From the NCBI GenBank assembly GCA_024400415.1, contig JAKSMS010000016.1:1-40462 (forward strand): a stretch of DNA of 40,462 bases, read 5' to 3'. The stretch is from Bacteroidales bacterium (lineage in GTDB: Bacteria; Bacteroidota; Bacteroidia; Bacteroidales; P3). Within the stretch, counting starts at the first letter, position 1. Each line of letters starts with the position of its first letter. Shown here one piece after another: positions 1 to 40,462 of the stretch. The position numbers and the translations under genes were made by a program. The notes beneath the pieces were generated by a model. The model was not told where the DNA came from and searched no databases. It saw nothing but the letters and a program-made list of their open reading frames with translations.

Positions 1-1
1 A

Positions 2-37
2 CCCGATGGAAGGATGAACCTCAAGGGGTCAGCATGA
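2..37 (+). CDS. C-terminal tail of an ORF entering from the left edge (probable RHS cassette tail)
   Basis: Only twelve codons lie in the window. They read PDGRMNLKGSA and then TGA at 35-37. The opening PDG could be the end of an RHS core (VDPDG), since four more RHS cassettes follow on the same strand, but the preceding residues are outside the window. The TGA overlaps the ATG of the next small ORF as ATGA, the arrangement expected of translationally coupled genes. The reading frame is supported only by this context. Confidence 0.35.
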   Translation, partial: PDGRMNLKGSA

Positions 38-150
38 GAAAAAAAAGGTTGGTCATCATATTCTTTGTATTAAGCATAGTTATGATGTTTGTATCAGGGA
101 AAATTGTATATGTTCCTCATTCGATAACTATTCCATATTGGGGTGCTTAG
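34..150 (+). CDS. Small membrane or secreted peptide, 38 aa, unknown
   Basis: The frame starts with ATG at 34 and ends with TAG at 148-150. The product begins MRKKR and continues into a hydrophobic stretch (about residues 6-22) with the charge pattern of a signal peptide or single membrane anchor, leaving a tail of about 15 residues. Its ATG overlaps the stop of the preceding frame (ATGA). Small secreted proteins follow three of the four RHS tips downstream, so this may be an intact small immunity protein or the stub of a truncated one. The frame is also open to the left edge, so an upstream start is possible. I recognise no family. Confidence 0.35.
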   Translation: MRKKRLVIIFFVLSIVMMFVSGKIVYVPHSITIPYWGA

Positions 151-242
151 GTTGTATTGAAACCGAAGTTTAGTAAGAGCCAGGTAAAGTGTATGAGGTT
201 ACCAATTTATTACAAATAATCACAAAAGTGCAAATTTACACC

Positions 243-1121
243 ATGCACCAATCATCGTCAACATATCACCCATCTACTTCGAATGCCACGTATAGCGGCA
301 TCTTTGTCGGTTGCACTTTCGCCGGGAAAGTTCGCGACGAGGAAACTGGTCTAAGTTGTTTTGGCGCAAGGTACTACGACGCAGATCTGACAACAAACTG
401 GCTGAGCGTGGACCCGATGGCGGATAAGTATCCGAGTTTCTCGCCTTATGCTTATTGTGCGTGGAATCCAGTTAAACTCGTAGATCCAGATGGTTGTGAG
501 ATTAATCCTGTATTTGATGCGGCCGGAATCTTTTTGGGGTGTACAAAAGAAGGGTATTGTGGTGAGCCAATAATCATTCATCGCATCAATCTACAAAAAT
601 GTCTTGAACAATATGAAGTGCCAGACATTTCAGAGCTGAGCTCTGAACAAATATTGAATTATGGATCTACTTTTGATAAGGTTGTGAAGCAGGGTGGCCT
701 ATCAATAGAATCACAAGTCAATATTTACAAAGACATAATATCAAAGTTAGATAATACTCAGATTGATGGACATTCATTTCAATATAACAAATATAAAGTT
801 CGTTATTACAATGATTCCAGAAAAAATGCAATAATAGGAACGAATGTAAAAACGAAGACTTTTTTTCTGAACCACGAAATGGGGGTTCAAGATGGCTATT
901 ACGAAACTACCGTTGAGAATATACAATGTACTATTCTTAATCATGAGTGGTATGGTCATATTATCAATAAATGGGGCAACGGTGAAGGTGAGAAAGTTAA
1001 GAGTCAAGGTGGGACTCATTATAAATGCTATGAACAGTGTATAAATTCTGAGCTTTTTAAAAACACAACGGATGCTTATAAAAAGTTTCAATGGACTCAA
1101 CTAGATGCTCTTTCGAAATAA
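243..1121 (+). CDS. Orphan RHS tip 1: RHS core plus unknown C-terminal domain with HEWYGH
   Basis: The product is about 292 aa. Residues 1-80 are a Bacteroidales RHS core (ETGLS, FGARYYDADLTT, WLSVDPMADKYP, NPVKLVDPDG). The rest is a variable tip that I cannot assign. Near its C-terminus it has NHEWYGH (His codon at 942), an HExxxH arrangement that suggests a metal site but is not the standard HExxH. The ATG at 243 is preferred because the same opening (MHQSSSTY) starts tip 3; a GTG at 189 would add 18 residues. There are no YD repeats and no signal peptide, so it is only the tip of an RHS protein. A lipoprotein gene follows 49 bp later. The tip DNA is more AT-rich than the core. Established: RHS cores cap and release C-terminal toxins. 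Inference: this tip is a toxin. Confidence 0.75.
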   Translation: MHQSSSTYHPSTSNATYSGIFVGCTFAGKVRDEETGLSCFGARYYDADLTTNWLSVDPMADKYPSFSPYAYCAWNPVKLVDPDGCEINPVFDAAGIFLGCTKEGYCGEPIIIHRINLQKCLEQYEVPDISELSSEQILNYGSTFDKVVKQGGLSIESQVNIYKDIISKLDNTQIDGHSFQYNKYKVRYYNDSRKNAIIGTNVKTKTFFLNHEMGVQDGYYETTVENIQCTILNHEWYGHIINKWGNGEGEKVKSQGGTHYKCYEQCINSELFKNTTDAYKKFQWTQLDALSK

Positions 1122-1170
1122 GCATACTCATCAATTATGAATATATTCTAATAATAAATATCAATAATAT

Positions 1171-1701
1171 ATGAAAATCAAGCTGTTATTAATAATATTA
1201 TTTATGATGCAAATCACTTCGTGTCAGATTCACAGGGAGGAAACAAAGATTACTGCTGAAGAACACATTGACAGTATTGCTGTTTCTGTTTTTGCTTTGT
1301 CAAACAAGATTACACCTTACGAGATAGTAATTGATAATCAAAAATTATCGTTATCCCATAAAGAGGATGATGGTATTCGGAATCTGGTCTTTCAAACCTA
1401 CAACCAGGACACAGTATCTCGACTGATGCGTTATTTGGCTCTTTATAAGGGATTTGAAACGGTTATGATAGATCCAGACGAAGAGATTATTAATGATCTT
1501 GATCCTGTAGTTAAGATAACATATTATTCGGGTTGTACTTCTTACTACAAATCGACCTTGATGAATGAGAACAGATTATACCCGTTGTGTTTTATCAGCT
1601 TTATGACGATTATCAATTCAATATACAACAATCAGATTCATTTCGATGCAGTTGATCCATGGGAAGTAAAAGAATCAAGGATATTATATAATGACAACTA
1701 G
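1171..1701 (+). CDS. Small lipoprotein, probable immunity partner of RHS tip 1
   Basis: This 176-residue product starts with a lipoprotein signal: MKIK, a hydrophobic core, then the lipobox ITSC with the acylated Cys at about residue 19. The mature part is acidic and contains WEVKES near the end. No family is recognised. The gene lies 49 bp behind the RHS tip on the same strand and has no visible promoter of its own, the usual place for an immunity gene. A periplasm-facing lipoprotein would suit a tip that acts outside the cytoplasm. The gene is AT-rich compared with the rluD-miaB block, consistent with horizontal acquisition. The lipoprotein call rests on the sequence; the immunity role is inferred from position. 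Confidence 0.65.
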   Translation: MKIKLLLIILFMMQITSCQIHREETKITAEEHIDSIAVSVFALSNKITPYEIVIDNQKLSLSHKEDDGIRNLVFQTYNQDTVSRLMRYLALYKGFETVMIDPDEEIINDLDPVVKITYYSGCTSYYKSTLMNENRLYPLCFISFMTIINSIYNNQIHFDAVDPWEVKESRILYNDN

Positions 1702-1766
1702 GGATTCCAAGTATTGAAAATATGAATTTGCTCATGAATTACCAATTGGACATTTGCACTGCTTTA

Positions 1767-1856
1767 TTTAGTGCCGTTTCCTCTTTCACCGGCAAAGAGA
1801 AGGATGAGGAGACGGGGTACAGCTACTTCGGAGCCAGATTCCACAAAAGGCTATGA
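1767..1856 (+). pseudogene. RHS core fragment
   Basis: Read from TTT at 1767, the DNA gives FTGKEKDEETG followed by YSYFGARFHKRL and TGA at 1854-1856, an internal piece of RHS core without start or tip. It ends abruptly after GARF and runs into the upstream flank of tip 2. It is most simply a scar of recombination between core repeats during gain or loss of a cassette. Confidence 0.7.
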
Positions 1857-1873
1857 TAGAATTGCCACATGCC

Positions 1874-2779
1874 ATGAATCGAGTAGAACCAACATATCGC
1901 TCATCCGCCTCGAACGCCACTATTAGTGCCGTTATTGCCCGTTTCGCTTTCGCCGGGAAAGAGAAAGACCCCGAAACGGGTCTAAGTTATTTTGGCGCAA
2001 GATTTTACGATGCAGATCGGACAACCGGCTGGCTGAGCGTGGACCCGATGAGCGACAAGTATCCATCGATGTCGCCGTACAACTACTGTATGGGGAATCC
2101 AGTGAAGTTGGTGGATGAAGAAGGAGCATTTCCAAGATTTCCCTTTTGGCTGAGAGCGACATTCGCCAAACAGGTACGACAGGCTGTCGTTTATAAGATG
2201 AAGAACGGAGGAGATTTGAGTATATGGGAATCGCGAAGGGGTTGTGTGTTTGCATCTGTCAGCGCAAGCACCAATACAAAAAATAGTGTCACTATTTCTG
2301 AAAAGATGTTCCGTCCCGAAGGCTACACAAACGAAGCCCAAATCAGAGCCACAACAGATTTTTTTGTGATTGCAGAAACCTGGATGGATGAGCCTGCAAC
2401 AAGTATTGGTGACTTTGCCCTTAAAACCGTATCGGATATTGCATACTCCCTAGTAAATGAACCTACAAAGGTTTTAACGGGGTATTCTTTAGCCGGGATA
2501 GAGACCACGTCTCAAGAGAAATCCGAAGCGTTCATAGAGACGGCATCAAGCGGTCTTGGGTCGTTTTTAAGCAAAGGAATGGAGACAATAAAAACTATTG
2601 GAAGAACAGGTCTTCAAAAATATTATGATTTTGTTCGTAAATCGGGTAATTATCAAGGACGAACCAAAAACGAAATGGGCCGTTTATATCAGAACAATAA
2701 AAACCTTAATGAAGCCATAGGGACAATTGATATATTTCAAAATGGAATTAATAAAGTTTCAGCATTAAAAAAGGAATAA
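1874..2779 (+). CDS. Orphan RHS tip 2: RHS core plus unknown C-terminal domain, probably shortened by a frameshift
   Basis: The product is 301 aa from ATG 1874, or 308 aa from 1853. I prefer 1874 because MNRVEPTYRSS aligns with the starts of tips 3 and 4. Residues 1-75 are the RHS core (GKEKDPETGLSYFGARF, WLSVDPMSDKYPSMSPYNY, NPVKLVDEEG). The variable tip is unassigned; it is fairly rich in Ser/Thr and Lys, without an obvious catalytic motif. The frame stops at TAA 2777-2779, just after a run of six A at 2767-2772. Reading past with one extra A gives a natural-looking extension (GIINDVRKSYWGINKMVMPW and a few more residues) to TGA 2851-2853. The tip may therefore have lost about 25 C-terminal residues, or expression may depend on slippage. 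Toxin function is inferred only from the RHS architecture. Confidence 0.7.
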   Translation: MNRVEPTYRSSASNATISAVIARFAFAGKEKDPETGLSYFGARFYDADRTTGWLSVDPMSDKYPSMSPYNYCMGNPVKLVDEEGAFPRFPFWLRATFAKQVRQAVVYKMKNGGDLSIWESRRGCVFASVSASTNTKNSVTISEKMFRPEGYTNEAQIRATTDFFVIAETWMDEPATSIGDFALKTVSDIAYSLVNEPTKVLTGYSLAGIETTSQEKSEAFIETASSGLGSFLSKGMETIKTIGRTGLQKYYDFVRKSGNYQGRTKNEMGRLYQNNKNLNEAIGTIDIFQNGINKVSALKKE

Positions 2780-2782
2780 TAA

Positions 2783-2974
2783 ATGATGTCAGGAAGAGTT
2801 ACTGGGGCATTAATAAGATGGTTATGCCGTGGGTGCAAGACAAATTTTCGTGATGAGTTAGATTGCGTTGATGGATGGTTCTCCAATATTCCTATTTTGG
2901 GAACTTTTGAGAACCTCATTTTGACACAATGTTTTGTTCTTGTCGTTATTTTTATTGTCTCAAGATTCATTTAA
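2783..2974 (+). CDS. Small ORF with a C-terminal membrane segment, 63 aa, doubtful
   Basis: The ATG at 2783 lies 3 nt after the stop of RHS tip 2, where an immunity gene would be expected. The product has three Cys in its middle part and a strongly hydrophobic C-terminus (about residues 43-62), enough for one membrane helix. Against it, its first 70 nt overlap the putative frameshifted extension of tip 2 in another frame, and both cannot be original. It could be a short membrane immunity protein, the stub of one, or a chance frame. Confidence 0.3.
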   Translation: MMSGRVTGALIRWLCRGCKTNFRDELDCVDGWFSNIPILGTFENLILTQCFVLVVIFIVSRFI

Positions 2975-3004
2975 TAAAACTCATGGATCAAAGAATCTAG
3001 TAGT

Positions 3005-3886
3005 ATGCATCAATCATCGTCAACATATCGCCCCTCCACCACCAATGCCACGCTTAGCGCCGCCGTTCTCCGTTTCGCTTTCTCCGGGAAAGAGAAAGAC
3101 CTCGAAACGGGTCTAAGCTATTTTGGCGCAAGGTATTACGACGCTGATCTGACAACAGGATGGCTGAGCGTGGACCCGATGGCGGATAAGTATCCGAGCA
3201 TGAGTCCTTACAACTATTGCGCGGGCAATCCGGTGAAGTTGGTGGATCCGGATGGGTTGGATGTGTGGACCGTAGACGAAAAAGGAAGTGTATCAAGGGC
3301 AGGTGGGGAAGGTGGTGCTGATTTACAAACAGTGACTTATTCAAATGGTACAAAGCTCAAATATCAAGGCAAATATTATCAGAATATTTTTAAAACACTT
3401 TCTATAAAAGACAAGAATGGTCTTTCGTTTTATAAGGGGACAGAGGAATCTGGTTCGGCTATTTCAAGAATGTTTCTGGATATGGCAGACAACACTTCTT
3501 CGGAGTGGAAGGTTAACAAGACAAAGGATAATATGTTTACATTATCCACGCTGCATAAAAAAGATTTAAGTCCGTCCTTATCAGACCTCGGCATTTCTCT
3601 TGTTAACGCATTTTCCGAAATACATTCACATCCTTCCGCAGGAAATGATTACGACAAAGAAATAGCGTCAATGGGCATTATTCCCCAAAAAGGCTTTTAT
3701 GGCGGTGATTATGGGATAAGGAATAAAATGCCTAAAAATTATCACATGTTTGTTTATATGAAGAATTCTCATAAGGTGTATCAACTCCGGCAGAAATTGT
3801 ATCCGGCAGCAATTGGTGATAAGAACAAAAATCCAATTCTATTTACCAAAGATAATATGATTCTGTCCCTTTTGAAAGGAAATTAG
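3005..3886 (+). CDS. Orphan RHS tip 3: RHS core plus JAB-like metalloprotease toxin domain
   Basis: The product is 293 aa. Residues 1-82 are RHS core (FSGKEKDLETGLSYFGAR, WLSVDPMADKYPS, NPVKLVDPDG). The tip then contains SEIHSHPSAGNDYD with His207-Ser-His209-Pro, and later GGDYG with Asp235. This is the E...HxHP...D arrangement of JAB/MPN-type zinc peptidases, and Bacteroidetes RHS proteins commonly end in such tips. The usual JAMM Ser before the Asp is not evident, so activity is not certain. There is no signal peptide and there are no YD repeats. The gene stops with TAG at 3884-3886 and the next gene starts at 3887 with no gap, so the two are surely co-translated. Known: JAB-like domains cleave peptide or isopeptide bonds. 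Inferred: its use as a toxin here. Confidence 0.8.
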   Translation: MHQSSSTYRPSTTNATLSAAVLRFAFSGKEKDLETGLSYFGARYYDADLTTGWLSVDPMADKYPSMSPYNYCAGNPVKLVDPDGLDVWTVDEKGSVSRAGGEGGADLQTVTYSNGTKLKYQGKYYQNIFKTLSIKDKNGLSFYKGTEESGSAISRMFLDMADNTSSEWKVNKTKDNMFTLSTLHKKDLSPSLSDLGISLVNAFSEIHSHPSAGNDYDKEIASMGIIPQKGFYGGDYGIRNKMPKNYHMFVYMKNSHKVYQLRQKLYPAAIGDKNKNPILFTKDNMILSLLKGN

Positions 3887-4414
3887 ATGAAAGCTAGATT
3901 GTTATTTATTATATTAATATTGCAAGCAAACATCTCATTCGGTCAGAGTGACGATGCTTATAGTATTCGTCTTGAATGTGGGTTAAAAGATGAGATTTCA
4001 AAAAGCATTGATATTATTCTGACAAGCCTATTGGATGGAGACTCTCAATATGTCAGGCCTACAATTTCGTCAATAGATCGATGTTCTGTTCTTGTCGATA
4101 TTTATGTTAATGATTCAAAAGATACTATGGTGGATCTTGTTGTGTTTGATATTACTGCGCCTCATAATAAGATGGGGGGATATGATTTTGAATATTCAGA
4201 TTGCATCGTTGCAGAATTTGATAATAGGCAAATATTTATCCACGATCAAATGAATATTCAAAAAATCTTTCATGTGTCGGAGTATACAAATATTAAAAAG
4301 CAAGATGTATGTTTCCGTAATGGGTGGTCTCGCTATTATCGGTTCAAGGGTGGGAAACTAATCTTTTCTCCTCTGATACCTCCTTTAATAGAAGAAACCA
4401 GTTCCACTATTTGA
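3887..4414 (+). CDS. Secreted protein, probable immunity partner of the JAB-like RHS tip
   Basis: This 175-residue product begins with a signal peptide (MKAR, a hydrophobic stretch of Leu and Ile, then SFGQ with likely cleavage near residue 19-20) and no lipobox Cys. The mature part is acidic, with DIYVNDSKDT and WSRYYRFKGGK. No family is recognised. Its ATG touches the stop of the RHS tip gene (TAGATG), the tightest coupling in the island. That fits a toxin and immunity pair in which the immunity protein works in the periplasm. The signal peptide is directly visible; the role is inferred from position only. Confidence 0.65.
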   Translation: MKARLLFIILILQANISFGQSDDAYSIRLECGLKDEISKSIDIILTSLLDGDSQYVRPTISSIDRCSVLVDIYVNDSKDTMVDLVVFDITAPHNKMGGYDFEYSDCIVAEFDNRQIFIHDQMNIQKIFHVSEYTNIKKQDVCFRNGWSRYYRFKGGKLIFSPLIPPLIEETSSTI

Positions 4415-4597
4415 TATTGAGATTGGTGAAGAATAGTCTAATGACAAATGGGTCTAGTGACATATACAGTTTTGCACTAAATGAGGCCAGTACTCTCAAG
4501 GACTATTCTCTCGGAGATTCTGTGCTTTGTACTGAAAAAATTTGATTCATCAAGAATACAAATGCCTCAATAATTCAAACAATCGCAAAAAAATACG
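4415..4597 (+). other. Spacer between cassettes 3 and 4, no supported gene
   Basis: About 180 bp of AT-rich DNA. A frame at 4324-4545 runs through it, but its first 90 nt overlap the preceding gene in another frame and the product resembles nothing I know. The last 40 bp resemble the sequence upstream of tip 1 (AATCACAAAA there, AATCGCAAAA here), so the repeat unit shared between cassettes begins upstream of the coding sequence. Confidence 0.4.
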
Positions 4598-4605
4598 TAC
4601 CTTTG
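4598..4605 (+). promoter_or_regulatory. Bacteroidetes -7 element just upstream of RHS tip 4
   Basis: TACCTTTG fits the Bacteroidetes -7 consensus TAnnTTTG and lies 4 nt before the GTG start at 4610. Transcription would begin at about the start codon, giving a leaderless or nearly leaderless mRNA. No clear TTG or TTTG is present about 20 nt upstream, so strength is uncertain. Confidence 0.5.
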
Positions 4606-4609
4606 CATC

Positions 4610-5089
4610 GTGAATAGACCATCATCAACATATCGCCAATCTACTTCGAATGCCACGCATAGCGGCATTCTTGTCGGTTATACTTTCGCCTGGAAAGACC
4701 CCCGTCAGGGGTGGCGAACACCTTTGAATAATATCAAATATAGTGAGCGGCGCGATGAGGAAACGGATCTAAGCTATTTTGGCGCAAGGTACTACGACTC
4801 AGATTTGACAACAGGCTGGCTAAGCGTGGGCCCGATGGCCAAAGGTGGTCAAAGTAATCATAATTTTGGTTTAGCATTTGATATCGCAGGCATAACAAAA
4901 GGAAAACTGGATTATAATTTGGATTGGGACTATTTATCCAAGTTGGGAGAGTTCTATGGTTTCCAATGGGGTGGCAATTTTAAATCGATACAAGACAAAC
5001 CTCATTTTGAGATTTTTTTTGGAAAGGACTTAAAAGAGTTACAATCGTTACCTAAGGATGTACATGGTTTACCAATTCTCCAATTGTAG
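4610..5089 (+). CDS. Orphan RHS tip 4: interrupted RHS core fused to an M15-type peptidoglycan peptidase domain
   Basis: The product is 159 aa from a GTG start, chosen by alignment with the other tips (MNRPSSTYRQS). The RHS core is shorter than in its neighbours: it ends at WLSVGPMA and lacks the DKYPS...PDG part. It also carries an 18-codon insert at residues 30-47. The tip has SNHNFGLAFDI (His84, Asp91), FQWGGNFKS and DKPHFE (Asp129, His132). These are the zinc ligands and catalytic acid of M15 endopeptidases, which cut L-Ala-D-Glu or D-Ala-D-Ala type bonds in cell wall peptides. The N-terminal half usual for longer M15 proteins is missing, but the catalytic core is complete. A lipoprotein gene follows 4 bp later. 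Inference: a cell-wall-cutting RHS toxin tip joined by recombination at the DPMA motif. Whether it is active is open. Confidence 0.75.
   Translation: MNRPSSTYRQSTSNATHSGILVGYTFAWKDPRQGWRTPLNNIKYSERRDEETDLSYFGARYYDSDLTTGWLSVGPMAKGGQSNHNFGLAFDIAGITKGKLDYNLDWDYLSKLGEFYGFQWGGNFKSIQDKPHFEIFFGKDLKELQSLPKDVHGLPILQL
4697..4750 (+). repeat. In-frame hairpin-bearing insert inside the RHS core of tip 4
   Basis: Where tip 1 has one Val codon between GK and RDEET, tip 4 has eighteen codons, a net gain of 51 nt that keeps the frame. The insert starts with a 5-bp hairpin (ACCCC, loop CGTCA, GGGGT, 4698-4712), overlapped by an alternative one (GGTG, loop GCGAA, CACC, 4710-4722). It resembles a small palindromic repeat unit. 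No second copy was found in the window. Confidence 0.55.
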
Positions 5090-5093
5090 TTTT

Positions 5094-5549
5094 ATGAAAT
5101 ATTTATTAGTTTGTTTTTTGTTTTTTGGAGTGGCGTGTTCTTCCCACCCCCAACAGGAATTGTCCGATATGAAATATATCTCAGATGCTTCTAACAATAT
5201 TGTGGACACAGTAGTGACATATGATATTGAGGGAATTAGTGATGAGGGAGCAGAAACAACTGTAACATACGAAAATTCCAAAATATCAAAGAGTGTTACG
5301 AATGTATATTTGGGGACGGGGAAAGTCATTATTGTTTTTGACTTTGAGACGGATGTCATTAATGTTTTGGAAACTAAATTTTCCTACACTATAGGAATTG
5401 AAGACGTAAAATCGGAAAATGATATGCAGTTAGACTATGAGTATAGATATTCGTTAGATTATGAAGGGAATCTTCAGGGCGAAGTAATTCAAGAAAGAAT
5501 AGATATTTTCAAGGTCTTTAAAGATATCGTACCTTTTAAACTGGAATAG
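5094..5549 (+). CDS. Small lipoprotein, probable immunity partner of the M15 RHS tip
   Basis: I start this 151-residue product at ATG 5094, because MKYLLVCFLFFGVACSS is then an N-terminal lipoprotein signal with the acylated Cys at about residue 15. A longer frame from 5058 would bury that signal. The mature part is acidic and probably beta-rich, with no family recognised. The gene begins 4 bp after the stop of the M15 tip. An outer-membrane or periplasmic lipoprotein is what would protect against a peptidoglycan peptidase. The signal is seen in the sequence; the immunity role follows from position and from the substrate of the neighbouring enzyme domain. Confidence 0.65.
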   Translation: MKYLLVCFLFFGVACSSHPQQELSDMKYISDASNNIVDTVVTYDIEGISDEGAETTVTYENSKISKSVTNVYLGTGKVIIVFDFETDVINVLETKFSYTIGIEDVKSENDMQLDYEYRYSLDYEGNLQGEVIQERIDIFKVFKDIVPFKLE

Positions 5550-5593
5550 CTGAGCGTTGACCCGATGAGCGACAAGTACCCAAGTATCAGCTC
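5550..5593 (+). pseudogene. RHS core fragment at the right end of the island
   Basis: Directly after the TAG of the preceding lipoprotein gene, the DNA reads LSVDPMSDKYPSIS in frame, the middle of an RHS core. It then loses homology and reaches a stop at 5655-5657, antisense to the 3' end of rluD. This marks the right edge of the RHS island and looks like a recombination scar. Confidence 0.7.
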
Positions 5594-5632
5594 AGGGTCT
5601 ACACCCGAGATATCTGGGAGTACGAGACGGTA

Positions 5633-6670
5633 TCAGAGGCTCTGGGAGTTCTGGGAGTAGCGGCGCCACTTGTCGACGACAGCGGCCATGTCGGCGGGAT
5701 AGGGCGACTCGAAGTGCATGTGCTGGTGGGTGGTGGGGTGTTCGAAGCCGAGGACGAGGGCGTGGAGGGCCTGCCGGGGCAGGAGCTCGAAGCAGTTCAT
5801 GACGTACTGCTTGTATTTGGAGAAGGTGGTGCCTTTGAGTATCTGGTCGCCGCCATAGGTGGCGTCGTTGAAGAGGGGATGGCCGATATGGCGCATGTGG
5901 GCACGGATCTGGTGGGTGCGGCCGGTCTCGAGGACGCATTCTACGAGGGTGACATAGCCGAAGCGCTCTTTGACGCGCCAGTGGGTGACGGCGTGCTTGC
6001 CGACCTCGGGGTCGTCGTAGACGGCCATGACGCGGCGGTCTTTCTGGGAGCGGGCGAGATTGCCGACGATGGTGCCGGAGCCTTCGTCGAAGTCGCCCCA
6101 GACGAGGGCGTTGTATTTGCGCTCGATGGTGTGATCGAAGAACTGCTTGGCGAGGTAGGCTTGGGACTCTTCGTTCTTGGCGAGGAGGAGGAGTCCGGAG
6201 GTGTCTTTGTCGATACGGTGGCAGAGATAGGCCTGGACGGGCTGGCCGGACTTGTCGGTCTTGTCCTGATAGTAGTAGGCGAGGGCGTTGAGGAGGGTGC
6301 CGGTATAGTTGCCGTGTCCGGGATGGACGACGAGGCCTGGCTGCTTGTCGATGACGAGGACGTCGTCGTCTTCGTAGACGATGGTGAATGGGATGTTCTC
6401 AGGGAGTATCTCGAACTCGTGTGGCGGCTCTGGAAGGAGGATGCTGATCTCGTCGAGGGGCTTGATGCGGTAGTTGGCCTTGGCGGGGCGGCCGTTGACG
6501 AGGACGCACTGGGCCTTGGTGGCTGCCTGGATCTTGGTGCGGGAGATGCCTTCGAGGCGCATCTGTAGGTACTTGTCGATACGGACCATCTCCTGGCCTT
6601 TGTCGACGGTGATATGGTGGTGCTCGTAGAGCTCGTTTTCTTCGTTTTGGAGTTCGAGGTTTTCTTCCAT
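5633..6670 (-). CDS. rluD: RluA/RluD-family 23S rRNA pseudouridine synthase
   Basis: The product, 345 aa, converts specific uridines to pseudouridine in rRNA. Residues about 28-75 form an S4 RNA-binding domain (RIDKYLQ, VLVNG). The catalytic domain follows, with the family motif HRIDKDTSG at 151-159 and catalytic Asp154. GRTHQIRAHM and GHPLFNDATYGG are also typical. An acidic extension of about 25 residues precedes the S4 domain. Length is normal for the family. It is the last gene of a minus-strand operon behind the T9SS cargo gene, with a gap of 40 bp. In many Bacteroidetes a PASTA gene, an rluD-like gene and a D-Ala-D-Ala ligase gene lie together. Here the RHS island follows rluD instead. 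RluD itself is the best guess; the exact uridine target cannot be told from sequence. Confidence 0.9.
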   Translation of the reverse strand: MEENLELQNEENELYEHHHITVDKGQEMVRIDKYLQMRLEGISRTKIQAATKAQCVLVNGRPAKANYRIKPLDEISILLPEPPHEFEILPENIPFTIVYEDDDVLVIDKQPGLVVHPGHGNYTGTLLNALAYYYQDKTDKSGQPVQAYLCHRIDKDTSGLLLLAKNEESQAYLAKQFFDHTIERKYNALVWGDFDEGSGTIVGNLARSQKDRRVMAVYDDPEVGKHAVTHWRVKERFGYVTLVECVLETGRTHQIRAHMRHIGHPLFNDATYGGDQILKGTTFSKYKQYVMNCFELLPRQALHALVLGFEHPTTHQHMHFESPYPADMAAVVDKWRRYSQNSQSL

Positions 6671-6710
6671 GGTGTGGGGGAATATGGTTTTTGGTGGGTG
6701 ATACTGTGGA

Positions 6711-8594
6711 TTAGTGTGCGATGAGGACTCGGGAGGTGGCGCTGCGGCCGGTATGGAGGTCGAGGAGGCGGAGGAGATAGAGCCCGGAAGGGATGTGGGA
6801 TACGTCGATGCAGCGGTCGGTGCCGGAACAGCAGCTGCGGCCTTGGAGGTCGATGAGGGTGGCCTGGAAGGACTCTGAGGGGCTGTCGATGCAGAGTGTG
6901 CTGCTGGCCGGATTAGGGTAGACGCGGAGAATAGGGTCGTCGGCCTGGGCGAGGCCCACGGTGGCGGCGCGGCCGAAGTAGGGGCGCATCATGAGGGCGC
7001 CGCGGAGGATGGACTGCTGCCAGGTGCCGGAGGTCTGATAGTAGGTGTGCTGGCGGGCATCGTGGCCGCGGTCGAAGCCGAGGTTGAGGTAGTCGCTGGT
7101 GACCTGCTCGAGGCCCACGTAGATGGGACCTGAGACGACGAGAGGCGACTCTAGAAGGTAGCGATTGAAACGATTGAGGCCTGCGGGGACGACGCGCCTG
7201 CGCTCGGTATCTTTGTAGAGGAGGGTGCCCGGATGGCCATTGTCGTCGGTCCAGACGCAGAGGTAGAATCGGAGGCCTTCGGTCTCGGAATTGCGGGTAT
7301 GATTGAAGCAGATGTCGAGTGCGGTGAGGGTGTCGGAGCGGTGGAGGTCGAAGCCGTAGGCGAGGCGCACCTTGGAGCTGGTGGAGGTGAGTCCATAGCC
7401 GTTTTCGGCGGTGCCGTCGTCGTAGGCGTAGTAGTTGTCGAGAACTTGGGTGAAGAGTGCGGTATCGTTTTGCGGATGGTCGTCGGAGGTGACGCTGCCG
7501 CGCACCACATGGCGGATGGTGTAGCGGCTAGGAGTCGTGGAGGATGGGAACTGGTAGTTGACTGGGGGATTGGCATGGGCCTGAGCGGTATGGTAGGTGC
7601 CATTGGGGAAGTAGCATGGCGCGTTGTCGTTGCCTCCGTCGTAGTGTGCCACTTCGGTGCCGGACTCGTCGAGAACGGCATAGGTGTAGCGGACGGCGAC
7701 GGGGGTGGTATAGAGATTGGTGATCTTGAGGTCGATGGAGGACTTCATGTCGGAGGGCTGATACTGGCGAGCGGGCATGGCCTGATAGCGCTGAAGCAGG
7801 GATGGCGCGGGATCGACGAAGGCTACGTCGAAGGTCTTCTGGTCGTCGCGGCGGCGGTTGTGGCTGAGGTGGATATAGTCGAGATGCCAATGATCGCTAT
7901 TGCCTATGAGCCCTGTCTTGGACATATCGTCGAGTGAGCAGATATTGCGGAAGCGGAATCGGAATTCGGCGGAGAGGTAGCGGGGATCGGTGATGGGAAG
8001 GGATACATACTGCCAGGCATGGCCGGTATGGGCGATGAGGGTATCGACGCTGATGCCTGGAACGGCCCAGACTTGGGTCCACTGGCGGAGGTTGGGATTG
8101 AAGAATTCAAGGATGAGAGAGTCTTGGGGTTCGGGCTGGTCGGACTCGCGCTCCCACATATTGCCGCTGCCGCCTCCTGGGAGATAGTAGAAGCTGAGGT
8201 AGAGGGAGTCGGAGGGCTGGAGGCGCTTGCGGATGGGGCTGAAGACTGAGTCGAGCCGGAGGGTATGGCTGAGGAGGGTGTCGCCAGAGAATGGAGATAC
8301 GCCGGCAGATGGGTGGAGCCGGCCGTCGGGCCCGACGGCATCAAGAGTGACGACCCCAAGGGTGGGTGCCGGCGAGGCATAGCCCTGGCTCACGAAGGCC
8401 TGATCGGTGGCCCAAAGGGCAGGATTAGGGGCTCCGGAGTAGTTGGAGAAATCGTCGAAGAATGGGAGCTGGAGCTGGATGGCGGCCTTGGCTGCGGGGT
8501 GCTCGTAGGCGGCTGGGGATAGGCGTTCCTGTCCCCTACCCCACCAGGCGGTGCAGAGCAGCACGAGACTCAGTATTGACTTCTTGAGATCCAT
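6711..8594 (-). CDS. Secreted T9SS cargo protein with type A sorting domain
   Basis: The product is 627 aa. It begins with a signal peptide (MDLKKS, hydrophobic core, GRGQ, cleavage near residue 21). Residues about 40-245 form a beta-sandwich with a WHLDYIHL motif, like jelly-roll modules of Bacteroidetes surface proteins. Residues 558-627 are a type A T9SS C-terminal domain (VYPNPASS, IDLQGR, IPSGLYLLRL), which directs export through the T9SS and attachment to the cell surface. The middle part is unassigned. It lies between the PASTA and rluD genes in one operon (12 bp and 40 bp gaps). Cargo of this kind in a translation and cell-wall operon is unexpected but common among uncultured Bacteroidales as far as I can recall. 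The secretion signals are clear; function is unknown. Confidence 0.8.
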   Translation of the reverse strand: MDLKKSILSLVLLCTAWWGRGQERLSPAAYEHPAAKAAIQLQLPFFDDFSNYSGAPNPALWATDQAFVSQGYASPAPTLGVVTLDAVGPDGRLHPSAGVSPFSGDTLLSHTLRLDSVFSPIRKRLQPSDSLYLSFYYLPGGGSGNMWERESDQPEPQDSLILEFFNPNLRQWTQVWAVPGISVDTLIAHTGHAWQYVSLPITDPRYLSAEFRFRFRNICSLDDMSKTGLIGNSDHWHLDYIHLSHNRRRDDQKTFDVAFVDPAPSLLQRYQAMPARQYQPSDMKSSIDLKITNLYTTPVAVRYTYAVLDESGTEVAHYDGGNDNAPCYFPNGTYHTAQAHANPPVNYQFPSSTTPSRYTIRHVVRGSVTSDDHPQNDTALFTQVLDNYYAYDDGTAENGYGLTSTSSKVRLAYGFDLHRSDTLTALDICFNHTRNSETEGLRFYLCVWTDDNGHPGTLLYKDTERRRVVPAGLNRFNRYLLESPLVVSGPIYVGLEQVTSDYLNLGFDRGHDARQHTYYQTSGTWQQSILRGALMMRPYFGRAATVGLAQADDPILRVYPNPASSTLCIDSPSESFQATLIDLQGRSCCSGTDRCIDVSHIPSGLYLLRLLDLHTGRSATSRVLIAH

Positions 8595-8606
8595 ATCGAT
8601 GGCTGA

Positions 8607-9509
8607 TTAATAGGAGCTGCGAACCATTTCGGACATGACATCGTCGAGTTCTTGGCCTTGCTCAGACACTTCGGCCTGGGCATTGGACTCGGCAGCGTTC
8701 TTGAGGCTTTCGGATTCGGAAGCAGAGAGCTCTTTGTACCAGAGATCTACCGTCTGTCCGTGCTGGAAGGTTCTGACGCGGGAGAATTCGGGATCCTGCT
8801 TCCAGACGCGAGCCTTCTTCTTGTCAGCGCCGGGTTCGAAATGCTCTTCGCCGACATTGAGGCAGCGGGAATTGAGGGCCTTGCGGGCTTCGGAGGCGCG
8901 CATGCCTATGAGGTTGGGCAGCTTGGGAACGTAGGTGGTATCGATGCTGACGTCGAGGTCGACACGCGAGCCTTGAGGGAGCTTGTCGCCTTTGAGGAGG
9001 GTGCGGCCGTTGAAGGAGGCGCGGAGCACTTCGGAACTGAGGTTATGGACATCGCTATAGTCGTAGACGAAATTGAGCTGGCCGCTGGAGAGGCCTGCGC
9101 CTTCGAGGGCGCTGAGGGCAAGCTTGAGCGGGCGGTTTTTGACGTCGGGCATGCGCACGTCGTTCTCAACGAACTTGGCAAGGGTGACGTAGACCTTGCG
9201 ACCCTTCTTGACCATAGAGCCCTGGGCTGGGTCTTGGATGGCGATGGATCCGCCGGAGAGGGTGTCGACGAAGATGGAGTCGGTGATGACGAACTCGAAG
9301 TCGAAATCGCCGACTTGGGAGGCCTCTTCGAGGGTCATGCCGTGCAGGTCGGGCATTTCCTGTTCGCTGCCATGGCGGGTGAAGAGGTCGAGGCTATAGA
9401 GGATAAGGGTGGCGACGACCAAGGAGATGGCCAGCATGATAAGGAGGTGGAGGGCCAGGGGATGGTCCTTGAAGAATTGGCCGAGGGTGGAATTGCTTCT
9501 TTTTTTCAT
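8607..9509 (-). CDS. PASTA-domain membrane protein
   Basis: The product is 300 aa. It has a short cytoplasmic N-terminus, one membrane helix at about residues 18-41 and then three PASTA repeats (about 50-115, 116-187 and 190-262; MPDLHGMTLEEA, MPDVKNRPLKLALSALEGAG, PNLIGMRASEARKAL). PASTA domains bind peptidoglycan or muropeptides. No kinase or transpeptidase domain is attached, so this is the stand-alone Bacteroidetes form. The last 38 residues are rich in Ser, Glu and Gln. It follows miaB by 18 bp and precedes the T9SS cargo gene by 12 bp, so all are probably on one mRNA. The role is probably sensing or anchoring in cell wall growth; the exact function is not known. Confidence 0.85.
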   Translation of the reverse strand: MKKRSNSTLGQFFKDHPLALHLLIMLAISLVVATLILYSLDLFTRHGSEQEMPDLHGMTLEEASQVGDFDFEFVITDSIFVDTLSGGSIAIQDPAQGSMVKKGRKVYVTLAKFVENDVRMPDVKNRPLKLALSALEGAGLSSGQLNFVYDYSDVHNLSSEVLRASFNGRTLLKGDKLPQGSRVDLDVSIDTTYVPKLPNLIGMRASEARKALNSRCLNVGEEHFEPGADKKKARVWKQDPEFSRVRTFQHGQTVDLWYKELSASESESLKNAAESNAQAEVSEQGQELDDVMSEMVRSSY

Positions 9510-9527
9510 AACGGAATGGCTATTGGC

Positions 9528-10847
9528 TTATTTTACCAGTTTGCCGAGGAGGGTGGCGCTGGTGCAATCGGTAACCTGGACGTGGACGTACTGTCCTGCC
9601 TCGACGCCTTCGCGGTCGAAGACGATCATCTTGTTCTGGCTATTGCGGCCGCAGTACTGTTCTTTGGAACGATGGGATGGACCTTCGACGAGAACCTCGT
9701 AGGTGCGGCCGATTTCCTGGCGGTTGTTTTCGAGTGCTATCTCGCCTTGGAGGGCTATGATCTCTTCGAGGCGGCGAGTCTTGACGTCGTCGGGGATATC
9801 GTCCTGCATGTACTTGCTGGCATAGGTGCCTCCGCGCATGGAGAACTTGAACATATAGGCGTAGTCGTAGCGCACCTTACGGAACATATCGAGGGTCATC
9901 TGATGCTCTTCCTCGGTCTCGGTACAGAAGCCGGCGATGACGTCGGTGGTGATGGAGCAGTCGGGGATATAGCGGCGGATGGCCTCAATGCGGTTGAGGT
10001 ACCACTCGGGAGTGTATTTGCGGTTCATGATCTTGAGCATGCGCTCGCTGCCGCTCTGAACTGGGAGGTGGATGCACTTGCAGATGTTGGGATACTTGGC
10101 CATGACCTGCAAGAGTTCGTCGGAGAGATCCTTAGGATGGGAAGTGGCAAAACGGACACGGAGAAGAGGACTGATCTGGGCGATGCGCTCCATAAGCTCG
10201 GGGAAACCGACCTGGTCTTGGTCGCAGTTCCAGCGGTAGGAGTTGACATTCTGACCGAGGAGGGTGACCTCTTTGTAGCCCTGCTCGAAGAGGGTGCGGG
10301 CCTCCTGCTCGATGGAGCGGGGATCGCGGCTGCGCTCATGGCCGCGAGTGTAAGGGACCACGCAGTAGGCGCAGAAGTTCTCACAGCCGCGCATGATGCT
10401 GATATAGGCGCTGATGCCATTGCCGTCGAGGCGGACGGGAGCGATATCGGAATAGGTTTCCACCTCACTGAGTTCGGTTTCGGCGCTCTTCTCTCCTTTT
10501 GCCACGAGGGCCAGCACCTCGGGGAGCTTGCGGTAGGAGTCGGGGCCCATGACGAAGCTGACGTTGTCTTCCTCTTCGAGGAGTTGGGTCTTGAGGCGCT
10601 CGGCCATGCAGCCGAGGATGCCTATCTTGAGGACACGGCGGTTCTGCATGGCGCGAAGTTCCTTGACGCGCTTGCGGATACGCTGCTCGGCATTGTCGCG
10701 GATGGCGCAGGTGTTGATGAGGACGAAATCGGCCTCTTCGACATCTTTGACCACCACATATTCGTTTTTTTGAAGAATGGAACCCACGATCTCGCTATCA
10801 GCAAAATTCATCTGGCATCCGTATGTCTCGATATATACTTTATTCAT
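9528..10847 (-). CDS. miaB: tRNA-2-methylthio-N6-dimethylallyladenosine synthase MiaB
   Basis: The product, 439 aa, adds the methylthio group to i6A37 of tRNAs reading UNN codons. The N-terminal MTTase domain has its three cluster ligands, Cys11 (YGCQMN), Cys47 (NTCAIRDNAE) and Cys80 (GCMAER). The radical-SAM triad is Cys155, Cys159 and Cys162 (RGCENFCAYCVVPYTRG). A TRAM RNA-binding domain forms about the last 65 residues (RSKEQYCGRN). MGPD and the NTCAIR form favour MiaB over RimO or MtaB. It is the first gene of the minus-strand operon and is read from the divergent promoter at 10872-10908, leaving a leader of roughly 20-25 nt. Confidence 0.95.
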   Translation of the reverse strand: MNKVYIETYGCQMNFADSEIVGSILQKNEYVVVKDVEEADFVLINTCAIRDNAEQRIRKRVKELRAMQNRRVLKIGILGCMAERLKTQLLEEEDNVSFVMGPDSYRKLPEVLALVAKGEKSAETELSEVETYSDIAPVRLDGNGISAYISIMRGCENFCAYCVVPYTRGHERSRDPRSIEQEARTLFEQGYKEVTLLGQNVNSYRWNCDQDQVGFPELMERIAQISPLLRVRFATSHPKDLSDELLQVMAKYPNICKCIHLPVQSGSERMLKIMNRKYTPEWYLNRIEAIRRYIPDCSITTDVIAGFCTETEEEHQMTLDMFRKVRYDYAYMFKFSMRGGTYASKYMQDDIPDDVKTRRLEEIIALQGEIALENNRQEIGRTYEVLVEGPSHRSKEQYCGRNSQNKMIVFDREGVEAGQYVHVQVTDCTSATLLGKLVK

Positions 10848-10871
10848 GTTGGATTATTAAATATAAAATAA

Positions 10872-10908
10872 TTTGCAAAAATACGAAAAAAAATCCGTAT
10901 CTTTGCAA
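10872..10908. promoter_or_regulatory. Symmetrical divergent promoter for miaB (-) and the T9SS plug gene (+)
   Basis: On the + strand TTTG (10872-10875) and TATCTTTG (10898-10905) are 22 nt apart. On the minus strand TTG (complement of 10906-10908) and TATTTTTG (complement of 10876-10883) are also 22 nt apart. The two halves form a 13-bp inverted repeat with one mismatch (10873-10885 and 10896-10908), so each TTTGCAA block is part of one promoter's -7 region and abuts the other's -33. The + transcript would start at about the ATG at 10910. Confidence 0.75.
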
Positions 10909-10909
10909 C

Positions 10910-12160
10910 ATGAAACACACATTTCTTATAGTTTGTGCTTTATTGCTGATTATTAGCGCCTCACGCGCTCAAATATCTATCGACACGCAGTATATATCGG
11001 CAGTGAAGAGCATACAGCTGAGCCCTTATGGAAGCAAACTTGACCCTCCGCTGCTGCGACTTGGGACGGACGATAGACTAGAAATAGCATTCGACATGCT
11101 GGCCGACGAACCCGAGGAATACCGCTACGAAATACGCCATTGCGACCGACACTTTGTGGAGGATGGACTGACGACGCAAGAGTATATGTCGGGATTCAAC
11201 GAAGGGGCCATCGGGGAGCACCAATTCTCGCTGACCACGCTACAGAACTACATACACTATAGGCAGACGCTGCCCGACGAGATTTCGGAATTCACCGCCT
11301 CGGGGAATTACGTGCTGAAGGTGTATAGAGCTGAAGCGCCCGACGAGGTGCTGTTCACAAGAAGATTCAGAGTGGCCGAGGATCTATTCGGTGTGGAAAT
11401 GGAGGCCGTGACGCCCTCGGAAGCGCCCAATGAAAATCAGGAGATAGCAGTGGCGCTGACCCCCAAGACGGGCACCGACCACCAATGGAGCAATACGCAA
11501 TACCTATTCCCCTATCTGCAACAAAATGGAAGAACCGATATAGCCAGATTGCTACCCTTCGGATCATACCAAGGCAACAAGCTCCTATACCGCTTCAAAA
11601 AAGAGAACATATTTACTGGAGGCAACTGCTTCAGATTCTTCGATTTCAGCAATTTAAGAACGCCCATGTACAACGTGCAAAACGTGGAGCGATTCGGAGG
11701 CGAGACGTTCGTGATGCTGCGTCCATGCGAGGACTTATCGAGGAAAAACTACAACTACATAGAGGGCCTGATGGGAGGATTCAAAATCAATATCTGGGAC
11801 CGCACACAAAAGGAGATAGAGGCAGACTACGCATGGGTAAACATCACGCTGCCGATGGAGCGGCCCTACCTGGACGGAACGGTGCACGTGGTAGGCGACC
11901 TGACGCAATGGAACCTAGGCGACACCAGCAGGATGGAGTGGAACCCAAAGTTCAAGGCCTATGTGAAGCGGATGTATCTGAAACAGGGATACTATTCCTA
12001 CCAGCTGCTATTCCTGCCCGTAGGCAGCCACGAAGGGGAAACGGCCAGGATTGAGGGCGACCATTACGAGACGCCCAACACCTACACGCTATACCTCTAC
12101 GGACGCAGACCTACAGACCTATACGACAGGCTGATAGCAGTAAAGAAGATGAAACGGTAG
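10910..12160 (+). CDS. DUF5103-type T9SS plug protein
   Basis: The product is 416 aa with a signal peptide (MKHTFLIVC to SRAQ, cleavage near residue 20). It matches the DUF5103 family as I know it: an N-terminal beta domain with YRYEIRHCDRHF, then MSGFNEG, YIHYRQTLP and SGNYVLKVY, and a C-terminal domain with GDLTQWN and YYSYQLLF. In Flavobacterium a member of this family plugs the SprA translocon of the type IX secretion system. That fits the two type A CTD cargo proteins in this window. ATG 10910 is preferred over an upstream frame opening at 10823, because it places the signal peptide at the N-terminus and lies 4 nt behind the -7 box TATCTTTG, so the mRNA may be leaderless. The family is recognised from memory of its motifs and no search was run. 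Confidence 0.75.
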   Translation: MKHTFLIVCALLLIISASRAQISIDTQYISAVKSIQLSPYGSKLDPPLLRLGTDDRLEIAFDMLADEPEEYRYEIRHCDRHFVEDGLTTQEYMSGFNEGAIGEHQFSLTTLQNYIHYRQTLPDEISEFTASGNYVLKVYRAEAPDEVLFTRRFRVAEDLFGVEMEAVTPSEAPNENQEIAVALTPKTGTDHQWSNTQYLFPYLQQNGRTDIARLLPFGSYQGNKLLYRFKKENIFTGGNCFRFFDFSNLRTPMYNVQNVERFGGETFVMLRPCEDLSRKNYNYIEGLMGGFKINIWDRTQKEIEADYAWVNITLPMERPYLDGTVHVVGDLTQWNLGDTSRMEWNPKFKAYVKRMYLKQGYYSYQLLFLPVGSHEGETARIEGDHYETPNTYTLYLYGRRPTDLYDRLIAVKKMKR

Positions 12161-12226
12161 CGAGAGGTGTTGACAAGTTGTTAACATCTAATTGTACACG
12201 CACGCGCAAAAGAATGGAAAAAGTTG

Positions 12227-12234
12227 TAACTTTG
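12227..12234 (+). promoter_or_regulatory. -7 promoter element of the MMPL transporter gene
   Basis: TAACTTTG matches the Bacteroidetes -7 box and lies 34 nt before the ATG at 12269. No TTG is found at the usual 19-22 nt upstream. The box lies in a small palindromic context (GTTG TAACTTTG CAAC), and TTGTTAAC occurs at both 12178 and 12239, so a regulator site is possible. Confidence 0.55.
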
Positions 12235-12268
12235 CAACTTGTTAACCACTTCAAGAACACGTAGCTAG

Positions 12269-15200
12269 ATGTCAAAAATACTGGTACGATATAGATACCT
12301 GATATTCTCCATAACCTTAATTCTCTCAATAGGTTGCGGGCTAATGATGCCGCATGTGAATGTCAATACCGACATGACAAAATACCTGCCGGACGACTCA
12401 CACATGAAGGCTGGAATAGACCTAATAAACCATGAATTCGACCTTTCGGGGCAGATGGGCGGCTCGGATATACGCGTGATGGCCACAGACCTGACACCCG
12501 AAGAGAAGGTTGACTTCAGGGTTAGGCTGCGCAAAATACCCGAGGTGAAGAGCGTATCGGTACAAGAAAACGGGAATCACACCCTCTACGAACTGAGCGT
12601 GCCCAAAAGCGTAGACCAGCTGGCCTTGGGCAAAAAGATACACAAGTCGCATAGCAAGATAGACTATGTAGAAACCAGCCAAGACGGCACCACGCTTAAG
12701 ATATCGCTGCTGCTGAGCGCTCTGGCCATACTGTTCGCAATATTGTTTGCGATGTGCCCGTCGTGGCTAGAACCGATACTATTCCTTATCTCGACAGGGG
12801 TGGCCGTAGTGCTGAACATGGGTACCAACGCCTTGCTGCCCAACGTGTCGTCGACAACTAACTCGCTGGCAGCCATACTGCAGCTAGTGCTCTCGATGGA
12901 CTACTCCATCATACTGATCAACCGATTCAGGCAGGAACGGTCGAACGCATTGACAAGCCTAGACGCCATGCAGAAGGCGATAGGGAGTGCATCTTCATCG
13001 ATATTCAGCAGCGCCCTGACTACCATTGTGGGCCTGATGATGCTGATATTCATGAAGCTGAAGATAGGTGCCGATATAGGAATGGTGCTCTCGAAGGGAG
13101 TATTCTTCAGCCTGATATGCAACTTCACCATACTGCCCACCTTGATCCTATACTTCGAGCGAGCCATCAACAGGTCGCACAAAGCCGTGCTGAAAATACC
13201 CACCAACAGGCTTGCGCACTTCAGCATGCAGCATAGGGTGCCCCTAGCAATACTGTTCGTGATCATTTTCGCGGGATCCTACATCCTCCACAATCAGACT
13301 CCGGTCATCTTCCGCAACTCCAAGGTGTCGAACATCGAGCCCTACTTTCCAAACAAGAACCCAATCATACTGGTGTACAGCAACGAGGACGAGCACAACG
13401 TGGCCGCCCTACTAGACTCGATACAGGCGATGCCCCATGTAGAGGCAGCCACCTCGTATCCATCGCTGATGCTGCACGAATACACGCCATCGCAGATGGT
13501 GAACAACGTGCAAGGCGCCGCCAACCTGCTAAGCTCATCCAACAGCGAAGAAAGCTCGCCGGTAGACAACGTGGACATGCTGTCGGAGGACGTGCTGAGA
13601 CTGATCTACTACGCAGCCCACACCCCCAACCCAGACATCGCACTCAGTTTTGGAGAATTTGCCGACTTCATTCTGGCCCAATCCAAAGACCCTCACTCGG
13701 TAATCGCCGCCAAGATGGACGACGACATGAAGTTGAAAATGGCTGCCCTGGAGGAGTTCCGCAGCATGGTGTCGGAAGAAGAAAGCATACCGACCGAGAC
13801 GACCTACGACACCATAGTGATCGTGACACCTGCTGATACAGCCACTGATGAGATTATCGCCACACACAGCGTAGCCGAAACCCACCACCACGAACAAGAA
13901 GAGACTCGCGAGGAAGAGCCAGCCAGCATGCAAAAGCACACTCCTACCGCAGCAGCTCCCACTACGATATACTACAATCCCTTTACGGATACAGCCCAGC
14001 TGCATCGCGTGATGGGAGTGGCCAAGATGACGGCCACCATCAATATGGGAGTGACCGCGATGGGATATGACATAACCTTGAAGGAGAGCCTCATCAAATT
14101 CGTTTACGCCCGTGCCAAGCAAAGAAAGGGAGGCATGACTCCGCTAGAGTTTGCCCACTTCATAACGGGAGACCTGCTCAACCACAAGACCTTCGGATCG
14201 CAGATAAAGCCAGAACAGAAGGAGCTCATACTGCGCATCCAAGCCCTTATGGATTCCACCGAGAACGCCTCGCTTGGTCGGCCAGAGAACCCTCTGAAGG
14301 CACATTCAGCACCGCCCTTGCCCGCAAAGGTGCACAACTATCCTGCCACCCCAGAAACGATAGCCAGCAATCACCCAGAGCCCAGCCCACAACCAGAGCC
14401 TCCTGCCGCCAGTCAGTCAGAGCCCTCATACAAGACCATTGTAAAAGTGAGGCCGGCACCCGAAGAGGAGACCGACCCGCTGGCACTATTCCTGGAAATG
14501 CTCTCGCCCAACAAGCGATACACAGCAGCCCAGATGGCGCAAAATTTTGCCAGCATGGGGCAAGGGATGACACCAGGCATGATAGAGATGCTATACCTCT
14601 ATTATGGCGGACTGAACCTCTTCAACGAGGAGTGGACCATGAACCTGCATGACATCGTAGGATTCATGGCCGACACCATGATGAACGACCCACGCTACGC
14701 CTCATTCCTAGACGACAACATGCGGAGCAAGTTTGCCGGAGTGCAGCACACGTTGAATCAGAACCTCACCAAATTCCGCACTGACGAGCATTCAATAGCG
14801 CTGATTATTACCGACCTGCCCATAGAATCAGAAGAGACCTACCAGTTTATACATCAGATTTCAGAGATGTGCACTGCCGCCCTGCCCCACAGATACTACT
14901 CGATAGGCGAATCGGTAATGCTCGATGAAATGAAGAGCGGCTTTGCTCACGAGATGCTCCTGGTAACGATACTTACCATTCTGGCCATATTCATCATCGT
15001 GGCAATAACCTTCAAATCAATGCTGATAGCCGCCATACTGGTAATGACGGTAATGTCCGGCGTATTTGTGAACGTAGCCTTCAGCGGCCTAGGAGACGGC
15101 TGCATACTATACCTAGTATACCTTATAGTGCAAAGCGTGCTGATGGGCGCCGCCATTGACTACGGCATTTTGTTCACCAACTACTACCGAGAACGACGCC

Positions 15201-15460
15201 TCACTCAAAACATCAAAACCGCCCTTCGCAAAACCTACAAAGGCACCATACACACGATACTGACCTCGGGACTGATACTGATACTTGTACCCGGCGCGAT
15301 AGGCATCTTTGAGCAAGACCCATCAATACGCGCCATAGGAAGAGCCATCTTTGTAGGAGCCTTGGCCACAGTGCTGATCGTACTCTTTGTGCTGCCCGGA
15401 CTGATAGCCACCTGCGACAGATTCATCACTAAGCGACGCAAGAAGAATACTCAAGAATAA
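12269..15460 (+). CDS. MMPL/RND-superfamily exporter with long disordered periplasmic inserts
   Basis: The product is 1063 aa and membrane-bound. It has a first helix at about residues 8-28, a periplasmic loop, a bundle of helices at about 145-330 (TILPTLILYFERA), a large periplasmic section to about 885, and a second bundle from about 890 to 1050 with MGAAIDYGILFTNYYRERR near 958. This two-bundle plan is that of MMPL transporters, which export lipids or hydrophobic molecules using proton flow. The second periplasmic section is unusual: acidic and His-rich at about 520-570 and Pro/Glu-rich at about 670-735. It follows the plug gene by 108 bp on the same strand but has its own -7 box. The substrate is not known; Bacteroidetes relatives are usually annotated only as MMPL family. 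Confidence 0.85.
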   Translation: MSKILVRYRYLIFSITLILSIGCGLMMPHVNVNTDMTKYLPDDSHMKAGIDLINHEFDLSGQMGGSDIRVMATDLTPEEKVDFRVRLRKIPEVKSVSVQENGNHTLYELSVPKSVDQLALGKKIHKSHSKIDYVETSQDGTTLKISLLLSALAILFAILFAMCPSWLEPILFLISTGVAVVLNMGTNALLPNVSSTTNSLAAILQLVLSMDYSIILINRFRQERSNALTSLDAMQKAIGSASSSIFSSALTTIVGLMMLIFMKLKIGADIGMVLSKGVFFSLICNFTILPTLILYFERAINRSHKAVLKIPTNRLAHFSMQHRVPLAILFVIIFAGSYILHNQTPVIFRNSKVSNIEPYFPNKNPIILVYSNEDEHNVAALLDSIQAMPHVEAATSYPSLMLHEYTPSQMVNNVQGAANLLSSSNSEESSPVDNVDMLSEDVLRLIYYAAHTPNPDIALSFGEFADFILAQSKDPHSVIAAKMDDDMKLKMAALEEFRSMVSEEESIPTETTYDTIVIVTPADTATDEIIATHSVAETHHHEQEETREEEPASMQKHTPTAAAPTTIYYNPFTDTAQLHRVMGVAKMTATINMGVTAMGYDITLKESLIKFVYARAKQRKGGMTPLEFAHFITGDLLNHKTFGSQIKPEQKELILRIQALMDSTENASLGRPENPLKAHSAPPLPAKVHNYPATPETIASNHPEPSPQPEPPAASQSEPSYKTIVKVRPAPEEETDPLALFLEMLSPNKRYTAAQMAQNFASMGQGMTPGMIEMLYLYYGGLNLFNEEWTMNLHDIVGFMADTMMNDPRYASFLDDNMRSKFAGVQHTLNQNLTKFRTDEHSIALIITDLPIESEETYQFIHQISEMCTAALPHRYYSIGESVMLDEMKSGFAHEMLLVTILTILAIFIIVAITFKSMLIAAILVMTVMSGVFVNVAFSGLGDGCILYLVYLIVQSVLMGAAIDYGILFTNYYRERRLTQNIKTALRKTYKGTIHTILTSGLILILVPGAIGIFEQDPSIRAIGRAIFVGALATVLIVLFVLPGLIATCDRFITKRRKKNTQE

Positions 15461-15532
15461 GACATCGGACTTCGGACATCGGACTTCGGACTTCGGACAT
15501 CGGACTTCGGACTTCGGGTTCCAGACTTCGGA
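15461..15532. repeat. Heptamer tandem array GACWTCG filling a convergent gene junction
   Basis: From the first base after the MMPL stop to the last base before the tilS stop, the DNA is about ten 7-bp units in register, mostly GACATCG or GACTTCG, with one diverged unit (GGTTCCA). No terminator hairpin is present between these two convergent genes, so the array occupies the place where transcription must end from both sides. Confidence 0.85.
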
Positions 15533-16861
15533 CTAGTCTTGGACTGTAATGCGAAGAATATTGGTGGTGCTGGGAGTAACCGAACATAGTTCTGATGCGC
15601 GATGGCCCACAACCCAGAGAATACGATCTTGATCATCAACAAGAAGCCACTTGGAATCCCGATCGACAACACTTACATGATGATCCTTAAAATAATCCGA
15701 CAGCAGCTGGGTGCGGCCCTTCATGCCAAAAGGACGGAACCTATCCCCCACCCTTGGATGGCGTAGCGAAAGAGGCTCGGACAACTGATCAGCATCAAGT
15801 ATCAGTTGATGAGCCGGCACCTTGAGCGACTGAAGCTGCCCACGAGACAGCTGCTCTCTAATGAGACGCGGAGGATTGTTAGTCGGCGCGGACTTGGGGA
15901 CTATGAGCAATCCTGAATAATCGAAAACTAATCGGTGAGTAGGGCTGATATACTCGGTGCCCACCTGGCGATCAAGTCCGGCGAGAATATCGGCTATCTG
16001 AACCGCATTGAAACCGTAAGGCCGCAAGAGCTCGAAAAGAACCGTGAATTGAGGCGAAAGCTGACGTATGGAGTCATAGCTGATGGCGACGTGATTTCCC
16101 TCCTTGCTGAGATGCTGGGCGGCCAAGAGGCGCAGCTGGTCGCGATAAAGCTGTTCGGCATCTGCCAAAGCCGACATGGTAGACTGCATCGACTCATCGA
16201 TATGTGGGGACATCTGACGAAGAAGCGGCATCAGCTGATGGCGAACCTGATTGCGTCGGAATTCGAGTTCTGCATTGGTATAGTCCTCGACAAAGGCCAG
16301 ACCCTGCTGCTCGACGTAGGCGTCAATCTCGGCACGAGTGAAGGGCAGCAACGGCCTAAATATGGCCAGAGGAAGACTGCCATCATCGGTAGGCACCAAT
16401 CGCACGGACTGAGGCCGAATGCCATGGAGACCGGCTATTCCGGTGCCGCGAAGGATGTTGATAAAAAAAGTCTCGACGGCATCGTCTCGGTGGTGTCCGG
16501 TAGCCACTCCAGAATAGCCATGCGCGGACACCAATTGGGCAAAGAACCCATAGCGGAGATCGCGAGCCGCAGCCTCAATAGATAAGTGATGATCATGAGC
16601 ATAAGAGCGGGTGTCGAAATGAGCTACGTGGCAAGGGACGCCCAAAGAATCTGACAAAGCCTTCACAAAAGCCTCGTCGCGATCGCAGTCGCCTGGACGT
16701 AGATTGAAGTTGCAATGAGCCACTGCAAAGGGCTGACTGGTATGCGACATGAGATGAGCCAGAACGACAGAATCACGACCGCCGCTAACAGCCAATAGAA
16801 CGGGCATAGACGGGTCAAAAAACGAAGCAGAGGCTATATGGGCTGCAAACTTAGAATACAC
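15533..16861 (-). CDS. tilS: tRNA(Ile)-lysidine synthetase TilS
   Basis: The product, 442 aa, attaches lysine to C34 of tRNA-Ile (CAU), changing its codon from AUG to AUA. The PP-loop motif SGGRDS lies at 26-31, followed by HCNFNLR and ATGHHRDDAVET of the N-type ATPase domain. The C-terminal domain holds GDRFRPFGMKGRTQLLSDYF and ends near VVGHRAS, as in the family. The start is GTG at 16861; it leaves 25 residues before the P-loop, as is usual. The gene lies 40 bp behind the terminator of the giant surface protein, so it probably has its own start of transcription, though no clean TAnnTTTG is seen there. It is convergent with the MMPL gene. Confidence 0.95.
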   Translation of the reverse strand: MYSKFAAHIASASFFDPSMPVLLAVSGGRDSVVLAHLMSHTSQPFAVAHCNFNLRPGDCDRDEAFVKALSDSLGVPCHVAHFDTRSYAHDHHLSIEAAARDLRYGFFAQLVSAHGYSGVATGHHRDDAVETFFINILRGTGIAGLHGIRPQSVRLVPTDDGSLPLAIFRPLLPFTRAEIDAYVEQQGLAFVEDYTNAELEFRRNQVRHQLMPLLRQMSPHIDESMQSTMSALADAEQLYRDQLRLLAAQHLSKEGNHVAISYDSIRQLSPQFTVLFELLRPYGFNAVQIADILAGLDRQVGTEYISPTHRLVFDYSGLLIVPKSAPTNNPPRLIREQLSRGQLQSLKVPAHQLILDADQLSEPLSLRHPRVGDRFRPFGMKGRTQLLSDYFKDHHVSVVDRDSKWLLVDDQDRILWVVGHRASELCSVTPSTTNILRITVQD

Positions 16862-16895
16862 GTGCTGACAGGTATAAAATGGGTAATATCATTTA

Positions 16896-16929
16896 TTAAA
16901 AAGGGGGCCAGCTTGAAGGCAGCCCCCTT
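16896..16929 (-). terminator. Rho-independent terminator of the giant T9SS protein gene
   Basis: On the minus strand an 8-bp perfect stem (AAGGGGGC, 13-nt loop, GCCCCCTT; 16922-16929 with 16901-16908) is followed by a short T run, starting 37 bp after the stop codon. It separates this gene from tilS. Confidence 0.85.
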
Positions 16930-16966
16930 AAAGGTATTTCGTGGCGAAAAGTACGCCGACAGAGAC

Positions 16967-19900
16967 TTACTTAACCACCATCTTACGCATCACTCGCTTG
17001 CCATCGAAGATGATACCATAGAAGTAGGTACCGCTAGAGAGCTGGTCGGAATTGTAGTGGATGGTGTTGGTGCCCATGCTGTAAGGAGCGGTCTGGCTGT
17101 AAACCATACGGCCCATGAGGTCGAGCACATAGAAGGTGACATCGCCAGGAGCAGGAATCTCGAAGTCGATAGAGGTAGCGTGTGAGTATGGGTTAGGAAC
17201 GTTCTGATGGAGAACAATGCCGTCAGACTCATCAGCGTCTACGATATCTTCGAAATAGTTGAGCACGCGAACAATGGTTGACTCATCATTATCGTGGTCG
17301 ACATCAGAAGCCTGATAGATCTTGCAACGACCTTGATAGTCGCGGGTGGCCACCTTTGGAACAGTACCATTAATAGGCAGATAATAGATATTACCTGGGA
17401 TGAGGGAACGTTCCGAGTCGGTCTTTGCCAGTTCAACGCCATTGATGGTACCCGACAGAGTCTGGGTCTTGGTGAGAACGGCATTACCAATATTCTCTAC
17501 CACAAGACGGACACGGCATTCCTCAGAACGATTCTCTTCAATCTCGATACGGTGGAGCTTGATGTCAACCTGGGGTTCGAGCAAGATGTTGGTTGTATCG
17601 TTGGCTGAATTGTTGTCACCAATCAAGTTCACGAAACCGCATGCGATATCACGAGGCTCGTTACGTCTTGGGAGGAGAGAGTCGAACAAGAAAGTAGTCT
17701 GTGCAAGAGAAGCCAACGGCATCTCAGTATGATAGGTAGTCCTATAAGTGGTAGTAGTATCACCATCAACATAGAAACCAACCTCGAAATCGTTGGCTGA
17801 TCGAGCACCCTGATTTTGAATTACCAAGTAAACACGATCAAGGTTATCTTTATTGGTAACGTCGACAATAACGCCTACTGCGGCAATATCCTTGATAGAA
17901 GTAATACCCTCAAGGGCTCTAGAAACAGTATCGTTGTATGGGTATACATCTCGATCGTAATTGCCATATACCTGAAGCGTCATATAGCCGAGCGATGCTC
18001 TCACACGATGCTTGAAGGTGTAGTTGAAATACTCCATTGATGGCAGACCATCAGGTCCGACATACTGAGTAAAGTCAACCTGCTCGGTAACAGGAGCAGC
18101 GCCATTGAAGACATAGGAAAGCGAGATATTATCCATAGGATCGGTACCGAAGTTACGAATCTTGACGGTGATATCAAGCGAGTCTCCAGCCACTACACGA
18201 GGAGTAGGTGAGATGATCTGCTGAACATTGAGGTCATGGCTCAAAGGAGCGAGGGTGAAGATACGGGTATTGGAGTCGTTATCGTAGTAGATATCGGTAC
18301 CCAAGAATGAGAATGCCGTGATAGCAAAAGTATCAGGGAAGTCAGAGGTGATTACGAATCCACGTTCGAAACGATAGTGAACGGTATCGCCAGGTTCGAG
18401 AGTACCGGTCCAAACGCCAGTCTTCGAGAGGTTGGATCCATGAGGAATATAGCCTACCTCGACGCGGTTACGGGTAGCATAGCCATAGTTCTTGATAACG
18501 ACCTTAGGATAGATAGTCTCACCATAGCGAGGCTCTGTAGGTTCGATGATATCTACTATTCCGACATCCTCGGCACGCTGAGCACGACCGATGCGGATAT
18601 CGTCGATAGCGCAGCCGTCACCATAGCTGGTATTATCATTAGCGCCAGGATTGGTGCAGTAGATAAACCTGAACTGAAGATCCTGTGGGAAGTCGCCAGA
18701 TACGGATCTGAGGCTGAGGATCTGATCAACATAACGTCCGTTAGAGCTACCCGAGAAGCAGCCTTCCTCGTTGTACCAAGTAGTGACGGTATCGATACCG
18801 AAGAGGTCAACCCACTTGTGGACAGGACGGTCAAAGTTGAGGAACTGGAGCACAAGCTTAGAGCCAGCAGGCATTGCTCTGTTGAGGTACATAGCCAGGG
18901 TGTCAGCACGAACTGAGGAGATATCGATGATTGGGGAATAGAGGATGGAATAGTTACCATACTTGCCAGTCACGATAGTGTGATCGAGATCGGTGCACCA
19001 AGCATTATCGCCAGAAGCAGTACCTACGATGGTATTCTTAGCAGGAGTACCCAGCTGCCAAACGTTGCGAGTATACTGAGAGTATCCCTTAGGAGCATAC
19101 CACATGCTGACGCCTTCGAAGTCGTCCTCGTGCTTGAGCACCACAACATGGAAACGATGGAACTCAAAACTGAAGGTATTGTTGGAAGGATCGCGGTCGC
19201 CAGTCTGATCGATGCTGAGCTGCAGTTCGGTAGTGCCCTCGTCGAACGAATAGGTAGGAACAGCCACCATGGTGCTATAGCCTGGCATAAGGTTGCCAGT
19301 CCAATTAATAACGCCGGAGGTGGTATCGTTTGGTCCGTTGAAGGAGTAGTTAATGTCTATGTTGGTAAGTGCAGAAGCACCCTTGTTGGCCACATTGAAG
19401 TAGATAGTCTGCGGACCATCTTCAATACGGTTGCGGAGAATTGGCGAGAATCTAGATATGGTATCAAAGAATCCTTGCTTACCACGAGTGCCGACGATAT
19501 GATTGATAGCAACGTCGTATGCTGGTGGTTCTGGGTCTATATAGAGCATATAGTCATGAACGTCGCCATTATCGATATTGCTGCTTACTGTTGGGGTACC
19601 GCTGACAACATTCACCTTACCACCAGGGTTGATGCTGTTGCAATCATCACCACAAAGGAAGATACGCATACGCATGTGGCCAAACCAAGCATCTTCAGGA
19701 ATAGTTACAGGAATTGCCAGTGGGATGGTATCCTCGGCCATGATGGTGGTAGAGGCGATCCATTCCTCGTTGGTCTCGTCGAGGCTGAAACGTCCATCTC
19801 TGTTGTAGTCGATCCATACACCCAACTTAGCGCTACTGCCACTTCTGCTATCGCTACCTATACGGTTCTCGCACTGAACAAACAGAGTATCGTGAGTGCC

Positions 19901-22900
19901 ACGGGTAAGATGGAGCACTGGGATTTCAGGAGTGCCATAAGCACCGAAATTATTGTAGCCATAACCCAATGGGAACATCTCATTGTGGAGCGAGTTGAAT
20001 GATACACGGGTGATATCAAGGCCATCGGTGCCAACAGAAATCGTTGGATAAGTACCATTGAGGCCTTGGTAGGTAGTAGTGTAGATAAAGCGGATAGTAT
20101 CATTGAGTCGAACCTGCTCACCAGGAAGGTCGGTCCATACACGGATCTTGTAGGCCGTTGGGGTGTTAGGGGCAGGAATCTGGAGCAATGAATCGAAATT
20201 GAAGTCGTAGGTCTGACCAGAAGCGATAGAGGCAGAGCAAGTCTCAGTCACCTGCTGGAATACCTGCGTACCTGCGCCATTGAGCAGCTGATAGGTCACA
20301 GGGATATTGGATATAGTCTGCGAACCATAGTTGACCAGGCGAACCTTAACGGTATCATCCTCAGCAAAGACGGTACCGGTTGGACGAGGATTGAGAACCT
20401 GCTCAACGGCAGCATCCTTGTTCACAAGCGGATTCAGATAAACAGTAACTGTTGAGAATGGGCTGATGCAACCCTTATCGGTAGTGGTGCGGAGATAGTA
20501 AGTAGAATCGTGGAAATACTGAGGACCATTATCCCAATGTGTAGAAGCGGCGTACTGGTTCTTCACATTGAAACGGCTGTTCAGATTGGTAGAATCGCGA
20601 TACCACTCAATAGGACGGCTGTTGCGCTGTGAAGCCCAAACGGTATCCCAAGTAGCGTATGGGATGTGGTTGTCGACACCGACAGGAGCCTGAGGTGTGT
20701 AGAAGGAGTTGATGTTGCCAGAGATAGCAGTATCCTGATGGCCGTTGCCAGTAGGATAAAGGTCGTATTGGCAATGAACCCAACCACGAACCTTAACAGC
20801 AGTCATATTGGTATCCTTACCCGTAGGATAGAGGTTGGCATGAGTGTTGAGGATAATTGGGCGAGAGGTCTGTGGTGGCAGGAACGCGGTGAGATATTGA
20901 GTCTCGGTAACATTCTGTGGGAATGTAGAGATGGTTCGAGTTCCTACACCTGTATTCTGGTTATAAGAAGTGTAGGCTGAGAAACCGAAGGTGAGCGGCA
21001 TAGTCACTGGAATGGTGTCGAGACCTACGTTCTTGATGGTGATAGTAACAGTAGAGTTAGAGTTGAGCGGTGCACAACCACCGGTAGCAGCCACAGAGGT
21101 CACCTGCAGATCGTAAGCGGGATCGAGGAAGATCTTGACCAGAGTATCATTGTCATCCAAATTGGCATCGGCAATAGAAGATGGCGTATCGAGATGAACA
21201 TGTACAAAGTGGGTGTCAACAAGACCCAGCTGAGTCTGGATGAAAGCGGTATCGGTCCAGTACTGACGAGGAGTCATAGTAGGTATTGGACGCACACCAG
21301 TATTGTTGGTAGTTCCTACAAGATCAGCCGACCATGAAGCGCCATTGACATTGTTGAGACCATTATTGAAAATCTTAACGATCACGCGCATGGTCTTACC
21401 CTCGATGGTTGGGTGAGGATTTGTAGTGCGAGGCAGATAAGGCTCGATAACCTCGATGATGGAGAGGTCGTACTGCTGACGGCCATACTCATGTGCACCG
21501 ATGGTTGGATTAGGAATCTGAGGACGGGTATTGCCATCGATATCCTGAGGAACCTGGGCGAGGTACTCACCACAATCAGAGAACTGTCCAGATGCCACGT
21601 GGAGATCGTTCATGTCATTGAGGAAATATGGCTGCTGAACGATAGAGTGGTCATCCTGATTGTTTGCGGCCTGAAGGTCGGCGAGAGTGGTCATTTCAAG
21701 ACCATAGAATGCCAGTTTTGGATTAGTAGCATTGGAGTAGTATACATTGTAGTTCGAACCATTAGATGGGATTGCAGCGGTAGACTTCACATAATATGCG
21801 TAGCCCTGGCTGAAGTTGGCCATAATGTTGTCGCGAACATTTATATTGGTAATATTATCGATGGTATTACCGATAGACACAGCTCGTGAGGCACCCTGGT
21901 TGATACCAGCGTATACTCGGAAGGTGTTGAAGTAAACATTAATATAAGTAGAGGCGGAGTCAATCAACAGGCCGCAGGAAGGATTGAGACCTGCCATGCC
22001 AGAGCTGTAGCAAGAAACCATGTTGTCGTAAACCTTGGCACGGCGAGCCTGGGTACCGAGCACGTTGTTCAAGGTAATACCACGTCGACCGCCAGAGAAG
22101 TCGTCAGAGAGGTAGATGTGGTTCTGAACAAGTTCGAACAATCCGGTATGGCCAGCGATATAAACGCCATACAATGGACGGTTGGCAGCGGCTGTGGCGC
22201 TCTCGATACGATTGCCCACAATGGAAACATCGTGGAGGTTGCGCAGGTTGATACCGCGGTTGAAGAATCCATGAATCTGGTTGTTGTGAATATTGATAGC
22301 TCCCGAAAGATCTTCAGTTGTAGCCTTGGTAGTGATAGCGAAGTATCCGCTGTCGATAAGGCTATTGGTGATATTCACATTCTCTACTCCGTCGTAGATT
22401 ACAATACCATTAGCGTTGTTGCTCAATGAAGAGGTGCTCTTCACGCGAACCACCACGCTATCGAAGTTTACATTAGAGCAGTTTGCCAGCTGTACGGCAG
22501 TAGCATAGATGTTGTTGCCCGAACCGGTAGTATGCTTACCATAGATGGTGAGATTCTTCAGAGTGAGGTACTGAGAACCGTCGATATTGATAACATAGTT
22601 GGCATCGGTGGTTGGAGCAGCAGTGAGGACAACATCATCGGCATTTCCTGACAATGACTGGAACGTTACTGTGCGGGAAGAGTCGGCGCCATTGAAAGAT
22701 CCGAAGGTTGCTTGACCATCATAGGTACCCGAAACGATGTTGAATACAACAGAGCCATCCATACCTACCTCATTAAGGGTATCGGTAGCAGCAGAGATGG
22801 ACACGAAATTAGTACCAGGTCCTACATTGTAGGAACCACCACAGAATCTTACTGGGAGAATGGTCGAAACCTCATCATTATTAGTAATAGTATCGCCAGA

Positions 22901-25900
22901 AAGAACTACCTGGGCTGATACGACATGGCGGCCAGGGGTGAATGAGTAGGCAGGAAGATTGATAGCTGCAGAGTCACCGGCAACAATAGAAGCAGTATTA
23001 TGATATGTAGCGACAGAATCACCATCCACGCGCATCACAACAGAATAGTTGTCCATGTCGACCGAACCCTGGTTTCTCACTCTAATAGGCAAGGAGATTG
23101 GACCGCAAGAAGAGTAACCTGTACCATTACCATTGAAGGAGCCATTCCAAACGACAGCAGCATCATAGTCTGGAGCACCAACTACGGTAACAGGAACTAG
23201 GCAGGTAGGACCTGCGCAACCAAAGATAGCTGAGCCGACCTTCATATTAGGACGGTTGGCTGATCTGGTACCATTGCCGGTAGCGCTGCATACTGCACTA
23301 GCGTCGTTGGTCAGACCAAGACAAGAATTAGTCTTAGAAGTATAACGGCCCTTCACTGTCTGAGCAAGTGCAGAGCTCATCTCACGGCAGATCTGAATTA
23401 CAATGTTGCTCGTACCATCCCACAGATAAGGAGTCTGGAGTTGGAAGGTGTACCAGCCAATTGCAGAACTTGGGAAGGTAACAGAAGAAGAGGAGAACAC
23501 CTCATTGTTGACAGTCTCCCAAGCATTGTTAGCAGAGAAGATCTCGTTGTTGGTAGCACCCATCGAAATGGTGTACGAAGCAAAGGTTGGAGTATTAGCA
23601 GCCGTTGCAGTGTTGGCAGTCATCTCAAAGGATAGTGAGGTAATATTGCCTGGCTGAACGCCTGCAGCCTGAAGTTCGGCAGCAGTATAGATGAACTGGG
23701 ACTTATAGAATCTGTTGTTAGAAGCGAATGGGCAGATCTTATCGGTATTGGCCGATTGAGCAGTACCCGTTCCCAAAACAGACTCATTGGAGTTGACATT
23801 AACTGCGCTTACATAGAAGGTATCATCAGCATAGAGTATTGGGGTGACAAAAGTATTGCTGGTAGTAGTATCCAGTGCCACGCCATAACGAGAGTACCAT
23901 ACAAAGCCATCGCTGGTATTAGAGGATACGGCCGAAAGCGTAGCCGATTGAGCATAATTAGTAGTGGCGGACGATGCAACAGGAGCATCAGGGGTACGCA
24001 GTGACTGTACCGAGATGGCAGAAGTATCGTTAATCAGGGTAGATGCTAGTTCCGTTGTATTGCGAACCACGAAGGTCTTGATCACAAACGTCTGGTCGGT
24101 AGCAGCATGCATATTAACAGGAGTGCTGAAGGTATGGTGAACAGAAGCACCAGCAGCAAGATTGTTGACGGTGTCGGTCTGTACAAGCACGCCGTTTACT
24201 GAATAAGAAACGTAAGCCACGGGGCAGTTCTGAATACCATAATTAGACAGCGTGCATGAAACCGTCTCATCGCCAAGTCCGCAACCGCCCTGGATAGGAT
24301 CGGTCTCAACAGCGAGGTCGATATTAGGCACGCCTGAGAGCGTTACTGTTGCAGTGGCACGTGGGCCCTCGCAATCATTAGTATGATAAAGAATCAGATC
24401 AGGATTGGTAGTACCCAGGGTAAGTGGATACTGGTTGGTAGCAGCACGCCAATACTGAGCCGTGTTAGCTGGGGTTGCTGCTGGATTCTGTGGCCAGCCG
24501 ATACGGCTGATACCAGCATTGACAGACTCAACCAGCAGACCAGGACCAGACCAGATATAGTTTGGCACATTGAGGTTATTCCACTGAGTGGTGGTAGTCA
24601 TATCGAGGATAGAGTCTACACCCGAGATAAGTTTGCGGATGCGGATAGGCACTGCATCGCAGATAGCGCCGGCATGACGATAAACTACAGCCACAGGCTG
24701 GGTAGAAGGTGCGTTAGTGATCTTAGGTGTGGCAGGGATAGTGACGGTGGAGTCGGTAGTGGTGAGCGGGGTGAAGAACTGAAGCACCACGCTAGCACCA
24801 GGCTGGATCATCACATGGGTAGGCACCTTGAAGATCTTATTATTGAAACCACTGTTGCTTGAATACATTGCAATGGTATCGTTGTAGAGGTCGGCAGGAT
24901 AGTCGCCTACGTTGGTAAGCTCAACAGCATATTTGGTACCCGTATTGAGCCATACTGGACGAGGCGAGGTAGAACCTACTACTGTGCTGGTAGCTGAAGT
25001 GTAGTTGTTATCGAAAGCCACCTCAGAGATGCGGATGATGGGGAGTTCGCGATGCTGGCGGAAATAGAACACGGTATCGCGCATCAGGCTGTCTGACACG
25101 AATGGTGTGCCTCGGTGCAGAATGGAGTCAGAGGTTGCAGATGCATACCAATACAGGGTAGATGGCATAGTTGGACCAACATTGTATACATTAACGGGCC
25201 AAGTATTGATGCCTGTATTCACATTGATAGTTGCTGGCTGCTGGTAAGGTGAGGTGACTGCAACTGGTGAAGGTGCAGGAGACACATAATTAGATCTTAC
25301 AGTATAGCGGGCAGTATCATTGGTATTGTTAGGATCTGAAGAGCAGCTTATCCACAGCTTCAGGGCATACTCTCTATCTGAAGTTGCATAAGAAGGCATG
25401 TTGAGAGTGGCGGTGGTATTCACCAAGGTGGTATCGCCAGAAGTGATGGCGGTGCTTACCGATACACTGTCGGTAACCGAGCCATACTGGTAGACAATCT
25501 TCAGCGGGTTAGAAGCACTTGGAGTGAAAGTGGTGGTACCCCAGTTGTACATCTTCAATCGCAGTGGGATGGCGTTGGTGCCGCCGCAGTAGGAATCGAA
25601 TGGTTCAACAAGGTCTACAATCTCGAAATCGTAGTAGAGTGCGTCGAACTCGAAGGCACCTACGCATGGAGTCGTTGGACGAACAGTACCAAACATATCG
25701 TCGGTAACGCCGGCAATAGGAACTGCAATATTCTTCACTGCCTGGTTGAAAGTGCGGAGGTCGACACGCTCACCATTGAGGAAGCTTGGGTTCACCTTCT
25801 GGGACAGGTTGTCGCTAGGAACTGCCGTGCGCCATGCATTAATATTATTATATGTATTAGAGCCTAGGCGGTTGAGAGCAGCGCCTCGGGTATAATAGAT

Positions 25901-28891
25901 GTTCGAACCAACCTGGTTGGTAGTATTGCTGCCTGGGGTATAGTTCAAAGCATAGTTGTAGTTATCGAGGGTAGCAATGATGTTGTTCTTGAAAATGCTG
26001 TTGTCGATAGAAACGCCGCCGAAGCTTGCTGCAGCAATGTCTGAACGGGAATCGGCGGTAAACTTAACCGAGTTGTATACAATCTTGGTATACGATGCGC
26101 TCTGGATGTTGAGTGGAGACACAATACTGATAGCAGTACCGTCATCCTCTTCCACAATCATGTTGTTGGCGATGATGGCATAGCCGGTAGCAGAACCAGT
26201 AACCGTAGCGGCACCGATAGCAGCAGCACCATGACTGGTATAAACCTTGTTGCGGGTAACCTTAGTGGTTCCGTAAGCATTCTGCAGCAGCACGGCATAA
26301 CCTGCGTTGGAGAGGATATTGTTGAAGTAGTTGCTGTCCACCTCGGCGTTGTTCTGGTTGTAAACATACACGCCGTAGGATCTCTGGCCCGCAAACTGGC
26401 TTCTGGACACCTTGTTGCCTGAAGAACGCTGGTTGATCGACATACCGCTCAAGTCTACGCCGCTAACGCCGCCGTTGAAGGTACAGCCGTCAACGGTGAG
26501 GTTGTTACAGTTGCCCGAATAGATCAAGGCCTGAGTACCGCCATTTACATCGTCGAAAGTACAGCCCTCAAACTTGCAATAATTGCTGCTGCTTCCCAAA
26601 CGAGCCATGTAGGTGAGCGGAGCCTCATTGATTGAGCGGAAGGTGACGTTTCTGAATCGGGTGTAGGTGGCATTCTGGAGATCTGCGATATGGGTAGTCA
26701 CTGCCGAATCTGCCAGGAACACAACGGCACCGCTGTTGAGCGGTTCGAAGGTCAGATAGCTGGTAGCAGATGCACCCGAGAAAGCAGGAATCTCAAAAGG
26801 CTCGTAAGTTCCCGGGGCCAGCTTCACGGTGAGGCCGCCAGAGATACCGCAGCTGCTCAGCGAGAAGAGGAACTCGTGCATCGAGCCAAAGTCGGCATTG
26901 GCACCGCCGATCTGACGAACACCGGTCATTGGACCTGCGCAAGCGATGAACTCGCAGAAAGCAGTATCGTTGTAGGGTTCGTGGTCGCGATAGCGGTTGC
27001 TGCCAGAGGTCATGGTATCCTCAACCCAAGCAGTGATGGTATGATAACCAGGAGTGAACTGCTGAGTGGAAGTAAGGGTTACCGTCTGAGTAGCGTTGGA
27101 TGCTAAGCTTCCGGTCCAGTTGTAATAAACAGGATTGTTGTTATCCAACTGATAAGCGATACGGATACCGTTGAGCGTGTTCACACCAAAATTCTTCAGA
27201 GTAACCTGCACCTGCTGATTGGTGTTGGCAGTTGCAGCTGAAGCCGATGATGGGAAAACCACTTCAGCAATACCACAGTCGTTGATCAGTGGAGGATTCT
27301 GATCCATGTTGAATGCAAAGTTAGGCATCTTCTGCTCTGACTGGTAGGCATTGTTGTACTCGGTATAGGTGTAGGGGTCATACTCCATAAAGGAGACGTC
27401 GGCATTATAAAGGGTTGCCTTACTTGGCAGGGTAGAAATACCTGCAAGGCCGATTGCCGAAGGCATATCGTTGGAGTTGTTCTGGATTATCTGAACGATG
27501 AGGTCCTTGCCGGCATAGAAGAATGTATCCTGCAGCGTCAGGCTGAAGGGGTTGTTATTGACCGTGATCGGGAAGTTGATGTTACCACGATACACAGTTT
27601 GAGTATAGTCGTTTGAGAATTCAAGGATTGGCGAGGTCGTATAGGTCGAATAGGCGTTCTTCATTCTAATTGACACATCTTCACGGGTCTGGGGCGCTGT
27701 CTGTAATCCTGACTTAATCAAAAAAGAAAGACCTGTTATCGAACCTGCTTCGAATCCTGCATTATGGAGCAGTGCGCTATCGAGCACAAACTCGGCTTTA
27801 CCGATTGCCTCTGTTGGGAACGGGTAAAAAGTAAGAGTGTATGGAGCATTGGGCACATTGCCATTCATGGACACATATCCTGAATTAGCAGCACCTCTAA
27901 CGCATCGATACTCATACCACGCTGCTTCACTGGCTGGTTGGGTAGCTGTATTCTGGTTGTTGGAGGCATCCTTTGCCACTATCCGGAAATACATCATGGT
28001 GTCGTAACCTTCGAAAGGCATACGGATAGTATAGCGGTTTGCCACACCTGGCACCTGGCTCATAGTCTGCTTATGCACAGTATTGCTGTGACCAATCTTG
28101 TACAGCACATACACTGAGTCTGGGTTGATGGACAGGGAGTTGTTTCCGGCCTTCACGTCTGCCACGATCTTGGCACCTCGAGAACTGGGGTGATTTACCA
28201 GGTCCGGATACTGAAGCATCTTGATTACAGGCTTCACGATAGGCTGGGCACTAGCCCTAACCACGATATCGTCGAGATACCAGCCCTGGTCTGCCACACC
28301 GAAGTTGCCTGTCTTGGCATAAAGGGTGATTCGGATGTTGAGTTTACGGTTACCAGCGTTAACATTGGTGAAGATACGGTCAAGGTTGAAACGTTCATTT
28401 CTCCACCAGGAGGCATCCATCTGGCCGTTGGTACTCCACTCTGGATATGCCATGTTGCTAAAATAGCCACAGCCGTTGTAGAAGTCGGAGTAGTTGCCCG
28501 TTCTGTCGTAGTAGGTCGTCGTCAGTCGGGTCCAAGTGTTTGACGAAGCCAGCTTAGCCTCAATCATGGCCACCTGCTCTGAGGAAGCACAGTTGCTTGG
28601 GTTCACGTTGTTGATGTGGGCGAACTCAAGGGTAAAATAGTTCAACGTGGCATAAGACGACATGTCGATCTCATCGAGAACTATCACAGCCTGGTTGCCG
28701 TGAGTAATCTTCATAGCTCTCGAACCTCCGTAGTAGAAAGAGGTCTGCGGGGCAGCCGTACCGGATTGAACGGTATAGTTTGCCGTCTCATTCACTTCAA
28801 AGCCTTGACGGAACACTTCATAGATTTGAGCTTGCATAGAAAAGCTCAAAATCGTAAAAATTACGCCAAGCAAAAAAGATTTTTTTCTCAT
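16967..28891 (-). CDS. Giant modular surface protein secreted by T9SS, 3974 aa
   Basis: The single frame covers 11.9 kb. It has a signal peptide (MRKKSF to SMQAQ). Approximate modules follow. Residues 22-215: a jelly-roll ending WYLDDIVV. 565-600: a CARDB-like domain (LKNFGVNTLNG). 680-990: parallel beta-helix (LTVDGCTFNGG). 1283-1370: a region like a lamin-tail domain (ISEVAF, YAVELTNVGDYPADLYND). 1910-1985: CARDB-like. 2030-2420: second beta-helix (YLTLKNLTIYGK). 3010-3120: a GEVED domain (VWIDYNRDGRFS). 3250-3440: a second jelly-roll (CAIDDIRIG). Then several CARDB-like repeats, and at 3898-3974 a type A T9SS tail (VPNPYSHAT, LDLMGRMVY, SSGTYFYG). No enzyme motif was found. Such architecture suggests a surface adhesin or glycan-binding protein. 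It has its own promoter and terminator and no operon partner. T9SS export is well supported; the ligand is unknown. Confidence 0.85.
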   Translation of the reverse strand: MRKKSFLLGVIFTILSFSMQAQIYEVFRQGFEVNETANYTVQSGTAAPQTSFYYGGSRAMKITHGNQAVIVLDEIDMSSYATLNYFTLEFAHINNVNPSNCASSEQVAMIEAKLASSNTWTRLTTTYYDRTGNYSDFYNGCGYFSNMAYPEWSTNGQMDASWWRNERFNLDRIFTNVNAGNRKLNIRITLYAKTGNFGVADQGWYLDDIVVRASAQPIVKPVIKMLQYPDLVNHPSSRGAKIVADVKAGNNSLSINPDSVYVLYKIGHSNTVHKQTMSQVPGVANRYTIRMPFEGYDTMMYFRIVAKDASNNQNTATQPASEAAWYEYRCVRGAANSGYVSMNGNVPNAPYTLTFYPFPTEAIGKAEFVLDSALLHNAGFEAGSITGLSFLIKSGLQTAPQTREDVSIRMKNAYSTYTTSPILEFSNDYTQTVYRGNINFPITVNNNPFSLTLQDTFFYAGKDLIVQIIQNNSNDMPSAIGLAGISTLPSKATLYNADVSFMEYDPYTYTEYNNAYQSEQKMPNFAFNMDQNPPLINDCGIAEVVFPSSASAATANTNQQVQVTLKNFGVNTLNGIRIAYQLDNNNPVYYNWTGSLASNATQTVTLTSTQQFTPGYHTITAWVEDTMTSGSNRYRDHEPYNDTAFCEFIACAGPMTGVRQIGGANADFGSMHEFLFSLSSCGISGGLTVKLAPGTYEPFEIPAFSGASATSYLTFEPLNSGAVVFLADSAVTTHIADLQNATYTRFRNVTFRSINEAPLTYMARLGSSSNYCKFEGCTFDDVNGGTQALIYSGNCNNLTVDGCTFNGGVSGVDLSGMSINQRSSGNKVSRSQFAGQRSYGVYVYNQNNAEVDSNYFNNILSNAGYAVLLQNAYGTTKVTRNKVYTSHGAAAIGAATVTGSATGYAIIANNMIVEEDDGTAISIVSPLNIQSASYTKIVYNSVKFTADSRSDIAAASFGGVSIDNSIFKNNIIATLDNYNYALNYTPGSNTTNQVGSNIYYTRGAALNRLGSNTYNNINAWRTAVPSDNLSQKVNPSFLNGERVDLRTFNQAVKNIAVPIAGVTDDMFGTVRPTTPCVGAFEFDALYYDFEIVDLVEPFDSYCGGTNAIPLRLKMYNWGTTTFTPSASNPLKIVYQYGSVTDSVSVSTAITSGDTTLVNTTATLNMPSYATSDREYALKLWISCSSDPNNTNDTARYTVRSNYVSPAPSPVAVTSPYQQPATINVNTGINTWPVNVYNVGPTMPSTLYWYASATSDSILHRGTPFVSDSLMRDTVFYFRQHRELPIIRISEVAFDNNYTSATSTVVGSTSPRPVWLNTGTKYAVELTNVGDYPADLYNDTIAMYSSNSGFNNKIFKVPTHVMIQPGASVVLQFFTPLTTTDSTVTIPATPKITNAPSTQPVAVVYRHAGAICDAVPIRIRKLISGVDSILDMTTTTQWNNLNVPNYIWSGPGLLVESVNAGISRIGWPQNPAATPANTAQYWRAATNQYPLTLGTTNPDLILYHTNDCEGPRATATVTLSGVPNIDLAVETDPIQGGCGLGDETVSCTLSNYGIQNCPVAYVSYSVNGVLVQTDTVNNLAAGASVHHTFSTPVNMHAATDQTFVIKTFVVRNTTELASTLINDTSAISVQSLRTPDAPVASSATTNYAQSATLSAVSSNTSDGFVWYSRYGVALDTTTSNTFVTPILYADDTFYVSAVNVNSNESVLGTGTAQSANTDKICPFASNNRFYKSQFIYTAAELQAAGVQPGNITSLSFEMTANTATAANTPTFASYTISMGATNNEIFSANNAWETVNNEVFSSSSVTFPSSAIGWYTFQLQTPYLWDGTSNIVIQICREMSSALAQTVKGRYTSKTNSCLGLTNDASAVCSATGNGTRSANRPNMKVGSAIFGCAGPTCLVPVTVVGAPDYDAAVVWNGSFNGNGTGYSSCGPISLPIRVRNQGSVDMDNYSVVMRVDGDSVATYHNTASIVAGDSAAINLPAYSFTPGRHVVSAQVVLSGDTITNNDEVSTILPVRFCGGSYNVGPGTNFVSISAATDTLNEVGMDGSVVFNIVSGTYDGQATFGSFNGADSSRTVTFQSLSGNADDVVLTAAPTTDANYVINIDGSQYLTLKNLTIYGKHTTGSGNNIYATAVQLANCSNVNFDSVVVRVKSTSSLSNNANGIVIYDGVENVNITNSLIDSGYFAITTKATTEDLSGAINIHNNQIHGFFNRGINLRNLHDVSIVGNRIESATAAANRPLYGVYIAGHTGLFELVQNHIYLSDDFSGGRRGITLNNVLGTQARRAKVYDNMVSCYSSGMAGLNPSCGLLIDSASTYINVYFNTFRVYAGINQGASRAVSIGNTIDNITNINVRDNIMANFSQGYAYYVKSTAAIPSNGSNYNVYYSNATNPKLAFYGLEMTTLADLQAANNQDDHSIVQQPYFLNDMNDLHVASGQFSDCGEYLAQVPQDIDGNTRPQIPNPTIGAHEYGRQQYDLSIIEVIEPYLPRTTNPHPTIEGKTMRVIVKIFNNGLNNVNGASWSADLVGTTNNTGVRPIPTMTPRQYWTDTAFIQTQLGLVDTHFVHVHLDTPSSIADANLDDNDTLVKIFLDPAYDLQVTSVAATGGCAPLNSNSTVTITIKNVGLDTIPVTMPLTFGFSAYTSYNQNTGVGTRTISTFPQNVTETQYLTAFLPPQTSRPIILNTHANLYPTGKDTNMTAVKVRGWVHCQYDLYPTGNGHQDTAISGNINSFYTPQAPVGVDNHIPYATWDTVWASQRNSRPIEWYRDSTNLNSRFNVKNQYAASTHWDNGPQYFHDSTYYLRTTTDKGCISPFSTVTVYLNPLVNKDAAVEQVLNPRPTGTVFAEDDTVKVRLVNYGSQTISNIPVTYQLLNGAGTQVFQQVTETCSASIASGQTYDFNFDSLLQIPAPNTPTAYKIRVWTDLPGEQVRLNDTIRFIYTTTYQGLNGTYPTISVGTDGLDITRVSFNSLHNEMFPLGYGYNNFGAYGTPEIPVLHLTRGTHDTLFVQCENRIGSDSRSGSSAKLGVWIDYNRDGRFSLDETNEEWIASTTIMAEDTIPLAIPVTIPEDAWFGHMRMRIFLCGDDCNSINPGGKVNVVSGTPTVSSNIDNGDVHDYMLYIDPEPPAYDVAINHIVGTRGKQGFFDTISRFSPILRNRIEDGPQTIYFNVANKGASALTNIDINYSFNGPNDTTSGVINWTGNLMPGYSTMVAVPTYSFDEGTTELQLSIDQTGDRDPSNNTFSFEFHRFHVVVLKHEDDFEGVSMWYAPKGYSQYTRNVWQLGTPAKNTIVGTASGDNAWCTDLDHTIVTGKYGNYSILYSPIIDISSVRADTLAMYLNRAMPAGSKLVLQFLNFDRPVHKWVDLFGIDTVTTWYNEEGCFSGSSNGRYVDQILSLRSVSGDFPQDLQFRFIYCTNPGANDNTSYGDGCAIDDIRIGRAQRAEDVGIVDIIEPTEPRYGETIYPKVVIKNYGYATRNRVEVGYIPHGSNLSKTGVWTGTLEPGDTVHYRFERGFVITSDFPDTFAITAFSFLGTDIYYDNDSNTRIFTLAPLSHDLNVQQIISPTPRVVAGDSLDITVKIRNFGTDPMDNISLSYVFNGAAPVTEQVDFTQYVGPDGLPSMEYFNYTFKHRVRASLGYMTLQVYGNYDRDVYPYNDTVSRALEGITSIKDIAAVGVIVDVTNKDNLDRVYLVIQNQGARSANDFEVGFYVDGDTTTTYRTTYHTEMPLASLAQTTFLFDSLLPRRNEPRDIACGFVNLIGDNNSANDTTNILLEPQVDIKLHRIEIEENRSEECRVRLVVENIGNAVLTKTQTLSGTINGVELAKTDSERSLIPGNIYYLPINGTVPKVATRDYQGRCKIYQASDVDHDNDESTIVRVLNYFEDIVDADESDGIVLHQNVPNPYSHATSIDFEIPAPGDVTFYVLDLMGRMVYSQTAPYSMGTNTIHYNSDQLSSGTYFYGIIFDGKRVMRKMVVK

Positions 28892-28982
28892 GGTTTAATA
28901 TTATTATTTATTTTATTTACAGAACAATACCAAGGAAAATGCATAGGTTTTGCTACCCATATTCACACTTTCATTGAACAAG

Positions 28983-29015
28983 CAAAGATACACAATTTTT
29001 TGAACATAACCACAA
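28983..29015 (-). promoter_or_regulatory. Promoter of the giant T9SS protein gene
   Basis: On the minus strand TTG (complement of 29013-29015) and TATCTTTG (complement of 28983-28990) are 22 nt apart, matching the Bacteroidetes consensus. The start would fall near 28977, giving a leader of about 85 nt before the ATG at 28891. Confidence 0.7.
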
Positions 29016-29051
29016 CTTTTTGCATTTTTTTATTAATTATATTTTTATGAC

Positions 29052-29089
29052 AAAAAAAACACGGGTTTCAACCACCTGGTCAAAACCCG
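29052..29089 (-). terminator. Terminator of the ruvB-hutI-ABC-rlmB operon
   Basis: On the minus strand a 7-bp perfect stem (CGGGTTT with AAACCCG, 29083-29089 with 29062-29068) encloses a loop that can pair further. It is followed by TG and eight T. It lies 68 bp past the rlmB stop codon. Confidence 0.85.
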
Positions 29090-29157
29090 CAAAAACGACA
29101 ATATTTTTGTTGCGTTATTCTACACAATTCTGCTCATTCTGCAACAACTCAAGAAGG

Positions 29158-30021
29158 TCACTGCCCCCTCTGGCGAAGCATCTCATACATAAACACTGCT
29201 GCCGCAACAGACACGTTCAACGACTGCACATTGCCGCAGATAGGCAGCTTGGCTCGAGTGTCGCAAAGCTTGAGAATCTCTGGGCTGATACCCGTTTCTT
29301 CCGACCCCATCACCAGCAGCGTAGGCTTACGAAAATCCACTGACAGATAATCCGTTGCGCCTTTTTCTGTAGCTGCGCACACCTGCATTTCAAACTGCTT
29401 TGCCAGATTGATCACCGTCTTCAGATTCTGCTCCCTGCAGATAGGAAGCCTCAGCAAGGCCCCCGACGAGGTCTTGATCGCATCCTCGTTCACCTGGGCG
29501 CTGCCATGGTCTGGCACCACAATAGCATCCACTCCTGCACATTCTGCCGAGCGGGCTATTGCACCCAAATTTCGAACATCGGTAATATGGTCGAGCATTA
29601 CAATAAAGGGAACTCGTCCTTTTGCTTCAAGCACGGGGACCAGGTCCATGAACGACTTATATGCTACAGGTGCTATCGTAGCCACGACTCCCTGGTGGTT
29701 GCTGGTCGTCATGCGGTTCAGCTTCTCTACTGGCACATATTGGAATGGGATGTTGAGCTGGCTGAGGGCCGACTTCAATTCGCCAACAAGAGCGCCGCTC
29801 AGTCCCGACTGGATGAACACTTTGTCCACCTGCTGGTCAGAATCCAACGCCTCCATTACCGGACGCAGTCCATATACTATCTGCTGCTTGGACTTACGCT
29901 CATGGACAAATTTTTCAGCTGATTCTGAAGGTCTTCCTTGGTGACCGTAACGATTATTCTTTCTCGGCTCGCCTTCATGGGATGAACGCGACTGGAATCG
30001 CGGATTAGTAGTTTTTTCCAT
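29158..30021 (-). CDS. rlmB: 23S rRNA (guanosine-2'-O-)-methyltransferase, RlmB type (SpoU family)
   Basis: The product is 287 aa and uses SAM to methylate a guanosine ribose in 23S rRNA (G2251 in E. coli). After a basic, probably disordered leader of about 45 residues comes the substrate-binding domain ([12 protein letters not shown], 48-59). The trefoil-knot methyltransferase follows, with motif 1 [10 protein letters not shown] (148-157), motif 2 MGSEETGIS (238-246) and motif 3 [15 protein letters not shown] (259-273). The Asn, Arg, Glu and Ser expected for SpoU enzymes are present. Its ATG lies within the end of the upstream ABC gene (17-nt overlap), so the two are coupled. It is the last gene before the operon terminator. 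TrmH-group enzymes are alike, but the N-terminal domain favours RlmB. Confidence 0.88.
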
Positions 30022-30655
30022 CTTTGATTATGATTTTACGATCAGCCATCTCGGCCAATTCTTCATTATGTGTTACTATTACAAACGTCTGTCCGTACTG
30101 CTCTCGGAGGTCAAAGAAGAGTCTATGCAGTTCTTTGGCATGAACCGAATCCAAGTTGCCTGATGGCTCATCGGCCAGCACCACTGACGGCGCATTCATC
30201 AAGGCCCTAGCCACCGCAACACGCTGCTGTTCACCGCCCGAAAGCTCCGCCGGCTTATGGTCCGACCTTGCCGAAAGATTCATATCGTTGAGCAGCTTCA
30301 GACCCCTCTCGCGGGTCTTCTCCAACGACTCGCCCTTGATCATGGCCGGCATGCACACATTCTCCAGCGCCGTGAATTCTGGCAGCAGATTGTGGAATTG
30401 AAACACATACCCGATATGCTCATTCCTAAACCTTGCCAGCTGCTTGTCGGAGAAGCGGGTCACGTCGGTGCCATCCAGTATCAGCGTGCCGCTAGTCGGA
30501 CGCTCCAACGTGCCCATGATTTGAAGCAGGGTGGTCTTGCCGGCACCCGAGGCTCCCACAATAGAGACCACCTCTCCCCTATCCACGCGCAGCGAAACAT
30601 CCTTCAGCACCTGAAGGTCGCCGTATGACTTGCAGACGTCGCAGACTTCTATCAT
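30005..30655 (-). CDS. ABC transporter ATP-binding protein, LolD/MacB type
   Basis: The product is 216 aa, a lone ATPase. Walker A is GASGAGKT (34-41), the signature [15 protein letters not shown] (138-152), and Walker [13 protein letters not shown] (158-169). The form of the signature and the GNLD after Walker B are those of the LolD/MacB/FtsE group, which drive lipoprotein release or act as mechanotransmitters without transporting through the membrane. No permease gene lies in the window, so its LolC/E-like partner must be elsewhere. It overlaps hutI by 4 nt and rlmB by 17 nt. LolD is the most likely identity but cannot be separated from related ATPases on sequence alone. Confidence 0.85.
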
Positions 30656-31887
30656 TGCTCCTTGCCATTAAGGAACACCTTCTCCACCTTATTCTCGCCA
30701 TACGCATAGGGCATATATTCATACGTGGAGATGGGCTTAGTGATATAGAAATTGGCCACCTTGCCCTTTGCAATGCTGCCCAGCTTGTCGCTCACGCCCA
30801 TAGCATAGGCGCTATTCATCGTGGTGGCATTGAAGGCCTCCTCGGGAAGCATGCGGTAGTTCACGCAGGCCATCGAGAGAATCAGCTGCATGTTAGGCGA
30901 CGGCGAGGATCCTGGGTTGCAGTCGCTAGACATTGCCACGCCCAATCCGGCATCCATCATCTTGCGCACTGGAGCGTGCTGCATATTCAAGAAGAATGCT
31001 GCTCCCGGCAATACGGTAGGCATAGTCTCCGAACCCAGCAGGCAGGCTATCTCCTCATCGCCCGTAAACTCGAGATGGTCGCAGCTCAGCGCGTTATACT
31101 TCACTGCCACCTGGATACCGCCCGAGCAGGCCATCTCGTTGGCGTGAATCTTTGGCCTCATGCCATGCTTGATGCCGGCCTCGAGCATGCGCTCCGTATC
31201 TTCGCAGGTGAAGAATCCTTCATCGCAGAACACGTCGATGTAGTCTGCCAGCCCTTCGGCTGCTGCTTGAGGAATCATCTCGTCGATCACCAGGTCTACA
31301 AACTTTTCCTGACGGCCTCTATACTCCATGGGAATACCATGAGCGCCCAGCAGGGTAGCCTTGATGGTGAGCGGCGAGTCCTCCTTCAGTCTACGGATCA
31401 CGCGCAGCATCTTCATCTCGGCCTCGGTGGTCATTCCATAGCCGCTCTTTATCTCAACGGCGCCCGTGCCGAAGCCTATCATCTGCTGCAGGCGCATCAT
31501 TGCATCCTCATACAGCTGGTCTTCCGAGGCTTCCTGCACACGCTTGGCGGAATTCAGGATGCCGCCGCCGCGCTTAGCGATCTCGTCGTAGCTCAGGCCG
31601 CGGATCTTGTCGATATACTCTATCTCGCGGCTGCCGGCATACACCAGATGGGTATGCGAGTCGCAGAATGATGGGAACACCATCCTTCCTGTAGCGTCCA
31701 CCTCTTTGTCGAAAGACTGCTCCTTCAGAGCGCCCATCTCGCCGAAGTCGGCAATACGGTCATCTTCCACTATCAGGTAAGCATTCTTGATAGTCTCCAT
31801 CTTAGCCATCTCCTTGCCCATTATTCTGGGTTTGAGATCGCGATCCACCATGCAGAGTTCTTTTATATTTTTTATAAGTGTCTTCAT
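30652..31887 (-). CDS. hutI: Imidazolonepropionase HutI
   Basis: The product, 411 aa, hydrolyses 4-imidazolone-5-propanoate to N-formimino-L-glutamate in histidine degradation. It is an amidohydrolase with its metal ligands visible: SHTH (His78 and His80), KIHANE (His248) and [10 protein letters not shown] (Asp322). The SCDHLEF loop contains His271. [18 protein letters not shown] and [10 protein letters not shown] are also typical of HutI. No hutH, hutU or other hut gene is nearby. Instead the gene sits between ruvB (12-bp gap) and the LolD-like gene (4-nt overlap), so it is probably expressed with them and not controlled by histidine alone. Length is normal. Confidence 0.93.
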
Positions 31888-31899
31888 AATCTTTATTAT

Positions 31900-32925
31900 C
31901 TAAAATAATTCTTGTTGTGTTCCATTCATTTTGAGCCTGCCCAGGTGCTGATAGGCCAGCTCCGTAGCCTCTCGGCCTCGAGGGGTGCGCATCAGGTATC
32001 CCTCCTGGATCAAGAAGGGCTCGTACACCTCTTCCACCGTATCGGAATCCTCCCCTACTGCGGTGGCAATATTGTTGATGCCCACAGGGCCGCCCTTGAA
32101 CTTGTCGATGATCGTAGCCAGGATCCTGAGGTCCATCTCGTCCAATCCGTTCCTGTCCACGTTCAGCGCCTGAAGGGCATATCGGGCGATATCGAGGGTT
32201 ATGGTGCCGTCGCCTTTCACTTGGGCAAAGTCCCTCACCCTCCTCAGCAGCAGGTTGGCAATACGGGGAGTGCCGCGGCTGCGGCGTGCAATCTCCAGGG
32301 CCGACTCGCTCGTGATCTTCACATTCAGCAGTCCTGCCGAGCGGTTCACGATGCTGGTAAGGGTGTCTGCATCGTAATATTGCAGGCGGCAGTTGATGCC
32401 GAAACGGGCACGTAGTGGCGCAGTGAGCATGCCGCTTCTCGTGGTGGCGCCCACCAGGGTGAACGGCTTCAGGTTTATCTGTACGCTGCGCGCAGCAGGA
32501 CCCGACTCTATCATGATGTCTATCCTATAGTCCTCCATGGCGGAATAGAGATATTCCTCCACCACGGGCGACAAGCGGTGTATCTCATCGATGAAGAGCA
32601 CGTCGTTCTCCTCCAGGCTCGTCAGCAGCCCCGCCAGGTCGCCCGGCTTGTCGAGCACCGGACCCGACGTCATCCTCAGGTTCACGCCCAGCTCATTGGC
32701 CAAAATCTGCGATAGGGTGGTCTTGCCCAGGCCTGGAGGTCCGTGCAGCAGCACGTGGTCGAGAGGCTCGCCCCTCTCCTTGGCGGCTTTCACAAAAATC
32801 TTCAGATTTTCCACCACCTGGGCCTGCCCGGCAAATGCGTCAAAGCCGGACGGACGCAAGGCCCTTTCCACCTCGCGCTCCTGTGCCGACTGGCTCATTC
32901 CTGTAGCATCCAAATTATTGTTCAT
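31900..32925 (-). CDS. ruvB: Holliday junction branch migration helicase RuvB
   Basis: The product, 341 aa, is the hexameric AAA+ motor that drives branch migration with RuvA at Holliday junctions. Walker A GPPGLGKT is at 62-69, Walker B FIDEIH at 111-116, sensor VGATTRSG near 158-165 and the arginine region LRARFG at 171-176. The C-terminal winged helix contains GPVGI and [11 protein letters not shown]. Length and motifs are standard. It is the first gene of the four-gene minus-strand operon. A possible -7 box (TACTTTTG) lies about 70 nt upstream of the ATG. ruvA and ruvC are not in the window. Confidence 0.97.
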
Positions 32926-32995
32926 ATCTAGAAACGATTCTTTTTTTCGTAGTTTCGAGTCAAATAGACGTTATCAATTACGCTGTTTGAGAGTG

Positions 32996-33003
32996 CAAAA
33001 GTA
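32996..33003 (-). promoter_or_regulatory. Probable -7 element of the ruvB operon
   Basis: TACTTTTG on the minus strand matches TAnnTTTG and is followed by CAC. No TTG is present about 20 nt upstream, where there is only a T-rich tract. The leader would be about 65 nt. Confidence 0.5.
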
Positions 33004-33097
33004 CATGTTTTTTTTGAAATATGAAAATAAAAAGTCATTAATTGCGTTAAATATAGCAATAATAGAATAAAGTAGGACCTCTAAACGCTAAACTACT

Positions 33098-33931
33098 ATG
33101 AAAAATATCATTGTTGGAACCGACTTCTCTCATGGCTCTTACGCAGCATTGGAAGTAGCCATCGACATTGCCAACAACATAGGCCTCGACATCGAGCTCA
33201 TCTGGGTCCGCAAGACCAAAGAGCTGCCCAGCCAGGAGCAGATGGCCGAACTCACACGCCTTGCCGAGCAGCGCCTCTCCGAACTGTGCAAGCTCCACTC
33301 CCCCAAGCTCACCAAGTCCAAGCTCTCCTACAAGATCCTCAGCGGCAAAGTTGCCAACGCCATCAGCGAAGAGGCCAAGGCCCAGAACACCTTCCTTATC
33401 GCCATCGGCACCAACGGAGCCTCCGGATTCGAGAAATACTGGATGGGCAGCACCGCCGTGCGAATCGTCCAAGACTCCCCCTGCCCCGTGCTCACCATCC
33501 GCGAAGGCTACGACGTCTCCCAGGGCATGAAGCGCATCGTGGTGCCCGTGCGCGTCGACATCAACTCCCGCCAGAAAGTGCCTCACGCTGCACAGATCGC
33601 CAAGATCTTCGGCGCCGAGATCTACATCCTCGGCCTCATCGCCAACAAAGGCGACGAATCCGACATACTCACCTACATCAAGCAGATCGGCATCTTCCTC
33701 AACAAAGAGGGCGTGAAGTACACCCACACCACCCGCCGCTACTCCAACTACTGCGACACCGTCCTGGAGTATGCCGACGAGGTCAAGGCCAACAACATCG
33801 TCATCAACACCGAGCAGGACCGCGTCATATCGCAGCTCTTCCTCGGCACCAACGCCCAACAGATAGTCCACAAATCGCAGATCCCCGTGCTCTGCCTCCA
33901 CCCTAAAGACATTGTTACCCTTGCCAAATAA
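33098..33931 (+). CDS. Universal stress protein with two Usp domains
   Basis: The product is 277 aa and probably cytoplasmic. The first UspA domain covers about residues 1-145 (IIVGTDFSHGSYAAL at the start; IGTNGASGFEKYWMGSTAVRI with the G-x9-G(S/T) nucleotide loop; PCPVLTIRE). The second, about 148-277, is degenerate (RIVVPVRVD, QIPVLCLHP) and lacks a clear nucleotide loop. Such tandem proteins bind ATP and act in stress adaptation. The codons are strongly C-ending. The last codons overlap the start of the next gene. No convincing promoter was found between the divergent ruvB and this ATG. Confidence 0.88.
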   Translation: MKNIIVGTDFSHGSYAALEVAIDIANNIGLDIELIWVRKTKELPSQEQMAELTRLAEQRLSELCKLHSPKLTKSKLSYKILSGKVANAISEEAKAQNTFLIAIGTNGASGFEKYWMGSTAVRIVQDSPCPVLTIREGYDVSQGMKRIVVPVRVDINSRQKVPHAAQIAKIFGAEIYILGLIANKGDESDILTYIKQIGIFLNKEGVKYTHTTRRYSNYCDTVLEYADEVKANNIVINTEQDRVISQLFLGTNAQQIVHKSQIPVLCLHPKDIVTLAK

Positions 33932-35162
33932 CGACATTATCATCATCGGCGCCGGTGCTGCCGGCATGATGGCTGCCATCACCGCAGCCAAGCGCGGCCG
34001 CAAAGTAGTCCTCCTCGAAAAGATGGACCAGGCCGGCCGCAAGCTCCGTCTCACCGGAAAGGGACGCTGCAACCTCACCAACACCGCCTCCATCAAGGAC
34101 TTCCTCGCCCACGTGGGCAGCGACAGCCGCTTCATGCGCAACAGCTTCTCCATGTTCTTCAACCAAGAGCTCATGCAGTTCTTCGAAGACCACGGCGTGC
34201 CACTCGTCGTCGAACGCGGCCTCCGCGTATTCCCCAAGAGCGGCAAATCCCTCGACATCTTCCTGGCACTCATCAACATGCTGGAGCACCACCCCAACGT
34301 CGAAATCCGCAAGAACAGCGCCGCCCGCGCCGTCGTCGTCGACAATGGCGCCGTCGCCGGAGTGCGCCTCCAGAACGGCGAGCTCATCCGCGGCTCCCAC
34401 GTCCTCATCGCCACAGGCGGACTCTCCTACCCCTCCACAGGCTCCACCGGAGCCGGCTACGGCATCGCCGCCGAACTAGGCCACACCGTCGTGCCACAGG
34501 TGCCATCCCTCGTGCCACTCGTCTGCCAAGAAGAAATCCCTCAAGACCTCGTAGGCTTCGCCCTCAAGAACGTCAGCCTCATCGTCACCGAGGCCAGCGG
34601 CAAGAAAGTATGCGAACACTTCGGCGAGATGACCTTCACCGACAACGGCATCGCCGGCCCCATCGTGCTGTCCACCAGCCGCATCGTCAGCCGCACCCTC
34701 CATGCCGGACAGCAGCTCCAGGCACGCATCGACCTCAAGCCCGCCATCGAGCGCGAAAAACTCGACAAGCGCCTCATCGCCGACCTCAACGCCAACGGAA
34801 ACCGCATCTTCAACGACGCCCTCCGCCTCTGGCTCCCCGCCGAAATCATCCCCTTCGCACTCAAGGCCATGCACATCGAATACTACAAGCGCCTCAACCA
34901 GATCAACGGCGCCGAGCGCAAGCGCCTCCTCGACTTCCTCAAGGGCATGCCCCTCACCCTCATCGGCACACGCGACTACCCCGAGGCCATCATCACCCAG
35001 GGCGGCGTCAGCCTCAAAGAAGTCAACCCAAAGACCATGGAGAGCAAGCTCGTCAGCGGACTCTTCTTCGCCGGAGAGGTCCTCGACCTCGACGCCGACA
35101 CCGGCGGCTACAACCTCCAGCTAGCCTTCTCCACCGGCTACGCTGCCGGCATGGCCATGTAG
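33912..35162 (+). CDS. FAD-dependent oxidoreductase of the HI0933/BaiN family
   Basis: The product is 416 aa. The N-terminal dinucleotide motif IIIGAGAAGMM (10-20) is followed by VVLLEKMDQAGRKLRLTGKGRCNLTN, typical of the HI0933-like group. LIATGGLSYPSTGSTGAGYG and the C-terminal FAGEVLDLDADTGGYNLQLAFSTG complete the FAD site. The exact substrate of this family is mostly unknown; BaiN acts in bile acid dehydroxylation in clostridia, which should not be carried over here. No ATG is available: starts are TTG at 33912 or 33921, both inside the 3' end of the usp gene (overlap 11-20 nt), so translation is probably coupled. Codons are strongly C-ending, as in usp. Confidence 0.88.
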   Translation: MLPLPNNDIIIIGAGAAGMMAAITAAKRGRKVVLLEKMDQAGRKLRLTGKGRCNLTNTASIKDFLAHVGSDSRFMRNSFSMFFNQELMQFFEDHGVPLVVERGLRVFPKSGKSLDIFLALINMLEHHPNVEIRKNSAARAVVVDNGAVAGVRLQNGELIRGSHVLIATGGLSYPSTGSTGAGYGIAAELGHTVVPQVPSLVPLVCQEEIPQDLVGFALKNVSLIVTEASGKKVCEHFGEMTFTDNGIAGPIVLSTSRIVSRTLHAGQQLQARIDLKPAIEREKLDKRLIADLNANGNRIFNDALRLWLPAEIIPFALKAMHIEYYKRLNQINGAERKRLLDFLKGMPLTLIGTRDYPEAIITQGGVSLKEVNPKTMESKLVSGLFFAGEVLDLDADTGGYNLQLAFSTGYAAGMAM

Positions 35163-35176
35163 AAAGAACTATTAGT

Positions 35177-35208
35177 AGACAACTAGACAGCTAGACAACT
35201 AGACAACT
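35177..35208. repeat. Octamer tandem array AGACAACT in a convergent junction
   Basis: There are four 8-bp units in register (AGACAACT three times, AGACAGCT once), ending in the palindrome CAACTAGTTG. It lies between the stop codons of the flavoprotein gene and the ABC-F gene, in a 61-bp gap without a normal terminator. Confidence 0.85.
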
Positions 35209-35223
35209 AGTTGGCTACCTTAC

Positions 35224-37158
35224 CTATTGCGATTCCCTTTCGTCAAGCTCTATCGTCGCCTCCTCCCACGCATTCATGCGCTCCTCCAGGCGGTCCTTCA
35301 GCCCCTGATAGTCCTCAAAGAACCTAGCGTCGGGCACCTGCCCCGAGGCCAGTACCCCGTCCTTCTCCGCAATCTCAGCCTCCAGCGCCTCAATCTCCTT
35401 CTCTATCGCAGCCACCGCGTTGCGCAGCTTCCTGAGCTCCTTCTCGCGCTCCTTCGACTGCTGGTAGCTCAGCTTGCTCTGCGACACCGGCTGCTCCTTC
35501 TGCACGGCAGCCGACGACCTCTTGGCCGCCTCCAGGTCCTTCAGGCTCTCCAGCTTGCGCCACTCCAAGAATTCAAAGATATCGCCCTTGAACTCATGCA
35601 CCCCGCCGTCGCGGAACTCATAGAGCGTATCCGTCAGCCCCTCCAAGAAGTCGCGGTCGTGGCTCACCACGATCAGCGTGCCCGTATACTGCAGCAAGGC
35701 ATTCTTCAGCACATCCTTCGAGTTCATGTCCAGGTGGTTGGTAGGCTCGTCCAAGATCAGCAGGTTGCTCGGCGTGAGCAGCAGCTTGGCCAAGGCCAGG
35801 CGGGCCTTCTCGCCGCCGCTCAGCACCTTCACCTTCTTGTCGATATCGTCGTCGTCAAAGAGGAAGCTGCCCAAGATATTGCGGATCTTCGGACGGATGT
35901 CGCCCTGGGCGATATCGTCGATAGTCTGAAACACCGTCTTCTCCCCGTCGAGCATGGCAGCCTGGTTCTGCGCATAGTATCCTATCTGCACCTGGTGGCC
36001 CAGCTTGAACACCCCCGTCTGGTCGGTAATCTCCCCCACGATGATCTTGGCAAAGGTCGACTTGCCCTCGCCGTTGCGGCCCACAAAGGCCACCTTCTTG
36101 CCGCTCGTGAGCAGCATGTCCACATTGTCGAACACCTGATGGCCGCCGTAAGCCTTGCCCAGATGCTCCGCCTCAACCACAATCTTGCCGCTGTGAGGCG
36201 CCGGCTGGAACTGGAAGTGGATGCTCTCAGTAGACACCTCGTCCACCTGCACCCTCTCCATCCTCTCCAGCATCTTGATGCGGCTCTGCACCTGCTTCGA
36301 CTTCGTAGCCTTGTAGCGGAAGCGCTCTATGAAAGCCTCAATCTGCGCCACCTGCTTCTGCTGGTTCGAGAGCGACGCCATCTGGCTGGCACGGCGCTCC
36401 TGCATCTGCACCACATATTCCGAATACGGACACTTATAGTCGTATATCTTGCCCGCCGTGATCTCGATGGTGCGCTTCGTGATATTGTCCAGAAACGCGC
36501 GGTCGTGGCTCACCAGCACCACGGCGCCCATATAGCCCGAAAGGAAGCCCTCCAGCCACTGAATCGACTCAATGTCCAAGTGGTTGGTAGGCTCGTCCAG
36601 CAGGATGAAGTCAGGCTGCTTCAGCAGCAGCTTGGCCAGCTCCACGCGCATCTGCCATCCGCCGCTGAACTCCGCTATCGCGCGGTCAAAGTCCGCAGGC
36701 CTGAACCCCAAGCCCAAGAGAATCTTCTCGCATTGCTCGCGACGGCTGCCGCCGCCCAGCATGGCAATCTGCTCCGTCACCTCATGGTGGCGGTTCAGCA
36801 GGCGCTCATAGTCCGCCGACTCATAGTCGGTGCGCTCAGCAATCTCGCTGGTGAGGCGCTGCTGGAGCCGCTCCAGCTCGTCGATGCGCTCAAAGGCCGT
36901 CATAGCCTCCTCGATCACCGACCCCTTGTTCTGCGGCACGATCTCCTGAGGCAGGTAGCCCACCGTCTGGCCCGAAGCCATCACGATAGAGCCCGTCTCC
37001 GGCTCCTGCCAGCCGCAGAGAATCTTGAGGAGCGTAGACTTGCCGGCGCCGTTCTTGCCCACAAGGCCGATGCGGTCGCGGTCGCCGATATTAAAGGTAA
37101 CGTTGTCAAAGAGGTTCTGTCCGGTAAACTGCACCGACAGGTTATTTACTGATATCAT
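35224..37158 (-). CDS. ABC-F family ATPase (ribosome-associated)
   Basis: The product is 644 aa with two ABC ATPase domains and no membrane segment. Domain 1 has Walker A GKNGAGKS (34-41), signature FSGGWQMRVELAKLLL and Walker B FILLDEPTNHLD. Domain 2 has GRNGEGKST, LSGGEKARLALAKLLL and LLILDEPTNHLD. A charged linker of about 80 residues joins them, as in ABC-F proteins that enter the ribosomal E site. The last 85 residues are a coiled coil rich in Glu and Lys, as in Uup. Uup-like translation factor is the most likely role; antibiotic-resistance ABC-F proteins are alike in sequence, but nothing here supports resistance. It is monocistronic and convergent with the flavoprotein gene. Confidence 0.93.
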   Translation of the reverse strand: MISVNNLSVQFTGQNLFDNVTFNIGDRDRIGLVGKNGAGKSTLLKILCGWQEPETGSIVMASGQTVGYLPQEIVPQNKGSVIEEAMTAFERIDELERLQQRLTSEIAERTDYESADYERLLNRHHEVTEQIAMLGGGSRREQCEKILLGLGFRPADFDRAIAEFSGGWQMRVELAKLLLKQPDFILLDEPTNHLDIESIQWLEGFLSGYMGAVVLVSHDRAFLDNITKRTIEITAGKIYDYKCPYSEYVVQMQERRASQMASLSNQQKQVAQIEAFIERFRYKATKSKQVQSRIKMLERMERVQVDEVSTESIHFQFQPAPHSGKIVVEAEHLGKAYGGHQVFDNVDMLLTSGKKVAFVGRNGEGKSTFAKIIVGEITDQTGVFKLGHQVQIGYYAQNQAAMLDGEKTVFQTIDDIAQGDIRPKIRNILGSFLFDDDDIDKKVKVLSGGEKARLALAKLLLTPSNLLILDEPTNHLDMNSKDVLKNALLQYTGTLIVVSHDRDFLEGLTDTLYEFRDGGVHEFKGDIFEFLEWRKLESLKDLEAAKRSSAAVQKEQPVSQSKLSYQQSKEREKELRKLRNAVAAIEKEIEALEAEIAEKDGVLASGQVPDARFFEDYQGLKDRLEERMNAWEEATIELDERESQ

Positions 37159-37484
37159 ATATTAATACTAAGTTCACCTATTGGAAGAATTAATTTTATA
37201 CCTAAACCCTCGCTGAGGCCTGCCTCAGCATTGGGACTATGCCAAAGGCTGCAAGCACCTTTGAAATGAATCAAATGACAGCGCGCAAAGAAATAACCAG
37301 AAATTGTCCAGAAATAAATTTATTCGCACAAAATTTCTGATTAATTTCTGACAATTTCTTTCAGTCTCGATTCTTTGCCACGACAAAGAGAGAGTCGCCA
37401 TATCTTATCATATTGATTATGAATTATATTATACCATTATTAATTCCGCCAACGAGGTAAGTTCTTTTTTTTGGATGAAGACAT
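37159..37484. other. Intergenic region between ABC-F and the tonB terminator
   Basis: About 325 bp without a supported gene. It contains a 7-bp perfect palindrome (GCTGAGG, loop CCTG, CCTCAGC; 37212-37229) and a longer AT-rich inverted repeat (37299-37359). It must hold the promoter of the ABC-F gene on the minus strand, but I cannot point to a clear TAnnTTTG. Confidence 0.6.
37299..37359. repeat. AT-rich inverted repeat, 16 bp with one bulge
   Basis: The left arm AGAAATTGTC-C-AGAAAT (37299-37315) pairs with ATTTCTGACAATTTCT (37344-37359), leaving one bulged C. The 28-nt loop contains a further ATTTCTG. It is not followed by a T run on either strand, so it is more likely an operator or a repeat element than a terminator. 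Confidence 0.6.
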
Positions 37485-37513
37485 AAAAAAGGAGCCGCCT
37501 TGTGGGGCCCCTT
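37485..37513 (-). terminator. Terminator of tonB
   Basis: On the minus strand an 8-bp stem (GGCCCCTT region 37506-37513 with 37489-37496, one G-T pair) is followed by TTTTTT, starting 27 bp after the tonB stop codon. Confidence 0.85.
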
Positions 37514-37540
37514 CTTTATTACTTGGCAATCTCAAGCCGA

Positions 37541-38224
37541 CTAGCTCAGCTTGAACGAGATTGGGAGGCTGAACTGGGCACGTACGGCCGAGCCGCGCTG
37601 CTTGCCAGGCTTCCACTTAGGCATTGCCTTCACTACGCGAACAGCCTCAGCGCCGCAGCCAGATCCGATATCCTTCAGGATCTTCACATTGCTGATAGAG
37701 CCGTTCTTCTCAACAACGAACTGTACGAACACCTTGCCCTCGATATTGTTCTCGCGTGCGAGCTGAGGATACTTGATGTTTTCGCGCAGATACTTGTAGA
37801 GCTCCTCTTCGCCGCCAGGGAATGAAGGGTTCTCTTCAACGAATACGAAGATCTCCTCTTCCTTCTCAACTTCCTCTTCGGTAACCTCTACCGGAGTAAA
37901 CTCCTGCACCTCAGTGTTAGCGTTGTCGTTCATGTCGACGTGGAGCTCGTTCTCAATCTCCTTGTCGTCGTCAACAACCTCAAACTCGGTGGTGATTTCA
38001 GGAGCCTCTGGAGGTTCAGGATCAGGCTGGTCTTCCTGGGTGTTGAGCACCACCTCGTCAATCTCCTCGATAGCGGTGCGCTGAGTAAACTCCTGCACCT
38101 GGGTATCGTAAGACTTCACGTTGAATGCAACAAGCACGATGGCCAAAGCCACGACCAAACCAATCTCAAGGTATAGACCTTTCTTTTTTTCAAGGTCAGC
38201 CTTCAATGATTTTTTTGCTTCCAT
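37541..38224 (-). CDS. tonB: Energy transducer TonB
   Basis: The product is 227 aa. It has a cytoplasmic basic N-terminus and one membrane helix at about residues 17-35. A periplasmic spacer rich in Glu, Asp and Pro follows (PDPEPPEAPE, TEEEVEKEEE), then a TonB C-terminal domain at about 140-227 (FPGGEEELYKYLRENIKYP, GKVFVQFVVEKNGSI, MPKWKPGKQRG). TonB carries proton-motive energy from ExbB/ExbD to outer-membrane TonB-dependent receptors. FPGGxxxLxxYLxxNIxYP is the Bacteroidetes form. exbB and exbD are not in the window. It has its own promoter (38288-38317) and terminator, so it is probably monocistronic. Confidence 0.92.
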   Translation of the reverse strand: MEAKKSLKADLEKKKGLYLEIGLVVALAIVLVAFNVKSYDTQVQEFTQRTAIEEIDEVVLNTQEDQPDPEPPEAPEITTEFEVVDDDKEIENELHVDMNDNANTEVQEFTPVEVTEEEVEKEEEIFVFVEENPSFPGGEEELYKYLRENIKYPQLARENNIEGKVFVQFVVEKNGSISNVKILKDIGSGCGAEAVRVVKAMPKWKPGKQRGSAVRAQFSLPISFKLS

Positions 38225-38287
38225 ATTAATGATTTTTAATTATTTATTCAATGTTAGCCACTCCACAGAGGGGACGTTTTCAGAGTG

Positions 38288-38317
38288 CTAAATTACGACT
38301 TTTTCTTGAATTACAAA
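38288..38317 (-). promoter_or_regulatory. Promoter of tonB
   Basis: On the minus strand TTTG (complement of 38314-38317) and TAATTTAG (complement of 38288-38295, one mismatch to TAnnTTTG) are 18 nt apart. The leader would be about 60 nt. Confidence 0.6.
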
Positions 38318-38418
38318 CACCCAATTGTGAAAAAAAATCCTAAAATCCACATAACCCACTATCAATCAGCACCAACTATGTTGATAAAAAAAAATTCGGA
38401 CCTCTGACGGCATTCGCC

Positions 38419-38488
38419 AGACTTCAGTCATCAGTCGTCAGACATCAGACTTCGGACTTCAGACATCAGTCGTCAGTCGCCAGTCATT
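38419..38488. repeat. Degenerate heptamer array G(A/T)C(A/T/G)TC(A/G)
   Basis: About ten 7-bp units stay in register, such as AGACTTC, AGTCATC, AGTCGTC and AGACATC. The unit is related to the GACWTCG array at 15461 but more diverged. It starts next to the stop codon of the broken DUF5675 gene. Confidence 0.8.
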
Positions 38489-38998
38489 CCCTCCCTATTT
38501 CCAGCAGTACCGATTCGCCATTCTTCAATGCTTCACGAATCATCGTTGTGAGCTTTCGCGAATGTTCTTGCGACTGGCTCAGCATTCCTTTAGCAGTATT
38601 CCTGCCAACGAGGATGCACCGATGGTGCAAGTGTGAGAGCAATCAAGCTCGCTTGTATTGCCGAACCGCAGCCATCGTCATGAGCGAAGCGAATAGCCCA
38701 ATGTGTGAGAGGCATTCACGCCCGCATGGATGAAGATACCCGAAAAGCCTTTCACCTTGGTAAGGTAAGGCACGTTGCAGCGATGCTTAGCCCAATAGGT
38801 GATGCCCACAGAATAGATGCCTGTTGGGATTGCGGTCTGCCCATAGACCTTGCGCTCTCGGATCATGTCCTCAGACATGGAGGCATCCAGACCTCTGTCC
38901 TTGTCCTCGAGAGTGTCGCAGAAATACTGGTCGTTGACCATCATTCTTCCGATAGTGTAGTTTTCTTTGAGTGCATGACGCACGATTTTAATAACCAT
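38484..38998 (-). pseudogene. DUF5675-family gene split by a 77-bp hairpin element
   Basis: The 5' part (from ATG 38998) reads through GIFIHAGVNASHTLG and then meets a stop at 38678, giving only 106 aa. Beyond the inserted element the frame resumes as CILVGRNTAKGMLSQSQEHS and runs on to KNGESVLLEIGRE and TGA at 38484-38486. Joined, the two parts give HTLG-CILVGRNT, which matches the conserved end of DUF5675 proteins and restores a product of about 145 aa. The 77-nt insert (38619-38695) brings a stop and a frameshift. The domain is often found near phage or lysis genes and its function is unknown. The N-terminal piece may still be made, but it would lack the last 40 residues. Confidence 0.75.
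38619..38695 (-). repeat. Hairpin mini-element, copy A (inside DUF5675 gene)
   Basis: On the minus strand it starts TATTCGCTTCGCTCATGACG. It contains the hairpin CAAT(A)CAAGC-GA-GCTTGATTG (38640-38660) and ends in a second palindrome spanning the junction (GCACC-GAT-GGTGC, 38616-38628). Its limits are set by the restored DUF5675 reading frame. GTGTGAGAG occurs at 38631 and 38703. Confidence 0.7.
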
Positions 38999-39011
38999 AA
39001 TTTTTTTGAGT

Positions 39012-39037
39012 TTACAAGTGTACGAGTGTACAAGTGG
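39012..39037. repeat. Octamer array GTGTACAA
   Basis: About three 8-bp units in register (GTTTACAA, GTGTACGA, GTGTACAA) lie just upstream of the broken DUF5675 gene. They are next to a second 8-bp family with TTNAGAAG units at 39054-39098 that runs into mini-element copy B. Confidence 0.65.
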
Positions 39038-39097
39038 GTTGAAGTTATATTTGAGAAGTTAAGAAGATGCTTTTGAGAAGTTAAGGTGTTTAGAAGT

Positions 39098-39167
39098 TAT
39101 TCGCTTCGCTTATGTCGTTTTGCACTACGGCCTCAAAAGCAAGCTTTTGGGCTCTCCGTTTGAAACG
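39098..39167 (+). repeat. Hairpin mini-element, copy B
   Basis: It starts TATTCGCTTCGCTTATGTCG and contains CAAAAGC-AA-GCTTTTG (39134-39149), GCTCTC at 39151-39156 and the terminal palindrome CGTTTGAAACG. Order and spacing match copy A, with a different but paired stem. It is inserted at the end of a TTNAGAAG octamer array. Confidence 0.7.
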
Positions 39168-39402
39168 CCAAGACGATACGTTTTGTTGCTGACGGATTTG
39201 TCAAAATTGTTGTTGCTGAAATGTATTGTCGTCTGCCGCTGGACTCAAAAATCCACTAAACATCATACTGATGATCAAACTAAAATCTTTGTTTCTCGCC
39301 GGAGGCACGCGAGCGCAGCGACCGCGTTTTCGCGCCCTTCGCCCACCTTCAAACAGTGATAGACTTTTATCCTTTAACTCTTCGCGGGAGTTTTAATGTG
39401 CG
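39168..39402. other. Gene-free spacer
   Basis: About 235 bp. A frame of 79 codons (39120-39359) has no recognisable product and starts inside mini-element B. A GC-rich palindromic patch lies around 39308-39340 and a weak AACTC...GAGTT hairpin with a T run near 39377-39394. No gene is supported. Confidence 0.5.
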
Positions 39403-39493
39403 ATTAGCAGTTAGCAATTGGCCATTGGCCGTTAGCAAATGGCAAATAGTAAATATCCAACAGCCAATCGCCAAAAGCCAATCGCCAATCTCC
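39403..39493. repeat. Thirteen-unit heptamer array (GTTAGCA / ATTGGCC / AATCGCC)
   Basis: Ninety-one bases divide without any indel into thirteen 7-bp units: ATTAGCA, GTTAGCA, ATTGGCC, ATTGGCC, GTTAGCA, AATGGCA, AATAGTA, AATATCC, AACAGCC, AATCGCC, AAAAGCC, AATCGCC, AATCTCC. The units drift in sequence while the period is kept. A hairpin CTGCC-GCGT-GGCAG (39493-39506) follows at once. Confidence 0.85.
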
Positions 39494-39602
39494 TGCCGCG
39501 TGGCAGCTGAACCCATCTAGAGGGATTTCTCCGGGGCTTTTTGTCGGAGTTGACCGCCAGATAGGACAGAGAAAGTCCCCAGATAGGATGGAGAAACTAT
39601 AG

Positions 39603-39793
39603 AGTTCAAAGATGGCTCAAGGCTCAAGGTTCAAAGTTCAAGGTTACTCGGCTTCGCCTCATGACGATTTTGCACTCCGGTCTAGAAAACGAGTTTTCTG
39701 ACGCTCTGTTTAGAATCGTTCAAAGTTCAAGGTTCAATGGTTCAAAGCCGCAGGCGGCTGGTTCAAGGATCAAAGTTCAAAGTTCCACCATAC
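39603..39793. repeat. Heptamer array GTTCAAR, interrupted by mini-element C and a GCCGC hairpin
   Basis: Units such as GCTCAAG, GTTCAAA and GTTCAAG run at a 7-bp period from 39603 to 39644 and again from 39719 to 39787. Between them lies mini-element copy C. A palindrome GCCGC-AG-GCGGC (39747-39758) is embedded in the second half. Confidence 0.85.
39645..39718 (+). repeat. Hairpin mini-element, copy C
   Basis: It starts TACTCGGCTTCGCCTCATGA and contains AGAAAAC-GA-GTTTTCT (39684-39699), then GCTCTG, and ends near GAATCG. It shares with copies A and B the start, the CATGACGA or TATGTCG block, a central C-RA-G hairpin and the GCTCT block. It interrupts a GTTCAAR heptamer array. Confidence 0.7.
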
Positions 39794-39808
39794 ACCTTAC
39801 GCCACACA

Positions 39809-39894
39809 CATCAAAACATCAACACATGTGGCGCAGCCACTAACACATCCAACACATAAAACATCAACACATGTGGCATAGCCACTAACACACC
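39809..39894. repeat. Two-copy 45-bp repeat of ACATC octamers with GTGGC hairpins
   Basis: The stretch AAAACATC AACACAT followed by a hairpin GTGGC-NNN-GCCAC and TAACAC occurs twice, 45 bp apart. The hairpins are at 39828-39840 (loop GCA) and 39873-39885 (loop ATA). Stems are identical and loops differ. Confidence 0.8.
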
Positions 39895-39956
39895 ATCCAC
39901 CATTTCTGGTGCAATTTTTGCCATAATTTTGATTAACAGATTGTTGGGTGCAGTTG

Positions 39957-40005
39957 ACGAAAAGTTAACGAAAAAAATAACTAAACTTTTTCGTTAACTT
40001 TTCGT
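39957..40005. repeat. Perfect 19-bp inverted repeat made of four GTTRACGAAAA motifs
   Basis: The arms at 39957-39975 and 39987-40005 are exact reverse complements around an 11-nt loop. The left side holds GTTGACGAAAA (39953) and GTTAACGAAAA (39964) head to tail, and the right side two in reverse. The right arm contains T runs but is not followed by one. It could be a regulator site, a strong RNA hairpin or a recombination site. Confidence 0.8.
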
Positions 40006-40316
40006 TAATGAAGGCTATAATTATACATAAGCACCTATACTTCTGCGACTTAGTATTCCAAAACGCAAAAATAGGTTCAAATAGTTGTCAAAAGGGCGAT
40101 TTAGTATCCCCAACTGTTGAGCGATCCCACAAGTATCTCTTAATTATTGTTAATTTATTTTTTAAAACATTCATGCTCAGTTTTTTTCGGTAAAATAATA
40201 AATGTCTGCGATATCACCCCAAGCACGTCTGATATCTTACGCCAGAAGTCTCAATTATACATATAGCTGTGTATTAAAAAGATACTACTATGCCACAAAA
40301 AAGAATGTAAAAAGAC
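40006..40316. other. Gene-free AT-rich spacer
   Basis: About 310 bp with only short frames, none with recognisable content. I see nothing in it besides A/T tracts (for example 40146-40162) upstream of the promoter that follows. Confidence 0.5.
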
Positions 40317-40347
40317 TTGCGTGTATGGTGTAATTTTCGTAATTTTG
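40317..40347 (+). promoter_or_regulatory. Promoter for a gene beyond the right edge
   Basis: TTG (40317-40319) and TAATTTTG (40340-40347) are 20 nt apart, a full match to the Bacteroidetes consensus. The transcript would start near 40353 and run off the window with a leader of at least 100 nt. Confidence 0.7.
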
Positions 40348-40458
40348 CAGCGTTAAATTGATTGTAGACATTAACGACTAATTTGAAAGTAAATAATAAC
40401 TAACCAGTGTCTTTAACGGAAATAACTTGACACATTTTTCCACAAAAAAATAGGAAAA

Positions 40459-40462
40459 ATGA
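40459..40462 (+). CDS. Possible start codon of a gene leaving the window
   Basis: The last bases are GGAAAAATGA, so an ATG at 40459-40461 lies about 105 nt behind the promoter at 40317-40347. Only the start codon and one base are visible, so the identity of the gene cannot be given. Confidence 0.3.

Follow-up and report, generated by a model that had tools for sequence, protein, structure and literature searches.

ERIC and BOX elements and MITEs are small non-autonomous mobile palindromes, several of them without a known transposase. Among systems that act on hairpins or at short targets, IS608 uses a guide logic in which the hairpin foot pairs with the junction, IS91 targets GTTC, and Helitrons form head-to-tail arrays. 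Two further groups stand closer to the case described here. CGTC-tagged REPs are palindromic repeats that, in the passages of PMC3733652 that deal with them, are said to apparently lack a dedicated transposase, and TnpA-REP subclass 2.6 (RAYT group 5), according to the passages on it in PMC6006769, is found mostly in Bacteroidetes and accompanies weak, atypical structures that lack GT[AG]G and have copies elsewhere in the genome. Here we describe a hairpin element of about 65-80 bp from a Bacteroidales genome, which is probably a non-autonomous, REP-like family of palindromic mobile DNA that is recognised in its folded form and inserted precisely at a short core by a putative trans-acting enzyme.

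Three copies of a hairpin element near a contig end

The window, by which we mean the whole stretch of 40,462 nucleotides analysed (contig JAKSMS010000016.1), belongs to a genome of 1.84 Mb in 79 contigs that is 81% complete (G000, hereafter the own genome); the genomes compared with it include MAGs. The initial annotation had placed three hairpin copies towards the end of the window, and their positions and strands held up. These copies and their flanks are as follows (R2 is the covariance model described below).

38619..38695, minus strand: element copy 1, 77 bp, a singleton subfamily, within a DUF5675 reading frame
39098..39167, plus strand: element copy 2, 70 bp as first drawn, subfamily B (R2 62.5 bits, E=1.9e-19)
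39645..39718, plus strand: element copy 3, 74 bp as first drawn, subfamily A (R2 73.3 bits, E=2.5e-23)
38678..38998, minus strand: 5' part of the DUF5675 gene, running into copy 1 (PF18925, E=2.6e-18, profile positions 2-82 of 114)
38484..38618, minus strand: 3' remainder of the DUF5675 frame (CILVGRNTAKGM...GRE, stop), from the translation of the joined flanks
39041..39097, plus strand: GAAGTTAAG-type short-repeat array left of copy 2 (direct repeat D6)
39613..39644, plus strand: GTTCAAGG-type short-repeat array left of copy 3 (direct repeat D1), junction AAG-GTT-ACTCGG
39719..39785, plus strand: GTTCAAGG-type short-repeat array right of copy 3 (direct repeat D1), junction GAATC-GTT-CAAAG

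Copies 2 and 3 both have near-identical relatives on further contigs, as DNA searches showed. Copy 2 has two of these (contigs C59 and C30), and its right end is the least certain, as the similarity among B copies extends beyond 39167. Copies of subfamily A sit in GTTCAAGG-type arrays, and besides copy 3 they occur on C3 (three, one with an insert), C34, C32, C55 and C35, where the contig end cuts the copy. The array at 39613..39644 is the likely insertion target of copy 3, whose junctions read G/TTACTCGG...GAATC/GTT and whose flanks, if joined, would read AAGGTTCAAAG.

The surroundings of these copies are themselves repetitive. The blocks at 39500-39615 (CTCCGGGG..GACCGCCAGATAGGA) and 39786-39945 (CACACACATCAAAACATCAACACATGTGGC) around copy 3 recur beside the C3 and C34 copies, and partly on C32 and C35, which makes copy 3 part of a larger repeated intergenic module. 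One subfamily A copy on C3 (G000:C3:38941-39090; L032 about 1440-1600) carries ~90 extra nt with a hairpin of their own in its 3' internal loop, and near the contig end a 22-nt inverted repeat with an 11-nt spacer, 95% complementary, lies at 39954-40008.

A family that reaches beyond the genus

Written as a degenerate pattern, the left block has 12 sites in the own genome and 0 for its reversed control. A covariance model (R1) was built from 11 copies, 10 from the own genome and 1 from the genome G003, with the 38619 copy held out. It returned 18 matches in the own genome, ten being the training copies. Of 119 genomes of the genus, 42 had one or more matches at E<=0.1, a threshold at which ~12 would be expected by chance, and 29 reached 1e-3. 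A second model (R2) was made from 102 R1 matches, with the 38619 copy not among its training rows. Searched against 393 Bacteroidales genomes, R2 had matches at E<=0.01 in 27, of which two belong to the genus; at E<=1e-4 it matched 17 from outside the genus. The held-out 38619 copy scores only 10 bits (E=2) with R1, no better than a chance-level match at 18378-18407 of the window; R2 finds it at 38617-38676 with 28.3 bits (E=4.1e-7), some non-standard pairs being marked. As judged by model score, then, all three window copies are confirmed as one family, which is the outcome of the search of this genome and other Bacteroidales that the initial annotation had proposed.

When the species-genome collection was scanned with an exact pattern, 28 stretches matched, nine from Bacteroidales MAGs, some of them titled horse feces or red deer, and 19 from one MAG (G511) titled 'Actinomycetaceae bacterium RGIG7097', from water-buffalo abomasum, whose taxonomy we take from its title alone. 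G511 holds 98 R2 matches at E<=0.1. A pattern search of viral contigs gave 0 matches, and the literature searched, which lay largely outside subscription journals, held no recognisable description of the hairpin element.

Paired changes preserve an interrupted hairpin

Every copy carries one strongly conserved hairpin. The central hairpin first drawn is present, and the true structure is longer than was drawn, consisting of an inner stem of ~10 bp with one bulged T (or A) and a tip of AA or GA, an internal loop in which a mini-helix of 1-3 bp is accompanied by the conserved CGG/CTC, and an outer stem of 5-6 bp (CGATT/AATCG, CGTTT/AAACG and CGATGG/CCATCG in the window copies). In the 38619 copy the bulge lies two pairs closer to the tip. 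Taken singly, the window hairpins are not unusually stable (DNA fold z-scores of -1.20, -1.52 and -0.10), so the structural case rests on comparison.

The initial annotation had tied its reading to further copies whose stems would still pair. That stems vary yet stay paired is true of the three window copies, and it extends to the family. When the 102 matches are aligned by structure, with 84 rows being distinct, 95.3% of cells are paired versus 38-50% in slid controls, 0 of 500 shuffles reach any observed value, and both-sided changes occur in 16 of 16 modelled pairs, figures that come from an alignment fitted to the model, hence biased towards structure, and from cells that count related sequences. 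One further covarying pair, between columns 13 and 117, lies outside the model; 69 of 80 rows have Watson-Crick partners there (CG 39, GC 18, TA 12). Unpaired positions are kept as well. Of 84 rows, 70 have T and 13 have A as the bulge at column 23, and 79-83 retain CG, the unpaired part of CGG, and the CT..C opposite it. By eye, the G511 copies have the same architecture, with the short helix as AC/GT, GC/GC or GT/AC, and in some subfamilies a mismatch replaces the bulge. Covariation alone need not mean selection, because template switching at palindromes can also yield perfect arms; such switching could keep the arms complementary, yet how it would also maintain the bulge and the asymmetric loop is not obvious.

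Some copies have a small additional hairpin next to the main one, which their left end forms with the TGAC foot, for example GTTAGTTGC-TTC-GCAACTGAC. A fixed-window folding test across copies was not significant (p=0.19); support for this hairpin comes from an arm-swap test, in which own arms paired over 3.21 bp vs 2.77 bp with the arms of other copies (p=0.0035), with at least 5 pairs in 14 of 48 against 6 expected. Closed into a circle, copies with this left hairpin would take the shape of a dumbbell whose cut lies within a helix.

A second insert of ~48 bp (ATTCGCTATTATTTAATCTTGATTCAGCGG...CTACGACA) interrupts the inner hairpin of two different copies at an identical position (L130, G000:C46:14150-14255, and L132, G000:C28:78-182), and copies without it are seen at L114/L115 (C2) and L085/L116 (G031, G003). 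This insert is possibly a further very small mobile element with the hairpin as its target.

Precise insertion and an empty site

Deleting 38619-38695 restores the DUF5675 frame, which then reads from NASHTLG directly into CILVGRNTAKGM (ASHTLG-CILVGRN), with no duplication needed. At seven viral loci with a DUF5675 homologue, three homologues are continuous over the insertion point (DTEGCPLLGKN, DSLGCILIGKN and DSLGCLLVNTS), two loci gave a frame that is unrelated, and the last two gave nothing. Taken by itself, the 44-aa remainder of DUF5675 has no Pfam match.

A transposase gene that we call IS5-type from its domains (DDE_Tnp_1, DUF772) is interrupted by a copy in G003 and, through the same insertion, in G101. 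The joined 123-nt G003 flanks match the genome G061 over positions 13-123 at equal length (111 nt) and 93%, in an open 347-aa ORF, and nine weaker matches in the same and other genomes cross the junction at 72-83%. Within G003, the two flanks align over 1-52 and 48-123 and thus overlap in GTTCA, which is present on either side of the insertion. On this alignment, the uninterrupted transposase gene of G061 is the empty site of one insertion, of the kind that the initial annotation had suggested looking for.

Close same-strand copies are found with periods of 62-83 nt in G102 (68), G105 (75), G029, G026, G108, G044 and G261, and in G116 at 91 nt with repeat sequence between them. From the copies, the restored frame, the empty site and the tandem arrangement we take the element to be mobile, and the mobile half of the original alternative, 'non-autonomous mobile element or structured RNA', thus stands. 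An intergenic location cannot be claimed, because 32 of 76 R2 copies in G511 lie inside stop-to-stop frames of at least 100 codons (frames that need not be genes).

An inverted pair of copies in G511 (L287, G511:C104) was considered as a two-ended transposon and rejected; the pair flanks a YggS-type gene. The palindromes around these inverted copies (GGCGATTATTTCCG..CGAAAATAAATCGCC vs GGCGATTGCTTTCG..CGAAAGCAAGTCGCC) also differ by paired changes.

Both junctions share a short core

At the right end, 46 of 84 rows have GTT and 16 more have ATT, GCT or GGT. On the left, 47 of 74 distinct arms have a GTT at a distance of 9-25 nt ahead of the outer stem, compared with its occurrence in 1052 of 5000 random 17-mers. 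The two junctions share 2-5 nt (GTT or GTTCA; by eye TG in G511), within which limits alone the breakpoint can be placed. An IS200/IS605-derived minimal element would insert 3' to a fixed target of 4-5 nt without duplicating it; here the DUF5675 insertion requires no duplication, G003 shares GTTCA, and the conserved core straddles the junction. GTT-containing short repeats are the location of 11 of 80 distinct copies, and of 20 among 5000 windows drawn at random from the same loci; the words that define these repeats were picked after the arrays had been seen. The 654 kb of G511 analysed, in 40 stretches freed of overlaps, contain 37 left junctions of the form CGTC[AG]TTG-TTCG beside 105 intact CGTC[AG]TTGCGAG repeats (CGTCRTTGCGAG), and the reversed control gives 1; the element often appears to have inserted here into what look like CGTC-tagged REPs. 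By eye, the hairpin foot in the copies listed is commonly TGA-C, AGA-C or TCA-C, rather than a GTAG, GT[AG]G or CGTC tag.

In the reading that we favour, the putative enzyme would act in trans and recognise the hairpin as folded DNA. The insertion itself is shown to be precise, and it takes place without long target duplication at the short core common to both junctions (GTT in Bacteroidales, TG in G511).

Candidate enzymes and the Y1 transposase

If the element were of REP type and moved by an HUH Y1 transposase (RAYT or TnpA-REP, with IS200/IS605 logic), several of its features would be accounted for. The hairpin has a bulged T, insertion leaves no long duplication, and the 5' foot TGAC can pair with a GTTA junction as a guide, a complementarity seen in the sequence; moreover, the structures flanking the mainly Bacteroidetes RAYT subclass 2.6, as the subclass is characterised in the relevant passages of PMC6006769, are atypical, lack GT[AG]G and are copied elsewhere in the genome. 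The distribution of Y1 nevertheless makes this explanation unlikely. The initial annotation had pointed to a REP-associated tyrosine transposase in trans, and no Y1 transposase (RAYT/IS200-like) was detected in the own genome (81% complete) or in G511 with its 98 copies. Within the genus, Y1 is present in 73 of 120 genomes, in 23 of the 42 that bear the element and in 15 of the 29 with matches at E<=1e-3, so Y1 is not enriched where the element occurs and we see no association between the two. When the surroundings of the 30 best Y1 loci in the genus were searched, out to at most 1.5 kb on either side, R2 had no match up to E=10, and the single R1 match was at chance level (E=1.5). Any transposon that moved strictly as lagging-strand ssDNA should also show a strand bias, and against this 36 of 76 G511 copies lie on the G-rich strand, with GC skew as the proxy for replication strand on short contigs; the lack of bias weighs against our favoured reading too. 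No gene-orientation bias is seen in G511 either, 45 of 76 copies being on the majority gene strand (p=0.14). These G511 analyses use 76 of 77 matches, the weakest being left out.

The Y1 searches and the Pfam-scanned neighbours together yielded no candidate enzyme. Among 10 proteins beside arrays and single copies, Pfam found no transposase or integrase, one being YebC and four having no match; among eight other neighbours, two have no match, one is a GIY-YIG nuclease-domain protein and the rest have no visible link to mobility. The GIY-YIG protein (PF01541, L163:2254-3057) lies ~220 nt from the second of two G337 copies, possibly by chance.

Likeness to integron cassettes

A tyrosine recombinase, IntI-like or other, could instead exchange the element at G/TT as an attC-like folded strand without an ORF, in which case the head-to-tail copies would be cassette arrays. 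GTT at both junctions, arrays that share one GTT, and an unpaired loop with one extrahelical T on the 5' arm, which recall the UCS and EHB of attC in the passages of PMC2727003 that describe them, are consistent with this. We consider it distinctly unlikely, as the strand facing GTT mostly ends in GAC and not AAC (the R'' and R' boxes of attC being RYYYAAC and GTTRRRY), the spacer without pairing is set deeper by one stem than that of attC, no cassettes with an ORF are seen and G511 uses TG.

The fold is probably that of DNA rather than RNA

A further possibility is a structured non-coding RNA, or a cis-regulatory element such as a hairpin of a terminator, a 3' UTR or a promoter, copied along with the genes around it. 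A strand that acts as RNA should have many G-U pairs, and more of these than of A-C mismatches. In the alignment, G-U occurs in 22 and A-C in 28 of 1275 cells, and among distinct inner stems the counts are 5 vs 7 in Bacteroidales (37 stems) and 2 vs 2 in G511 (22 stems). As a control, ARAGORN marked 50 G-U of 654 pairs in 29 tRNAs from the same loci and no mismatch of any kind, so that zero A-C there may be by construction and the usable comparison is the G-U share, ~8% in the tRNAs vs <2% in the element. With G-U so rare, and no commoner than A-C mismatches, we infer that the functional fold is one of DNA and not of RNA. In Rfam 15 no covariance model matched the element above its gathering score. 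A Termite-leu match below the threshold (27.3 bits, where gathering requires 51) overlaps a single G511 copy in its final 15 nt. Gene contexts in G511 are even (19, 16, 15 and 15 of 65 classifiable), and the clean insertions within genes also speak against an RNA role. The structured-RNA half of the original alternative is thus disfavoured, and we hold such an origin to be highly improbable, even though pairing is kept through stem swaps at the yebC 3' end in 7 genomes and some copies in other genera end in promoter-like TATCTTTG.

At the apparent yebC 3' end the element adjoins the same place in these 7 genomes (L088, L091, L098, L099, L129/L187, L145 and L146), the identity of yebC (PF01709) having been checked in L187 only. 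The copies there differ by stem swaps (CATGGC/GCCATG vs TATGGC/GCCATA), so some copies may be retained for a local role, and in G108 (L146) three matches stand in tandem.

In other Bacteroidales families (L161, L168; also L163 and L167) some copies end in CTATCTTTG or a close form. This ending resembles a Bacteroidetes -7 promoter box.

The last alternative, a non-autonomous rolling-circle element (IS91/Helitron-like) with its end hairpin beside a GTTC target and in head-to-tail arrays, draws on GTTC in the target arrays of the own genome and on the tandem copies, but has very little probability, as other copies are then followed by GTTA, GTTG or GTTT and Y2_Tnp (PF04986) matched 0 of 12 element-rich genomes, a result to be read with the control genomes having been silent too.

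Implications and comparison with known systems

The element adds a family, apparently cross-phylum if the title of G511 is taken for its taxonomy, to the palindromic mobile repeats without a known transposase. Its signatures are sharp (a bulged T, the CGG/CTC loop, avoidance of G-U) and one empty site is documented, so how such repeats move becomes testable: the covariance model lets a gene that tracks copy number be sought, and the element offers a ~75-nt substrate for assays. A more far-reaching view, which we put forward tentatively and with considerable doubt, would see in it a new class of mobile DNA, namely a folded 'cassette' of ~70 nt of DNA that stands alone, is essentially a dumbbell cut at G/TT and has spread over Bacteroidales and an actinobacterial lineage by means of a putative hairpin-recognising recombinase, with repeats (REPs, short GTT arrays) as preferred landing sites.

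Like REPs and BIMEs, the element is a short, multi-copy palindromic DNA with an imperfect stem, scattered genome-wide and in mosaic with other repeats. Unlike REP/BIME repeats with their RAYTs, it has no GTAG tag at its foot and is longer, with the conserved CGG/CTC internal loop, and neither a Y1 in the two copy-rich genomes nor an element around the 30 Y1 loci was detected. It shares its palindromic nature with the CGTC-tagged REPs, as these appear in the passages of PMC3733652 concerned, and in G511 is often found inside CGTCRTTGCGAG repeats; in contrast to a CGTC REP, however, which is here the target, it is a separate insert with a structure of its own. With the structures of subclass 2.6 (group 5), the comparison is one by description, drawn from the passages in PMC6006769, and the element is not associated with Y1 loci in the genus.

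ERIC, BOX and MITEs differ from the element in structure and junctions, and it has no visible IS-type terminal inverted repeats. Integron attC sites (PMC2727003, in the passages on their structure) are similar in being folded DNA hairpins of similar length, with an extrahelical base on one arm, an unpaired spacer and exchange at GTT, whereas the element has GAC for AAC, another order of stems and spacer and no ORF seen. We therefore file it neither under RAYT-driven REPs nor under attC, because the tag and transposase tests and the R'' test failed, and it may yet work in the manner of one of the two.
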